Source: Klebsiella variicola (GTDB lineage Bacteria; Pseudomonadota; Gammaproteobacteria; Enterobacterales; Enterobacteriaceae). Taken from it: a stretch of 64,000 nt of DNA. Each line of letters starts with the position of its first letter. Within the stretch, counting starts at the first letter, position 1. The position numbers and the translations under genes are program-made. Below, in pieces: positions 1-64,000 of this stretch. The notes under the pieces were generated by a model, which was not told where the DNA came from, searched no databases, and was given only the letters and a program-made list of their open reading frames with translations. The DNA is taken from positions 4,526,001-4,590,000 of the forward strand of contig NZ_CP010523.2 of NCBI RefSeq assembly GCF_000828055.2, in the 5' to 3' direction.

Positions 1-1
1 T

Positions 2-655
2 GACGTGATTACCCCCGATGGCCGTGAGCTGACGCTTCACTGCCCCAATACCGGCGCAATGACCGGTTGCGCCGCCCCGGGCGACACCGTCTGGTATTCC
101 ACTTCTGACAATGCGAAGCGCAAATATGCCCACACCTGGGAATTAACTGAAACGCAGCAGGGCGCGGTTATTTGCGTCAATACGCTGCGCGCGAATTCGC
201 TGGCAAAAGAGGCGATTTCCGCCGGAATAATCCCTGAGCTTTCCGGCTATAACCAGCTGAAAAGCGAAGTGAAATATGGCGAAGAGAATAGCCGTATCGA
301 TATTATGTTACAGGCAGATGACCGACAAAACTGCTATATTGAAGTGAAATCGGTTACGTTGGCGGAGAAAGAATACGGTTATTTTCCCGATGCGGTGACC
401 ACGCGCGGTCAGAAGCACCTGCGGGAGCTGATGGCCGTCGCGGCAAATGGCGACCGTGCGGTGATTTTATTTGCCGTTTTGCATTCGGCAATTGACCGTT
501 TCTCTCCCGCGCATCATATTGATGCCAGATACGCACAGCTGTTAACAGAAGCCCGCGACAAGGGGGTGGAAATTCTCGCCTGGAAGGCGGAACTTTCTAC
601 GACGAAGATGACTCTGAATAAGCCGATTGCCGTGGTGTTAAACCCCGGGAAATAA
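2..655 (+). CDS. sfsA: SfsA, sugar fermentation stimulation protein (5' end cut by window)
   Basis: The frame is open from the first bases of the window and reads [10 protein letters not shown], which is internal in E. coli SfsA (234 aa). About 18 N-terminal residues therefore lie outside the window, and the GTG at 5 is an internal valine codon, not a start. SfsA is a DNA-binding protein with an OB-fold-like N-terminal part and a nuclease-like C-terminal part; in E. coli, extra copies stimulate maltose use. The Y-I-E-V-K-S-V-T-L segment near the middle resembles the D/E-x-K core of restriction-endonuclease-like folds. It sits just upstream of dksA, as in E. coli. The cellular role is poorly defined in the family. 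Confidence 0.95.
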
Positions 656-817
656 GTGGCTAAATAGTGTTCGGGTCGCAAGCGCGAATACGCTTTTCTT
701 CACAGGGTTGTCAAGTGTAACGTTTAGATAATTGCTATCCGGAAAAGCATCTGCTATTTATAGCGGCCTGATTTTCCCCCACATGGGGATCGATAGTGCG
801 TGTTAAGGAGAAGCAAC

Positions 818-1273
818 ATGCAAGAAGGGCAAAACCGTAAAACATCGTCCCTGAGTATTCTCGCCATCGCTGGGGTGGAGCCGTACCAAGAGAAGCCGGG
901 CGAAGAGTATATGAACGAAGCCCAGCTGGCGCACTTCAAGCGTATTCTTGAAGCATGGCGTAATCAACTCAGGGATGAAGTGGATCGCACCGTAACGCAC
1001 ATGCAGGATGAAGCTGCTAACTTCCCGGATCCGGTAGACCGTGCCGCCCAGGAGGAAGAGTTCAGCCTGGAACTGCGTAACCGCGACCGCGAACGTAAAC
1101 TGATCAAAAAGATCGAGAAAACGCTGAAAAAAGTTGAAGATGAAGACTTCGGCTACTGCGAATCCTGCGGCGTGGAGATCGGCATTCGCCGTCTGGAAGC
1201 GCGTCCGACTGCGGATCTGTGCATTGACTGCAAAACCCTGGCGGAAATTCGCGAAAAACAGATGGCGGGCTAA
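818..1273 (+). CDS. dksA: DksA, RNA polymerase-binding transcription factor
   Basis: DksA (151 aa) binds the RNA polymerase secondary channel and, with ppGpp, represses rRNA promoters and activates amino-acid biosynthesis promoters. A long coiled coil fills residues 35-110 and carries the tip motif D71-P-V-D74. The zinc finger uses C114, C117, C135 and C138. The ATG at 818 is chosen because TAAGGAG lies 7 bases upstream and the protein then begins [10 protein letters not shown] like E. coli; an in-frame GTG at 800 would only add six residues and has no better ribosome site. A hairpin follows the gene before gluQ. The sequence is almost identical to E. coli DksA. Confidence 0.98.
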
Positions 1274-1294
1274 TCCCCTGCTGCCTCACTCTCT

Positions 1295-1320
1295 GGCGGG
1301 AGTCTCTCCCGCCTGGTTCT
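1295..1320 (+). terminator. Hairpin between dksA and gluQ
   Basis: GGCGGGAG (1295-1302), a 3-base loop and CTCCCGCC (1306-1313) form a perfect 8-bp stem followed by TGGTTCTGTT. The T-run is imperfect, so it may only reduce read-through into gluQ, whose start lies 20 bases further on. Confidence 0.6.
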
Positions 1321-1332
1321 GTTGTCCGTAAC

Positions 1333-2214
1333 ATGACTGACTCACGCTATATTGGGCGCTTTGCTCCCTCCCCCTCCGGTGAACTCCACTTCGGCTCTTT
1401 GATTGCCGCGCTCGGCAGCTACCTGCAAGCCCGCGCGAACCAGGGTATCTGGCGCGTTCGTATTGAAGATATCGACCCGCCGCGCGAAGTCCCCGGGGCC
1501 GCCGACACCATTCTGCGCCAGCTTGACCACTACGGTCTGCACTGGGACGGCGACGTGCTCTGGCAGTCGCAACGACATGAAGCTTACCGCGAGGCGCTGG
1601 CCTGGCTGGGTGAACAAGGGCTGAGCTATTACTGCACCTGCACCCGCGCGCGGATCCATGCCGTAGGCGGGATCTACGATGGTCACTGCCGCGACCTCGG
1701 GCTGGGGGCGGAAAACGCCGCGCTGCGCCTGCGCCAGACCCGTCCGGTGCTGCAGTTCACCGATCGCCTGCGCGGCACGCTGGTCGCCAACGAGCCGCTG
1801 GCGCGCGAGGATTTTATTATCCACCGTCGCGACGGCCTGTTTGCCTACAATCTGGCGGTGGTGGTTGATGACCACTTTCAGGGGATCACCGAGATCGTCC
1901 GCGGCGCTGACCTGATTGAGCCGACGGTCCGGCAGATTTCACTGTATCAGCATTTTGGCTGGCAGGCGCCGGACTACCTCCATCTGCCGCTGGCCCTCAA
2001 TGCTGACGGGAATAAACTCTCTAAACAAAACCACGCACCGGCGCTGCCGGAAGGCGATCCGCGCCCCGAAATTGTCCGGGCGCTCCGGTTTCTTAATCAG
2101 GACATCGCCCAGGACTGGCAAGCCCTGAGCATGGACGATTTACTCAGTCAGGCCGTCGCCAACTGGCAGCCCGCAAAAATCGAGCATTCTCAAATGGCTC
2201 CCGCTGAGCTATGA
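1333..2214 (+). CDS. gluQ: Glutamyl-Q tRNA(Asp) synthetase
   Basis: GluQ (YadB, GluQRS) is a truncated glutamyl-tRNA synthetase paralogue. It activates glutamate without tRNA and attaches it to the queuosine base at the tRNA(Asp) wobble position. The class I catalytic core is visible: the HIGH-like S-G-E-L-H-F-G-S at 15-22 and the KMSKS-like K-L-S-K-Q at 228-232. A zinc site is formed by C101, C103, Y115 and C119. There is no anticodon-binding domain, as expected for the family (293 aa here, 308 in E. coli). It lies between dksA and pcnB as in E. coli, and the C-terminal 60 residues are the least conserved part. Confidence 0.96.
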
Positions 2215-2264
2215 TTAGCCGCTATTTTTATACTGTACAGTTGATCTGAAGTCCGTCTGACACT

Positions 2265-2279
2265 ACGAGGTGCACCATT
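2265..2279 (+). promoter_or_regulatory. pcnB ribosome-binding site and AUU start
   Basis: ACGAGG at 2265-2270 is well spaced from ATT at 2277-2279, and translation from this ATT restores the conserved N-terminus. A GTG at 2310 would drop 11 conserved residues and lacks a convincing ribosome site. AUU starts are rare and are screened by IF3 (infC is the other known case), so low pcnB translation is expected. Confidence 0.85.
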
Positions 2280-3671
2280 TTTACCCGAGTCGCTAATTTT
2301 TGCCGTAAGGTGCTAAGCCGTGAGGAGCGCGAGGCAGAAGCCGCCGTCGAACCCATGCCTATGACGGTGATCCCGCGTGAGCAGCATGCTATTTCCCGCA
2401 AAGATATCAGTGAAAACGCCCTCAAGGTCATGTACCGCCTCAACAAGGCAGGCTACGAATCCTGGCTGGTCGGCGGCGGTGTCCGCGACCTGCTGCTTGG
2501 CAAAAAGCCGAAAGATTTTGACGTCACCACCAACGCCACGCCGGATCAGGTGCGCAAGCTGTTCCGCAACTGCCGTCTGGTCGGGCGACGTTTCCGCCTG
2601 GCGCACGTCATGTTCGGGCCGGAAATCATTGAAGTGGCCACCTTCCGCGGCCACCACGAAGGGCACACCACCGATCGCGTGACCTCCCAGCAGGGCCAGA
2701 ATGGCATGCTGCTGCGGGATAACATCTTCGGCTCGATCGAAGAGGATGCCCAGCGTCGCGACTTCACCATCAATAGCCTTTATTACAGCGTGGCTGACTT
2801 TACCGTTCGCGACTACGTCGGCGGCATGAAGGATCTGCAGGACGGCGTGATCCGCCTGATCGGCAATCCGGAAACCCGCTATCGCGAAGATCCGGTACGC
2901 ATGCTGCGCGCGGTGCGCTTTGCCGCCAAGCTGGATATGCGTATCAGCCCGGAAACGGCTGAACCGCTGCCGCGCCTGGCCACCCTGCTCCACGACGTGC
3001 CGCCGGCACGCCTGTTTGAAGAGGTGCTTAAGCTGCTGCAGGCCGGGTATGGCTACCAGACCTACATGCTGCTGCGCGAATACAACCTGTTCCAGCCGCT
3101 GTTCCCGACCATCACCCGCTACTTTACCGAGCGCGGCGACAGCCCGATGGAACGGATCATCAGCCAGGTGCTGAAGAACACCGATAACCGCATTCATAAC
3201 GACATGCGCGTCAATCCGGCCTTCCTCTTCGCGGTGATGTTCTGGTATCCGCTGCTGGAGACGGCGCAAAAAATCGCCCAGGAGAGCGGCCTGGCATACT
3301 ACGATGCCTTCGCTCTGGCGATGAACGATGTCCTGGACGAAGCCTGCCGTACGCTGGCGATCCCTAAACGCATCACTACCCTTATTCGTGATATCTGGCA
3401 GCTGCAGCTGCGCATGTCCCGTCGCCAGGGCAAACGCGCCTGGAAACTGATGGAGCATCCGAAATTCCGTGCCGCCTACGATCTGCTGGAGCTGCGCGCC
3501 GGGGCGGAAAACAACAGCGAACTGCAGCGTCTGACCAAATGGTGGGGCGAATTCCAGGTCGCCGCGCCGCCGGAACAAAAAGACATGCTCAACGACCTCG
3601 GGGACGATCCGGCGCCACGCCGTCGCCACCGCCGTCCGCGCAAACGCGCGCCGCGTCAGGGTAACGCATGA
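2277..3671 (+). CDS. pcnB: Poly(A) polymerase I, AUU start codon
   Basis: PcnB adds poly(A) tails to RNA 3' ends, promoting decay by the degradosome, and controls ColE1-type plasmid copy number through RNA I. The nucleotidyltransferase core shows V-G-G-G-V-R-D and D80-F-D82 (catalytic acidic pair). The C-terminus is very basic ([13 protein letters not shown]), typical of RNA binding. No ATG is suitably placed. Reading from ATT at 2277 gives [11 protein letters not shown], matching the E. coli N-terminus, with ACGAGG (2265-2270) 6 bases upstream. E. coli pcnB is known to start at AUU, which limits expression. The gene overlaps folK by 4 bases (ATGA). Confidence 0.95.
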
Positions 3672-4147
3672 CCCTGGTCTATATCGCGCTTGGCAGTAAC
3701 CTTGCTTCTCCGCTGGAGCAGGTGCAGGCAGCCATCCGCGCGCTGGGCGATATTCCGCACAGCCGCGTGGTGAACGTCTCTTCGTTCTACCGCACGCCGC
3801 CGCTGGGCCCGCAGGATCAGCCGGACTATCTCAACGCCGCCGTCGCGCTGGAAACCACCCTGGCGCCCGATGCGCTGCTCGATCACACTCAGCGCATCGA
3901 GCTGCAGCAGGGTCGGGTGCGCAAAGCTGAACGCTGGGGACCGCGCACGCTCGACCTCGACATCATGCTGTTTGGCGATGAGGTCATCAATAGCCCGCGC
4001 CTGACCGTTCCGCACTATGATATGAAAAACCGCGGCTTTATGCTCTGGCCGCTGTTCGAGATCGCTCCGGATCTCCATTTTCCTGACGGCCCTGCGCTGC
4101 GCGCCGTGCTGGATGATCTGGGCGCGGAAAAACCCGCGAGCTGGTAA
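3668..4147 (+). CDS. folK: 6-hydroxymethyl-7,8-dihydropterin pyrophosphokinase
   Basis: HPPK transfers pyrophosphate from ATP to 6-hydroxymethyl-7,8-dihydropterin, the step before dihydropteroate synthase in folate synthesis. At 159 aa it matches E. coli FolK in length. The signature [12 protein letters not shown] spans residues 89-100, with the Mg-binding D96 and D98. It is translationally coupled to pcnB (ATGA overlap at 3668-3671). In E. coli K-12 a fimbrial operon separates folK from panB; here only about 120 bases do. Confidence 0.97.
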
Positions 4148-4266
4148 TCCCCTCTCCTTTTTTAGCATTTGCGGCGATCGTCGTAATCGGTTGCCCAAAA
4201 TCATTGCCCCTCTGAATGCTGCTGTTAGAATGCCGGTTAATATGACTTTCATCATCAGGAAATGTT

Positions 4267-5058
4267 ATGAAACCGACCACCATTGCCCTGCTGCAGAAAT
4301 GCAAACAGGAAAAGAAGCGCTTTGCCACCATTACCGCCTACGACCATAGCTTCGCGAAGCTGTTCGCCGATGAAGGCATTAATGTGCTGCTGGTGGGCGA
4401 TTCCCTGGGAATGACGGTACAGGGTCACGACTCCACCCTGCCGGTCACCGTGGAAGATATCGCCTATCACACCCGCGCCGTCCGCCGCGGTGCGCCGAAC
4501 AGCCTGCTGCTTGCCGACCTGCCGTTCATGGCCTACGCCACCCCCGAACAGACCTTCGAAAATGCGGCCATCGTGATGCGCGCTGGCGCCAATATGGTCA
4601 AACTCGAAGGCGGCGCCTGGCTGGCCGATACCGTGAAGATGCTGGCGGAACGCGCGGTGCCGGTTTGCGGCCACCTCGGCCTCACGCCGCAGTCGGTAAA
4701 CGTATTCGGCGGGTATAAAGTGCAGGGGCGCGGCGATGCAGCGCAGACCCTGTTTGACGACGCATTAGCGCTGGAAGCGGCTGGCGCGCAGCTGCTGGTG
4801 CTGGAGTGCGTCCCGGTAGAACTGGCGAAACGCATTACCGACGCCCTGACCATTCCAGTGATCGGCATCGGCGCGGGCAACGTCACCGACGGGCAGATCC
4901 TGGTGATGCATGACGCATTCGGGATCACCGGCGGCCACATCCCTAAATTCGCCAAGAATTTCCTTGCCGAAGCGGGCGACATCCGCGCCGCGGTACGGCA
5001 GTATATTGCCGAAGTTGAATCCGGGGTCTATCCGGGCGAAGAACACAGTTTCCATTAA
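4267..5058 (+). CDS. panB: 3-methyl-2-oxobutanoate hydroxymethyltransferase
   Basis: PanB transfers a hydroxymethyl group from 5,10-methylene-THF to alpha-ketoisovalerate to give ketopantoate, the first committed step of pantothenate synthesis. It is a TIM barrel; the Mg-ligand motif V-G-D45-S-L-G-M-T is seen, as are V-K-L-E-G-G and the G-I-G-A-G-N loop. Length is 263 aa against 264 in E. coli. A short AGGA site precedes the ATG. panC starts 11 bases downstream, so the two are co-transcribed; panD follows after a 93-base gap. Confidence 0.97.
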
Positions 5059-5069
5059 GGAGTCTTGTT

Positions 5070-5924
5070 GTGCTGATTATTGAATCCGTGCTGCTGCTGC
5101 GTCAGCATATCCGCCGTCTGCGTCAGGAAGGTAAGCGTATCGCGCTGGTTCCGACGATGGGCAACCTGCATGATGGTCATATGAAGCTGGTTGATGAGGC
5201 TAAAGCCAGCGCGGACGTGGTGGTGGTCAGTATTTTCGTCAATCCGATGCAGTTTGACCGCGCCGACGACCTGGCGCGCTATCCGCGTACCCTGCAGGAT
5301 GATTGCGAAAAGCTGAACAAGCGCCATGTCGACTTTGTCTTCGCGCCGACGCCGGCGGAAGTTTATCCCCAGGGCACCGAAGGCCAGACCTACGTCGACG
5401 TCCCCGGCCTGTCCACTATGCTGGAAGGCGCCAGCCGCCCGGGCCACTTCCGCGGCGTGTCGACCATCGTCAGTAAGCTGTTCAATCTGGTTCAGCCGGA
5501 CGTCGCCTGCTTCGGCGAGAAAGACTTTCAGCAGCTGGCGCTGATCCGCAAGATGGTCGCCGACATGGGCTACGATATCGAGATTATCGGCGTGCCGATC
5601 GTCCGCGCGAAAGATGGCCTGGCGCTGAGCTCGCGTAACGGCTACCTGACCGCCGACCAGCGCAAAATCGCTCCCGGCCTCTACAAAGTGCTGAGCGCGG
5701 TGGCGGAAAAACTGGCCGCCGGCGATCGCCAGCTCGATGAGATCATCGCTATCGCTGAACAGGAGCTAAATGAAAAAGGCTTCCGCGCCGACGACATTCA
5801 GATCCGCGATGCCGACACCCTGCTTGAGCTGACGGATGCCAGCCAGCGCGCGGTGATCCTGATGGCCGCCTGGCTGGGTCAGGCCCGCCTGATCGACAAC
5901 CAGATCGTCACGCTCGGTCAGTAG
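5070..5924 (+). CDS. panC: Pantothenate synthetase, GTG start
   Basis: PanC condenses pantoate with beta-alanine using ATP through a pantoyl-adenylate. The HIGH-like motif [10 protein letters not shown] lies at residues 28-37 and the KMSKS-like segment A-L-S-S-R-N-G at 184-190. Start is GTG at 5070 with AAGGAG at 5057-5062, giving MLIIES as in orthologues (MLIIET in E. coli). The end of the protein differs a little from E. coli. It joins PanB's branch with beta-alanine made by PanD, encoded next. Confidence 0.96.
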
Positions 5925-5939
5925 ACAGCGGGTAAAAAT

Positions 5940-5964
5940 CGGGCAATACTTGCCCGGGCTTTTC
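5940..5964 (+). terminator. Possible terminator after panC
   Basis: CGGGCAA (5940-5946), loop TAC, TTGCCCG (5950-5956), followed by GGCTTTTCTC. A second hairpin, GCGGAC/GTCCGC, lies at 5970-5986 in the panD leader. The T-run is short, so partial read-through to panD is likely. In K-12 the panC-panD gap holds rpnC; there is no room for it here. Confidence 0.45.
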
Positions 5965-6017
5965 TCAGGGCGGACGACCTGTCCGCTCTGCTACATTAAG
6001 GTTGAAGGGTAGAAGTT

Positions 6018-6398
6018 ATGATGCGTAATATGCTGCAGGGCAAGCTCCACCGCGTAAAAGTCACGCAGGCTGACCTGCACTATGAAGGTTCATGCGCCAT
6101 TGACCAGGATTTCCTGGATGCGGCCGGTATTCTGGAGAATGAAACCATTCACCTCTGGAACGTCACCAACGGCAATCGTTTCTCCACCTATGCGATTGCC
6201 GCCGAACGGGGTTCCAGAATCATCTCCGTCAACGGCGCCGCCGCGCACTGCGCCAGCGTCGGCGATATCCTGATCATCGCCAGCTTCGTCACCATGTCGG
6301 ACGAAGAGGCGCGCACCTGGCAGCCCAACATCGCCTACTTCGAAGGCGACAATGAAATGAAGCGCCAGGCGAAAGCCATTCCGGTGCAGGTCGCCTGA
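6018..6398 (+). CDS. panD: Aspartate 1-decarboxylase (pyruvoyl enzyme)
   Basis: PanD decarboxylates L-aspartate to beta-alanine for pantothenate synthesis. The 126-aa proenzyme is self-cleaved between G24 and S25 (motif H-Y-E-G-S-C), giving a beta chain and an alpha chain capped with the pyruvoyl cofactor. Tyr58 and Arg54 of the active site lie in the R-F-S-T-Y-A segment. Two adjacent ATG codons (6018 and 6021) are possible; 6018 keeps the E. coli length. In enterobacteria maturation is assisted by PanZ, which is not in this window. Confidence 0.97.
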
Positions 6399-6433
6399 TG
6401 ACCGCGGCGCTGCGCTCAGGCGCAGCGCCGGTA

Positions 6434-7687
6434 TTACCCCTGCGGCTGGTTACTGATCAGCCGCGACATCGTCTCCAGCGAATCCGTGCGTAAGATATAT
6501 AACCGCTTTAACAGAAACGGATTGTCACCCGGCTTCACCTTCCCACGCACCGTTGTCACCGCCATATGAAACCCGGCGTCATTCGCCGCCTGCACCGCCG
6601 TGGCGTTATAGCCGCCGAAGGGATAGGAAAGGTAGAGAACATGTGGATTAAACTGGCTGAGCGCCCGGCGCGAGCGGGCGAAATCAAACAGAATATTATG
6701 GTAATTGCGGCTGAATAAAATCGGCCGGCGGCCGGCGTCAACCCGATGCAGGAAGTGGGTATGCGACTGAATATCAAAAACATCCTGGATCTGCCGGAGC
6801 TCAGAAATACTCATGAACTGCAGCGATTTCGGATCCCATTTCTGCGGATGGCGCTTAATACGCGAGGAGATAATAAACGCGGTGGCATGAAAACCGTACT
6901 GCTTTAGTACCGGATAGGCGTAACGGTTTACCGATTTCAGGCCGTCATCGAAGGTGATGACCACTGCCCGCGCCGGAAGGTTGATTTTATTACGCACATA
7001 GCCTTCCAGCTGATACAGGGTCAGCGTGGTATAGCCCTGATCGCGCAGCCAGGTCATCTGGTTGTTGAAGGCGCGTACCGAGGTCGTGGTCGAGGTATGG
7101 CGGAAACGGGTGTTCTCTTCGTCGCGCAGAATGTGATGATAGGTCAGTACGGGAATACCATTATCTTCCTGTGCATCCAGACTGCTGACCCACGCCAGCC
7201 GGTCGCCAATGCGGATCTGAAACCAGGTCTGATTGAGCCGGTCTTTTAGCTTGCTGAGGATCGGATAGCGCAGGTTAGTGGCCAGCGTACCAAACGGCAC
7301 GCTGCTCACGGCGGGTGTGTTGTAGAGCGGCGTATCTTTCCAGGTGAGCAAATTCTGGTTACTCAACGGTTTATTGAGATCCCCCAGTCGGTCCTCCACT
7401 CGCTGCTTACCCTGTACCGGCTCGAGGTGGCCTTTATCAATAAACCCGGTGCCGAAGCCGAAGCGAAATTCATAATAGTCAGCCGCCGTCGGGACGACCG
7501 CGAGGATCTGCCCGGCACGCACATTGCCGACGCTGACCACATGATTCCCCACCTGCGCCCAGATGACCGCATCTTCGGTGGTCTGCATATAGTGTACAGG
7601 CTTGCCCTGCTGGCTAAGCAGACTGGCGGAAGCGCTGAGCGAGGTCAGTAAAAGAAGCAGCGTAAAAAATCGGGCAAGCATGCGCAT
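6434..7687 (-). CDS. yadE: Exported polysaccharide deacetylase family protein (YadE)
   Basis: A cleavable signal peptide (about residues 1-22, [20 protein letters not shown]) leads into an SH3-like beta-rich region (about 30-165). A NodB/CE4 deacetylase domain follows, with the metal/catalytic motifs T-F-D-D-G near 245 and S-H-T-H-F-L-H near 310. The domain pair suggests a periplasmic enzyme binding a cell-envelope glycan, but the substrate is not known for this family member. Length 417 aa against 409 in E. coli YadE. The second ATG, two codons in, is an equally good start. It converges with panD, with only 35 bases between the stop codons. Confidence 0.85.
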
Positions 7688-7745
7688 CGAACCGGTAAAC
7701 CATCAACGGCAGTTATTGTAACAAAAGCAGCATCTGTCACGCTGT

Positions 7746-8186
7746 TTAATTTCCGAAGGTATCATGGCGCAAGCGGAACGGGGGATTCTTCTGCTGCTGA
7801 TGCCACAGGCTGCTCACCATCGGCCCGCCCGCGCTGACGATGGCCTGGCGAAACGCCTCGCTGCTTAACGTGTTCCGCAGCAGATACATTCGCTCAAGTA
7901 ATGAATAGCTGACGCCGGAGATCACTTCGCAGTGGGTATGTTTGTGGCTCATCAGCGCCGCGGCCCGATAAGGCGCCGCGCCGGTTCTGTCGGTCAGGAA
8001 AATGACCCCGTCCCCGGAGTCGGTGGCATGCAGCGCATCGCACATCATCCGGCTCAACATATTACTGCTGAGATTGCGCCAGTAATTGACCGCCCGGCAC
8101 TGGGCCAGCGGACCAAATTTTCGTTCAAGACGATCCAGCATCTCCTGCGCCAGCTCATCGTGGCAGGTAATGACCCAACCAAGCAT
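7746..8186 (-). CDS. yadI: Orphan PTS EIIA component, mannose-type (YadI)
   Basis: YadI (146 aa) is a mannose/fructose-family phosphotransferase IIA domain; H9 in M-L-G-W-V-I-T-C-H-D is the predicted phosphorylation site. The I-F-L-T-D loop and the S-H-K-H segment are also typical. Start is the ATG at 8186, directly after the strong ribosome site TAAGGAGGG; an upstream in-frame ATG (8219) would place that ribosome site inside the gene. No EIIB, EIIC or EIID gene lies nearby, so partner and sugar are unknown. It follows yadH, separated by a large hairpin. Confidence 0.88.
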   Translation of the reverse strand: MLGWVITCHDELAQEMLDRLERKFGPLAQCRAVNYWRNLSSNMLSRMMCDALHATDSGDGVIFLTDRTGAAPYRAAALMSHKHTHCEVISGVSYSLLERMYLLRNTLSSEAFRQAIVSAGGPMVSSLWHQQQKNPPFRLRHDTFGN

Positions 8187-8258
8187 GCTTCCCTCCTTAG
8201 CCAGCCAACAATGTAGCAAGGGGAGGATGACGTATCGGTGATGGCGGTCAAAGATAAG

Positions 8259-8299
8259 CGGTTAGCGCTTCGCGTATTGGCATCAGGAAGCGCTAACCG
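8259..8299 (-). terminator. Large hairpin between yadH and yadI
   Basis: CGGTTAGCGCTT (8259-8270) and AAGCGCTAACCG (8288-8299) form a perfect 12-bp stem with a 17-base loop. Read on the minus strand the stem is followed by only a few scattered Ts, so it may be a terminator or an mRNA-stabilising end for yadGH. Confidence 0.55.
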
Positions 8300-8308
8300 T
8301 GATGAACA

Positions 8309-9079
8309 TCAGCTGCGCAGGCCGCGGCCGCGCTGGATTAACGACCAGCAAAGCAGATAGAAGGCGACGATGAAGACCACCAGCACCGCAAAGGTGGTCA
8401 CCAGCGGCACATCGTTGATACCCAGGAAGCCGAAGCGGAAACCGCTGATCATGTAGACGATGGGATTCAGATGCGACAGCCCCTGCCAGAACGGCGGCAG
8501 CAGGGTCAGCGAGTAGAACACCCCGCCGAGGTAGGTCAGCGGCGTCAGCACAAAGGTCGGGATCAGGCTAATGTCGTCAAAGGTCTTGGCAAACACCGCG
8601 TTCAACAGGCCCGCCAGCGAGAACAGCACCGCGGTGAGGATCAGCGTCAGGGCGACAAACAGCCAGGAGTGAACCTGGAACGGCACAAAGAACAGTGATA
8701 CCGCCGTCACCAGGATCCCCACGCACAGTCCGCGCGCCACGCCGCCGCCAACGTAGCCAGCGATGATCACATGCGTCGGCACCGGCGCCACCAGCAGCTC
8801 TTCAATATTGCGCTGAAACTTGGCGCTGAAGAACGACGAGGCGACATTGGCATAAGCGTTGGTGATCACCGCCATCATGATCAGGCCCGGCACGATAAAC
8901 TGCATATAGGTAAAGCCGTGCATCTCGCCGATGCGCGACCCGATCAGGTTGCCGAAAATCACGAAGTACAGGGTCATGGTGATCACCGGCGGCACCAGCG
9001 TCTGGATCCAGATGCGCATAAAACGGTGGATCTCTTTGGTCCAGATGCTTTTCAGCGCGACCCAATAAAGCTGCATCAT
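8309..9079 (-). CDS. yadH: ABC exporter permease YadH
   Basis: ABC-2 type permease of 256 aa with about six membrane segments, including F-I-V-P-G-L-I-M-M-A-V-I and the C-terminal F-A-V-L-V-V-F-I-V-A-F-Y-L-L. The E-L-L-V-A-P-V segment after the second membrane span is the usual ABC-2 coupling region. It overlaps the ATPase gene yadG by 4 bases, so the two make one transporter. The exported substrate is not known. The sequence is near-identical in enterobacteria. Confidence 0.93.
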   Translation of the reverse strand: MMQLYWVALKSIWTKEIHRFMRIWIQTLVPPVITMTLYFVIFGNLIGSRIGEMHGFTYMQFIVPGLIMMAVITNAYANVASSFFSAKFQRNIEELLVAPVPTHVIIAGYVGGGVARGLCVGILVTAVSLFFVPFQVHSWLFVALTLILTAVLFSLAGLLNAVFAKTFDDISLIPTFVLTPLTYLGGVFYSLTLLPPFWQGLSHLNPIVYMISGFRFGFLGINDVPLVTTFAVLVVFIVAFYLLCWSLIQRGRGLRS

Positions 9080-10002
9080 GCTGACTCTCCTTTTCGCTCA
9101 TGCACCAGCGTGACAAACAGCTCTTCCAGACGGTTAGCTTTGTTACGCATACTCAGTACCTGCACCCCCTGGGCGCTCAGTTGGGCAAAGACGCTGTTAA
9201 TCCCCTGCTCGCGCAGAACCTCGACTTCCAGCGTCGAGGTATCGACCAGTTGATACTGGTAGCCTTCGAGCTTCGGTACCGGGCTTTTTGGCGCGAGGTC
9301 AAGAATAAAGGTCTCTGACTTCAGCTTCGAAAGCAGCGCTTTCATCGAGGTGTTTTCCACCAGCGCGCCGTGCTGGATGATGCCGATGTTGCGGCATAGC
9401 ATTTCGGCCTCTTCGAGATAGTGGGTGGTCAGGATAATGGTGGTTCCGCGATCGTTCAGATCCTTAAGAAAGCCCCACATTGAGCGACGCAGTTCAATAT
9501 CGACGCCAGCGGTCGGTTCGTCGAGGATCAGCAGCTTCGGCTCATGCATTAGCGCGCGGGCGATCATCAGGCGACGCTTCATCCCGCCGGAGAGCATCCG
9601 CGCGCGTTCGTTGCGTTTTTCCCACAGATCGAGCTGTTTTAGGTATTTTTCGCTGCGGGCGACAGCTTCTTTGCGTTCCACGCCGTAGTAGCCCGCCTGG
9701 TTAACGACAATCTGCTGCACGGTCTCGAACGGGTTGAAGTTAAATTCCTGCGGCACCAGGCCAAGCTGACGCTTGGCATTGACGACGTCTTTTTCCAGAT
9801 CGTAGCCAAAGACATTGACCTGACCGGAGGTTTTATTCACCAGCGAACTGATGATGCCGATAGTCGTGGATTTTCCGGCCCCGTTCGGCCCCAGCAGGGC
9901 ATAGAAATCCCCCGCCTCGACCTGCAGGTCGATTCCCCGCAGCGCCTGAACCCCGCCGGGGTAGGTTTTTTTGAGCTGTTTTAATTCCAGAGCAATGGTC
10001 AT
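9076..10002 (-). CDS. yadG: ABC exporter ATPase YadG
   Basis: ATP-binding subunit of 308 aa paired with YadH. Walker A G-P-N-G-A-G-K-S-T lies at 38-46, the signature L-S-G-G-M-K-R-R near 140 and Walker B L-L-I-L-D-E-P-T-A-G near 160. The C-terminal 90 residues are an accessory domain typical of drug/polysaccharide-type exporters. The ATG at 10002 gives MTIALELKQL as in E. coli; a longer frame reaching 10029 lacks conservation. The gene is divergent from can. Confidence 0.94.
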   Translation of the reverse strand: MTIALELKQLKKTYPGGVQALRGIDLQVEAGDFYALLGPNGAGKSTTIGIISSLVNKTSGQVNVFGYDLEKDVVNAKRQLGLVPQEFNFNPFETVQQIVVNQAGYYGVERKEAVARSEKYLKQLDLWEKRNERARMLSGGMKRRLMIARALMHEPKLLILDEPTAGVDIELRRSMWGFLKDLNDRGTTIILTTHYLEEAEMLCRNIGIIQHGALVENTSMKALLSKLKSETFILDLAPKSPVPKLEGYQYQLVDTSTLEVEVLREQGINSVFAQLSAQGVQVLSMRNKANRLEELFVTLVHERKGESA

Positions 10003-10186
10003 TAAATATCTCTTCTCGTGTCGTGACACGTCATTAACCCGCCTGACTCACGTTTGCGTTCTACTGGCGCTGGCGCCGCCAACGCATCGGTAGCCTGACG
10101 TATCACGGGTTAAGATGGTTTTAAAAAAGGTGAGCTTACCCTATATTAGCGCAACGCACTTACTTGGTTACAGGCCGATAACGTCC

Positions 10187-10849
10187 ATGAATGATATAGA
10201 TACACTCATCAGCAATAATGCACTATGGTCAAAAATGCTGGTGGAAGAGGACCCCGGCTTTTTTGAGAAACTGTCGCAGACGCAGAAACCGCGCTTCCTT
10301 TGGATTGGCTGCTCTGACAGCCGCGTTCCCGCTGAGCGACTTACCGGCCTGGAACCTGGCGAACTGTTTGTCCATCGTAACGTCGCTAACCTGGTGATCC
10401 ACACCGACCTGAACTGCCTGTCGGTGGTGCAGTATGCCGTCGATGTCCTCGAAGTCGAGCACATTATTATTTGCGGCCACTACGGCTGCGGCGGCGTGCA
10501 GGCGGCGGTGGAAAACCCGGAGCTGGGGCTTATCGACAACTGGCTCCTGCATATCCGCGATATTTGGTTCAAGCACAGCTCACTGCTAGGTGAAATGCCG
10601 GAGGAGCGCCGTCTGGATACCCTTTGCGAACTCAACGTGATGGAGCAGGTGTACAACCTGGGACATTCGACGATTATGCAATCGGCGTGGAAGCGCGGAC
10701 AGAAGGTCACCATCCACGGCTGGGCATATGGCATTCACGACGGGCTGCTGCGCGATCTGGATGTCACCGCCGTGAGCCGGGAAACCCTCGAACAGCGCTA
10801 TCGCCACGGCATCTCCAACCTCAAGATCAAGCACATCAACCACAAATAG
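10187..10849 (+). CDS. can: Beta-class carbonic anhydrase
   Basis: Can (220 aa) interconverts CO2 and bicarbonate, supplying bicarbonate to carboxylases; it is essential in air for E. coli. Zinc ligands C42 and D44 (I-G-C-S-D-S-R) and H98 and C101 (G-H-Y-G-C-G-G) are present; R46 completes the catalytic dyad with D44. Start at 10187 gives M-N-D-I-D-T-L, as in E. coli M-K-D-I-D-T-L; the frame is open 24 codons further upstream but that part is not conserved. It converges on hpt across a shared hairpin. Confidence 0.97.
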
Positions 10850-10862
10850 CCTTCAGGCTTAG

Positions 10863-10899
10863 CCCCCCTGGAGAGCGCGGCGCGCGCTGTCCTGGGGGG
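10863..10899. terminator. Bidirectional hairpin between can and hpt
   Basis: CCCCCCTGGAGAGCGCG (10863-10879) pairs, with few mismatches, with CGCGCTGTCCTGGGGGG (10883-10899) around a GCG loop. It lies between two convergent genes and can serve both. No strong T-run is seen on either side. Confidence 0.6.
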
Positions 10900-10906
10900 A
10901 TATCTC

Positions 10907-11443
10907 TTACTCGTCCAGCAGGGTAACTTTGCCAATATACGGCAGATGACGGTAGCGCTGGGCGTAGTCGATACCGTAGCCCACCACGAACTCGTCCGGA
11001 ATGGCGAAACCGACGAACTCAACCGGGACATTCACTTCACGACGGCTTGGTTTATCCAGCAGCGTACAAATGGCCAGCGATTTCGGCTCGCGCAGGCTGA
11101 GGATCTCACGCACTTTAGACAGGGTATTGCCGGAATCGATGATGTCTTCCACGATCAGTACATCTTTACCACGGATGTCTTCATCCAGATCTTTGAGGAT
11201 TTTCACATCACGGGTGGTGGACATGCCGCTGCCGTAGCTGGAGGCGGTCATAAAATCGACTTCATGCGGCACCTGCACTTCACGGCACAGGTCGGCCATG
11301 AACATAAATGAGCCGCGAAGCAGCCCCACCAGCACCATTTCGCTGCCGCTGTCCTGATAATGTTCGTTGATTTGACGACCCAGTTCCGCGATGCGCGCTT
11401 TGATCTCGGATTCCGGGATCATCACTTCTACAGTATGTTTCAT
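10907..11443 (-). CDS. hpt: Hypoxanthine phosphoribosyltransferase
   Basis: Hpt (178 aa) salvages hypoxanthine (and guanine less well) to nucleotide monophosphate using PRPP. The PRPP-binding loop [14 protein letters not shown] spans 95-108 and the L-L-R-G-S loop lies at 41-45. The ATG at 11443 gives M-K-H-T-V-E-V-M as in E. coli; another in-frame ATG four codons upstream is possible. It is divergent from gcd, and the shared 203-base interval carries a CRP-type site. Confidence 0.96.
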
Positions 11444-11570
11444 AAGACTAACCATTTGATTCTAAATATAAATCATCAAAGCCGCTGCTTTCGCCCCGAC
11501 GATGACCGGCAAGCCATCCAGTATACCAGCAAAAAGAAATCTTCGGTGCAGGGATTAATAAAGCCATATT

Positions 11571-11586
11571 TGTGATTCCGATCACA
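11571..11586. promoter_or_regulatory. CRP-type operator upstream of gcd
   Basis: TGTGATTCCGATCACA is a perfect match to the CRP half-sites (TGTGA-N6-TCACA). It ends 12 bases before a good -10 (TATAAT, 11599-11604), so its centre would be about 33 bases before transcription start, over the -35 region. That position suits repression of gcd. cAMP-CRP repression of gcd has been reported in E. coli (from memory). An effect on hpt is also possible. Confidence 0.75.
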
Positions 11587-11598
11587 CTTGTTAAAACC

Positions 11599-11604
11599 TA
11601 TAAT
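11599..11604 (+). promoter_or_regulatory. Probable gcd promoter -10 element
   Basis: TATAAT lies 42 bases before the gcd start codon; the region 17 bases upstream (TTCCGA) is a weak -35 lying inside the CRP-type site. Confidence 0.55.
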
Positions 11605-11646
11605 TAATTGCAGTTAAAAAATTAACAAACACATGAGTAACTTTCT

Positions 11647-14037
11647 ATGGCTGAAACAAAGTCTCAACAATCAAGGCTCCTGGTGACGCTGACTGCGCTA
11701 TTTGCAGCGTTCTGCGGCCTCTATCTTTTAATCGGCGGAGCATGGCTGGTCGTGCTTGGCGGCTCCTGGTACTACCCTATCGCCGGTCTGGTGATGCTGG
11801 GCGTGACCGTGATGCTGCTGCGCGGCAAACGCGCTGCGCTGTGGCTGTACGCTGCGCTGCTGCTGGCGACCATGATCTGGGGCGTCTGGGAAGTCGGCTT
11901 CGACTTCTGGGCGCTGACGCCGCGTAGCGATATCCTCGTCTTCTTTGGCATCTGGCTGATCCTGCCCTTTGTCTGGCGTCGTCTGCCGGTGCCTTCCGCT
12001 GGCGCCGTTGGCGCGCTGGTCGTCGCCCTGCTGATCAGCGGCGGCATGCTGACCTGGGCTGGTTTTAACGACCCGCAGGAAGTCAACGGCACCCTGAGCG
12101 CCGACGCCACCCCGGCCGCGCCGATCTCCAACGTTGCCGACGGCGACTGGCCGGCCTATGGCCGCAACCAGGAAGGCCAGCGCTTCTCTCCGCTGAAGCA
12201 GATTAACGCCGACAACGTGAAGAACCTGAAGGAAGCCTGGGTATTCCGCACCGGCGACCTGAAGCAACCGAACGACCCGGGTGAAATCACCAACGAAGTG
12301 ACGCCGATTAAAGTCGGCGACACGCTCTTCCTGTGTACCGCCCACCAGCGTCTGTTCGCGCTGGACGCGGCCACCGGTAAAGAGAAGTGGCATTTTGACC
12401 CGCAGCTGAACGCCGATCCGTCGTTCCAGCACGTCACCTGCCGCGGCGTCTCTTATCACGAAGCCAAAGCGGATAACGCGCCTGCCGACGTCGTCGCCGA
12501 CTGTCCGCGCCGTATTATCCTGCCGGTGAACGATGGCCGCCTGTTCGCGGTGAACGCCGACAACGGTAAGCTGTGCGAAACCTTTGCCAATAAAGGTATT
12601 CTCAACCTGCAGACCAACATGCCGGTCACCACGCCGGGTATGTATGAACCCACTTCTCCGCCGATTATCACCGATAAGACCATCGTGATTGCCGGCGCGG
12701 TCACCGATAACTTCTCAACCCGCGAGCCGTCTGGCGTCATCCGCGGCTTTGATGTGAATACCGGTAAACTCTTGTGGGCCTTCGATCCGGGTGCGAAAGA
12801 TCCGAACGCCATCCCGAGCGATGAACATCACTTCACGCTCAACTCACCGAACTCCTGGGCGCCTGCCGCCTACGACGCTAAGCTGGATCTGGTCTATCTG
12901 CCGATGGGCGTGACCACCCCGGATATCTGGGGCGGCAACCGCACGCCGGAGCAAGAGCGTTACGCCAGCTCGATTGTGGCGCTGAACGCCACCACCGGTA
13001 AGCTGGCCTGGAGCTACCAGACCGTCCACCACGATCTGTGGGATATGGATATGCCCTCCCAGCCGACGCTGGCGGACATTGAGGTTAATGGTAAAACCGT
13101 ACCGGTCGTCTATGCCCCGGCGAAAACCGGCAACATCTTCGTACTGGATCGCCGTAATGGCGAGCTGGTGGTCCCGGCCCCGGAAAAACCGGTTCCGCAG
13201 GGCGCTGCCAAAGGGGATTACGTCGCCAAAACCCAGCCGTTCTCCGATCTGAGCTTCCGTCCGAAGAAAGATCTGACCGGGGCGGACATGTGGGGCGCCA
13301 CCATGTTCGACCAACTGGTGTGTCGCGTGATCTTCCACCAGATGCGCTATGAAGGTATCTTCACCCCGCCATCTGAGCAGGGCACTCTCGTCTTCCCGGG
13401 TAACCTGGGGATGTTTGAATGGGGCGGTATCTCCGTCGATCCGAACCGTCAGGTGGCTATTGCCAACCCGATGGCGCTGCCGTTCGTCTCTAAACTGATC
13501 CCACGCGGCCCGGGCAACCCGATGGAGCCGCCGAAAGATGCGAAAGGCTCTGGCACCGAGTCCGGCGTGCAGCCACAGTACGGTGTCCCGTACGGCGTCA
13601 CCCTGAATCCGTTCCTGTCGCCGTTCGGTCTGCCGTGCAAACAACCGGCCTGGGGCTATATCTCCGCGCTGGATCTGAAAACCAACGAAGTGGTATGGAA
13701 AAAACGTATCGGTACTCCGCAGGACAGCCTGCCGTTCCCGATGCCGGTTAAGCTGCCGTTCACCATGGGGATGCCGATGCTTGGCGGTCCGATCTCCACG
13801 GCCGGTAACGTCCTGTTCATCGGCGCGACCGCAGATAACTACCTGCGCGCGTACAATATGAGCAACGGCGAGAAGCTGTGGGAAGCCCGTCTGCCAGCCG
13901 GCGGTCAGGCCACCCCAATGACCTACGAAGTGAGTGGCAAACAGTATGTTGTCATCTCTGCCGGCGGTCACGGCTCGTTCGGTACCAAAATGGGCGATTA
14001 CATCGTCGCCTATGCGCTCCCGGATGACGCCAAATAA
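11647..14037 (+). CDS. gcd: Membrane-bound PQQ-dependent glucose dehydrogenase
   Basis: Gcd oxidises D-glucose to gluconolactone in the periplasm and passes electrons to ubiquinone. The first 140 residues hold about five membrane helices; residues 160-796 form the eight-bladed PQQ propeller, with repeated A-x-D-x-x-T-G-K-x-x-W motifs and the active-site region H-H-D-L-W-D-M-D. Length (796 aa) equals E. coli Gcd. E. coli does not make PQQ, whereas Klebsiella pneumoniae does (established), so in this host the holoenzyme could form without added cofactor. A strong terminator follows. Confidence 0.98.
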   Translation: MAETKSQQSRLLVTLTALFAAFCGLYLLIGGAWLVVLGGSWYYPIAGLVMLGVTVMLLRGKRAALWLYAALLLATMIWGVWEVGFDFWALTPRSDILVFFGIWLILPFVWRRLPVPSAGAVGALVVALLISGGMLTWAGFNDPQEVNGTLSADATPAAPISNVADGDWPAYGRNQEGQRFSPLKQINADNVKNLKEAWVFRTGDLKQPNDPGEITNEVTPIKVGDTLFLCTAHQRLFALDAATGKEKWHFDPQLNADPSFQHVTCRGVSYHEAKADNAPADVVADCPRRIILPVNDGRLFAVNADNGKLCETFANKGILNLQTNMPVTTPGMYEPTSPPIITDKTIVIAGAVTDNFSTREPSGVIRGFDVNTGKLLWAFDPGAKDPNAIPSDEHHFTLNSPNSWAPAAYDAKLDLVYLPMGVTTPDIWGGNRTPEQERYASSIVALNATTGKLAWSYQTVHHDLWDMDMPSQPTLADIEVNGKTVPVVYAPAKTGNIFVLDRRNGELVVPAPEKPVPQGAAKGDYVAKTQPFSDLSFRPKKDLTGADMWGATMFDQLVCRVIFHQMRYEGIFTPPSEQGTLVFPGNLGMFEWGGISVDPNRQVAIANPMALPFVSKLIPRGPGNPMEPPKDAKGSGTESGVQPQYGVPYGVTLNPFLSPFGLPCKQPAWGYISALDLKTNEVVWKKRIGTPQDSLPFPMPVKLPFTMGMPMLGGPISTAGNVLFIGATADNYLRAYNMSNGEKLWEARLPAGGQATPMTYEVSGKQYVVISAGGHGSFGTKMGDYIVAYALPDDAK

Positions 14038-14043
14038 AACGCA

Positions 14044-14073
14044 AAACGGCAACGAAAGTTGCCGTTTTTTTTG
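14044..14073 (+). terminator. Rho-independent terminator of gcd
   Basis: AAACGGCAAC (14044-14053), a GAAA tetraloop and GTTGCCGTTT (14058-14067) are followed by a T-run reaching about 14072. This is a textbook intrinsic terminator. Confidence 0.9.
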
Positions 14074-14119
14074 TGTTTATCCCTTCTCCCCATGGAAGAT
14101 GGCAGCAGGCCGCAGAGCC

Positions 14120-15739
14120 CTAAACCGTGAATCCCAACATCATCCCGGTGTCTTCATGCTCCAGCAGGTGGCAGTGGGCCATATAGGCAAACTCCTTCGG
14201 CGCCGGATGATCAAACTTCACCAACACTTCACTGACGTCACCTTCCACGCGGACGGTATCTTTCCAGCCGCTGCGGTGCGCGGCTGGCGGCTTGCCGTTC
14301 TCGCTGAGGATACGGAACTGGGTGCCGTGGATATGGAACGGATGCAGCATCATGTCGCCCTTACCCGATATCACCCAGCGCTCATACTGGCCTCTGGCCG
14401 CGGCAAACATCGGCACATTCATGTCGAAGGCTTTGCCGTTGATGCGGTTGGCGTTATGGAAATCAAACCCCTTGCCTGACGACATGCCATGATCCCGACC
14501 AGCCTCGTGGTTCATATTGCTCATATTGCTCATATTGCTCATGTCGCCATGGTGCATATTGCTCATGTCGCCCATGCCGCCATGCCCCATCATGCCGTGG
14601 TCCATTCCCGCCATCGCCTGGTCGCCATACTTCTCCATCAGCGCCTGCATGCCCATCCTGTCGAGCATCGGATCCATCGACAGCTGGAGCTGACGCTGCG
14701 TCAGCCCCGTCAGGGACGGTAGCGCCGGCAGCGTGGCCAGCGTATCCAGCAGTTTGCCGGAGGCGGGAATGACCAGCGGCTGAACGCGCAGCACCGGCTG
14801 TGGTTTATCAAAAGGCGCAATGGCCATGCCCATCTGGCTCACCGGCAGGGTCACCAGATCGAAAGGTTTACCGTCGCTGGTGTCCACCAGCACCTCAAAG
14901 CGTTCCCCCATCAACACCGGCAATTCATCGACCTTCACCGGCTCGGCCAACAGACCGCCGTCACTGGCCACCACGTACAGCGGACGCTTATCGCTGGTGG
15001 CAAAATTGAGGGAACGGGCATTACAGCCGTTTAGCAAGCGCAGACGGAGCCAGTCGCGCGGGGCGGCATGTTCGGGATAGAGAGCGCCATTGGTCAGCAG
15101 CGTATCGCCAAACCAGCCGACAGCGGCGCTCATCACATCCAGCTGGTAGTCGATCTCGCCGGCGGCGGTGAACTTCTTGTCCTGGACAATCACCGGCACA
15201 TCATCGATTCCCCATTGCTTAGGCAGCAGCAGGCGTCCGCTCTCTTCATCCTCGATCAGCACCAGGCCGGCCAGCCCCATCGCCACCTGCCGGCCGGTGG
15301 TCCCATGTTGATGCGGATGAAACCAGCAGGTGGCCGCCCGCTGCGTCGGCGTGAAGCTCACCGTACGGGTGGCGCCCGGGGCGATAACCCCCTGCGGTCC
15401 GCCGTCGACCTCGCCCGGGACCTCCAGGCCATGCCAGTGCAGCGTGGTCTCTTCCGCCAGCTGGTTGGTAATGTCAACCGTAATGGTCTTCCCCTGCGTC
15501 AACTGTAGCGCAGGACCCAGCAGTGAACCGTTATAGCCCCAGGTGGTGGCGTGCAGAGCGCCAAACTGTGTTTTGCCCGCCTGGATCGTCAGGGCGATAC
15601 GGTTGCGCGCATCGGCCGTTAACAGCGTCGGTATCGGCAGAGCCGGGCGACTGGCCGCAAAAACCGCACGGCTCCATAGCGGTAATGCGCTGGCCACGCT
15701 AACCGCGGCGGTCAGTTTGAGGAAGTCTCGACGTTGCAT
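14120..15739 (-). CDS. cueO: Multicopper oxidase CueO with enlarged Met-rich segment
   Basis: CueO oxidises Cu(I) to the less toxic Cu(II) in the periplasm. A Tat signal begins M-Q-R-R-D-F-L-K and ends near A-V-F-A-A. Copper ligands are visible in [20 protein letters not shown] and the C-terminal [14 protein letters not shown] Met/His-rich stretch (about residues 370-425) over the T1 site contains repeated S-N-M and H-G-M units. It is longer than in E. coli CueO (539 against 516 aa in total). The ATG at 15739 keeps the twin-arginine signal at the N-terminus; the GTG at 15745 adds two residues. A CueR-type promoter precedes it. Confidence 0.97.
14513..14572 (-). repeat. 9-bp tandem repeat encoding Ser-Asn-Met units in cueO
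   Basis: CATATTGCT is repeated three times in tandem (14513-14539) followed by CATGTCGCC (14540-14548). The same CATATTGCT-CATGTCGCC pair recurs at 14555-14572. On the coding strand these spell S-N-M and G-D-M units of the copper-binding Met-rich loop. The units keep frame, so copy-number change would alter loop length only. Confidence 0.85.
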
Positions 15740-15774
15740 ATTCACATCCTTTTTATTCTGCGGGCGAATATTTG

Positions 15775-15805
15775 AGCTTAAACCCTACCGTAACGGGAAG
15801 GTCAA
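15775..15805 (-). promoter_or_regulatory. CueR-type promoter and operator of cueO
   Basis: On the minus strand, TTGACC (-35, 15800-15805) and TAAGCT (-10, 15775-15780) are separated by 19 bases, the long spacing characteristic of MerR-family promoters. The spacer holds the imperfect dyad ACCCTACC-GTAAC-GGGAAGGT (15782-15802), which fits CueR sites of the copA/cueO type. CueR with Cu(I) would twist this promoter into an active form. Confidence 0.85.
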
Positions 15806-15885
15806 GCAGAAGAGTAAGAATAAAGATCGGCGCTGTGTAAAGAAGTATGCTAATTTGAAGCGTCGGTGATCTAATGGTAGAAAAA

Positions 15886-16233
15886 ATGAAGACGCTTTTC
15901 AGAACAATGGTACTCGGCAGCCTGCTTGCTCTCTCCGCCAACAGCTACGCGCTCAGCGAATCAGAAGCAGAAGATATGGCTGATTTAACCGCGGTTTTTG
16001 TGTTCCTGAAAAACGACTGTGGCTACCAGAACCTGCCCAATACACAGATCCGACGCGCGCTGGTGTTCTTTGCCCAACAGAACCAGTGGGACCTGAGCAA
16101 CTACGACAGCTACAACATGAAAGCGCTTGGCGAGGATAGCTACCGCGATCTCAGCGGTATTAACATCCCGACGGCGAAAAAATGCAAAGCGCTGGCCCGC
16201 GATTCGCTCAGCCTGTTGGCTTACGTCAAATAA
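15886..16233 (+). CDS. yacC: YacC, PulS/OutS-family periplasmic protein
   Basis: A 115-aa exported protein: signal peptide M-K-T-L-F-R-T...N-S-Y-A, then a small helical domain of the pilotin-like PulS/OutS family, with two cysteines (K-N-D-C-G-Y and K-K-C-K-A) likely joined by a disulfide. Unlike true pilotins it has no lipobox. ATG 15886 matches the E. coli N-terminus; ATG 15874 adds four residues. It diverges from cueO. In the family, pilotins guide secretin assembly in type II secretion; whether YacC does so is not shown. The ppdD-hofBC pilus genes lie 26 kb away. Confidence 0.88.
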   Translation: MKTLFRTMVLGSLLALSANSYALSESEAEDMADLTAVFVFLKNDCGYQNLPNTQIRRALVFFAQQNQWDLSNYDSYNMKALGEDSYRDLSGINIPTAKKCKALARDSLSLLAYVK

Positions 16234-16238
16234 TGACC

Positions 16239-16273
16239 GGCGCGGACGGTCACGCTCCGCGCCTTTGCCGTTT
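16239..16273 (+). terminator. Terminator after yacC
   Basis: GGCGCGGA (16239-16246) pairs with TCCGCGCC (16256-16263), followed by TTTGCCGTTT. It marks the end of yacC and the left edge of the AT-rich, non-K-12 segment. Confidence 0.7.
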
Positions 16274-16486
16274 CATTTGTCACATTTAAATATTTATATC
16301 TATATTTATTATTGTATATAAACAAACATTATTTAATTGCAAACCTATCAATTCGCCAAATAAATTAAACCCCTAATAATGATGAATGACTAAAAAACTA
16401 ATAAAATATCATTAGCCATATATTGCAAAATAAAAAGCACCCTTCTAGAATCCGGTGAAAATATCCCTACTTCATGGACTGAAATT
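16274..16486. other. AT-rich intergenic segment
   Basis: This stretch is strikingly A+T-rich (long runs such as TTTAAATATTTATATC and AAATAAATTAAAC) in an otherwise G+C-rich neighbourhood. It holds no credible gene. It is the likely promoter region of the lipoprotein/FKBP pair and has the composition typical of H-NS-bound, acquired DNA. Confidence 0.7.
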
Positions 16487-16897
16487 GTGAATATCTCGCC
16501 GACTCTCCGTATTATCCCGCTCGCCGCACTTTTATTAGTGGGCTGTAGCAATACCTCTTCTCGCCAGCAGGTAAAACCGATCACCACGCCGCTCACATCA
16601 CAGCAGCAGGCTGAGCAGGAGCGAGCGGCCAGCGAACAGGAGCGTATTGAGTCCTGCCGAAAGGCGCTGGATTCACTTAAAGAGGTGAACCCACAGCAGG
16701 CAACTAAACTCAGCAATGAGTTCAATGCCCTGGTGCGTTCGGCATCGCAATACAACAATGTGCGCGATAAAGTGGCCGATCCCACCCGACTGGGCATTGA
16801 CTCCATGTATCAGTTTAAATCCATCAAACTGTGTTCCGATATCCAGAAAACGCTGATCGATACCCTGGTACAGCGTGGTGAAAACAAACTGCCATGA
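16487..16897 (+). CDS. Putative small lipoprotein, partner of coiled-coil FKBP protein
   Basis: I do not recognise a named family. The 136-aa product has a lipoprotein signal with lipobox L-L-V-G-C (Cys at about residue 20), followed by Ser/Asn, which favours outer-membrane sorting. A Q/E-rich helical stretch (about 40-75) is probably coiled coil. Two further cysteines (E-S-C-R-K, K-L-C-S-D) could pair. The start is GTG 16487, with only a weak upstream ribosome site. It overlaps the next gene by 4 bases (ATGA), so the two are translationally coupled and probably act together in the envelope. It is absent from E. coli K-12 between yacC and speE as I remember it. Confidence 0.75.
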   Translation: MNISPTLRIIPLAALLLVGCSNTSSRQQVKPITTPLTSQQQAEQERAASEQERIESCRKALDSLKEVNPQQATKLSNEFNALVRSASQYNNVRDKVADPTRLGIDSMYQFKSIKLCSDIQKTLIDTLVQRGENKLP

Positions 16898-18840
16898 ACA
16901 AACCCGCCACGCTGACCCCTAAAGCACCACTGCTGATGCTCGTCGCGGCGCTGGCGCTTTCAACCTCATTCTACGCCGGTGCTACGCCGGCTTTTCTCGA
17001 TTACGCCCAGCAGCAAACTCAGCAAGCTCAAGCGCAAGAAGAGAAAAGCTCTGCGGCCACAGCAAAGCAAGCGTCAGACGCTCGCCAGAACGCGGACAAT
17101 AAAAAAACGACGGCCAATAACGCACAGTTGCAAAAAAGAATCGCCAGCCAACAGGCAACGATTGCGCAAAAAGATAAAATTATCCAACAATTAAAAAAAC
17201 AGCTTACCGCCACACCAGCCACGGATACATCCATTGCGAATGAGCAAGCGGCGTTAAATAATAAAATAAAGCAATTACAGCTCGCCTTAACCGCCGCCAC
17301 GGCGGAAAATGAGACGTTAATTAAAAAGGAAGTCGTTGCCCGGAATAATACTCTGCAACAGAGCCAGGCTGCCGCACTTAAGCAGATCCAACAATTAACG
17401 TCGCAGCTTCAGAGCGTCGAAGCGGAAAATAAACGGCTCAGCACCAGCCTCACCACGCTGAATACAGATAAACAAACGCTGACCTCCCGGCTGGCCGCCG
17501 CGGAAAAAGCACAGCAGACCGCACTCGGCCAGCTCACCGCCCTCGACACAGACAAGCAGACACTCACCGCCCGGCTGATGGCTGCGGAAAAAGAGAAACA
17601 GGCCGCCCTCGACCAGGCCAAAGCCCTTAACGCCGACAAACAGCCGCTGGCCACCCGACTGGCCGTGGTGGAAAAAGAGAAGCTGGCTGCCCTCGAGCAG
17701 GTTAAAGCGCTGACCACCGATAAGCAGTCGCTGACTATCCGGCTCGCCGCTGCGGAGAAGGCACAGCAGGCCGCCCTCGACCAGGCCAAAACACTGAACG
17801 CTGATAAACAGCCGCTGGCCAGCCGACTGGCCGTGGCGGAAAAAGAGAAGCTGTCCGCCCTCGACCAGGTCAAAGCGCTGACCACCGATAAGCAGTCGCT
17901 GACTATCCGGCTCGACGCCGCGGAGAAAACGCAGCAGGCCGCTCTCGACCAGGTCAAGGCGCTAAACGCCGACAAGCAGTCGTTAACCGCCCGGTTGGCC
18001 GCCGCGGAAAAAGCGCCAACAACCCGCCCTGATAACGCTGCAGCGCCAAAAAATGAGCCGCCGGAGATGGCGGCGGTTGTTGCAGCCTACCGCCTGCAGG
18101 CGGATAAAGACAACGCCCAGCTACGGATGAAAGAAGATGAAATCCAACTGCTGAGAACACAGCTTTCTGTACAGTCCAAAACGCGCAGCGGCGAGAGCGC
18201 CGCCGCCAAACTCAGCGCATCGGGAGAACAGCAGGCTTATGCGATCGGCGCCTCGATGGGAGCAGAAGCCCTTAACGTTCTCACCACCCGTCGCACTCAG
18301 GGAATTACCGTCGACGCCGGGCTGGTGCTGCGGGGTATCGAAGATGCTTTTAGCGGCCAGCTTCGTCTCGGAGAACAGGAGCGTAACAAGGCGCTGTTTG
18401 ACGTCTCGCAGCAGGTTTTCCAGAACCTGAATAAAATCGAGCAGAAAAACATCAGTGCCGGTAAGAAATATCAGCAGGCGTTTGCGCGCAAAAAAGATGT
18501 GGTCTTCAAAGATGGCGTCTACAGTCGCGTCGATTATCCGGGCAAAGGAACAATAAGCGGTAACGATCTGGTCACCGTAGTAATCAAAGAGATGCTGACG
18601 GACGGGACAGTGATCAACGATATGGAAGCGAAAGATCAGGCGCTCACCCAGAAGCTGGATGCCTATCCCCCGGTGTTTCGCGGCCCGCTGCAACGCCTGC
18701 AGAACCATGGCTCCTTGACGCTGGTCGTCCCGCCCGAAAAAGCCTATGGCAGTAAAGGATTACCGCCGAAAATCCCGCCAGGCGCCACCATGGTTTATTC
18801 CGTGCGGATAGTAGATAGCCAACCCGCACCGGCGAAATAA
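16894..18840 (+). CDS. Periplasmic coiled-coil protein with C-terminal FKBP-type domain
   Basis: A 648-aa exported protein. The signal peptide lies at about 1-30, followed by a very long, Ala/Gln/Lys/Glu-rich coiled coil (about 35-375) that ends in six full and one partial 28-residue repeats, each four heptads. Then come a FkpA-type N-terminal dimerisation-like domain (about 438-540) and an FKBP domain (about 541-640) ending V-V-P-P-E-K-A-Y-G...I-P-P-G-A-T-M-V-Y. The usual V-I-P-G-W segment reads Y-P-P-V-F-R-G and the F-D pair is missing, so prolyl isomerase activity may be weak or lost. It probably spans part of the periplasm while held near the upstream lipoprotein. Function unknown. Confidence 0.85.
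   Translation: MNKPATLTPKAPLLMLVAALALSTSFYAGATPAFLDYAQQQTQQAQAQEEKSSAATAKQASDARQNADNKKTTANNAQLQKRIASQQATIAQKDKIIQQLKKQLTATPATDTSIANEQAALNNKIKQLQLALTAATAENETLIKKEVVARNNTLQQSQAAALKQIQQLTSQLQSVEAENKRLSTSLTTLNTDKQTLTSRLAAAEKAQQTALGQLTALDTDKQTLTARLMAAEKEKQAALDQAKALNADKQPLATRLAVVEKEKLAALEQVKALTTDKQSLTIRLAAAEKAQQAALDQAKTLNADKQPLASRLAVAEKEKLSALDQVKALTTDKQSLTIRLDAAEKTQQAALDQVKALNADKQSLTARLAAAEKAPTTRPDNAAAPKNEPPEMAAVVAAYRLQADKDNAQLRMKEDEIQLLRTQLSVQSKTRSGESAAAKLSASGEQQAYAIGASMGAEALNVLTTRRTQGITVDAGLVLRGIEDAFSGQLRLGEQERNKALFDVSQQVFQNLNKIEQKNISAGKKYQQAFARKKDVVFKDGVYSRVDYPGKGTISGNDLVTVVIKEMLTDGTVINDMEAKDQALTQKLDAYPPVFRGPLQRLQNHGSLTLVVPPEKAYGSKGLPPKIPPGATMVYSVRIVDSQPAPAK
17455..18018 (+). repeat. 84-bp tandem repeats (28-aa heptad units) with 168-bp super-repeat
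   Basis: Units begin at 17455, 17539, 17623, 17707, 17791, 17875 and 17959, exactly 84 bases apart; the last is partial. Each encodes a variant of A-L-x-x-D-K-Q-x-L-T-x-R-L-A-A-A-E-K. Units 3+4 (17623-17790) and 5+6 (17791-17958) are especially alike, pointing to a recent duplication of a two-unit block. Confidence 0.93.
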
Positions 18841-18848
18841 CCCTCCCC

Positions 18849-18875
18849 CCACCGCTCTCCCCGGGCGGTGGCGGT
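18849..18875 (+). terminator. Weak hairpin after FKBP gene
   Basis: CCACCGC (18849-18855) pairs with GCGGTGG (18865-18871), then GCGGTTATTC. It is G+C-rich but lacks a T-run. The remaining bases up to speE (18876-18986) should hold the speED promoter. Confidence 0.45.
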
Positions 18876-18986
18876 TATTCCTGCCGCATTGCTGCAATAA
18901 CCGCCGTGCATCCTCATCTATAGTTGTCTATGATGTTGCACTCGTTTTACGGGTGTAACAGATGTTAACGAAGGAGGAGCCTCACC

Positions 18987-19847
18987 GTGGCCGATAATCC
19001 ACTGTGGCATGAAACGCTGCATGACCATTTTGGTCAGTACTTTAGCGTTGATAACGTGCTGTACCACGAAAAAACCGATCATCAGGATTTGATCATCTTC
19101 GACAACCGCGCCTTTGGCCGGGTGATGGCGCTGGATGGCGTCGTGCAAACCACCGAACGCGATGAGTTTATTTATCACGAAATGATGACCCACGTGCCGC
19201 TGCTGGCCCACGGCAACGCGAAGCATGTCCTGATCATCGGCGGCGGCGACGGCGCGATGCTGCGCGAAGTCTCTCGTCACCGTAGCATCGAAACCATCAC
19301 CATGGTGGAAATCGATGCCGGGGTGGTCTCATTCTGCCGTCAGTACCTGCCCAACCATAGCGCCGGGGCCTACGACGATCCGCGCTTCACGCTGGTGATT
19401 GATGATGGCGTCAATTTTGTTAACCAGACGACGCAAACGTTTGACGTGATCATTTCGGACTGTACCGACCCTATCGGTCCGGGCGAAAGCCTGTTCACCT
19501 CGGCTTTTTATGAAGGCTGCAAACGCTGCCTGAACCCGGGGGGCGTGTTCGTTGCCCAAAACGGCGTTTGTTTCCTGCAGCAGGACGAAGCGGTCGGTAG
19601 CCATCGCAAACTGAGCCACTATTTTCGCGACGTCAGCTTCTACCAGGCGGCCATCCCAACCTATTACGGCGGGATCATGACTTTTGCCTGGGCGAGCGAC
19701 AACGAGGCGTTGCGCCATCTCTCCAGCGAAATCATTCAGGCGCGCTTTCACAAAGCCAACCTGACCTGCCGTTACTACAATCCGGCAATCCATACGGCGG
19801 CCTTCGCCTTACCACAATATCTGCATGATGCTTTGTCCGCACCGTGA
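18987..19847 (+). CDS. speE: Spermidine synthase, GTG start
   Basis: SpeE transfers an aminopropyl group from decarboxylated S-adenosylmethionine to putrescine. The nucleotide-binding [10 protein letters not shown] motif lies near residues 80-90, and [10 protein letters not shown] near 160 holds the catalytic Asp. Length is 286 aa (288 in E. coli). GTG 18987 with AAGGAGGAG upstream is the start. speD follows after 24 bases; the pair is an operon, and SpeD supplies the decarboxylated substrate. Confidence 0.97.
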
Positions 19848-19871
19848 CGCGAAGTAAGGGGGTGAACTAAA

Positions 19872-20666
19872 TTGAAAAAATTGAAGCTGCATGGCTTTAA
19901 CAACCTGACCAAAAGCCTGAGTTTTTGTATCTACGATATCTGTTACGCCAAAACGGCAGAGGAGCGTGACGGCTACATCGCTTATATCGACGAACTCTAT
20001 AATGCCAATCGCCTGACGGAGATCCTGACAGAAACCTGTTCTATTATTGGCGCCAATATCCTGAATATCGCCCGCCAGGATTATGAACCCCAGGGCGCCA
20101 GCGTGACCATTCTGGTCAGCGAAGAGCCTGTCGATCCCAAGCTTATCGACCAGACCGAACATCCAGGTCCGTTACCGGAAACCGTGGTCGCCCATCTCGA
20201 TAAGAGCCATATCTGCGTGCATACCTACCCGGAGAGCCATCCGGAAGGTGGACTGTGCACCTTCCGCGCCGATATCGAAGTCTCTACCTGCGGGGTCATT
20301 TCTCCGCTTAAAGCGCTGAACTATCTGATCCACCAGCTGGAATCGGACATTGTGACCATTGACTACCGCGTGCGCGGCTTTACCCGCGATATCAATGGGA
20401 TGAAGCATTTTATCGATCATGAAATCAATTCGATTCAGAACTTTATGTCCGATGACATTAAGTCGTTGTATGACATGGTCGATGTGAACGTTTATCAGGA
20501 AAATATCTTCCATACCAAAATGTTGCTCAAGGAGTTCGACCTTAAGCACTACATGTTCCATACCCGACCGGAAGAATTGACCGCCGAAGAGCGCAAGGTC
20601 ATTACCGACCTGCTGTGGAAAGAGATGCGCGAGATTTACTACGGCCGCAATATTCCTGCCGTGTAA
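19872..20666 (+). CDS. speD: S-adenosylmethionine decarboxylase proenzyme, TTG start
   Basis: SpeD is a pyruvoyl enzyme that makes the aminopropyl donor for SpeE. The 264-aa proenzyme is cleaved between K111 and S112 ([14 protein letters not shown]), the serine becoming pyruvoyl. The frame opens at TTG 19872 behind AAGGGGGTGA, giving M-K-K-L-K-L-H-G-F as in E. coli; there is no ATG in a usable position. The strong Shine-Dalgarno probably compensates for the weak start codon. Confidence 0.96.
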
Positions 20667-20676
20667 TATTGGAAAT

Positions 20677-20823
20677 GCCCGGCGGCGCTTGCGCTTGCCG
20701 GGCCTGGGATTCTGCGCCGCCTGGTCGCCCGGGTAAGGCACCAGCCGCTACCCGGGGATTTCCCCTGCTCACGCTACGCTTAGCAGGGCTACGCTCTTGC
20801 GCCACCCGACATAAAAGGCGTCA
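20677..20823. repeat. REP-like palindromic elements after speD
   Basis: Two imperfect palindromes lie in tandem: GCCCGGC (20677-20683) with GCCGGGC (20697-20703), and CCCGGGTA (20728-20735) with TACCCGGG (20749-20756). The layout resembles enterobacterial REP/BIME units. They lie between convergent speD and yacL and may protect mRNA 3' ends or end transcription. Confidence 0.7.
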
Positions 20824-21186
20824 TTAACGCTGCTGCATAAATTCACGATAAGCGGCAACGACCTGCAGGAAATCCTCCACGCCGCAGAGAGAGAGACTTT
20901 CTTCGTCGTAGTAGCTCATCCCCTCCTCGATTTCGTCGCCGGAAAACTCCAGCTGATTGGCGCGGATCATCACCTCTTCGCCATCCAGCCACAGCGTATA
21001 TTCATGGCCAGCCCGCTGCCAGGAACGTTCACTGCCCTTCACGGTGCGTGCAGCCTGCTCTACTTCATCAAGCAGGGCAAGATTGTCTTTCACCTCTTCG
21101 TTGAACCAGTGGCCGATCGCCTCGTGATCCATCGACATTCGCACCTTTACCACTCCGGTAATATCGCGCAGAAATTCGTAGTCCAT
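20824..21186 (-). CDS. yacL: UPF0231 family protein YacL
   Basis: A 120-aa acidic cytoplasmic protein, nearly identical to E. coli YacL in length and sequence. The C-terminus reads [19 protein letters not shown]. No enzymatic motif is visible and the function is unknown. It follows acnB in the same direction but lies beyond the acnB terminator, so it probably has its own promoter within 21187-21287. Confidence 0.9.
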
Positions 21187-21287
21187 AGTCTTTTCCTCTG
21201 CAAGGGCAATGCGTCACCGCTGCACTGTACCCATGCAGTAATTATCGCAGCAGACAGAAAGAAAAAAAGCGTAACGGGCAGGAGGTT

Positions 21288-21329
21288 TGGAAATAAAAAT
21301 GCCCGGTGATGCAATGTTCACCGGGCATT
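21288..21329 (-). terminator. Rho-independent terminator of acnB
   Basis: A perfect 12-bp stem (21298-21309 with 21318-21329) is followed on the minus strand by TTTTTATTT (21290-21298). It ends acnB transcription upstream of yacL. Confidence 0.88.
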
Positions 21330-21373
21330 GGGGAGTTTATCGCCAAACGGTCAGCCGGGCTGACCGAATGGTT

Positions 21374-23971
21374 TTACACCGCGGTCTGGAAGATCACGCC
21401 GTCAGCTTTTTCAGTGTACTGATCCAGCTGGTTGAAGTTCAGATAACGGTAGGTATCTTCCGCTGTCTTATCCACCTGCGCCACGAAGGTCTGGTACTCT
21501 TCCGGCGTCGGCAATTTGCCGAGCAGAGAAGCCACCGCTGCCAGCTCGGCAGAGGCCAGATAGACGTTAGCGCCGGTACCTAAACGGTTCGGGAAGTTAC
21601 GGGTGGAGGTGGAGACCACCGTCGCACCGTCGGCCACGCGAGCCTGGTTACCCATACACAGGGAACAGCCAGGGATTTCGATACGCGCCCCGCTCTTACC
21701 AAACACGCTGTAGTAGCCTTCTTCGGTCAGCTGCGCGGCGTCCATACGGGTTGGCGGCGCCACCCACAGGCGAGTCGGCAGCTGGCCTTTGTGGCTGTCC
21801 AGCAGCTTACCGGCGGCACGGAAGTGGCCGATGTTGGTCATGCAGGAACCGATGAACACTTCGTCGATCTTCTCGCCCTGCACGTCAGACAGCAGACGGG
21901 CATCGTCCGGATCGTTCGGCGCGCACAGGATTGGCTCTTTGATATCCGCCAGATCGATGTCGATCACTGCCGCGTATTCCGCGTCAGCGTCGGCTTCCAG
22001 CAGCTGCGGATCCGCCAGCCATTTTTCCATGCCCTGGATACGGCGTTCCAGCGTACGGCGGTCGCCGTAGCCTTCGGCGATCATCCACTTCAGCAGGACG
22101 ATGTTGGAGTTCAGGTACTCAACGATCGGCTCTTTGTTCAGCTTGATGGTACAGCCGGCAGCAGAACGCTCAGCAGACGCATCGGTCAGTTCAAATGCCT
22201 GCTCGACTTTCAGATCCGGCAGACCTTCGATCTCGAGGATGCGACCAGAGAAGATGTTTTTCTTACCTTTCTTCTCAACGGTCAGCAGGCCCTGCTTGAT
22301 GGCATACAGTGGGATGGCATGAACCAGGTCGCGCAGGGTGATACCCGGCTGCATTTTCCCTTTGAAGCGCACCAGCACCGATTCCGGCATATCCAACGGC
22401 ATCACGCCGGTCGCAGCGGCGAAGGCCACCAGACCAGAGCCCGCCGGGAAGGAGATACCGATTGGGAAACGGGTATGGGAGTCGCCGCCGGTACCCACGG
22501 TATCCGGCAGCAGCATGCGGTTCAGCCAGGAGTGGATAACGCCATCGCCCGGACGTAGAGAAACACCGCCGCGGTTCATGATGAAGTCCGGCAGGGTATG
22601 GTGCGTGGTCACGTCAACCGGCTTCGGATAGGCTGCGGTGTGGCAGAAGGACTGCATCACCAGGTCAGCGGAGAAGCCCAGGCACGCCAGGTCTTTCAGT
22701 TCATCACGGGTCATTGGACCGGTGGTGTCCTGAGAACCGACGGAGGTCATTTTCGGCTCGCAGTAGGCGCCCGGACGGATACCGGCAACGCCGCAGGCGC
22801 GGCCAACCATTTTCTGCGCCAGAGAGAAGCCGCGGGTGCTTTCCGCCACGTCTTTCGCCTGACGGAAGACGTCGCTGTGCGGCAGCCCCAGCGCTTCGCG
22901 CGCTTTGGTGGTCAAGCCGCGGCCGATGATCAGCGGAATACGGCCACCGGCGCGCACTTCGTCGATCAGCACATCGGTTTTCAGCTCGAAGCTGGCCAGC
23001 AGTTCGTTGGTTTCGTGATTACGCACTTCGCCTTTGAACGGGTAAACGTCAATCACGTCGCCCATGTTCAGGTTTGACACATCAACTTCGATAGGCAGCG
23101 CACCTGCATCTTCCATGGTGTTGAAGAAGATTGGCGCGATTTTGCCGCCCAGGCACAGACCGCCGCCGCGCTTGTTCGGCACGTTCGGAATATCGTCGCC
23201 CATAAACCACAGCACCGAGTTGGTCGCGGATTTACGCGAGGAACCCGTACCGACCACGTCGCCGACGTAGGCCAGCGGATAGCCTTTCTGCTGCAGGGCT
23301 TCGATTTGTTTAATCGGGCCGACGACGCCCGGCTGGTCCGGATCAATTCCTTCGCGGGCGTTTTTCAGCATCGCCAGCGCATGCAGTGGGATATCCGGGC
23401 GCGACCAGGCATCCGGCGCCGGAGACAGGTCATCGGTATTGGTTTCGCCGGTGACCTTGAAGACGGTAACGGTGATTTTCTCTGCCAGCTGCGGGCGGTT
23501 CAGGAACCACTCAGCGTCAGCCCAGGATTGCATGACCCGTTTAGCATGCTCGTTACCTGCTTTTGCTTTCTCTTCTACGTCGTAGAAGTTATCGAACATC
23601 AGCAGAGTATGAGACAGCGCTTTCGCGGCAATCGGCGCCAGTTTCGCGTCGTCCAGCGCATCGATCAGCGGATGAATGTTGTAACCGCCCTGCATGGTGC
23701 CCAGCAGTTCAACGGCTTTTTCAGGGGTTACCAGAGGGGAGGTCGCTTCGCCTTTGGCGATCGCGGCAAGGAATCCAGCTTTAACATAGGCGGCTTCGTC
23801 GACGCCCGGCGGTACACGGTTAATCAGCAGGTCTAACAGGAATTCTTCTTCGCCCGCAGGCGGGTTTTTCAGCAGTTCTACCAGCGCGGCCATTTGGCTT
23901 GCATCTAAGGGTTTGGCAACAATCCCCATGGCGGCACGCTCAGCTACGTGCTTACGGTATTCTTCTAGCAC
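21374..23971 (-). CDS. acnB: Aconitate hydratase B, GTG start
   Basis: AcnB interconverts citrate and isocitrate and is the main TCA-cycle aconitase during exponential growth; the apo-form binds mRNA. At 865 aa it equals E. coli AcnB. The N-terminal HEAT-like and swivel domains precede the catalytic core. [4Fe-4S] cysteines are in I-G-S-C-M-T-N-I-G and P-G-C-S-L-C-M-G-N. Start is GTG 23971 behind a GAGGAG-like site. A good promoter lies about 180 bases upstream. Confidence 0.97.
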
Positions 23972-24402
23972 GACGGTTCTCCTCGCTTCTCATTGTCATA
24001 ATGCGGCCTACACGTCTTCAATCAATCTGCTTCGGTATTGGCAGTTTGCCGCCTTGACGCATCTTGAAGGATTTAGTGGCTGGGCGATTTTCTTCACGCT
24101 CCTGTGAGACAGCAGTTTGTAGGGTAAATGCCCGATACCGCGTCGGCAGCATAGCAGGATTTTTGAAAGGTGTTAATCTGTTTACAAAAAAGCAACATTA
24201 AAATTTAGCTGAATCGTTAAGGGCAGGATATTGCAGGCTTTCTGTTCAAATACCGCGACAAAAATTCCTTTCCGCGTACAACTCCCCGGGCCGATCCCAA
24301 CAATAATCAATAAAAAGCCATACCGCTTACTTATACTCAGCAAACGCGCCGTTTTCGCCGATACTTTAGCGAGATGGGTTACTTTTTGGGTCAGGAGCTT
24401 CC
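23972..24402. other. Intergenic region acnB/yacH
   Basis: These 431 bases separate two divergent genes. The left part is the acnB leader and promoter. The right part must contain the yacH promoter; TATACT at about 24331 is a candidate -10 without a clear -35. No conserved open frame was found; short frames crossing it lack ribosome sites. Confidence 0.6.
24148..24176 (-). promoter_or_regulatory. Probable acnB promoter
   Basis: On the minus strand TTAACA (24171-24176) and TATGCT (24148-24153) are 17 bases apart. This is the best sigma-70 match upstream of acnB and leaves a leader of roughly 170 bases. Confidence 0.65.
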
Positions 24403-26025
24403 ATGTCACTGCCGTTCAAACCCCATATCTTCGCCCTGCTCTGTAGCGCTGGCTTACTCGCGGCGGCGGGAACACTCTATGTGCAAAGCCGTACTCCAGA
24501 GAAGGTCACTGAGGCGGCGGCGCAGCCTGCACCGGCACCAACGCCAACCTCACCTCCTGCCGCAGCGCAGCCGGTGACCACCACCTACACCCAGGCGCAA
24601 ATTGATCAGTGGGTCGCGCCCATCGCGCTCTACCCGGACAGTCTGCTGTCGCAGGTGTTGATGGCCTCCACTTATCCCGACAACGTCATGCAGGCGGTAC
24701 AGTGGTCCCAGGATAACCCCGCGATGAAAGGGGATGCGGCGGTTCAGGCGGTTGCCAGTCAGCCGTGGGATCCCAGCGTCAAATCCCTTGTCGCTTTCCC
24801 TGCCCTGCTGGCGATGATGGGCGAAAATCCGCCCTGGGTGGAGAACCTCGGCAATGCGTTTTTGGCCCAGCCGCATGATGTGATGGACTCGGTGCAGCGC
24901 CTGCGTACTATTGCCCAGCAGACCGGGACACTGAAATCCACGCCACAGCAGAAAGTGATTGTCACCCCTGCCGCACCGGTTTCCGCCAGCAGCACGGCAG
25001 CAACGTCCACCACCCACTCGGCGGCGCCTGCGCCCACGCAGGTTATTAAAATAGAACCGACCAATCCGCAGGTGGTCTATGTTCCCAGCTATAACCCCTC
25101 TACCGTCTATGGTACCTGGCCAAACAGCGCCTATCCGCCGGTCTACCTGCCGCCGCCTCCCGGGGAGCAGTTTACCGATAGCTTCGTCAAAGGCTTCGGT
25201 TACAGCCTGGGCGTGGCCACTACCTGGGCGCTGTTTAGCAGTATCGACTGGGATGATGATGACCACCACCATCACGATGACGACTATCACCACGGCGATT
25301 ACTCGCATAATGGCGATAACATCAATATTAATATAAATAATTTCAATCATATAACGGGAGAAAACCTGCCGGGCAACCACGTTAACTGGCAGCATAATCC
25401 TGCCTATCGCGGTCACACACCGTATCCCGATAATACGGTTGCTCAACGCTTCCATCAGACCAACGTTGCTGGCGGGCTGAGCACTACCCAACATGCGCCA
25501 GTCGATCGCGAAGCGCAGCGCCAGGCAGCGATGACCCAGCTGCAGCATAACGTACCGGCGGCGACAGCGGGCAACCTGGCGGCAAACAACGCCTCACGCG
25601 ATGCCCAGCGTCAGGCAGCTTCGGCGCAATTGAAACAAGCCACCCAGCGCAGCAACTATCGCGGTTACGACAGCACACCAACCTCGACCCAGCAGCAGCG
25701 TCGCGAGGCGGCGAAAACGCAGTTGAAAAATCCCACGCCGCAACAACAGCAGCGTCGGGAAACCGTTAAGAGCCGCGAGCAGAACCTGACACCTCAGCAG
25801 CAACAGCATCGGCAGCAGATCCAGTCCGCCACGCCCGCGCAGCGTCAGCAGCAGGTTAGTCATTTACGCGCCAGCGCTCTTAGCGGCAACGAAAGCCGCG
25901 CCCCCTCCTGGCAAGCGCAGCAGGAACGGGGACTGCAAAGTCGGCAGTTTTCCGCTGTAAACCGCGAGGAGCGTGGCGGCGCCAGAGAACGTCTTTCCGA
26001 ACACCATGAACTGCGCCGCCGCTGA
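24403..26025 (+). CDS. yacH: Exported DUF3300 protein (YacH-like) with His/Asp cluster
   Basis: 540 aa. An N-terminal signal or anchor segment (about 6-28) precedes a Pro/Ala linker, then the DUF3300 core (about 60-260), with W-V-A-P-I-A-L-Y-P-D-S-L-L-S-Q-V-L-M-A-S and I-E-P-T-N-P-Q-V-V-Y-V-P-S-Y-N-P. After a hydrophobic G-Y-S-L-G-V-A-T-T-W-A-L-F comes a dense His/Asp block (about residues 285-305), a plausible metal site. The last 180 residues are Gln/Arg/Ala-rich and look disordered or coiled. Position matches yacH between acnB and lpd in E. coli. It is followed at 2 bases by a DUF2950 gene. Function unknown. Confidence 0.8.
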   Translation: MSLPFKPHIFALLCSAGLLAAAGTLYVQSRTPEKVTEAAAQPAPAPTPTSPPAAAQPVTTTYTQAQIDQWVAPIALYPDSLLSQVLMASTYPDNVMQAVQWSQDNPAMKGDAAVQAVASQPWDPSVKSLVAFPALLAMMGENPPWVENLGNAFLAQPHDVMDSVQRLRTIAQQTGTLKSTPQQKVIVTPAAPVSASSTAATSTTHSAAPAPTQVIKIEPTNPQVVYVPSYNPSTVYGTWPNSAYPPVYLPPPPGEQFTDSFVKGFGYSLGVATTWALFSSIDWDDDDHHHHDDDYHHGDYSHNGDNINININNFNHITGENLPGNHVNWQHNPAYRGHTPYPDNTVAQRFHQTNVAGGLSTTQHAPVDREAQRQAAMTQLQHNVPAATAGNLAANNASRDAQRQAASAQLKQATQRSNYRGYDSTPTSTQQQRREAAKTQLKNPTPQQQQRRETVKSREQNLTPQQQQHRQQIQSATPAQRQQQVSHLRASALSGNESRAPSWQAQQERGLQSRQFSAVNREERGGARERLSEHHELRRR

Positions 26026-26027
26026 GG

Positions 26028-26843
26028 ATGAGCAGAATGAGAAACCTATTACCTATTGCCCTGTTCACATTGATACTGTCACCGTTAGCCGCCTTCGCCC
26101 AGCAGCAGTTTTCTACCCCGGAACAGGCCGCGAGCGCGCTGGCTGAGGCGCTCAGCCAGCAAAATGAAGCGGCGCTGAGCAAGGTGCTCGGCGATAACTG
26201 GCAGCAATTTTTACCTACCGATGGGATCGACCCCAGCGCCGTCGACCGTTTTCAGCGCGACTGGCAGGTAAAACATGTCATCGTGCAGCAGGGTGATAAC
26301 GCCTGGCTCGACGTCGGCAGCGAGGCATGGCGGTTGCCGGTGCCTATCGTAAAAACGTCTCAGGGCTGGCGCTTTGATATGGCCGCAGGCGAAGAGGAGA
26401 TCCTCACCCGCGCCATCGGTCGCAATGAACTGTCAGCGATAGCCGCCATGCACGCTTACATTGACGCCCAGCAGGATTACTACCAGCTTAATCACCGCTG
26501 GGCGCAGAAAATCATCAGCAGTGAAGGCAAAAAAGATGGGTTGTACTGGCCGACGTCGCCGGGTGAGACGCCCAGCCCGCTGGGGCCGGCATTCAGCCCG
26601 ACGGAGCCCGGCGCCGGTTATCATGGCTATCGTTTCCGCATTATCGCAGGCCGCGATGACCAGGATGCGGCCTTGCTTGCCTGGCCTGTGGAATGGGGTG
26701 AAACCGGAGTGATGAGCTTTATGATCGATCTGCACGATACCGTTTATCAGGCTAATCTCGGCGAAGAGAGCGCCGCAAAAGCGCAGGCCATCACGCGCTT
26801 TGCCCCCGATGCTGACGCCGGCTGGCAGGTTGTCAAACCATAA
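26028..26843 (+). CDS. Exported DUF2950 family protein
   Basis: 271 aa with a signal peptide (about 1-24, ending A-A-F-A-Q). The N-terminal half has an F-S-T-P-E-Q-A-A-S-A-L-A-E-A-L helix and a small beta domain. The C-terminal half carries Y-I-D-A-Q-Q-D-Y-Y, the A-Q-K-I-I-S-S-E-G-K-K-D-G-L-Y-W segment and G-Y-H-G-Y-R-F-R-I-I, hallmarks I associate with DUF2950. No catalytic motif is clear. A second ATG at 26037 is an alternative start. The 2-base gap to the DUF3300 gene implies one operon and a shared periplasmic role. A hairpin terminator ends it. Confidence 0.82.
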   Translation: MSRMRNLLPIALFTLILSPLAAFAQQQFSTPEQAASALAEALSQQNEAALSKVLGDNWQQFLPTDGIDPSAVDRFQRDWQVKHVIVQQGDNAWLDVGSEAWRLPVPIVKTSQGWRFDMAAGEEEILTRAIGRNELSAIAAMHAYIDAQQDYYQLNHRWAQKIISSEGKKDGLYWPTSPGETPSPLGPAFSPTEPGAGYHGYRFRIIAGRDDQDAALLAWPVEWGETGVMSFMIDLHDTVYQANLGEESAAKAQAITRFAPDADAGWQVVKP

Positions 26844-26880
26844 AAAAACGCCAGGTTGCCCTCAAGCAACCTGGCGTTTC
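26842..26880. terminator. Bidirectional terminator after DUF2950 gene
   Basis: AACGCCAGGTTGC (26847-26859) and GCAACCTGGCGTT (26866-26878) form a 13-bp stem. The plus strand continues TTCT; on the minus strand the stem is followed by a run of seven Ts (26842-26848). It serves the DUF3300/DUF2950 operon and the small gene facing it. Confidence 0.85.
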
Positions 26881-26887
26881 TATTCGC

Positions 26888-27172
26888 TTAGCCCTGATGG
26901 GGCATCAGAGACGGATCGCCAGCAAAAGTCGGCTTTGTGCTGGATAATGCCGCTTCATCAGCGCTGATGCTTCCGGAGTTCGCCGCCCATACCCCCTCAT
27001 TCGTCTTCGTCACCTGCTGATGCTGGGCATTCAGATCCTGCCCCATCGCCGCGATATGGGTCGTTTCCGTGCCACCGCTGTTGTCCGCCCAGGGGATGGT
27101 GGCGTCAGCCGCGCAGGCCACACCGGATAGGCACGTTGCAGCGACCAGCGCTGCGGTTAAAAAGCGTTTCAT
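26888..27172 (-). CDS. Small exported protein of unknown function
   Basis: 94 aa from ATG 27172, which follows GAGGTGTGAG; a GTG-type extension to 27184 adds four residues. The signal peptide M-K-R-F-L-T-A-A-L-V-A-A-T...C-A-A-D-A is cleavable. The mature part is small and polar, with T-I-P-W-A-D-N-S-G-G-T-E-T-T-H-I and N-E-G-V-W-A-A-N-S-G-S-I-S-A-D-E-A, and no cysteines. I do not recognise a family. It lies alone between the DUF3300/DUF2950 operon and lpd; signal peptide plus ribosome site support a real gene. Confidence 0.7.
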   Translation of the reverse strand: MKRFLTAALVAATCLSGVACAADATIPWADNSGGTETTHIAAMGQDLNAQHQQVTKTNEGVWAANSGSISADEAALSSTKPTFAGDPSLMPHQG

Positions 27173-27283
27173 CTCACACCTCAACTATATCGTTAACTGC
27201 CTATAAGTTTATGGCGTGATTATTTTCAAAGTATGTATGAGGTGTAGCGGTTTATGAACGGAGACATAGTTCTAAACATCAGG

Positions 27284-27312
27284 CATAAAAAAAGCGGCTC
27301 CGGGAGCCGCTT
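27284..27312 (-). terminator. Rho-independent terminator of lpd
   Basis: AAGCGGCTC (27292-27300), loop CGG, GAGCCGCTT (27304-27312). On the minus strand a run of Ts follows, continuing to about 27286. This ends the pdhR-aceEF-lpd operon. Confidence 0.88.
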
Positions 27313-27336
27313 ATGCTTTTAGCCTGAAAGAAAAAG

Positions 27337-28761
27337 TTACTTTTTCTTCGCTTTGGCGTTTGGCAGATCGGTGATGCTGCCTTCGAAGACTTCTGCCGCC
27401 AGGCCAACAGACTCGTGCAGAGTCGGGTGAGCATGGATGGTCAGCGCGATGTCTTCAGCGTCGCAGCCCATTTCGATAGCCAGGCCGATCTCACCCAGCA
27501 GCTCGCCGCCGTTGGTGCCGACAATCGCGCCGCCGATAACACGGTGGGTCTCTTTGTCGAAGATCAGTTTGGTCATACCGTCTGCGCAGTCGGAAGCGAT
27601 AGCACGGCCGGAAGCAGCCCACGGGAAGGTGGCGGTTTCGTAGCTGATGCCTTTCTCTTTCGCTTCTTTCTCAGTCAGACCAACCCATGCCACTTCTGGC
27701 TCAGTGTAGGCGATGGACGGGATCACTTTCGGATCGAAGTAGTGTTTCAGGCCGGAGATAACTTCTGCGGCAACGTGACCTTCGTGTACGCCTTTGTGCG
27801 CCAGCATCGGCTGACCGACGATATCGCCGATAGCAAAGATGTGCGGCACGTTGGTGCGCATTTGTTTGTCAACGCGGATGAAGCCACGATCGTCCACTTC
27901 CACGCCCGCTTTACCTGCGTCGAGGTTTTTGCCGTTCGGTACGCGACCGATAGCGACCAGCACGGCGTCGTAACGCTGCGCTTCAGCCGGCGCTTTTTTG
28001 CCTTCCATGGAAACGTAAATACCGTCTTCTTTCGCTTCAACGGCAGTCACTTTGGTTTCCAGCATCAGGTTGAATTTCTTGCTGATGCGTTTAGTGAAGA
28101 CTTTCACCACGTCTTTATCGGCAGCCGGGATAACCTGGTCGAACATTTCAACCACGTCAATCTCTGAACCCAGCGCATGGTATACGGTACCCATTTCCAG
28201 ACCGATGATACCGCCACCCATGACCAGCATACGTTTCGGTACGGATTTCAGTTCCAGGGCGTCGGTGGAGTCCCATACGCGCGGATCTTCATGCGGGATA
28301 AACGGCAGCTGAATCGGACGGGAGCCCGCCGCGATGATGGCGTTGTCGAAGTTGATCACGGTTTTACCGTTTTCGCCTTCCACTTCCAGGGTGTTGGCGC
28401 CGGTAAATTTACCCAGACCGTTAACCACTTTCACTTTACGGCCTTTAGCCATGCCAGCCAGGCCGCCGGTCAGCTGAGTGATAACTTTTTCTTTCCAGGT
28501 GCGGATCTTGTCAATGTCGGTTTTCGGTTCGCCGAAAACGATGCCGTGTTCGGCCAGCGCTTTCGCTTCTTCGATAACTTTTGCCACGTGCAGCAGCGCT
28601 TTAGACGGGATACAACCCACGTTCAGGCAAACGCCACCGAGGGTGCTGTAACGTTCTACGATGACGGTTTCCAGACCTAAATCAGCGCAACGGAAGGCTG
28701 CAGAGTAACCTGCGGGGCCTGCCCCAAGTACCACGACCTGAGTTTTGATTTCAGTACTCAT
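27337..28761 (-). CDS. lpd: Dihydrolipoamide dehydrogenase (E3)
   Basis: Lpd reoxidises dihydrolipoyl groups of the pyruvate and 2-oxoglutarate dehydrogenases and the glycine cleavage system, passing electrons via FAD to NAD+. FAD motif V-V-V-L-G-A-G-P-A-G lies at 9-18, the redox pair C45/C50 in G-G-V-C-L-N-V-G-C, the NAD motif G-G-G-I-I-G-L-E near 182, and the catalytic H-A-H-P-T-L-H-E near 444. Two adjacent ATGs exist; the inner one (28761) lies 5 bases from GAGG and gives the E. coli N-terminus, while the outer would be only 2 bases away. It is separated from aceF by a hairpin. Confidence 0.97.
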   Translation of the reverse strand: MSTEIKTQVVVLGAGPAGYSAAFRCADLGLETVIVERYSTLGGVCLNVGCIPSKALLHVAKVIEEAKALAEHGIVFGEPKTDIDKIRTWKEKVITQLTGGLAGMAKGRKVKVVNGLGKFTGANTLEVEGENGKTVINFDNAIIAAGSRPIQLPFIPHEDPRVWDSTDALELKSVPKRMLVMGGGIIGLEMGTVYHALGSEIDVVEMFDQVIPAADKDVVKVFTKRISKKFNLMLETKVTAVEAKEDGIYVSMEGKKAPAEAQRYDAVLVAIGRVPNGKNLDAGKAGVEVDDRGFIRVDKQMRTNVPHIFAIGDIVGQPMLAHKGVHEGHVAAEVISGLKHYFDPKVIPSIAYTEPEVAWVGLTEKEAKEKGISYETATFPWAASGRAIASDCADGMTKLIFDKETHRVIGGAIVGTNGGELLGEIGLAIEMGCDAEDIALTIHAHPTLHESVGLAAEVFEGSITDLPNAKAKKK

Positions 28762-28935
28762 CATGACCTCTGTAATTTATATCCGGCGGGTCTGACGCTA
28801 TTATTCTTACGCCCAAGTCCACCGGGACGTTCTATCCGCGTGTATTTTACAAAATTGTTAACAATTTTTAAACAACAAACGGCAAACGATTTTGTCCTTT
28901 GTTGCTGATAATCCCCAACAGCCTGAGGTTATCAG

Positions 28936-28965
28936 AAAAAAGCCGGCCGTCAGGCCGGCTTTTTC
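28936..28965 (-). terminator. Hairpin between aceF and lpd
   Basis: AAAAAGCCGGCC (28937-28948), loop GTCA, GGCCGGCTTTTT (28953-28964). The A- and T-runs make it an efficient-looking intrinsic terminator just past the aceF stop, so lpd probably depends on read-through plus its own promoter in 28762-28935, as known in E. coli. Confidence 0.88.
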
Positions 28966-28967
28966 GA

Positions 28968-30860
28968 TTACATCACCAGACGGCGAATGTCGCTCAAGGT
29001 GTTGTTAATGATGGTAATGAAGCGGGCACCATCAGCACCGTCGATGACGCGGTGGTCGAAGGACAGAGAGATCGGCATCATCAGACGCGGAACGAACTCT
29101 TTACCATTCCATACCGGCTCCATCGCGGACTTAGACACGCCCAGGATGGCCACTTCCGGCGCGTTAACAATCGGCGCGAAGTGGGTAGTGCCCAGGCCGC
29201 CGATGCTGGAGATGGTGAAGCAACCGCCCTGCATTTCGCCAGCCGTCAGCTTGCCATCGCGCGCTTTCTTCGAGATGGTGGTCAGTTCACGAGACAGCTC
29301 GGTGATGCTCTTCTTATTCACGTCTTTGAAGACCGGAACCACCAGACCGTTCGGGGTATCAACCGCCACACCGATGTTGATGTATTTCTTCAGCGTCAGG
29401 CGCTGACCATCTTCGGACAGCGAGCTGTTGAAGCGCGGCATCTGCTCAAGCGCAGCGGCAACGGCTTTCATGATGAAGACCACTGGGGTGAATTTCACGT
29501 CCAGTTTACGCTTCTCAGCTTCGGCGTTCTGCTGCTTACGGAACGCTTCCAGATCGGTGATATCGGTTTTGTCGAAGTGGGTAACGTGCGGGATCATCAC
29601 CCAGTTACGGCTCAGGTTAGCCCCAGAGATTTTCTGGATACGACCCAGTTCCACTTCTTCGATTTCACCAAACTTGCTGAAGTCAACCTTCGGCCATGGC
29701 AGCATGCCCGGGATACCGCCGCCAGCGGCAGCCGCCGGTGCGGATTCAGCGCGTTTAACCGCGTCTTTCACATAAGCCTGAACGTCTTCGCGCAGGATAC
29801 GACCTTTACGGCCGGTGCCTTTCACTTTTGCCAGGTTAACGCCGAACTCGCGCGCCAGGCGGCGAATCAGCGGCGTCGCGTGAACGTAAGCATCGTTTTC
29901 AGCGAATTCAGTTTTGCCTTCTGCTTTCGCAGCCGGTGCAGCGGCAGGATTAGCGGCCTGAGCCGGTGCAGCAGCCGGTGCCGGAGCAGCAGCCTGAGCC
30001 GGCGCGGCGGCAGGCGCAGCGCCTTCCACTTCGAAGACCATGATCAGGGAACCGGTTTTGACTTTATCGCCGGTGCTGATTTTGATCTCTTTGACGGTAC
30101 CTGCGAATGGCGCCGGCACTTCCATAGACGCTTTGTCGCCTTCGACGGTGATCAGGGACTGCTCAGCAGCCACTTTATCGCCGACTTTGACCATCACTTC
30201 GGTGACTTCAACTTCGTCGCCGCCGATGTCCGGTACGTTAACGTCTTTCGCACCGCCAGCCGCAGCTGGAGCAGCCGCCGCCGGAGCAGCAGCCTGAGCA
30301 GGTGCGGCGGCAGGCGCAGCGCCCGCCACTTCGAAGATCATGATCAGGGAGCCGGTGGACACTTTGTCACCGGTGTTGATTTTGATCTCTTTCACGGTAC
30401 CCGCGAACGGCGCCGGCACTTCCATAGAGGCTTTATCGCCTTCTACGGTGATCAGGGATTGCTCAGCGGCGATGGTGTCGCCCACTTTAACCATGATCTC
30501 GGTAACTTCAACTTCATCGCCGCCGATATCCGGGACGTGAACTTCTTTCGCTGCCGCGGCAGCTGCTGGCGCAGCCGGAGCGGCTTCTTTCTTCTCTTCC
30601 TGCGCAGGTGCAGCGGCTGCTGCACCCTCGGCGGAATCGAAAATCATAATCAGTTTGCCAGTCTCGGTTTTGTCGCCGACGGAGACTTTAATCTCTTTCA
30701 CGACGCCAGCCTGCGGAGACGGGACTTCCATAGAGGCTTTATCGCCTTCTACGGTGATCAGCGACTGTTCAGCTTCTACTTTGTCGCCCACTTTGACCAG
30801 GATCTCGGTGATTTCAACTTCATCAGCCCCGATGTCCGGTACTTTGATTTCGATAGCCAT
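28968..30860 (-). CDS. aceF: Pyruvate dehydrogenase E2, dihydrolipoamide acetyltransferase
   Basis: E2 core of pyruvate dehydrogenase; it carries acetyl groups on lipoyl arms to CoA. Three N-terminal lipoyl domains have modified lysines K41, K142 and K242 in E-G-D-K-A-S-M-E-V, joined by Ala/Pro linkers. A peripheral subunit-binding domain (about 327-365) and the acetyltransferase domain with [10 protein letters not shown] near 600 follow. Length (630 aa) equals E. coli AceF. The lipoyl copies are also very similar in DNA. aceE lies 14 bases upstream in the same operon. Confidence 0.98.
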
Positions 30861-30874
30861 TATTCTTTTACCTC

Positions 30875-33538
30875 TTACGCCAGACGCGGGTTAACTTTTT
30901 CTGCATCGATGTCGAATTTCGCGATAGCGTCAGCCACCACTTTCTTATCGATTTCACCACGTTTAGCCAGTTCGCCCAGCGCTGCAACGACCACATAGGA
31001 AGCATCGACTTCGAAGTGGTGACGCAGGTTTTCACGGCTGTCGGAACGACCGAAGCCATCGGTACCCAGTACGCGGTAATCATCAGCCGGTACATAAGTA
31101 CGAACCTGCTCAGCGAACAGTTTCATATAGTCAGTGGATGCCACGGCCGGAGCGTCGTTCATTACCTGAGCGATATACGGCACGCGCGGGGTTTCCAGCG
31201 GGTGCAGCATGTTCCAGCGTTCGCAATCCTGGCCATCACGCGCCAGTTCGGTGAAGGAGGTGACGCTATACACGTCAGAGCCCACGCCGTAGTCTTTCGC
31301 CAGGATCTGCGCTGCTTCACGAACGTGACGCAGGATAGAACCGGAGCCCAGCAGCTGAACTTTACCTTTGCTACCTTCAATGGTTTCGAGTTTGTAGATA
31401 CCTTTACGGATACCTTCCTCGGCGCCTTCCGGCATGGCCGGCATGTGGTAGTTTTCGTTCAGCGTAGTGATGTAGTAGTAAACGTTCTCTTGTTTCTCAC
31501 CGTACATACGCTCCAGGCCATCATGCATGATGACCGCCACTTCGTATGCATAGGACGGATCGTAAGAGATACAGTTCGGGATAGTCAGCGACTGAATATG
31601 GCTGTGGCCATCTTCGTGCTGCAGACCTTCGCCGTTCAGCGTTGTACGACCGGAAGTACCACCGATCAGGAAGCCGCGAGCCTGCTGGTCGCCTGCCTGC
31701 CAGCACAGGTCGCCGATACGCTGGAACCCGAACATCGAGTAGTAGATGTAGAACGGGATCATCGGCAGGTTGTTGGTGCTGTAAGAAGTCGCCGCAGCCA
31801 GCCAGGATGCGCCTGCGCCCAGCTCGTTGATCCCTTCCTGCAGGATCTGGCCTTTCTCGTCTTCTTTGTAGTAAGCAACCTGCTCACGGTCCTGCGGGGT
31901 GTACTGCTGGCCGTTCGGGCTGTAAATACCGATCTGACGGAACAGACCTTCCATACCGAAAGTACGCGCTTCGTCGGCGATAATCGGCACGAGGCGGTCT
32001 TTGATGGATTTGTTCTTCAGCATCACGTTCAGGGCACGAACAAATGCGATAGTGGTAGAGATCTCTTTATTCTGCTCTTCCAGCAGCGGAGCGAAATCTT
32101 CCAGCGTCGGCAGCTCCAGCTTCTCAGAGAAGTTCGGCTGACGGCTCGGCAGATAGCCGTGCAGTTTCTGGCGCTGAGCGTGCAGATAGGTGTGCTCTTC
32201 GGAACCTTCCGGGAAGGTGACGTACGGCAGTTTTTCGAGATCGGCATCGGCAACCGGCACGTTGAAACGATCGCGGACGTAACGAACGCCGTCCATGTTC
32301 ATTTTCTTAACCTGGTGGGCGATGTTCTTACCTTCAGCGGTGTCACCCATGCCGTAACCTTTAATGGTATGGGCGAGGATTACGGTCGCTTTGCCTTTGG
32401 TTTCCTGCGCTTTTTTCAGTGCAGCGTAAACTTTCTTCGGATCGTGGCCGCCGCGGTTCAGGGCCCAAATCTGCTCGTCAGTCCAGTCGGCAACCAGCGC
32501 CGCGGTCTCCGGATATTTACCGAAGAAGTGCTCGCGCACATATGCGCCGTCTTTGGATTTGAAGGTCTGGTAATCGCCGTCAACGGTTTCTTCCATCAGC
32601 TGGATCAGCTTACCGCTGGTGTCTTTACGCAGCAGCTCATCCCAACGACCGCCCCAGATAACCTTGATAACGTTCCAGCCTGCACCCGCGAAGATGCCTT
32701 CCAGTTCGTTGATGATTTTGCCGTTACCCGTTACCGGGCCATCAAGACGCTGCAGGTTACAGTTGATAACGAAGACCAGGTTGTCCAGCTTCTCGCGGGT
32801 GGCGATGGTGATCGCACCTTTAGATTCCGGCTCGTCCATCTCACCGTCGCCCAGGAAAGCATAAACGGTTTGTTTGGAGGTGTCTTTCAGACCACGGTGT
32901 TCCAGATATTTCAGGAATTTAGCCTGATAAATTGCCCCGATTGGGCCCAGACCCATAGAAACGGTCGGGAACTGCCAGAATTCCGGCATCAGTTTCGGGT
33001 GCGGATAAGAGGACAGACCTTTACCGTGAACTTCCTGACGGAAATTGTTCATCTGCTCTTCAGTCAGACGACCTTCCAGGAAAGCACGCGCATACACGCC
33101 CGGAGAGATGTGGCCCTGGAAGTACACCAGATCGCCGCCATCCTGCTCGTTGCGTGCGCGGAAGAAGTGGTTGAAGCACACTTCGTAGAAGGTTGCGGAA
33201 GACTGGAAGGAAGCCATGTGGCCACCCAGTTCGAGATCTTTTTTCGATGCGCGCAGAACGGTCATGATCGCGTTCCAGCGGATCGCAGAACGGATACGAC
33301 GTTCCAGATCCAGATTACCCGGGTATTCCGGTTCATCTTCAACGGCAATAGTGTTGACGTAACCGCCGGTCGATGCGCCAGCAGCCACTTTCACCCCGCC
33401 TTTGCGGGCTTCAGAAAGGAGTTGGTCAATAAGATACTGAGCACGCTCAACACCTTCTTCACGGATGACCGATTCGATCGCCTGTAGCCAGTCGCGAGTT
33501 TCGATCGGATCCACGTCATTTGGTAAACGTTCTGACAT
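30875..33538 (-). CDS. aceE: Pyruvate dehydrogenase E1 component
   Basis: E1 decarboxylates pyruvate with thiamine diphosphate and acetylates the lipoyl arms of AceF. It is the homodimeric type, 887 aa as in E. coli. The ThDP motif begins G-D-G-E-M-D-E-P near 230 and ends near [20 protein letters not shown] and the H-E-D-G-H-S-H loop near 640 are also seen. Transcription comes from the pdhR promoter and possibly from the 137-base pdhR-aceE gap. Confidence 0.98.
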
Positions 33539-33675
33539 GGGGGGTATTCCTTATCTATCTAATCGTTGATTAATCTGGAACCTGTCCCATTGAACTCTTC
33601 GTTCTTCACCTTTGAACAACCAAAAATTCAATAAGACAGGTTCTGCGTTTAGTTGCCGCGCTCTAAAAATGGCGC

Positions 33676-34455
33676 TTAAGAACCGGAGTTCTCGTCCTTT
33701 CGTTGCTGTAAACGACGCAGTGAGCGCTCTCTACGACTCTGCTCACGGCTACGGTCCAGCAAAATTTCCTCAATGAACGCCAGGTGACGGTGCGACGCCT
33801 CACGCGCCTGCTCCGGCTCCCCGGCCATTATCGCCTCGAAAATGCGAGTACGATGGTTGCTGACCAACGGGAGCATTTCCCGGCGGGCATACAGCAATTC
33901 AAAGTTCTGACGAACGTTTTGTGCCAGCATCGGCTCCATACACCTTAGCAGATGGAGCAAAACCACATTGTGTGCCGCCTCGGTGACGGCGATTTGATAC
34001 TGGACGACGGCGCCGGACTCAGCGTCCAGATCGCCCGACTGCTGCGCCCGTTCAATGGCCTGATGCAGCTCGCGGATACGATCGCGATCTTCATCATTGC
34101 TGCGCAGCGCCGCGTAATAAGCCGCGATGCCTTCCAGCGCGTGACGGGTCTCAAGCAGATCGAATTGGGATTCAGGGTGATCGGACAGCAGCTCGACCAG
34201 CGGATCGCTGAAGCTCTGCCACAGGCGGCTCTGAACAAACGTTCCACCTCCCTGACGACGAAGCAACAAGCCCTTGGCTTCGAGGCGTTGAATCGCCTCA
34301 CGCAGCGAGGGGCGGGAAACGTCGAACTGCTTAGCCAGTTCGCGTTCGGGCGGAAGTTTTTCACCGGGGCGCAAGGTCCCCTCAAGGATCAGAAACTCCA
34401 GCTGCTGCTCTATCACATCGGATAATTTTGGTTGGCGGATTTTGCTGTAGGCCAT
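33676..34455 (-). CDS. pdhR: Transcriptional repressor PdhR
   Basis: GntR-family (FadR subgroup) repressor of pdhR-aceEF-lpd and respiratory genes, released by pyruvate. The winged-helix domain fills residues 1-75 ([22 protein letters not shown]), and the all-helical ligand domain follows. ATG 34455 gives M-A-Y-S-K-I-R-Q-P as in E. coli; the open frame continues into the operator, which argues against the longer form. The C-terminus is a few residues longer than in E. coli (259 against 254 aa). Confidence 0.97.
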
Positions 34456-34485
34456 ATTCCCTGTCTCTGCCATTAGCCCGGAGTC

Positions 34486-34502
34486 AATTGGTCTTACCAA
34501 TT
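34486..34502. promoter_or_regulatory. PdhR operator
   Basis: AATTGGTCTTACCAATT is a near-perfect palindrome matching the PdhR consensus ATTGGT-N3-ACCAAT. It overlaps the -10 end of the proposed pdhR promoter, so PdhR bound here would block initiation (autorepression lifted by pyruvate). Confidence 0.92.
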
Positions 34503-34528
34503 TAAAGTTCGTAGCGCTAAAGTAACAA
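34500..34528 (-). promoter_or_regulatory. pdhR-aceEF-lpd promoter
   Basis: On the minus strand TTGTTA (34523-34528) and TTAAAT (34500-34505) are 17 bases apart, immediately upstream of and touching the PdhR operator. Confidence 0.7.
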
Positions 34529-35099
34529 AGTATTCACCTTCTGTCCATACAGGTTTTGATTGAAATCAGTAAACCGCGGACATTTTAACAACCTTACAGA
34601 AATAACATTTCAGAAATGTAACCTTGCACAAATGTTACGTTTACTCACAAAGGGGTAGCGTTAACTTTATGGAAACGAAAAATTACGCTATCTGAACCGA
34701 TTCAACTGCGCCATAGATGAATAAAAAATCAAATTAACAGAATAAATAACCACTCATGGGTAATGCGATGGAATAATACTGAATGTGTCTATTGATGTCT
34801 TTTTAGACACATCGTCATCATCCCTTCATAAAGCAGGTGCATTCGGTCGCGCTTAACACTATTCTCCCTCAGACGAAAGGCCTTTTTTTGAATTACCACA
34901 CCGCCTTCCGTAAACAAAACAATACAGAAACGGAAGTCGCTAAATACACAAACACAACAATATGTGCGCGCCATCACTCAGGTAAAAAGTGGGCCACTTC
35001 GCCCAAATTTTCGCTGGCTATGCTTTCTGGCAGGGACAGCAGAGCAGCAGCAACCTGACGGATGACGTACACAAAAAATAACCACACACGAGGTTTCAT
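34529..35099. other. Intergenic region pdhR/aroP
   Basis: About 570 bases without a convincing gene. It is A+T-rich around 34560-34760. A hairpin GTGTCTA (34785-34791) / TAGACAC (34804-34810) is seen. It should contain the aroP promoter and its TyrR sites, but I found no good match to TGTAAA-N6-TTTACA. Short open frames on both strands lack ribosome sites. Confidence 0.6.
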
Positions 35100-36470
35100 A
35101 TGGAAGGTCAACAGCACGGCGATCGGCTGAAGCGCGGCCTGAAAAACCGCCACATTCAGCTTATCGCGCTGGGCGGGGCTATCGGCACCGGCCTGTTTCT
35201 GGGAAGCGCGTCCGTCATTCAGTCCGCCGGCCCGGGTATCATTCTTGGTTACGCTATCGCCGGCTTTATCGCCTTTCTGATCATGCGTCAGTTGGGTGAG
35301 ATGGTGGTGGAAGAGCCGGTAGCAGGTTCGTTTAGCCACTTCGCATATAAATACTGGGGCGGCTTTGCCGGCTTCGCTTCCGGCTGGAACTACTGGGTGC
35401 TGTATGTCCTGGTGGCCATGGCGGAACTCACCGCCGTCGGCAAATATATCCAGTTCTGGTGGCCGGAAATCCCGACCTGGGCCTCGGCGGCGGTCTTCTT
35501 CATCGCTATCAACGCCATTAACCTGACCAACGTGAAAGTGTTCGGGGAAATGGAGTTCTGGTTCGCGATTATCAAAGTGGTCGCCGTGGTGGCGATGATT
35601 CTGTTCGGCGGCTGGCTGCTGTTCAGCGGCAACGGCGGCCCGCAGGCGACGGTACGTAACCTGTGGGATCAGGGTGGCTTCCTGCCGCACGGCTTTACCG
35701 GACTGGTAATGATGATGGCGATCATCATGTTCTCCTTCGGCGGTCTGGAGCTGGTGGGGATCACCGCGGCGGAAGCGGATAATCCGGAGCAAAGCATTCC
35801 GAAAGCCACCAACCAGGTTATCTACCGTATCCTGATCTTCTATGTTGGCTCGCTGGCGGTGCTGCTCTCCCTGCTGCCGTGGACCCGCGTGACCGCGGAC
35901 ACCAGCCCATTCGTCCTGATTTTCCATGAGCTTGGCGATACGCTGGTGGCAAATGCCCTTAACGTCGTGGTGCTGACGGCGGCTCTGTCGGTTTATAACA
36001 GCTGCGTCTACTGCAACAGCCGTATGCTGTTCGGCCTTGCCCAGCAGGGTAACGCGCCGAAAGCGCTGCTCAGCGTCGACAAACGCGGCGTGCCGGTGAA
36101 TACCATCCTCGTCTCGGCCCTGGTGACCGCGCTGTGCGTACTGATAAACTACCTGGCGCCGGAATCCGCCTTCGGCCTGTTGATGGCGCTGGTGGTCTCG
36201 GCCCTGGTTATCAACTGGGCGATGATCAGCCTGGCGCATATGAAATTCCGTCGCGCCAAACAGCAGCAGGGGGTCACCACTCGCTTCCCTGCCCTCTTCT
36301 ACCCGCTGGGTAACTGGGTGTGCCTGCTGTTTATGGCGGCAGTGCTGGTGATTATGCTGATGACCCCGGGGATGGCGATTTCCGTTTGGCTGATCCCGGT
36401 ATGGATTGCGGTGCTGGGCGTGGGCTATCTGTTTAAACAGAAAGCCGCCGCCACCATAAAAGCACAATAA
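35100..36470 (+). CDS. aroP: Aromatic amino acid permease AroP
   Basis: Proton symporter for Phe, Tyr and Trp of the amino acid-polyamine-organocation family, with twelve membrane helices. The substrate motif G-G-A-I-G-T-G-L-F-L-G-S (25-36) is typical. Length 456 aa (457 in E. coli). The ATG follows ACGAGG. In E. coli TyrR represses it. A hairpin terminator follows at 36495-36529. Confidence 0.96.
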   Translation: MEGQQHGDRLKRGLKNRHIQLIALGGAIGTGLFLGSASVIQSAGPGIILGYAIAGFIAFLIMRQLGEMVVEEPVAGSFSHFAYKYWGGFAGFASGWNYWVLYVLVAMAELTAVGKYIQFWWPEIPTWASAAVFFIAINAINLTNVKVFGEMEFWFAIIKVVAVVAMILFGGWLLFSGNGGPQATVRNLWDQGGFLPHGFTGLVMMMAIIMFSFGGLELVGITAAEADNPEQSIPKATNQVIYRILIFYVGSLAVLLSLLPWTRVTADTSPFVLIFHELGDTLVANALNVVVLTAALSVYNSCVYCNSRMLFGLAQQGNAPKALLSVDKRGVPVNTILVSALVTALCVLINYLAPESAFGLLMALVVSALVINWAMISLAHMKFRRAKQQQGVTTRFPALFYPLGNWVCLLFMAAVLVIMLMTPGMAISVWLIPVWIAVLGVGYLFKQKAAATIKAQ

Positions 36471-36494
36471 TACATCTCATAAATATTTCTCTTT

Positions 36495-36535
36495 GCTCTG
36501 CGCCCCTCCCTGAATAACGGGCGCAGAGCATTGTT
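36495..36535 (+). terminator. Terminator after aroP
   Basis: GCTCTGCGCCC (36495-36505) pairs perfectly with GGGCGCAGAGC (36519-36529), followed by ATTGTTAT. It separates aroP from the accessory transporter gene. Confidence 0.75.
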
Positions 36536-36654
36536 ATCTGCTTCACACTTTCCCCTCCATAGCTGATATATCCATATCGTTAACGAGTTCCTGCAACGTA
36601 TTTCCCTCGATAGCAGCCAATAATTCTCTCCATACTGCAACGGAGAGACCGCAC

Positions 36655-38061
36655 ATGGCAGACAATAGACTATCAATAAAGGAAAAGATTGGTTACGGGA
36701 TGGGTGATGCCGGATGCAATATCATATTTGGCGCCATCATGCTGTTTGTTAACTATTTTTATACCGATATCTTCGGCCTGGCGCCGGCGCTGGTCGGCGT
36801 ACTGCTGTTGTCGGTGCGCGTCATCGATGCGGTGACCGATCCGATTATGGGCGCCCTTGCCGACCGTACCCGCAGTAAATATGGCCGCTTTCGTCCATGG
36901 CTACTGTGGATTGCCTTCCCCTACGCCCTGTTCAGCGTGCTGATGTTCACTACTCCTGAGTGGACCTATAACAGCAAAGTTATCTATGCGTTCGTGACCT
37001 ACTTTCTGCTGTCGGTGACCTATACCGCGATTAACATCCCCTACTGCTCGCTGGGAACGGTGATGACCGCTGATCCGAAAGAACGCGTTGCCTGCCAGTC
37101 CTATCGTTTTGTGATGGTGGGTATCGCCACGCTGCTGCTGTCATTGACGCTGCTGCCAATGGCCGACTGGTTCGGCGGCGCCGATAAAGCGAAGGGCTAC
37201 CAGATGGCGATGACCGTGCTGGCCTTTATCGGCATGTGTATGTTCCTGTTCTGCTTCGCTACCGTGCGTGAACGCATACACCCGGCGGTGCAGACGAATG
37301 ATGAACTGAAAAAAGACCTCAAAGACGTGTGGAAAAATGACCAGTGGGTGCGCATCCTGCTGCTCACGCTGTGCAACGTCTGCCCGGGCTTTATTCGCAT
37401 GGCCGCCACCATGTATTACGTCACCTGGGTGATGGGACAAAGCACCCATTTTGCCACCCTGTTTATCAGCCTCGGCGTGGTCGGGATGATGATTGGCAGC
37501 ATGCTGGCGAAAGTCCTCACCGACCGCTGGTGCAAACTGCAGGTTTTCTTCTGGACCAACATCGTGCTGGCGATTTTCTCCTGCGCCTTCTACTTCTTTA
37601 ATCCGCACGCCACCACGCTGATTATGGTGCTCTACTTCCTGCTCAACATCCTGCATCAGATCCCCTCTCCGCTGCACTGGTCGCTGATGTCCGACGTTGA
37701 CGACTATGGCGAGTGGAAAACCGGTAAGCGCATCACCGGCATTAGCTTCTCCGGCAATCTGTTCTTCCTCAAGGTCGGCCTGGCGGTCGCCGGAGCAATG
37801 GTAGGTTTCCTGCTGTCATGGTACGGCTACGACGCCGGCGCGAAAGCGCAAAGCGCCTCCGCCCTCAACGGCATCGTGCTCCTATTCTCGGTCATCCCCG
37901 GCGTCGGCTATCTGATCACCGCCGGCGTGGTGCGCCTGCTGAAGGTTGACCGCACCCTGATGCGCCAGATTCAAAGCGATTTAGAGAAGCGCCGCAGCAA
38001 CTACAGCGAGCTGAACGAATACCAGGAACTGAAAACCAGTGAACACGTAAGGAAAGCCTGA
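36655..38061 (+). CDS. GPH-family pentoside/glycoside:cation symporter
   Basis: 468 aa, about twelve membrane helices, of the glycoside-pentoside-hexuronide family (MelB, XylP, XynB-like). The N-terminal K-E-K-I-G-Y-G-M-G-D-A-G-C-N and D-A-V-T-D-P-I-M-G-A-L-A-D-R-T (cation-binding Asp region) are diagnostic, as is Y-G-E-W-K-T-G-K-R in the later loop. It overlaps the GH43 gene by one base (TGATG), so the imported substrate is probably a short xyloside or arabinoside. No regulator gene is adjacent. E. coli K-12 lacks these genes here; yagG-yagH is a similar pair elsewhere. Confidence 0.88.
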   Translation: MADNRLSIKEKIGYGMGDAGCNIIFGAIMLFVNYFYTDIFGLAPALVGVLLLSVRVIDAVTDPIMGALADRTRSKYGRFRPWLLWIAFPYALFSVLMFTTPEWTYNSKVIYAFVTYFLLSVTYTAINIPYCSLGTVMTADPKERVACQSYRFVMVGIATLLLSLTLLPMADWFGGADKAKGYQMAMTVLAFIGMCMFLFCFATVRERIHPAVQTNDELKKDLKDVWKNDQWVRILLLTLCNVCPGFIRMAATMYYVTWVMGQSTHFATLFISLGVVGMMIGSMLAKVLTDRWCKLQVFFWTNIVLAIFSCAFYFFNPHATTLIMVLYFLLNILHQIPSPLHWSLMSDVDDYGEWKTGKRITGISFSGNLFFLKVGLAVAGAMVGFLLSWYGYDAGAKAQSASALNGIVLLFSVIPGVGYLITAGVVRLLKVDRTLMRQIQSDLEKRRSNYSELNEYQELKTSEHVRKA

Positions 38062-39011
38062 TGAACAACTGGCCAAACCCCTTTATTGAACAGCGCGCAG
38101 ACCCCTTTATTCTGCGCCACCTTAATCACTACTACTTTATTGCCTCGGTACCGGAATATGACCGGCTGGAGATCCGGCGCGCGGCCACCCTTGAAGGATT
38201 GCGCGATGCTGAGCCGGTAGTGGTCTGGCGCGCGCCGCAAAGCGGGCCGATGAGCCAGCTGATTTGGGCGCCGGAGCTGCATGAAATAGACGGTAAGTGG
38301 TATATCTATTTTGCCGCCACCCATACTCACGATCTGGATGCGCTGGGGATGTTCCAGCATCGCATGTTCGTTCTCGAGTGCGCCGACAACGATCCGCTGA
38401 CCGGTCGCTGGCAGGAAAAAGGCCAGGTGGTCACGCCTTTCGATACCTTCGCCCTCGATGCCACTACTTTTATCCATCAGGGCAAACGCTGGTATCTGTG
38501 GGCGCAAAAATCCCCGCATATCGAAGGCAACTCAAACTTATATCTTGCTGAAATGGCCAACCCGTGGACGCTAAAAGGCGAGCCGGTCATGCTGAGCAAG
38601 CCGGAGTTCGACTGGGAGTGCCGGGGATTTAAGGTCAACGAAGGTCCTGCGGTGCTGGTGCATGGCGATAAGCTGTTCATCAGCTATTCCGCCAGCGCCA
38701 CCGATGAAAACTACTGCATGGGGTTGTTATGGATCGACCGGCAGGCCGATCCGCTGCAGCCGACGAACTGGCATAAAGCCCCGCAGCCGGTCTTTCGTAC
38801 CAGCTATGAAAACCGCCAGTATGGCCCGGGCCATAATAGTTTTACCCAAACGCCGGCAGGGGAAGATGTGCTGGTGTATCACGCGCGGAATTACACCGAG
38901 ATAGAAGGCGATCCACTGTATGACCCCAATCGCCATACGCGGTTAAAACTCGTCAGCTGGAGGGAGGACGGGATGCCCGACTTCGGCATCCCGCCGGCGG
39001 ATACGCTGTAG
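38061..39011 (+). CDS. Glycoside hydrolase family 43 (beta-xylosidase/arabinofuranosidase type)
   Basis: 316 aa five-bladed propeller glycosidase without signal peptide, hence cytoplasmic. Predicted catalytic residues are D14 (Q-R-A-D-P-F-I, general base), D133 (F-A-L-D-A-T-T-F, pKa modulator) and E194 (V-N-E-G-P-A-V-L, general acid). W-A-P-E-L-H is the usual GH43 motif. It lacks the C-terminal sandwich domain of larger xylosidases. It would cleave the pentoside imported by the upstream symporter. Exact substrate (xyloside or arabinoside) cannot be set from sequence. Confidence 0.88.
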   Translation: MNNWPNPFIEQRADPFILRHLNHYYFIASVPEYDRLEIRRAATLEGLRDAEPVVVWRAPQSGPMSQLIWAPELHEIDGKWYIYFAATHTHDLDALGMFQHRMFVLECADNDPLTGRWQEKGQVVTPFDTFALDATTFIHQGKRWYLWAQKSPHIEGNSNLYLAEMANPWTLKGEPVMLSKPEFDWECRGFKVNEGPAVLVHGDKLFISYSASATDENYCMGLLWIDRQADPLQPTNWHKAPQPVFRTSYENRQYGPGHNSFTQTPAGEDVLVYHARNYTEIEGDPLYDPNRHTRLKLVSWREDGMPDFGIPPADTL

Positions 39012-39045
39012 CGGTTCGGAATGAAGCCCGCTGACGCGGGTTCTG

Positions 39046-39080
39046 CAGGCCGGGTCAGGCGAAGCCGCCACCCGGCAACA
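39046..39080. repeat. REP-like element after GH43 gene
   Basis: GCCGGGT (39049-39055) pairs with ACCCGGC (39070-39076) around a CAGGCGAAGCCGCC core, the usual form of an enterobacterial REP unit. A smaller hairpin CCCGC/GCGGG lies at about 39028-39040. Together they fill the gap between convergent genes. Confidence 0.75.
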
Positions 39081-39131
39081 AGAGTCCCGCAGGTGCATGT
39101 ATCGTGGCAGGCTGAGCGCGGGCTCAGGCCG

Positions 39132-39986
39132 TTAAACCAGGGTGCCGTAAATCGTCAGCAGCGCCATGATCACCACCACCACCAGCGAGGTTTTCTTGGC
39201 CATCGACACCGCGGCCTTCGGGGTCGCCACTTTATCCACGTGCGGTTCACGAGCCAGGGAATACTGCGCCAGGCGGGTCAATACCTGATACTGCGATGAA
39301 TGGCGGTCGCCTAACGATGCAAACCACGCCGGGAGCGCTTTCTCTCCATGCCCCACCAGAGCATAGACAACCCCCACCAGACGCACCGGCAGCCAGTCCA
39401 CGATATGCAAGAGACCATCGATTCCAGACTGCAAACGATGATGCGGCGTCTGGTAGCGCGCCAGCCACGTCTGCCAGGCACGCAGGACGCTATAAGCGAT
39501 AAGCGTCAGCGGCCCCCACGCGCCCCCCACCACAAACCAGAAAAGCGGCGCCAGGTAATATCGATAGTTAATCCACAGCAGCGCATTTTGCAGCTCACTC
39601 AGATATTCACGCTCATCGCAGCCCGGCGGTACGCCGTGGATCAGCGTCAGCTCGCTGGCCATGGCATCGCAGGCGCGACTGTCATTGCGCGACGCCGCTT
39701 TCAGATAGGCATGATAATGCAGCCGAACCTTGCCTGCCCCGATGCACAACAGGCCCAGCAAGATCCAGAACACCAGCAGAGGTACGTTAAATAGCTGCCC
39801 CTGCAGCAGGCGCTGAATGAGATACACCACCGCGACAGCCACCACCGTCATCAGCAGCGTGCCCAGCAGCGAAAAATGTTTTATCCGGCGGAACACCACC
39901 TCCAGCCGATGATCAAGCTGCCAGTGTTCGCCCAGCTTAAACAGCCGTTCGGCGATAAGCACCAGCAGCGTCGTAAACAGCGTCAT
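39132..39986 (-). CDS. ampE: Inner membrane protein AmpE
   Basis: 284 aa with about four membrane segments; it belongs to the cobalamin-biosynthesis CobD/CbiB-like superfamily. It is described as a regulatory membrane protein of the ampDE operon, but its activity is not settled. The start overlaps ampD by 4 bases. Sequence and length match E. coli AmpE. Confidence 0.94.
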
Positions 39987-40546
39987 GATGTCTCCTTATC
40001 TGACGGCGCACTGAGTAGCGCCCGGAATTTTATCCAGTCAAAGGCCGGTCCTGGATCGGTTTTCCGCACGGGCGCGATATCGCTGTGGCCCGCGATGTTT
40101 TCGGCGATAGCCGGGTAAATCGTGATCAGTAGTTCCGTCACCGCCGCCAGCTGCTGGTACTGCGCATCGGTATACGCCAGGGTATCCGTGCCTTCCAGCT
40201 CAATGCCAATGGAAAAGTCATTGCAGCGTTCTCGCCCCTGATAGCAGGAGATCCCCGCATGCCACGCACGCTTATCGAAAGGCACATACTGCACGATTTC
40301 GCCATCACGGCGAATCAGACAATGTGCCGAAACGCGCAGATGAGCAATCTCGGCAAAGAAAGGATGCGCATGCGGATCCAGGGTGCCAGTGAACAGCGCA
40401 TCAATCCACGGACCACCAAATTCACCCGGTGGCAGGCTAATGTTATGCACCACCAGTAAGGAAGGGGCTTCTTCATCCGGACGGCAGTCATGGTGCGGCG
40501 AGGGAACCCGACGCGCGCCGACCAGCCATCCCTCGTTCAACTGCAT
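39983..40546 (-). CDS. ampD: 1,6-anhydro-N-acetylmuramyl-L-alanine amidase
   Basis: AmpD is a cytoplasmic zinc amidase that removes the peptide from anhydro-muropeptides during cell-wall recycling. Loss raises the AmpR inducer and derepresses ampC where present. Zinc ligands H34, H154 and D164 are in V-V-H-N, G-H-S-D and K-T-D-P-G-P. Length 187 aa, slightly longer than the 183 aa of E. coli. The gene diverges from nadC. Confidence 0.96.
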
Positions 40547-40655
40547 GCGGGATCTCCTTTCGCGAACTCATGCTTCCGGGCCACACGCCGGCCCAAAGGA
40601 TGAAGTGTGTATGGTACTGAAACGTCGTTCAGGTTAGCATGTTTCCCACTTCTGA

Positions 40656-41573
<918 letters not shown>

Positions 41574-41579
41574 GTAATT

Positions 41580-41614
41580 GGCCTTCACGCTGCCGGGCGT
41601 GAGGGCCTGATTTT
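41580..41614 (+). terminator. Terminator after nadC
   Basis: GGCCTTCACGC (41580-41590) pairs, with one bulge, with GCGTGAGGGCC (41597-41607), followed by TGATTTT. The rest of the gap to ppdD (41615-41754) should hold the pilus promoter. Confidence 0.75.
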
Positions 41615-41754
41615 GCGAGCCGACTCGCAGCCGTTCATGCCCACCATGTAAGCAAAGTAAAAACCCTGGAATCTGGTTTCCCGGATTGTTTTCGCCTCCT
41701 CGCCTGGTATCCCAAATCCCGTCACAGTGCTCCTGTCACAACAAGGAGCGACTT

Positions 41755-42186
41755 ATGGATAAACAACGTGGTTTCACCCTGATTGAACTGATGGTGGTCA
41801 TTGGGATCATCGCTATTCTCAGTGCCATTGGCATCCCGGCCTACCAGAACTACCTGCGTAAAGCCGCCCTCACCGACCTGCTGCAGACCTTTGTCCCTTA
41901 CCGGACGGCCATCGAACTTTGCGCGCTCGATCATGGCGGCCTGACGGTATGTGACGGCGGCAGCAACGGCATTCCCTCGCCGACAACCACACGCTACCTC
42001 TCCGCTATGAGCGTGGCCAAAGGGGTCGTCACCCTCACCGGCCAGGAAAGCCTGAACGGACTGGGCGTCACTCTGACGCCGACCTGGGATAACGCCGAGG
42101 GCGTCACTGGCTGGCAGCGCGTCTGCACTATCACCGGCAACAGCGCCCTTCAGCAGGCCTGCGAAGACGTCTTCCGGGTGAAGTAA
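41755..42186 (+). CDS. ppdD: Major type IV prepilin PpdD
   Basis: 143-aa prepilin. The leader M-D-K-Q-R-G is cut before F7 by prepilin peptidase (motif G-F-T-L-I-E, with E at +5), followed by a long hydrophobic helix and a C-terminal globular domain with cysteines for disulfides. ATG 41755 follows AAGGAG; a longer frame from 41686 would bury the prepilin site. PpdD can form pili with the hofBC machinery or be assembled by the Klebsiella pullulanase type II system (established). It is three residues shorter than in E. coli. Confidence 0.96.
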   Translation: MDKQRGFTLIELMVVIGIIAILSAIGIPAYQNYLRKAALTDLLQTFVPYRTAIELCALDHGGLTVCDGGSNGIPSPTTTRYLSAMSVAKGVVTLTGQESLNGLGVTLTPTWDNAEGVTGWQRVCTITGNSALQQACEDVFRVK

Positions 42187-42196
42187 GGGCAAACAC

Positions 42197-43582
42197 ATGA
42201 AAACAGAACAGCTGATCCCTCTCTGTCGCCGCTATCACGCCATGTTGCTGCATAGCGACGAGCAGACAATAGCCATTGCGGTGGTCGATACCCCACCGGC
42301 GGAGCTGATGGAGGCGCTGCGCTTCGCGACGCAAAAGCGAATCGATATTGAATGCTGGAGCCAGGAACAGATGGACAAGCGTCTGCAGGCCCAGGAAAAG
42401 CAGGCGCAACTGGCGCAAAACGCGGGGCCGGAAAATATCGCCGAACGGGTCAACCAGATCCTCGAACAGGCTCTGCGTCAGCGGGCGTCCGATATTCATA
42501 TCGAACCCACGGAAACGCATTTACGCATCCGCCTGCGGGTCGATGGCGTCCTCCATGCCCTGCCGTTGCTGGCCCCCGAGCTGGCGGCACCGATTATCGC
42601 GCGACTCAAGGTCATGGCCAGTCTCGATATCGCCGAGCATCGTTTACCACAGGATGGTCAGTTCGCGCTGAACCTCGGCGGACGACCGCTCTCCTTTCGC
42701 ATCGCCACTCTACCCTGCCGCTATGGCGAAAAAATTGTCCTGCGTCTTCTGCATCAGGTTGACCAGGCCCTGGATCTGGAGGCCCTCGGACTCTCCTCTT
42801 CCCAGCTGGCGGCTTTTCGCCAGGCGCTTAATCAGCCGCAGGGTCTACTGCTGGTCACCGGCCCGACCGGAAGCGGTAAAACGGTGACCCTCTACAGCGC
42901 CCTGCAGGCCAGAAACCGGGAGCAAGTGAACATCTGTAGCGTCGAGGATCCGCTGGAGATCCCCATCGCCGGGATGAATCAGACGCAAATTAATCCGCGT
43001 TCCGGGCTCACCTTTCACAGCGTACTCCGCGCCCTGTTACGCCAGGATCCGGATATTGTCATGGTAGGCGAGATTCGTGACGCCGAGACCGCTGAAATAG
43101 CCCTGAAAGCCGCCCAGACCGGCCATCTGGTGCTTTCCACCCTGCACACCAACTCCACCAGCGAAACCCTCACCCGCCTGCAGCAGATGGGCATCGCCCG
43201 CTGGATGATATCTTCAGCGCTCTCGCTGGTTATCGCCCAGCGCCTGGTCCGCAAGCTGTGCCCCCACTGTCGGCGCAATGTCGGTAGCGCCGCCGACCTG
43301 CCGCACAGCCTGTGGCCACGCCCGCTGCCGCGCTGGCAGGCGGCTGGCTGCGATCACTGTTATCACGGTTATCACGGCAGGCTGGCGCTGTTTGAGGTCA
43401 TGCCTGTCACCCCCGGGTTACGCCAGGGAATAGTCCAGGGGTTGAATGCCATTGAGATTGAATCTCTGGCGCGAGCCGCGGGGATGATGACGCTTTTTGA
43501 AAGCGGTTGTCAGGCTATCGAACAGGGGCTGACCAGCCTTGAAGAGGTGGTGCGGGTGCTGGGGATCCCCCATGGCGACTAA
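42197..43582 (+). CDS. hofB: Type IV pilus assembly ATPase HofB (PilB/GspE-type)
   Basis: 461-aa secretion ATPase that drives pilin polymerisation. The N-terminal domain is short. Walker A G-P-T-G-S-G-K-T lies near 227; Walker B R-Q-D-P-D-I-V-M-V-G-E-I-R-D and the His box T-G-H-L-V-L-S-T-L-H-T-N are intact. A four-cysteine zinc site C-P-H-C...C-D-H-C near 355-395 is present. ppdD lies 10 bases upstream and hofC overlaps by 11 bases, so the three form one operon. Confidence 0.95.
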   Translation: MKTEQLIPLCRRYHAMLLHSDEQTIAIAVVDTPPAELMEALRFATQKRIDIECWSQEQMDKRLQAQEKQAQLAQNAGPENIAERVNQILEQALRQRASDIHIEPTETHLRIRLRVDGVLHALPLLAPELAAPIIARLKVMASLDIAEHRLPQDGQFALNLGGRPLSFRIATLPCRYGEKIVLRLLHQVDQALDLEALGLSSSQLAAFRQALNQPQGLLLVTGPTGSGKTVTLYSALQARNREQVNICSVEDPLEIPIAGMNQTQINPRSGLTFHSVLRALLRQDPDIVMVGEIRDAETAEIALKAAQTGHLVLSTLHTNSTSETLTRLQQMGIARWMISSALSLVIAQRLVRKLCPHCRRNVGSAADLPHSLWPRPLPRWQAAGCDHCYHGYHGRLALFEVMPVTPGLRQGIVQGLNAIEIESLARAAGMMTLFESGCQAIEQGLTSLEEVVRVLGIPHGD

Positions 43583-44777
43583 GCGTCTCTGGCGCTGGCG
43601 CGGTATCGATGCGCACGGCGCCCCTTGCCAGGGGATGCTATGGCAAGCCAGTCGTCTGGAGGTGCTGCACGACCTTCAGCAGCAGCGCGTCATGCCGCTG
43701 GCCGTGCGCCGCTGTGCAGTGAAGCTGAATCTCTGGCACTCACGCTACAGTAGCGAAACGATCCGTCAGCTCGCCACCCTGCTGCAGGCCGGCCTGCCGC
43801 TGGCGGACGGTTTATCTCTGCTGGCGCAGCAGCAACCACACCCGCAATGGCAAGCGCTGCTTGAGTCCCTGGGCCGCGAACTGGCTCAGGGTGTAGCTTT
43901 CACTACCGCGCTGGCGCAGTGGCCGCAAGCCTTTCCGCCGCTTTATCTGGCGATGATTAGCACCGGCGAACTGACAGGCAAGCTCGATATTTGCTGCCAG
44001 CAGCTGGCCAACCAACAGCAGGAGCAGCAGCGGCTCGCCGGCAAGGTCAAAAAAGCGCTGCGTTACCCGCTGATCGTACTCGCCCTGGCGCTGCTGGTGG
44101 TGCTGGGGATGCTCTATTTTGTCCTGCCCGAGTTCACCGCTATCTACCAGACGTTCAGTACGCCGCTGCCGCTGTTGACGCGGATGGTCGTTGCGGCAGG
44201 CGACATGCTAAGTCGCGGCTGGCCGCTACTGCTGGCCCTTTTCCTGAGCCCGCTGCTGCTCAACCAGCTGGTCCGGCGGCGTAGCGACTGGTTGCTGCGT
44301 CGCCAGCGATTGCTGAACGCGCTCCCTCTCATCGGCCCCCTGATCGGCGGCCAACAGCTGAGCCTGATCTTTACCATCCTGGCGTTAACCCAAAGCGCCG
44401 GTATTAGCTTTCTGCAGGGTTTGCAAAGTGTTGAAGCAACTCTGTCGTGCCCACTCTGGCGCCAGCGCCTGGCGCAAGCCCGTACGCTGATAGCCCAGGG
44501 GGAACCGATTTGGCAGGCGTTAAGCCGGTGCGGCGGTTTTACTCCGCTGTGCCTGCAGCTCATCCGTACGGGTGAAAGCGTGGGGGCGCTGGATCAAATG
44601 CTGGAAAATCTGGCGCACCATCATCGAGAGCAAACGCATCAGCGAGCCGACAGTCTGGCTGCGCATCTCGAACCCATCATGCTGGTGATAACCGGTTCAC
44701 TGGTCGGCATTCTGGTGGTGGCGATGTATTTGCCCGTTTTTCATCTGGGCGATGCCATTGGCGGGGCGGGAGGGTGA
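43572..44777 (+). CDS. hofC: Type IV pilus inner-membrane platform protein HofC (PilC/GspF-type)
   Basis: 401-aa polytopic protein with two GspF domains: T-L-L-Q-A-G-L-P-L-A-D-G-L and its repeat A-L-T-Q-S-A-G-I-S-F-L-Q-G-L, each followed by P-L-Y-L-A-M-I-S-T-G-E-L-T-G-K or P-L-C-L-Q-L-I-R-T-G-E-S-V-G-A. Three membrane segments are seen. ATG 43572 gives M-A-T-K-R-L-W-R-W, aligned with E. coli M-A-S-K-Q-L-W-R-W; it overlaps hofB by 11 bases. It converges with guaC. Confidence 0.93.
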   Translation: MATKRLWRWRGIDAHGAPCQGMLWQASRLEVLHDLQQQRVMPLAVRRCAVKLNLWHSRYSSETIRQLATLLQAGLPLADGLSLLAQQQPHPQWQALLESLGRELAQGVAFTTALAQWPQAFPPLYLAMISTGELTGKLDICCQQLANQQQEQQRLAGKVKKALRYPLIVLALALLVVLGMLYFVLPEFTAIYQTFSTPLPLLTRMVVAAGDMLSRGWPLLLALFLSPLLLNQLVRRRSDWLLRRQRLLNALPLIGPLIGGQQLSLIFTILALTQSAGISFLQGLQSVEATLSCPLWRQRLAQARTLIAQGEPIWQALSRCGGFTPLCLQLIRTGESVGALDQMLENLAHHHREQTHQRADSLAAHLEPIMLVITGSLVGILVVAMYLPVFHLGDAIGGAGG

Positions 44778-44781
44778 GAAA

Positions 44782-44806
44782 CGCTGGCGCAGCACAGGCG
44801 CCAGCG
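44782..44806. terminator. Hairpin between hofC and guaC
   Basis: CGCTGGCGC (44782-44790) pairs with GCGCCAGCG (44798-44806). It lies between convergent genes and could serve both; no T-run is seen. Confidence 0.55.
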
Positions 44807-44813
44807 AAGCCGC

Positions 44814-45857
44814 TTACAGGCTATTGAATATCCGGTTCTCTTGTTCCTGAACGCGGATAAAGGTCGTCCGTTTGGTCAGCTCTTTCAGACGCGACGCGCC
44901 AACATAGGTGCAGGCTGAACGCAGGCCGCCAAGGATATCGCGAGCAGTATTATCCACCGGGCCACGCAGCGGTAGCTTAACGGTTTTACCTTCCGCCGCG
45001 CGGTATTTCGCGACACCGCCCACATGGCGCGTCATCGCTGACTCGGAGCTCATGCCATAGAACAGCATGAATTTTTCCCCGTTCTCTTCAACGATGGTTC
45101 CGCCGCTCTCTTCATGGCCCGCCAGCATGCCGCCGAGCATCACGAAATCGGCGCCGCCGCCGAAAGCTTTCGCCACATCACCCGGCATGGTGCATCCCCC
45201 GTCGCTGATGATCTGGCCGCCCAGGCCGTGCGCCGCATCAGCGCACTCGATCACGGCGGAGAGCTGCGGATAGCCGACGCCCGTTTTGACGCGGGTAGTG
45301 CAGACGGAACCCGGGCCAATCCCGACTTTCACAATATCGGCGCCGGAGAGGATCAGCTCTTCGCACATTTCACCAGTGACCACGTTTCCAGCGATAATGG
45401 TTTTCTGCGGCCAGGCTTCACGGGCTTTCGCCACAAACTGCACGAAGTGCTCAGAGTAGCCGTTAGCCACGTCGATGCACACAAAGTTCAGTTGCGGATT
45501 CTGAGAGAGGATCTGTTGCGTCTTTTCGAAATCCGCATCGGAAGTGCCGGTGGAAACCATCACATGCTTGAGGACGTCTGCGGACGCGCCCTGTACAAAC
45601 GCCTGCCATTCCTCAACGGTGTAGTGCTTGTGTACCGCGGTCAGAATACCAAAAGTGGCCAGCGCTTGCGCCATACTGAAGGTGCCGACGGTATCCATGT
45701 TGGCCGCAATAATTGGCACACCGGACCAGGTCTGGCCTGAATGTTTGAAAGTGAATTCACGTTCCAGCTCAACATCAGAACGGCTTTTGAGAGTAGAGCG
45801 TTTCGGGCGGATAAGAACGTCTTTGAAACCAAGCTTCAGATCTTCTTCAATACGCAT
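44814..45857 (-). CDS. guaC: GMP reductase
   Basis: GuaC reduces GMP to IMP with NADPH, returning guanine nucleotides to the purine pool. A TIM barrel of 347 aa, with catalytic Cys in [11 protein letters not shown] near 186 and the phosphate loop [10 protein letters not shown] near 220. ATG 45857 (AGGAA upstream) gives [10 protein letters not shown] as in E. coli; the frame extends 22 codons upstream without conservation. A promoter is seen at 45913-45940. Confidence 0.97.
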
Positions 45858-45912
45858 GTGCGAATTCCTGGGGTTAATTGCATTATTGTGAGAGCACAAC
45901 TCCAGTGACGTT

Positions 45913-45940
45913 ATCATACGCACGAATCAGGCCTGCGCAA
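45913..45940 (-). promoter_or_regulatory. Probable guaC promoter
   Basis: On the minus strand TTGCGC (45935-45940) and TATGAT (45913-45918) are 16 bases apart, leaving a leader of about 50 bases before ATG 45857. Confidence 0.65.
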
Positions 45941-46200
45941 GACTGCGATTTTCACTTTTTTTACGCTACAATCGTATAAATTTACCTGGTGAATGGAGAA
46001 AAAAGCGCTTATGCCTTTCCTCGCCAGCGTATTATTTTTAACCATTTGATTTGCTTGATTAAAAGAAACAGAATAGCGGGCGGCGATCCCGGTTGGCACG
46101 TGACTATCACGACATGATCACTATCACCTCTCCGACGTGCGGCCAGTCATCGCTGTCTGAATGCAAAAAATACGAGCAATCCGTTTCAGGGTCAGAAGAT
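45941..46200. other. Intergenic region upstream of coaE
   Basis: The gap between guaC and coaE is 343 bases in total. Beyond the guaC promoter it contains an A+T-rich block (45955-45990, with TACAAT and TATAAA) that may serve coaE. The coaE frame is open from 46093 but the extra 36 residues match nothing I know. No RNA gene was recognised. Confidence 0.55.
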
Positions 46201-46821
46201 ATGGGGTACACAGTCGCGTTAACAGGTGGGATCGGCAGCGGTAAAAGCACGGTCGCCGACGCCTTCGCGCAGCTCGGGGTTAACGTTGTTGATGCCGATG
46301 TTATCGCCCGCCAGGTGGTCGAACCTGGCACCCCAGCGCTCCAGGCCATCGCCGGCCACTTTGGGTCGCAGATGATTGCCCCCGACGGCACGCTGAACCG
46401 CCGCCTGCTGCGGGAAAAAATTTTTGCTCACGTGGAGGATAAAGCCTGGCTTAACGCGCTGTTGCATCCGCTGATCCAGCAGGAAACGCGCCGCCAGATG
46501 CAGGCTGCTACCTCCCCTTATCTCCTCTGGGTCGTACCTTTGCTGGTCGAAAACCGCCTGTCCGGTCAGGCCGATCGCGTACTGGTCGTCGATGTGCCAA
46601 AAGAAACGCAGATCGAACGCACCATGCTGCGTGACAAGGTCAGCCGCGAACATGCTGAACATATTCTTGCCGCTCAGGCCACGCGCGAGCAGCGCCTGGC
46701 CGCCGCGGACGATGTTATTGAAAACACTGGCACGCCGGATGCAGTGGCATCGGATGTTGCCCGCCTGCACGAAAAGTATTTAATGCTGGCATCGCAGGCC
46801 GCCTCACAGGAAAACTCGTAA
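46201..46821 (+). CDS. coaE: Dephospho-CoA kinase
   Basis: CoaE phosphorylates dephospho-CoA, the last step of coenzyme A synthesis. The P-loop G-G-I-G-S-G-K-S-T lies at 9-17. Length is 206 aa from ATG 46201, as in E. coli. It overlaps zapD by one base (TAATG). It is the final step of the pathway begun by panBCD earlier in the window. Confidence 0.96.
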
Positions 46822-47564
46822 TGCATACCCCCGTTCTGTTTGAACATCCTCTTAATGAGAAAATGCGTACCTGGCTGCGCATCGAATTTCTGATCCAGCA
46901 AATGGCTTTCCATCCGATGATTGCCACTCATGCCGATGCGCTCCATTTTTTCCGTAACGCCGGCGATCTGTTGGATGTGCTGGAGCGTGGCGAGGTGCGT
47001 ACCGACCTGGTTAAAGAACTGGAGCGCCAGCAGCGCAAGCTCCAGTCCTGGGCTGAAGTACCGGGCGTCGATCAGGAGCGCATTAACGAACTGCGCCAGC
47101 AGCTGAAGCAATCCTCCAGCACCCTGATGGCCGCGCCGCGTATTGGCCAGTTTCTGCGTGAAGATCGCCTGATTGCGCTGGTGCGTCAGCGCCTGAGTAT
47201 TCCAGGCGGCTGCTGCAGCTTCGATTTACCGACCCTGCATATCTGGCTCCATATGCCACAGGCGCATCGGGACGAGCAGGTGGCCAGCTGGCTCGCCAGC
47301 CTCGATCCGCTGATCCAGTCCCTGAACCTGATCCTCGACCTGATCCGTAACTCTGCGCTGTTTCGCAAACAGACCAGCCTCAACGGCTTTTACCAGGATA
47401 ATGGCGAAGATGCCGATCTGCTACGTCTGCGTCTCGATCTGGCTCACCAGCTGTATCCGCAGATCTCCGGCCATAAGAGCCGTTTCGCTATCCGTTTCCT
47501 GCCGCTGGACAGTGAGTATGGGATCGTGCCGGAGCGCTTTGATTTTGAACTGGCCTGCTGCTAA
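46821..47564 (+). CDS. zapD: Cell division protein ZapD
   Basis: ZapD (YacF) cross-links FtsZ protofilaments by binding the FtsZ C-terminal peptide. 247 aa, mostly helical N-terminal half and beta C-terminal half, no catalytic motif. It starts inside the coaE stop (TAATG), so translation is coupled, and yacG follows after 9 bases. Sequence is close to E. coli. Confidence 0.95.
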
Positions 47565-47573
47565 GGAGATAAC

Positions 47574-47768
47574 ATGTCTGAAGAGACCATCGTCAACTGC
47601 CCGACCTGCGGCAAAAACGTGGTGTGGGGTGAGCAGAGTCCCTTTCGTCCATTCTGCAGCAAGCGCTGTCAGCTGATCGATCTGGGAGAATGGGCCGCAG
47701 AAGAGAAACGCATCCCCAGTGCGGGCGATCTCTCCGACAGCGATGACTGGAGCGAGCAGCAGCCCTGA
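47574..47768 (+). CDS. yacG: DNA gyrase inhibitor YacG, zinc-binding
   Basis: A 64-aa protein with one zinc site formed by C-P-T-C (about residues 9 and 12) and C-S-K-R-C (28 and 32). E. coli YacG binds GyrB and inhibits gyrase. The C-terminal tail is acidic. AAGGAG precedes the ATG. It is the last gene of coaE-zapD-yacG and is followed by a long perfect palindrome. Confidence 0.93.
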
Positions 47769-47777
47769 TTTACCGGC

Positions 47778-47807
47778 ACGCTAACCCGATAATTATCGGG
47801 TTAGCGT
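47778..47807. terminator. 30-base perfect palindrome between yacG and mutT
   Basis: A 13-bp stem with an AATT loop is perfectly symmetric, reading ACGCTAACCCGAT then its complement. Plus-strand sequence continues TGTAGCC, so there is no T-run. It lies between convergent genes and is probably a shared terminator. Confidence 0.75.
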
Positions 47808-47820
47808 TGTAGCCTGAGGC

Positions 47821-48213
47821 TCAGCACAGGCCGATAAGTTTGTTGATAACCGGTTCATTCGCCGGGGGGAACGCCTCTGGATCCAGTGTCTGACCCGCCA
47901 TCCACCGTCCCGGTTGCCCTTCTTTACCCCATGGCTCGCCTTGCCAATTTTCCACAAGGAAAAACCACAGCGTTATATGGCGGTCAGGGAACTGATACTC
48001 CAGCTTATCAAATAGCGTTGCAGACCTTACCGTAATTCCAACCTCTTCCTGCAGCTCGCGAATTAGCGCCTGCTCCGGCGTCTCATCAGATTCAATCTTC
48101 CCGCCCGGGAACTCCAGCTTATTCGCCATATGGGCATCAGCGGCGCGCTGGGTAATAAAGATTTCGCCTTGCGGATTGCGAATTATCCCGACGGCGATTT
48201 GCAGTTTTTTCAT
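47821..48213 (-). CDS. mutT: 8-oxo-dGTP diphosphatase MutT
   Basis: MutT hydrolyses 8-oxo-dGTP to prevent A:T to C:G transversions. The Nudix box G-G-K-I-E-S-D-E-T-P-E-Q-A-L-I-R-E-L-Q-E lies near 37-57. Length 130 aa (129 in E. coli). It follows secA in the same direction, after a hairpin. Confidence 0.96.
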   Translation of the reverse strand: MKKLQIAVGIIRNPQGEIFITQRAADAHMANKLEFPGGKIESDETPEQALIRELQEEVGITVRSATLFDKLEYQFPDRHITLWFFLVENWQGEPWGKEGQPGRWMAGQTLDPEAFPPANEPVINKLIGLC

Positions 48214-48224
48214 TGAATCAGCTC

Positions 48225-48262
48225 CATAAAAAAGGCGCAGAACTCTGCGCCTTTGTTTTTTT
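48225..48262 (-). terminator. Hairpin between secA and mutT
   Basis: AAAGGCGCAG (48231-48240) and CTGCGCCTTT (48245-48254) around AACT. On the minus strand the stem is followed by further Ts, so it can terminate secA transcripts, with some read-through to mutT expected. Confidence 0.8.
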
Positions 48263-48270
48263 ATCAGGCC

Positions 48271-50976
48271 TTAGCTCAGACGGCCGTGGCACTGTTTATA
48301 TTTTTTACCGGAACCGCACGGACAGGGATCGTTACGCCCCACTTTACGCTCGCCGGTTTGTGCCGCCAGATCCTCGGCAGCGGCCTCATCATCGCTCTGA
48401 TGGCTGAGCTGCTGCATCTGCGCCAGGCGCTCGGCTTCTTCACGACGCTGTTGCTCCATCGCTTCGACTTCTTCCGGCATACGCACCTGGACTTTGCTCA
48501 GGGTGCTAATCACTTCATACTTCAGTGACTCCAGCATCGCAGCAAACATAGAGAACGATTCGCGCTTGTACTCCTGCTTCGGATCTTTCTGCGCATAGCC
48601 ACGCAGATGGATACCCTGACGCAGATAGTCCATCGCTGCCAGGTGCTCTTTCCACAGGGAGTCCAGGGTCTGCAGCATCACACCTTTCTCAAAGTGACGC
48701 ATCATCTCGGCACCGACCACTTCTTCTTTACGCTGGTAAGTTTCTACCGCGCTCTGCAGAATACGTTCACGCAGGGTCTCTTCATGCAGCTCCGGCTCTT
48801 TATCCAGCCACTCTTTGATCGGCAGCTCGAGGTCGAAGTCGTTTTTCAGACGCTCCTGCAGGCCTTCAATATCCCACATCTCTTCCAGCGACTGCGGCGG
48901 AATATGCGCATCGATAGTCGCTTTAAAGACGTCTTCGCGGATGCTGTTGATGGTTTCGCTGACATCAGACACGTCCAGCAGTTCGTTACGCTGAGTGTAG
49001 ATCGCGCGGCGCTGGTCGTTAGCCACATCATCATATTCCAGCAGCTGCTTACGAATATCGAAGTTACGGCTTTCCACTTTACGCTGAGCGTTGGCGATAG
49101 CCTTAGTTACCCACGGGTGCTCGATGGCTTCACCCGGCTTCATCCCCAGTTTGCGCATCATGCCGGACACACGATCGGAGGCGAAGATACGCATCAGAGC
49201 ATCTTCCATCGACAGGTAGAAGCGAGACGAACCGGCATCACCCTGACGACCCGCACGGCCACGCAGCTGGTTATCGATACGGCGTGATTCATGACGCTCA
49301 GTACCGATAATGTGTAGACCGCCTGCGGCCAGAACCGCATCATGGCGCACCTGCCAGTCCGCTTTGATTTTTTCAATCTGTTCCGGCGTCGGATTTTCCA
49401 GCGCGGCGACTTCCGCCTGCCAGCTACCGCCGAGCATAATATCGGTACCACGACCCGCCATGTTGGTGGCAATGGTCACCGCTGCCGGATAACCCGCCTG
49501 GGCGACGATATCCGCTTCGCTGGCGTGGAACTTGGCGTTCAGTACGTTGTGCTTGATGCCGGCTTTGGTCAGCTCGCGCGAAACTACTTCGGATTTTTCG
49601 ATCGAGATAGTCCCCACCAGCACCGGCTGGCCGGCAGCGGTGCGGGTTTTAATATCTTCGATAATCGCCTGAATTTTTTCCGCTTCGGTCATATAGACCA
49701 GATCCGCCATGTCCTTACGGATCATCGGACGGTTGGTCGGCACGACAACGGTATCCAGCTTATAGATAGAGCTGAATTCGAAGGCTTCGGTATCCGCTGT
49801 ACCGGTCATCCCCGCCAGTTTCTCGTACAGGCGGAAGTAGTTCTGGAAGGTGATAGAGGCCAGCGTCTGGTTCTCGTTCTGGATCTCCACGCCTTCTTTG
49901 GCTTCTACCGCCTGGTGCAGACCATCGGACCAACGGCGGCCTTGCATCGTACGGCCAGTGTGCTCATCGACGATGATAACTTCGCCATCTTTAACGATGT
50001 AGTCAACGTCGCGGGTGAACAACGCATGGGCGCGCAGCGCGGCGGTCACGTGGTGCATCAGCATGATGTTGGTCGGGGAGTACAGCGACTCACCTTCTTC
50101 CATAATGCCTTCCTGCACCAGCAGCTCTTCGATGAGCACCAGACCGCGTTCGGTCAGGTTAACCTGGCGGGCTTTCTCATCAACAGAGAAGTGGCCTTCA
50201 CCGGTAAAGGTATCCGAATCCTCTTTTTCCTGACGGATCAGGTGCGGGATGATTTTGTTTACCTTACGGTACATTTCAGAGCTGTCTTCCGCCGGACCGG
50301 AAATGATCAGCGGGGTACGCGCTTCGTCGATCAGGATGGAGTCCACCTCATCCACCAGCGCATAGTGCAGTTTACGTTGAACGCGCTCTTCCGGGCTGAA
50401 GGCCATGTTGTCGCGCAGATAGTCGAAGCCGTATTCGTTGTTGGTGCCGTAGGTAATATCGGCAGCGTAGGCTTCACGCTTCGCCGGCGCCGGCAGACCG
50501 GACATATTGATGCCCACGCTCATACCAAGGAATTCGAACAGCGGACGGTTGTTTTCGGCGTCACGCTGCGCCAGATAGTCGTTGACGGTCACCACGTGGA
50601 CGCCTTTACCGGTCAGCGCGTTGAGGTACGCCGGCAGGGTCGCGGTCAGCGTTTTACCTTCACCAGTACGCATCTCGGCGATGCAGCGATCGTTAAGCAC
50701 CATACCGCCCAGCAGCTGGACGTCGAAGTGGCGCATGCCGAACACACGCTTACTGGCTTCGCGAACGACGGCAAAGGCTTCCGGGATCAGGTTTTCCAGC
50801 ACTTCGCCTTTTTCCAGGCGCGCGCGGAATTCAGCAGTTTTCGCTTTCAGCTCGTCATCAGAGAGTTTTTCCATCGCCGGTTCCATACCGTTGATGATAT
50901 TGACAACTTTGCGCATACGACGCAGCGTACGGTCGTTACGGCTGCCGAAAACCTTAGTTAACATTTTAATAAGCAT
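48271..50976 (-). CDS. secA: Preprotein translocase ATPase SecA
   Basis: SecA drives unfolded preproteins through SecYEG. Walker [10 protein letters not shown] lies at about 102-110, the DEAD-like [14 protein letters not shown] near 207, and motif G-R-G-T-D-I in the second nucleotide fold. The C-terminal zinc site is [13 protein letters not shown]. Length 901 aa equals E. coli. It lies downstream of secM, whose stalling controls its translation. Confidence 0.98.
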
Positions 50977-51038
50977 AATAAAATCTCAAACGCCCCGCGG
51001 TGCGGAGTCACAAAAAATAGGATGGTCCGTGGTTATTT

Positions 51039-51536
51039 TCAGCTGAGACGTTGAGGTCCTGCGCGGATCCCCGCCACCTGGCTAATCCAGGCGCTCACGC
51101 GGAAGGCAGAATATGAGGAAGAGATGTAAGCCACCTGGCGGATCACCACCGGCGGCGTGCTGTCCTGGGTCAGCAGCGCGCTGAGCGTATCAAGCAGCGC
51201 CAGATGTTGGGCCTGCAGCGGGGAAGTTTCTTCCGCCACCGGCAATGCCTGTGGCGCCATCGCGAAGGAGAGATGACGAATAACGGTGCGAATGGCGTGC
51301 TGATGCCAGTAGTCGACGGTAAAGTTCGGCCGACGATTACTCTCCAGCAGCGCCAGCTGAGAGAAGTTAACTTTGCTCGGATTATGGTTGCTGGACGTTG
51401 CCTTCGCCGGCGTCGCAGTTTCGTGGCTGTTGCTAAGCGCGGGCAGGCCGAAGCTGGCCGCGACCATCCCCAACAGGAGATGCGGCCAAAAATACCGTCT
51501 GCCAAACTGTCGCCAGCGCGTCAGCAATCCACTCAC
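51039..51536 (-). CDS. secM: Secretion monitor SecM, ribosome-stalling peptide
   Basis: SecM is an exported peptide whose arrest site stalls the ribosome until pulled by the Sec machinery, exposing the secA ribosome site. Its arrest motif F-x4-W-I-x4-G-I-R-A-G-P is intact ([17 protein letters not shown]) near the C-terminus. The signal segment includes [16 protein letters not shown] 51536 is preferred: it lies 8 bases after AAAGG and gives the E. coli-type V(M)-S-G-x-L-T-R-W start, while ATG 51542 is only 2 bases away. About 165 aa (170 in E. coli). Confidence 0.93.
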
Positions 51537-51789
51537 TTTCATTACCTTTCGTTGGTATACCCGTCGTCGTTCAGGCCGCCTCTTAATTAGCGTTTTTTGC
51601 AGGACACCCTGACATCCACGGGGTAAAGCAACCCGGAGAAATAATTTTGCGCTCAAATACTAACATTATTACCGCGCTGAGGCAGCATGAATGAAGGCGA
51701 TTGCCCGGGGAAAACGCTTAATAAAACAGCGAACGCGCGCTAATTATTGCCCGACAATCACTGCGAAAAATAACTGGAAGGGGTTATAA
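51537..51789. other. Intergenic region lpxC/secM
   Basis: With the lpxC terminator this gap is 323 bases. It contains the secM leader and presumably a secM-secA promoter; no strong -35/-10 pair stands out. The secM frame is open to 51656 but that part is not conserved. Confidence 0.5.
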
Positions 51790-51839
51790 AAGAAAAACGA
51801 CTGGTTCCCTGGTCGGAGAGAGTACCAGGTTACCAGTCG
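51790..51839 (-). terminator. Rho-independent terminator of lpxC
   Basis: CGACTGGT (51798-51805) pairs with ACCAGTCG (51832-51839), with inner CCTGGT/ACCAGG. On the minus strand the stem is followed by TTTTTCTTTTATA. It closes the division cluster before secM. Confidence 0.85.
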
Positions 51840-51859
51840 AATTTACTGAATGGTCAGGC

Positions 51860-52798
<939 letters not shown>

Positions 52799-52877
52799 CT
52801 ATCCAACCGAAGTGTACACCACTATCGGGAGGCCAGTTTAGCACAAAGAGCGCAGATGCCCAACTTCCAGTCGATTC

Positions 52878-54029
52878 TTAATCGGCTTGCTTACGCAGGA
52901 AGGCTGGGATATCCAGATAATCCGGCTCTTTCGCGGTTTGCGGCGTATTGTCGTTCACCACTTTTGCTGCCGGCTTCTGCTCTTGCGTCAGCGGCGACAT
53001 ACCGTGCTGCTGGTAGCGATCCATCACCGGCTGCTGAACCTGTTTGTTGGTCACCAGGGTAATTTCCGGACGCTTGTCCATGCCGATACCAGTCGCCACC
53101 ACGGTCACGCGCAGCTCGTCGTTCATATCCGGGTCCAGAGAAGTACCGATAACCACGGTCGCGTTATCCGACGCAAAGGCACGGATGGTGTTACCCACGG
53201 TTTCGAACTCATCCAGACGCAGGTCGAAGCCCGCAGTAATGTTAACCAGTACGCCGCGCGCGCCGGACAGGTCGATATCTTCCAGCAGCGGAGAAGAGAT
53301 AGCCATTTCAGCCGCTTCTTCCGCACGGTCTTCACCACTCGCCACGCCGGAGCCCATCATCGCGTAGCCCATTTCTGACATCACGGTACGGACGTCCGCG
53401 AAGTCGACGTTCATCAGGCCCGGACGCGTAATCAGTTCGGCGATACCCTGCACCGCGCCTTTCAGTACATCGTTTGCCGCGCCGAACGCGTCGAGCAGAG
53501 AAATACCACGGCCGAGTACTTTCAGCAGCTTGTCGTTCGGGATGGTGATCAGTGAGTCAACGTGCTTGGACAGCTCGGTGATCCCCTGCTCAGCAAACGC
53601 CATGCGCTTCTTGCCTTCGAAATTAAACGGCTTCGTGACCACCGCAACGGTGAGGATACCCAGATCCTTCGCCACTTCCGCAACCACTGGCGCCGCACCG
53701 GTACCGGTACCGCCGCCCATACCTGCCGCGATGAACACCATGTCTGCGCCATCAAGGGCCGCACGCAGCGCTTCGCGGTCTTCGTCCGCCGCATTGCGGC
53801 CGACTTCCGGGTTCGCGCCCGCACCCAGACCTTTGGTAATACCGCTACCGATCTGGATAGTCTGGCCAACAGCCGTTTTACGCAGCGCCTGCGCATCGGT
53901 GTTCACCGCGAAGAATTCAACACCCTCAATGCGCTCGCGCACCATGTGTTCAACGGCGTTACCGCCGCCGCCACCGACGCCGATGACTTTAATCACCGCG
54001 TCGTTGGTCAGTTCCATAGGTTCAAACAT
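52878..54029 (-). CDS. ftsZ: Cell division GTPase FtsZ
   Basis: FtsZ polymerises into the Z-ring. The tubulin signature G-G-G-T-G-T-G near 105, the T7 loop N-V-D-F-A-D near 207, and the C-terminal conserved peptide [14 protein letters not shown] are present. Length 383 aa equals E. coli. ftsA lies 62 bases upstream. ZapD, which binds its tail, is encoded at 46.8 kb. Confidence 0.98.
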
Positions 54030-54091
54030 AGTTTCTCTCCGTCTTGTGCCTGTCGCCTGAGAACGCTAATTGTCTGCGTTCTCTTAAAAAA

Positions 54092-55354
54092 TTAAAACTC
54101 TTTTCGCAGCCAGCTGTTGAGTCGTTTAATCCACGAGCCCACTGACGCCGTCACGCGTTTTTCGACTTCCGCTTCACCACTCAAATGTGACTCTTTGCCG
54201 TAGTGCAGCAGCCCAACCGCCGTCGAATAATACGGCTCCTGGGCGTAATCCGTTAAACCAGTAATGTTCAGCGGCGCGCCAATACGCACCTGGGTATGGA
54301 ATACCCGCTGCGCGCAGGCCGCCAGGCCTTCAATTTGCGCCGCGCCGCCGGTTAACACAATCCCTGCCGCCAGATGATGTTTGACACCCTGCTGGCGAAG
54401 CTGTTCCTGCAGCTGCAGGATCTCTTCGTTGACCAGATTAAGCAGCTCGGTATAGCGCGGTTCGATCACCTCTGCCAGCGTCTGACGCTGCAGGCTGCGC
54501 GGCGGACGTCCGCCTACGCTCGGGACTTCGACGTTTTCGTCTTTACCGACGATGGAACCTAATGCGCAACCGTGACGAACCTTAATCGCTTCGGCATCGC
54601 TCGGCGGCGTACCAAAGGCATAGGCGATATCGCTGGTCACCACGTTCCCGGCGTACGGGATCACTTTGGTGTGACGCAATGCGCCGCCGGTGTAGACGGC
54701 GATATCCATTGTACCACCGCCGATGTCCACGACGCAGACGCCCAGCTCACGTTCATCTTCTGTTAATACCGAATAACTGGCCGCTAACCCGGCGAAAATA
54801 AGTTGGTCAACTTTCAGACCGCAACGTTCCACCGCTTTAACAATGTTTTTCGCCATATCGTTATGGCAGGTAATCAGATGCACCTTCGCCTGCATACGCA
54901 CGCCGGACAGCCCTACCGGGTTTTTAATCCCTTCCTGGTAGTCGATGGCATATTCCTGCGGAATCACGTGCAGGACGCGATGTTCATCGCGGACGCGAAC
55001 CGACTTCGCGGTGTGGACCACGTTCTCAACGTCATCCAGCGTCACTTCTTCTTCCGAAATCGGTACCATCCCGATTTCATTCTGACAGCTTATATGTTTA
55101 CCCGAAAGTGCCAAATAAACTGATGAAATCTGGCAATCCGCCATCAGTTCGGCCTGGTCGATGGCGCGCTGTACGCATTTCACCACCGACTCGAGGTCGT
55201 TCACACCGCCTTTATCCATACCACGTGATGGGCAACTGCCCACGCCGATGATATTAATCATGCCGTCGGGCAGAACTTCCCCTACTAAAGCGGCCACCTT
55301 AGCGGTGCCAATCTCCAGTCCAACTACCAGTTTTCTGTCCGTCGCCTTGATCAT
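54092..55354 (-). CDS. ftsA: Cell division protein FtsA
   Basis: Actin-like ATPase that tethers FtsZ to the membrane by a C-terminal amphipathic helix (here [13 protein letters not shown]). The phosphate motif [10 protein letters not shown] lies at 13-22 and [10 protein letters not shown] near 208. Length 420 aa equals E. coli. It overlaps ftsQ by 4 bases. Confidence 0.97.
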
Positions 55355-56181
55355 TGTTGTTCTGCCTGTGCCTGATTCTGTTGTTGATTAGTTTCCTCTA
55401 CGGGAGCAGGTACCCAGCCCACTGCCGCACCCGAGTCATAACGCAAATCAACGTAGCTAATCCGTTTGCCGTCGGTCTGCGCCTGCTGCTGGAGAACCGG
55501 GTAGAGTTCCATAAAGCGCTGAAGCCGTTTCATGGTATCGCCACGGCCAAGGTTGAGCTTAATGTCATTATTAAGCGTCAACTGCCAGGAGCGACGGGCG
55601 GTCATCGCCGCCACTTTCAACGTGAATTTATCCTTTGCCAGCACCTGCCCCATGTCACGATACCCTTGCAGCACTTCGTTCTCACTGCCTTCCGGGCCGT
55701 ATAACATCGGTAAATTCTGTTTGCTGGTGCGATCCGCCGGTACGCTGAAGGCATTTCCTTCTGCATCCACCATATGTTGATCATTCCAGCGCGCAATCGG
55801 CACATATTCAACCAGATGAATCTTCAATTCATCGGGCCACTGCTTACGGACGCTCGCCTGCTTAATCCACGGCAAGCGTTCAATTTGACTCTGAATAATG
55901 TTCACATCCTGAGTCATGAAAGTACCCGGTGAACCCAACGCCAGAATCGCCTGGCGGATGTCATCATTGCGCGTATAGTGACGCTCGCCGGTCACCACCA
56001 TCTTCGACAGCGGCAAGCGCTGCGCATCTTCCATCCAGCCAAGAACCATCCACCCGCTGACCAGCACGGTAAACAGCACCGCCAGCAGGAAAACGATCCC
56101 TGCCAGCCGCGTTCCATTACTCCGACGCGAAGAAGAAACGTCCTCTTCATGGTTCCGCGTATTCAGCGCAGCCTGCGACAT
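55351..56181 (-). CDS. ftsQ: Cell division protein FtsQ
   Basis: FtsQ is a single-span protein linking early and late division proteins, with a POTRA domain after a membrane helix (about 25-47). The [12 protein letters not shown] segment starts the POTRA. ATG 56181 gives [10 protein letters not shown] as in E. coli, 276 aa; the frame reaching 56214 overlaps ddlB. The C-terminus is Gln-rich. Confidence 0.96.
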
Positions 56182-56182
56182 A

Positions 56183-57103
56183 TCACCCCGCCAGGTCCAG
56201 AATTCGTACAACAAGCTGGGAGAAGCTCATTCCTGCCTGACGCGCCGCCATCGGTACAAGGCTATGGCTGGTCATGCCCGGGGAAGTATTTGCTTCCAGC
56301 AGATAAAACTGGCCATCGCTGTCCAGCATCACGTCAATACGGCCCCAGCCTTTACAACCCAGAACATTCCAGGCTTTAAGCACCAGGCTCTGGATGTCTG
56401 ACTCACGCGCGGGATCTTCAAATCCAGGGCAGAAATATTGCGTCTCATCAGACAGATACTTCGCCTCATAATCATAGAAGGTTCCCGCGGCCTGGATACG
56501 TATTGACGGTAAAATTTCTTCACCGACGATGGCGACGGTAAATTCCGGCCCACTAAGCCATTTTTCGACCAAAACTTCATCATCATGCTGAAAAGCCAGC
56601 GCCAATGCACTCGGTAAATCACAGCTTTCGCTGACTTTCGACATCCCGACGCTGGAGCCTTCACGGCTCGGCTTGATGATGACCGGCAGGCCCAGCGCCG
56701 CAATCTGTTGTTCAACGGCAGCAGAAAGTCCTGCAGTAAACTGGGCGCGGGTCAGCGCGACCCACGGCGCGACCGGCAATCCCGCCCCCTGCCACAGCCA
56801 TTTGCTGCGCAGTTTATCCATCGACAGCGCAGAGGCCATCACCCCGCTGCCGGTATAAGGCAACTGGATCAGATCCAGCAGCCCCTGCAATGTGCCATCT
56901 TCCCCGCCGCGGCCATGGAGGGCAATAAACGCTTTCTTAAAGCCCAGATTTTTTAACTGGGTAATATCGATGTCGCGCGGGTCGACCGGATGGGCATCCA
57001 CCCCGCCTTCACGCAGCCCGGCCAGCACCGCGGCGCCTGAATTCAGCGACACTTCACGTTCAGCGGAGGTTCCACCGAAAAGCACCGCGATTTTATCAGC
57101 CAT
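56183..57103 (-). CDS. ddlB: D-alanine--D-alanine ligase B
   Basis: Makes the D-Ala-D-Ala dipeptide for UDP-MurNAc-pentapeptide. ATP-grasp enzyme of 306 aa from ATG 57103. The motifs [17 protein letters not shown] and [10 protein letters not shown] are intact. It overlaps murC by 8 bases. In E. coli promoters for ftsQAZ lie inside this gene. Confidence 0.97.
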
Positions 57104-58571
57104 GGCGCTCTTCCTCCGTTTTTTGCGGAGCCAGTTTGATTTCAGCCAGGTGACGGGCAATTTTTCCGATATTGCCCGCGCCCTGCACCAGCACTAAATC
57201 GTTACCGGTCAGCACCGACGCCAGCATCTCCGCGGCCTGAGCCGGGTCAGAGACCAGGATTGGGTCAACTTTACCGCGACCGCGGATCGTACGGCACAGT
57301 GAGCGGCTATCGGCGCCCGGGATCGGCGCTTCGCCCGCCGGATAGACATCCAGCATCAGCAGCGCATCGACCTGGGTCAGCACGTTGGCGAAATCGTCAT
57401 ACAGATCGCGGGTACGGGTATAACGGTGCGGCTGGAACAGCATCACCAGATTTTTATCCGGCCAGCCAGCGCGCGCGGCTTTGATGGTGGCGTCCACTTC
57501 CGTCGGGTGGTGGCCGTAGTCATCGATCAGCATCGCGCTGCCCGGCTTGCCGTTGACTTCCGCCAGCGGAAACTCGCCAAGAAAATCAAAGCGGCGTCCG
57601 GTTCCCTGGAAACTTTCCAGCGCGCGCAGGATCGCCTGGTCGTCAATCCCCTCTTCCGTCGCCACGGCCACCGCCGCCGCCGCGTTCAATGCGTTATGGC
57701 GTCCCGGGGCATTGAGCGTGACCTGCAGGATCTCTTTATCCTGACGCACCAGGCGAAAATGGCCTTGAGCCCCAAGCTGACGGTAGTCCTCGACGCGAAC
57801 GTCGGCGTCGTCGCTAAAACCGTAGGTGGTGATCTGCCGGCCGACGCGCGGCAGCAGTTCACGGATCACCGGATCGTCCACGCACATCACCGCGCGTCCG
57901 TAGAACGGCAGGTTGTGCAGGAAGTTAATAAAGGTCTGCTTCAGATTTTCGAAGTCGCCATGGTAGGTATCCATATGGTCGGCTTCGATGTTGGTCACAA
58001 TCGCGACCATCGGCTGCAGATGCAGGAACGACGCATCGCTCTCATCCGCTTCCGCAATCAGATAACGGCTATGGCCGAGACGGGCATGCACGCCCGCTGC
58101 TTTCACCAGCCCGCCGTTGACGAAGGTCGGGTCGAGCCCGGCTTCGGCGTAAATACTGGACACCATCGCGGTGGTAGTGGTTTTGCCGTGAGTTCCGGCA
58201 ATCGCAATCCCGTGGCGGAAGCGCATCAGCTCCGCCAGCATTTCCGCACGGCGGATCACCGGAATGCGCGCTTCGTGTGCGGCAACGATTTCCGGGTTAT
58301 CTGCGGAAATCGCGCTGGAAACGACCACAACGCTGGCATCGCGCACGTTTTCCGGGCGATGGTTGAAATAAATAGTGGCGCCAAGCTGCGACAGCTGCTG
58401 GGTCACCGGATTCGGCGCCAGGTCGGAGCCGCTGATCTGGTAACCTTCATTAGCCAACACTTCGGCAATACCGCCCATACCGGCACCGCCGATGCCGACA
58501 AAGTGAATGTGCCGGACGCGACGCATCTCGGGCACTATGGAACGCAGTTTTGCCAAATCTTGTGTATTCAT
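57096..58571 (-). CDS. murC: UDP-N-acetylmuramate--L-alanine ligase
   Basis: Adds L-Ala to UDP-MurNAc. The P-loop G-T-H-G-K-T-T-T-T lies near 124; the N-terminal nucleotide motif [10 protein letters not shown] near 27 binds UDP. Length 491 aa equals E. coli. It precedes ddlB (8-base overlap) and follows murG by 48 bases. Confidence 0.97.
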
Positions 58572-58619
58572 TCTTTACGCCATCAACTTCTGTCATTCGG
58601 GCGGTGAAAATCACCGCAA

Positions 58620-59690
58620 TTAGCGCGCCAAAGCTACGGCGCTGACCTCTTCTGCTACTCGCTCGGTAGCGTCCGGAATCGAAGCGCCACGCGCTCGTTC
58701 CGCCATATCCAGCAACGTTTCCCGATCCCAGCTCGCCAGGGTAGAGGCAACCGCCTCTACCGTGAACTCAGGCTGTTCAAGAATTTTCGCCGCGCCGGCT
58801 TTCTCCAGCGGCAGCGCATTCCAGTACTGCTGACGATCTTTGTGCTGGAAGGGTACAAACAGCGCCGGTAAACCTGCAGCCGCGATTTCGCTGACCGTCA
58901 GCGCGCCGGAACGGCAAACCACGACATCAGCCCAGGCATAGGCCGCGGCCATGTCATCAATAAATTCCGTCACTTTATGCTGCGGCTGCCCCGCAGCGGC
59001 ATAGGCCTGTTGCACGGTTTGCTGACCGCCTTTGCCGCTCTGATGCCAGATGGTCACCGCATCACCGAGCTTCGCCGCCACCTGCGGCATAGTCTGGTTC
59101 AGGACGCGCGCGCCCTGAGAGCCACCGACCACCAGCACGCGAATCGGTCCATGACGCCCCACCAGACGCTGACCCGGCAGCGGCAGCGCCAGTACATCGG
59201 TACGCACCGGGTTCCCGACCACGTCCGCATGCGGGAACGCGCCGGGAAACGCCTGCATCACTTTCTTCGCAATCTTCGCCAGCCATTTGTTAGTCAGACC
59301 GGCAATACCGTTTTGTTCGTGGAGGACCACCGGGATCCCCAACGACCACGCCGCCAGACCGCCAGGCCCGGAGACATAGCCGCCCATGCCCAGCACCACA
59401 TCCGGCTGGAAACGCTTCATGATCGCTCGCGCCTGACGCCAGGCGTTGAAGATACGCACCGGCGCCAACAGTTGCGCTTTTATCCCTTTACCACGCAGGC
59501 CAGAGATACGGATAAAATCAATCTCGATGCCGTTTTTCGGCACTAAATCCGCTTCCATACGATCGGCGGTACCCAGCCAGCGAACCTGCCAGCCCTGGTC
59601 CATTAAATGGTGCGCGACCGCCAGCCCCGGGAACACATGCCCGCCGGTACCGCCCGCCATCACCATCAACCGCTTTTCCTGACCGCTCAT
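58620..59690 (-). CDS. murG: Undecaprenyl-PP-MurNAc-pentapeptide GlcNAc transferase
   Basis: MurG makes lipid II from lipid I at the inner membrane face. The glycine-rich G-G-T-G-G-H-V-F-P near 14, the second G-G-S-Q-G-A near 191, and the UDP-GlcNAc motif with H-K-D-R-Q-Q near 287 are seen. 356 aa. It overlaps ftsW by 4 bases. Confidence 0.97.
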
Positions 59691-60961
59691 CGAACACCCC
59701 GTGTAAACGCCTGGGCTTTTTCCAGACGCGTTTCATAATCTATTCGCAACAACAACATGATGGCCGTCGACATAATCAGCAGACTGGAACCACCATAACT
59801 GATCAGCGGCAGCGTCAGACCTTTCGTCGGCAGCATCCCCGCCGCCGCCCCGACGTTAACTAACGCCTGGAAGCTAAACCAGATACCAATCGCACAGGCG
59901 AGGAAGCCGGAGAAGCGATGATCGATCTCCAGCGCTTTACGGCCAATCGACATGGCGCGGAAAGCGACGAAGAATACCATTAAAAGCGCCAGTACCACAC
60001 CGATATAACCGAGTTCTTCGCCGATAATGGCGAAGATAAAGTCAGTGTGCGCTTCCGGCAAATACTCCAGTTTTTGCACTGAGTTGCCGAGGCCCTGCCC
60101 CCACATCTCGCCGCGGCCAAAGGCCATCAGCGACTGGGTCAGCTGGTAACCACTGCCGAACGGGTCTTCCCATGGGTTCCAGAAGGAGGTCACGCGGCGA
60201 ATACGGTACGGTTCGGCGAGGATCAGCAGGACCACCGCCGAGATACCCATGCCGATAATGGCGATGAACTGCCACAGCTTCGCGCCGGCAAGGAAGAGCA
60301 TCGCCAGCGTGGTGACGAACAGCACCACCACGGTACCGAGGTCAGGCTGCGCCAGCAGCAGGATCGCCAGCACGAAAATCACGCCCATCGGTTTTAAGAA
60401 CCCGCGCAGGTTGTTACGCACTTCATCCGCTTTACGCACCAGATAGTTGGCGATATAGCAGAACAGCGACAGCTTGGTGAACTCCGCCGGCTGAATACGC
60501 AGCGGGCCAAGGGCGATCCAGCGCGATGCGCCGTTTACCGAGCTGCCCACCACCAGTACGATCAGCAGCATCACAATTGAGGCAATCAGCATCGCGGTAC
60601 TGTGGCGCTGCCAGAAATCCATCGGCAGGCGCAGCGTCACCAGCGCGAGGACAAAGGCCAGCACAATGTACAGGCCATCACGCTTGGCAAAGAGGAAAGG
60701 ATCGTTCGCCAGGCGCTGCCCCACCGGCATCGACGCCGAGGTCACCATGATAAAGCCGATCGCCGCCAGGCCGAAGGTCAGCCATAGCAGCATCCGGTCA
60801 TACATCACCAGACTGTCGTTATCTTTCGGGCGCGAGCCCATCACCCAGCCTTTTAGCGCGGCGAACAGCCAGGCGAAGATAAACATCCCCGGCAGTCGCG
60901 GCAGTCTCAACCGAGGCAAGCTCAGCTGCGGCATTCTCAGGCGTGGGAGAGAGAAACGCAT
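59687..60961 (-). CDS. ftsW: Septal peptidoglycan polymerase FtsW
   Basis: SEDS-family glycan polymerase acting with FtsI, with ten membrane helices. The loop [13 protein letters not shown] and [23 protein letters not shown] are diagnostic. The N-terminus has a short repeat of P-R-L-R-x-P and is about ten residues longer than in E. coli (424 against 414 aa). ATG 60961 overlaps the murD stop by one base. Confidence 0.96.
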
Positions 60962-62277
60962 CAACCTAACTCCTTCGCCAGACGGGCAAACATATCGCCC
61001 CGTTGTTCAAAATTCTTAAACTGATCCAGGCTGGCGCACGCCGGCGACAGGAGAACCATGTCGCCCGCTTTCACCAGGGGCGCTATCTGACGCATCGCCT
61101 GTTCCATGGTTTCAGTTTGTACCGCCACGTCAGGACGCAGCTCGGCGAGCTCGGCGCCGTCGCGACCAAAGCAGTACAGACGGATACGATCGCCGCCGAG
61201 GTAGCGCTTCAGCGGGGTGAAATCAGCGGACTTGCCGTCGCCGCCCAGCAGCAGATACAGCGTGCCATCCAGCTGCAGGCCGTTCAGCGCCGCCTCGGTG
61301 CTGCCGACGTTGGTTGCCTTCGAGTCGTTAATCCAGCGTACGCCGTTGTGATCCAGCACCAGCTGAAAGCGATGGGCCAGACCAGTGAAGGTGGTTAATG
61401 CCTTGAGGCTACTGGCCCGCGGCAGGCCCGCGGCATCGGCCAGCGCCAGTGCCGCCAGGGCGTTGCTGTAGTTATGCTGACCGGTGAGAGGCATCTCTTT
61501 CACATTGAGGACTTTCTCACCTTTAACGCGCAGCCAGGTTTCGCCCTGCTGACGGTTAAGGTGGTAGTCACCGACATCGACACCAAAGCTGATGCAGCGA
61601 TCGTCCGCCCCGCGTACCGGCATCGTGAGCGCATCGTCCGCGTTCACCACGCAGGTTTTTGCATTCTCGTAAATCCGCAGCTTCGCCGCGCGATACTGCT
61701 GCAGCCCCAGCGGGTAGCGGTCCATATGGTCCTCAGTCACGTTGAGGATGGTTGCCGCCACCGCCTGCAGGCTGGAAGTCGTTTCCAGCTGGAAGCTGGA
61801 GAGCTCCAGCACATACAGCTCACGATCGGTGTCCAGCAGCATCAGCGCCGGCAGGCCGATATTACCGCCCACGCCGACGTTAACCCCGGCCGCTTTCGCC
61901 ATCTCGCCCACCAGAGTAGTGACAGTGCTTTTGCCGTTAGAGCCGGTAATGGCGATAATCGGCGCCTGCGCCTCGCGGCAGAACAGTTCGATATCACCAA
62001 CGATCTCTACGCCTGCATCGGCTGCCGCGCTCAGTGAAGGATGGGCCAGCGCGATGCCGGGACTGGCGACAATCAGATCCGCCGCCAGCAGCCAGGTATC
62101 ATTGAGTCCACCGACATGGCATTCGACCGATTCGGGTAATTTATCCAGCCCCGGAGGCGCGACGCGGGTGTCCATCACGCGCGGCGTCACGCCGCGCGCC
62201 ATGAAAAAGTCCACGCATGACAGGCCGGTCATACCCAGCCCAATAATGACGACTTTTTTACCCTGATAATCTGCCAT
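60961..62277 (-). CDS. murD: UDP-N-acetylmuramoyl-L-alanine--D-glutamate ligase
   Basis: Adds D-Glu to UDP-MurNAc-L-Ala. The P-loop G-S-N-G-K-S-T-V lies near 112, and N-D-S-K-A-T-N is the conserved Mur-ligase motif near 316. Length 438 aa equals E. coli. mraY ends 2 bases upstream. Confidence 0.97.
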
Positions 62278-62279
62278 GA

Positions 62280-63362
62280 TTAACGTACCTTCAGCGTCGC
62301 CAGGCCAATCAGCACCAGCATCAGCGAAATAATCCAGAAGCGCACGATAACGCGCGGCTCCGGCCAGCCCTTCAGTTCATAGTGATGGTGAATCGGCGCC
62401 ATACGGAAGATGCGCTGACCGCGCAGCTTAAAGGAGCCAACCTGCAGGATCACCGACAGAGTCTCCACGACGAAAACGCCGCCCATAATCACCAGCAGGA
62501 ATTCCTGACGCAGCAGCACGGCGATAATGCCAAGCGCGCCACCGAGCGCCAGCGAACCGACGTCGCCCATAAAGACCTGCGCCGGATAGGTGTTAAACCA
62601 CAGGAAGCCCAGACCCGCGCCGACAATCGCCGTACAGACGATCACCAGCTCGCCAGCATGGCGCAGATAAGGAATGTGCAGGTAGTTGGCGAAGTTCATG
62701 TTGCCGGTAGCCCATGCCACCAGCGCAAAGCCGGCAGCGACGAAGACGGTCGGCATAATCGCCAGGCCGTCGAGGCCATCGGTCAGGTTGACCGCATTGC
62801 CGGTACCGACGATAACGAAGTAAGCCAGCAGGATATAGAGCAGGCCCAGCTGCGGCATCACGTCTTTAAAGAATGGCACCACCAGCTCGGTCGCCGGGGT
62901 GTCTTTCCCGGCCAGATAGAGCGCGAACGCCACGCCCAGCGCGATCACCGACATCCAGAAATACTTCCAGCGAGCGATCAGGCCTTTGGTATCTTTGCGC
63001 ACGACTTTACGGTAATCATCAACAAAGCCGATGATCCCGTAGCCGATTAATACCGTCAGTACGCACCAGACGTACGGGTTGGAGGGGTAAGCCCACAGCA
63101 GAACGGAGACGGTGATCGCAGTGAGGATCATGATCCCCCCCATGGTCGGCGTGCCGCGTTTGCTGAAATGGGACTCTGGACCGTCGTTACGTACGACCTG
63201 GCCGAAGGAGAGTTTTTGCAGACGGGCGATCATGCGCGGGCCCATCCACAACGAGATGAACAGCGCGGTCAGCAGGCTGACGATGGCGCGAAACGTCAGA
63301 TAAGAAAAGACGTTAAAGCCGGAATAATATTTGACCAAATGTTCGGCCAGCCATACTAACAT
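62280..63362 (-). CDS. mraY: Phospho-MurNAc-pentapeptide translocase MraY
   Basis: MraY makes lipid I by transferring phospho-MurNAc-pentapeptide to undecaprenyl phosphate. It is a 360-aa polytopic protein with ten helices. D-D-Y-R-K-V near 115, N-L-T-D-G-L-D-G-L near 264 and M-A-P-I-H-H-H-Y-E near 322 are active-site motifs. It overlaps murF by 7 bases. Confidence 0.97.
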
Positions 63363-64000
63363 GTCCCAGTCTCCTGTAATGCGCGTACTACCTCTTCCAT
63401 GGCGGCACTACGTGAACCCTTCACTAAAATGGTCATTATCTTGTGCTCCGCCAGCAGCTCGCGCAGGCGAGCCACTACTGCGGCTTTATCATTAAAATGT
63501 TCGCCCACGCCGCTGGCGCGGCTGATATCCGCGCTCAAGGTGCCGACGCTGAGGACGCAATCCAGCCCCGCCGCTTTCGCTGCCTCGCCGACTTCGCGAT
63601 GGCAGGCCGCGCTTTCCGCGCCAAGCTCCGCCATATCGCCGACCACCATCGCCCGGAAGCCGGGCATCTCTGACAGTACCTGCACTGCCGCGGTCATCGA
63701 ACCAACGTTGGCGTTGTAGGAGTCATCCAGCAGCAGCTGGCTCTCCGTCAGCCGGATCGGGAACAGACGCCCCGGAACGGCCTTCAGCTGCGCCAGACCG
63801 GCTTTTACCGCCGCCAGATCGGCGCCTACCGCCATCGCCAGCGAGGTCGCCGCCAGCGCGTTAGCGATGTTATGGCGTCCCGGCAGCGGCAGCAGGACGT
63901 CAACGTTGCCGGTTGGGGTCTGCAGCGTAAATTCGGTACCGTGGCTGGTGATCTGCACGTTGGTCGCCGTGAAGTCGCTGTTGGCCGCATTCGGTGAGAA
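63356..64000 (-). CDS. murF: MurF, UDP-MurNAc-tripeptide--D-Ala-D-Ala ligase (5' end cut by window)
   Basis: The last 214 residues of MurF (about 452 aa in E. coli), open to the window end. It adds the DdlB-made D-Ala-D-Ala to UDP-MurNAc-tripeptide. The frame reads [11 protein letters not shown] from the edge, then [11 protein letters not shown] and [11 protein letters not shown], the Mur-ligase C-domain motifs. The catalytic P-loop lies outside. The GTG at 63958 is an internal Val codon, not a start. Confidence 0.96.

Follow-up and report, generated by a model that had tools for sequence, protein, structure and literature searches.

The yacC-speE locus

The window, i.e., the whole stretch of 64,000 nucleotides from Klebsiella variicola that was analysed, carries two overlapping genes between yacC and speE, one for a lipoprotein and one for an exported protein in which a coiled coil precedes an FKBP module. 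Their features are collected in Table 1. A sequence-only reading had placed two open reading frames with a 4-base overlap at this site. Both are confirmed, the FKBP gene starting inside the stop of the lipoprotein gene, and so is their location between yacC and speE, which adjoin each other in E. coli without the pair. A DNA search with the yacC-speE query gave matches in 5375 of 5426 E. coli genomes, none of which covers more than 80% of the query, and the span from yacC to speE is about 1.3 kb among the 20 matches listed; thus the pair is absent between E. coli yacC and speE.

Table 1. Coordinates of the gene pair, its sequence features and its neighbours in the window.
Feature	Position	Strand	Basis
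Lipoprotein gene, 136 aa, GTG start	16487..16897	+	ORF list; predicted three-helix bundle
Signal peptide with lipobox ending at Cys20	16487..16546	+	Alignment of 26 rows
Gene of exported coiled-coil protein with degenerate FKBP module, 648 aa	16894..18840	+	
Motif PAFLDYA near mature N-terminus of FKBP protein	16987..17007	+	
Coiled-coil region of FKBP protein, residues 112-372, 28-aa repeats	17227..18009	+	
FKBP_N domain, residues 445-537	18226..18504	+	Pfam, E 1.9e-9
FKBP_C domain, residues 554-639	18553..18810	+	Pfam
A+T-rich intergenic stretch upstream of the pair	16234..16486	.	32% GC
Flanking gene yacC (pilotin-like)	15874..16233	+	
Flanking gene speE	18987..19847	+	

The intergenic stretch upstream of the pair differs in base composition from the window, which has 57% GC. 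Five of the seven sigma-70-like matches found in 16200-19100 fall within it (1.6 expected in all). It is possibly a silenced or foreign promoter region.

The two gene products

Three cysteines of the lipoprotein, Cys20, Cys57 and Cys116, are invariant in all 26 aligned rows, and more invariant residues lie in the last 80 positions. L051 was omitted from this alignment; there (10074-10448) the signal peptide of the lipoprotein in a fimbrial pair apparently contains a frameshift relative to L050. The predicted structure of the window lipoprotein has helices at residues 38-67, 69-95 and 100-133 with pLDDT values of about 90 or more, and AlphaFold2 places three helices at high confidence across ten lipoprotein sequences. 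The prediction is thus a three-helix bundle and not an extended coil. By the sorting rule, a serine at +2 after the lipobox cysteine directs lipoproteins to the outer membrane, and from the serine found there we infer that this protein would be sorted likewise. As candidates for known families, the Lpp/OprI alanine-zipper lipoproteins (NF040598) were rejected at 14.5 bits versus the required 43 bits, and the PulS/OutS/YacC pilotins because there was no PF09691 match at E 1 or better. An hhalign comparison with one YacC sequence returned a probability of 0.2 over 4 columns.

The FKBP protein carries a Sec-type signal, read by eye, and export of both proteins, as proposed earlier, is predicted from their signal sequences alone. 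Its FKBP module stands: FKBP_N (PF01346, 38.7 bits versus a cut-off of 22) and FKBP_C (PF00254, 39.2 bits versus 21.1) both score above the curated Pfam thresholds. The coil comprises 6.6 repeats of 28 aa at residues 191-376, and a DNA tandem array spans 17477-18013 in the gene. Heptad bias at residues 196-376 is matched by none of 2,000 shuffles, with p values of 0.0005 for residues 111-250 and 0.049 for 391-445. A Fourier test over residues 81-433 gave a best period of 3.50, but its power of 38 lies within the range of the shuffles (maximum 84). The AlphaFold2 model, which is of moderate confidence (mean pLDDT 67, pTM 0.32), has helices at residues 33-106, 112-247, 253-372 and 390-428.

A fixed tether across the periplasm, as suggested by the sequence-only reading, is not in good agreement with these proteins. 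Two fragments apart, the open reading frames of the FKBP family (83 members) range from 346 to 1526 aa, which argues against a ruler or tether of fixed length, and the coil region of the window copy would measure about 52 nm as a straight helix, exceeding a periplasm that is 20-25 nm wide. We consider the tether idea weakened. The N-terminus is more regular. A motif expression covering the PAFLDYA of the window and forms such as PALLQFA, PAFLNYA and DVLNYA is matched in 57 of the 81 FKBP reading frames of 300 aa or more; many of the negative ones have, by eye, a PALLLLTPSQL-like form or a doubtful start.

A degenerate FKBP domain

Six residues of the FKBP cavity, Y26, F36, D37, W59, Y82 and F99 in FKBP12 numbering (from an excerpt of PMC8530231), were scored in an alignment with FkpA of the window genome. 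The FKBP_C domain of the window protein keeps Y82 and replaces the others (Y26 by I, F36 by I, D37 by N, W59 by F, F99 by Y). Among 83 members, two of them fragments of 117 and 178 aa and with the broken FKBP of L008 omitted, Y26, F36, D37 and F99 are kept in none, W59 in one and Y82 in 80; exactly one of the six is retained in 81 members and none in two. Replacements are regular across members, being mostly V or I, I or V, N/Q/K, F, and Y. The usual cavity residues are present in FkpA of the window genome and, by eye, in FklB. A single change can leave 21% activity, as given for Y63A of SlyD in an excerpt of PMC5034536. The FKBP domain appears degenerate, and isomerase activity has probably been lost. 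When tried as an FkpA equivalog (NF008150), the protein was rejected at 114.3 bits versus the required 215 bits. The earlier description "FkpA-like" therefore holds for domain order and fold and fails at the active site, where the residues are replaced.

Pairing and distribution

A lipoprotein profile of 26 rows, which already included fimbrial members and may thus favour such members, was run against two overlapping samples, with the best ten candidates per genome scored. In the family-level sample it matched 80 of 392 genomes, which represent 43 of 154 genera; in the order-level sample it matched 13 of 394, from 11 of 114 genera. For 120 of the 128 profile matches, the surrounding sequence (up to 19 kb) was examined and scanned with profiles built here. 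The remaining eight comprise five that were already in the set, one of them the window, and three weak ones (27-31 bits) that were left out. From these 120 and nine earlier stretches, the 80 loci with at least 75 bits, found in 53 genomes, form our strong set. Outside it stand 48 weaker matches and L132, which include distant pairs and lipoproteins without FKBP.

The FKBP gene is adjacent in 65 of the 80 strong loci, 39 times with the 4-base overlap. Mapped in this way, the two genes were not found separate in most genomes, which supports the joint system proposed by the sequence-only reading: this is a real, conserved gene pair. The other 15 loci are mixed. A match lies further off in L082 and L109, in the former in a reading frame after an apparent gene break; the stretches of L093 and L111 stop at a contig edge; and the next reading frame in L106 clusters with FKBP proteins by BLAST and has no FKBP match. 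No FKBP match was found in the whole stretch of ten loci (L097, L101, L121, L130, L131, L133-L136, L139). Within the genus of the window, the lipoprotein occurs in 12 of 20 genomes and the specific FKBP protein in the same 12. In each of the other eight, 171-675 bases separate the yacC match from the speE match, and no tblastn match to either protein was found there. Among records labelled as plasmids, some of which are in fact chromosomes, tblastn located the lipoprotein in 21 and the FKBP protein in 47, a count that may take in plain FkpA-like proteins.

Distant relatives of the lipoprotein have other neighbours. At L148 (9374-9739) and L157 (9443-9817) they adjoin a protein of one shared cluster, which is not an FKBP and in L157 has Sel1 repeats. 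At L160 (3860-9397), a coiled-coil protein of 1845 aa, without a Pfam FKBP match, follows such a relative. Weak relatives without an FKBP gene lie near rpoD- and dnaG-like genes (by eye) in L147, L151 and L159 and perhaps point to a wider lipoprotein family.

Linkage to chaperone-usher fimbriae

Eleven of the strong loci lie in a yacC-acnB neighbourhood and 32 have an usher gene in the stretch, with no overlap between these groups; the other 37 show neither, thus the pair also occurs alone. Outside the yacC region, an usher is present in the stretch of about 19 kb at 32 of 69 loci, where 3.1 were expected (3.5 for all 80). This expectation was calculated from genome usher counts and stretch length and is slightly low, as some genomes have an usher count of at least 20. 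The 32 loci belong to 24 genomes and 14 genera; 29 have an adjacent FKBP gene, and 28 share their strand with the nearest usher. A gap of just 4 bases between the open frames of the pair and of a fimbrial gene occurs in four genomes of one genus; usher and regulator distances were measured between stop-to-stop frames and not start codons.

Since related genomes are not independent, we also give genus and tree figures. On the FKBP tree, the usher label changes 11 times, at least five of them forced by starred branches. The tree holds 78 modules (L068, L069 and L071, which are duplicates or near-duplicates, and rows below 300 aa were left out) and was built by a quick method without bootstrap, with several long branches. 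The fimbrial association looks repeated or repeatedly lost.

In E. coli, chromosomes and plasmids taken together, one FKBP subfamily has a DNA match in 19 of 5426 genomes. On the four chromosomes inspected, those of NCTC8623, MS1494, C311 and RM11911, both genes lie inside a fimbrial cluster in the order subunits, usher, chaperone, subunits, FKBP, subunit, followed by the lipoprotein reading frame. The FKBP gene overlaps the next fimbrial gene by 4 bases in all four and the preceding one by 8 in three. Neither gene occurs in a related fimbrial operon of E. coli 13TMH22, so the pair is not indispensable to a fimbria of this type. Six of nine plasmids inspected carry both genes in or beside fimbrial clusters, namely those of Escherichia marmotae, E. 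albertii (with a broken FKBP gene), Serratia entomophila, S. nevei, Enterobacter and Salmonella Macclesfield. An E. coli plasmid cluster (L034) has the FKBP gene and no lipoprotein match; Winslowiella and Pantoea plasmids have the pair with no usher in the stretch read. Four genomes of the window genus (L050-L053) hold a second, divergent pair in a fimbrial cluster. Members inside usher clusters, as expected of a chaperone-usher accessory, are thus found for the family and not for the window pair. This fimbrial link, which the sequence-only reading had missed, is new and the most useful lead.

The window copy as an orphan

The yacC-region FKBP members, that of the window included, form one clade of 20 rows with support 99, which is found in the yacC-acnB region only. 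The window pair therefore looks like one old settlement in that region. All 11 yacC-type loci of the strong set lack a nearby usher as well as a nearby LuxR-type reading frame. The window genome has nine ushers, the nearest 384 kb from the pair. In a quick usher tree with long-branch warnings, 28 of the 42 ushers nearest a lipoprotein relative, a set that extends to plasmids and some weaker loci, fall into one clade, which includes none of these nine; thus the window genome has the module without its usual partner type. The other 14 are scattered among clades that hold window-genome ushers. For the big-clade ushers of L050, L005 and L033, the best NCBIfam model is NF011812, below its cut-off, and the L050 usher has DNA matches to the papC and yfcU genes of E. 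coli. Within the genus, genomes with the pair (12) have 8 to at least 20 ushers and those lacking it (8) have 4-10, with kinship ignored.

Details of the locus vary. The pair lies between yacC and acnB in L040, L043, L044 (Kluyvera), L072, L073 and L081, where the stretch gave no match to speE or speD, and on the acnB side of speED in L090. In Klebsiella pneumoniae strain 176 (L188, 4001-8408), the annotation splits the FKBP gene into short pieces, and a copy of ISKpn18 lies between it and speD; this locus looks broken, and an intact copy is present in other strains.

Interpretation

The explanation we put forward, as a tentative one, is that the pair forms an accessory and probably non-catalytic chaperone module of usher machines, with the window copy detached from its fimbria. 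The lipoprotein would hold its FKBP partner to the outer membrane on the periplasmic side. The conserved N-terminal peptide of the FKBP protein may dock on either the lipoprotein or the usher, and the FKBP module might serve, without catalysis, to clamp the usher or fimbrial subunits or to act as their holdase. Placement among subunit genes, a lipoprotein partner, the N-terminal peptide and a degenerate chaperone fold fit a helper of this kind, one that would keep subunits or the usher at the outer membrane. The orphan that Klebsiella, Kluyvera and their relatives carry in the yacC-speE-acnB region would then act in trans on an usher encoded elsewhere; alternatively, its client may be another outer-membrane protein. 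The pairing, the usher linkage, the altered active site, the LuxR-type regulators near many loci (see below) and the PPI-fold precedent from Bacteroidota speak for this reading. Against it count the 37 lone loci, the yacC-type loci with neither usher nor regulator nearby, the lack of window-genome ushers in the clade most often linked to pairs, the fimbrial operon of 13TMH22, the plasmid cluster L034, and the eight genomes of the genus that have ushers and no lipoprotein.

Another idea, that of an ordinary FkpA paralogue with a long spacer and active as a prolyl isomerase near the outer membrane, seems very unlikely, given that at five of the six cavity positions no more than one of 83 members has the usual residue, that FkpA and FklB of the same genome keep the usual residues, and that the FkpA equivalog cut-off is missed. 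More has to be said for a general envelope chaperone or tether pair whose function is unrelated to fimbriae and which came to lie near fimbrial operons via shared mobile or hypervariable sites. The 37 loci without an usher in the stretch and outside the yacC region speak for it, several of them lie between apparent housekeeping genes, e.g., folD and cysS (by eye), and the yacC clade persists without fimbrial genes nearby. This reading is possible, if rather doubtful: hitchhiking would not predict a position between subunit genes, in the E. coli clusters the FKBP gene overlaps one or both of its fimbrial neighbours, and linkage to ushers turns up repeatedly, both across 14 genera and on the FKBP tree.

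The pair could also be a signalling unit that reports assembly state or envelope stress and, with a neighbouring LuxR-type regulator, sets fimbrial expression. Of the 80 loci, 28 have a LuxR-type (GerE) reading frame no further than 1.5 kb from the pair, with open frames mostly less than about 250 bases away, compared with 8 such frames in 745 kb at distances above 3 kb. One regulator carries an additional FaeA-like domain, and a response-regulator-like frame overlapping a sensor-like frame of 590 aa (by eye) lies a few kb off in L052 (4434-6768) and L053 (3548-5885). The regulator accompanies 21 of the 32 usher loci and 7 of the 37 lone loci, so that it is absent from 30 of the latter, as from the yacC clade (0 of 11), and fimbrial operons often have their own regulators anyway. 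We hold a signalling role to be improbable. Returning to the accessory module, we would describe it, with some reserve, as a so far undescribed chaperone-usher accessory complex across Enterobacterales, in which an outer-membrane lipoprotein and a catalytically dead FKBP on a coil of freely varying length may clamp the usher or subunits, the Klebsiella/Kluyvera orphan being kept for another client.

Relation to known systems

Descriptions of the chaperone-usher pathway usually name a single chaperone and a single usher, and a recurrent extra component with a probably dead prolyl-isomerase domain would extend this picture. It would also give a context to proteins annotated just as "FKBP-type ... 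N-terminal domain-containing" or "hypothetical" in the records examined. A search of the open-licence PubMed Central literature found no description of the pair or of an FKBP or prolyl-isomerase link to ushers or fimbriae.

Among known proteins, FkpA shares export, the order FKBP_N then FKBP_C, and 32-33% identity over the module. The FKBP protein of the pair differs from it in the long variable coil, the lipoprotein partner gene, the replaced active site and the fimbrial linkage. Mip proteins are isomerases, an activity that sets them apart from the FKBP protein of the pair, and we know of no lipoprotein partner gene for Mip-type FKBPs. Another extra gene of a fimbrial cluster is papJ, which follows the chaperone gene in papIBAHCDJKEFG; its function is given as unknown, perhaps protection of pilus integrity, and the excerpt of PMC11316696 mentions no FKBP domain. 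Proteins of the prolyl-isomerase (PPI) fold are parts of outer-membrane barrel machines in Bacteroidota, i.e., the T9SS translocon and BAM (excerpts of PMC10994853 and PMC12611786). The PPI subunit of that translocon and BamM of that BAM belong to another phylum and to other machines; the likeness seen is one of fold, and the pair offers a testable Enterobacterales parallel to them.
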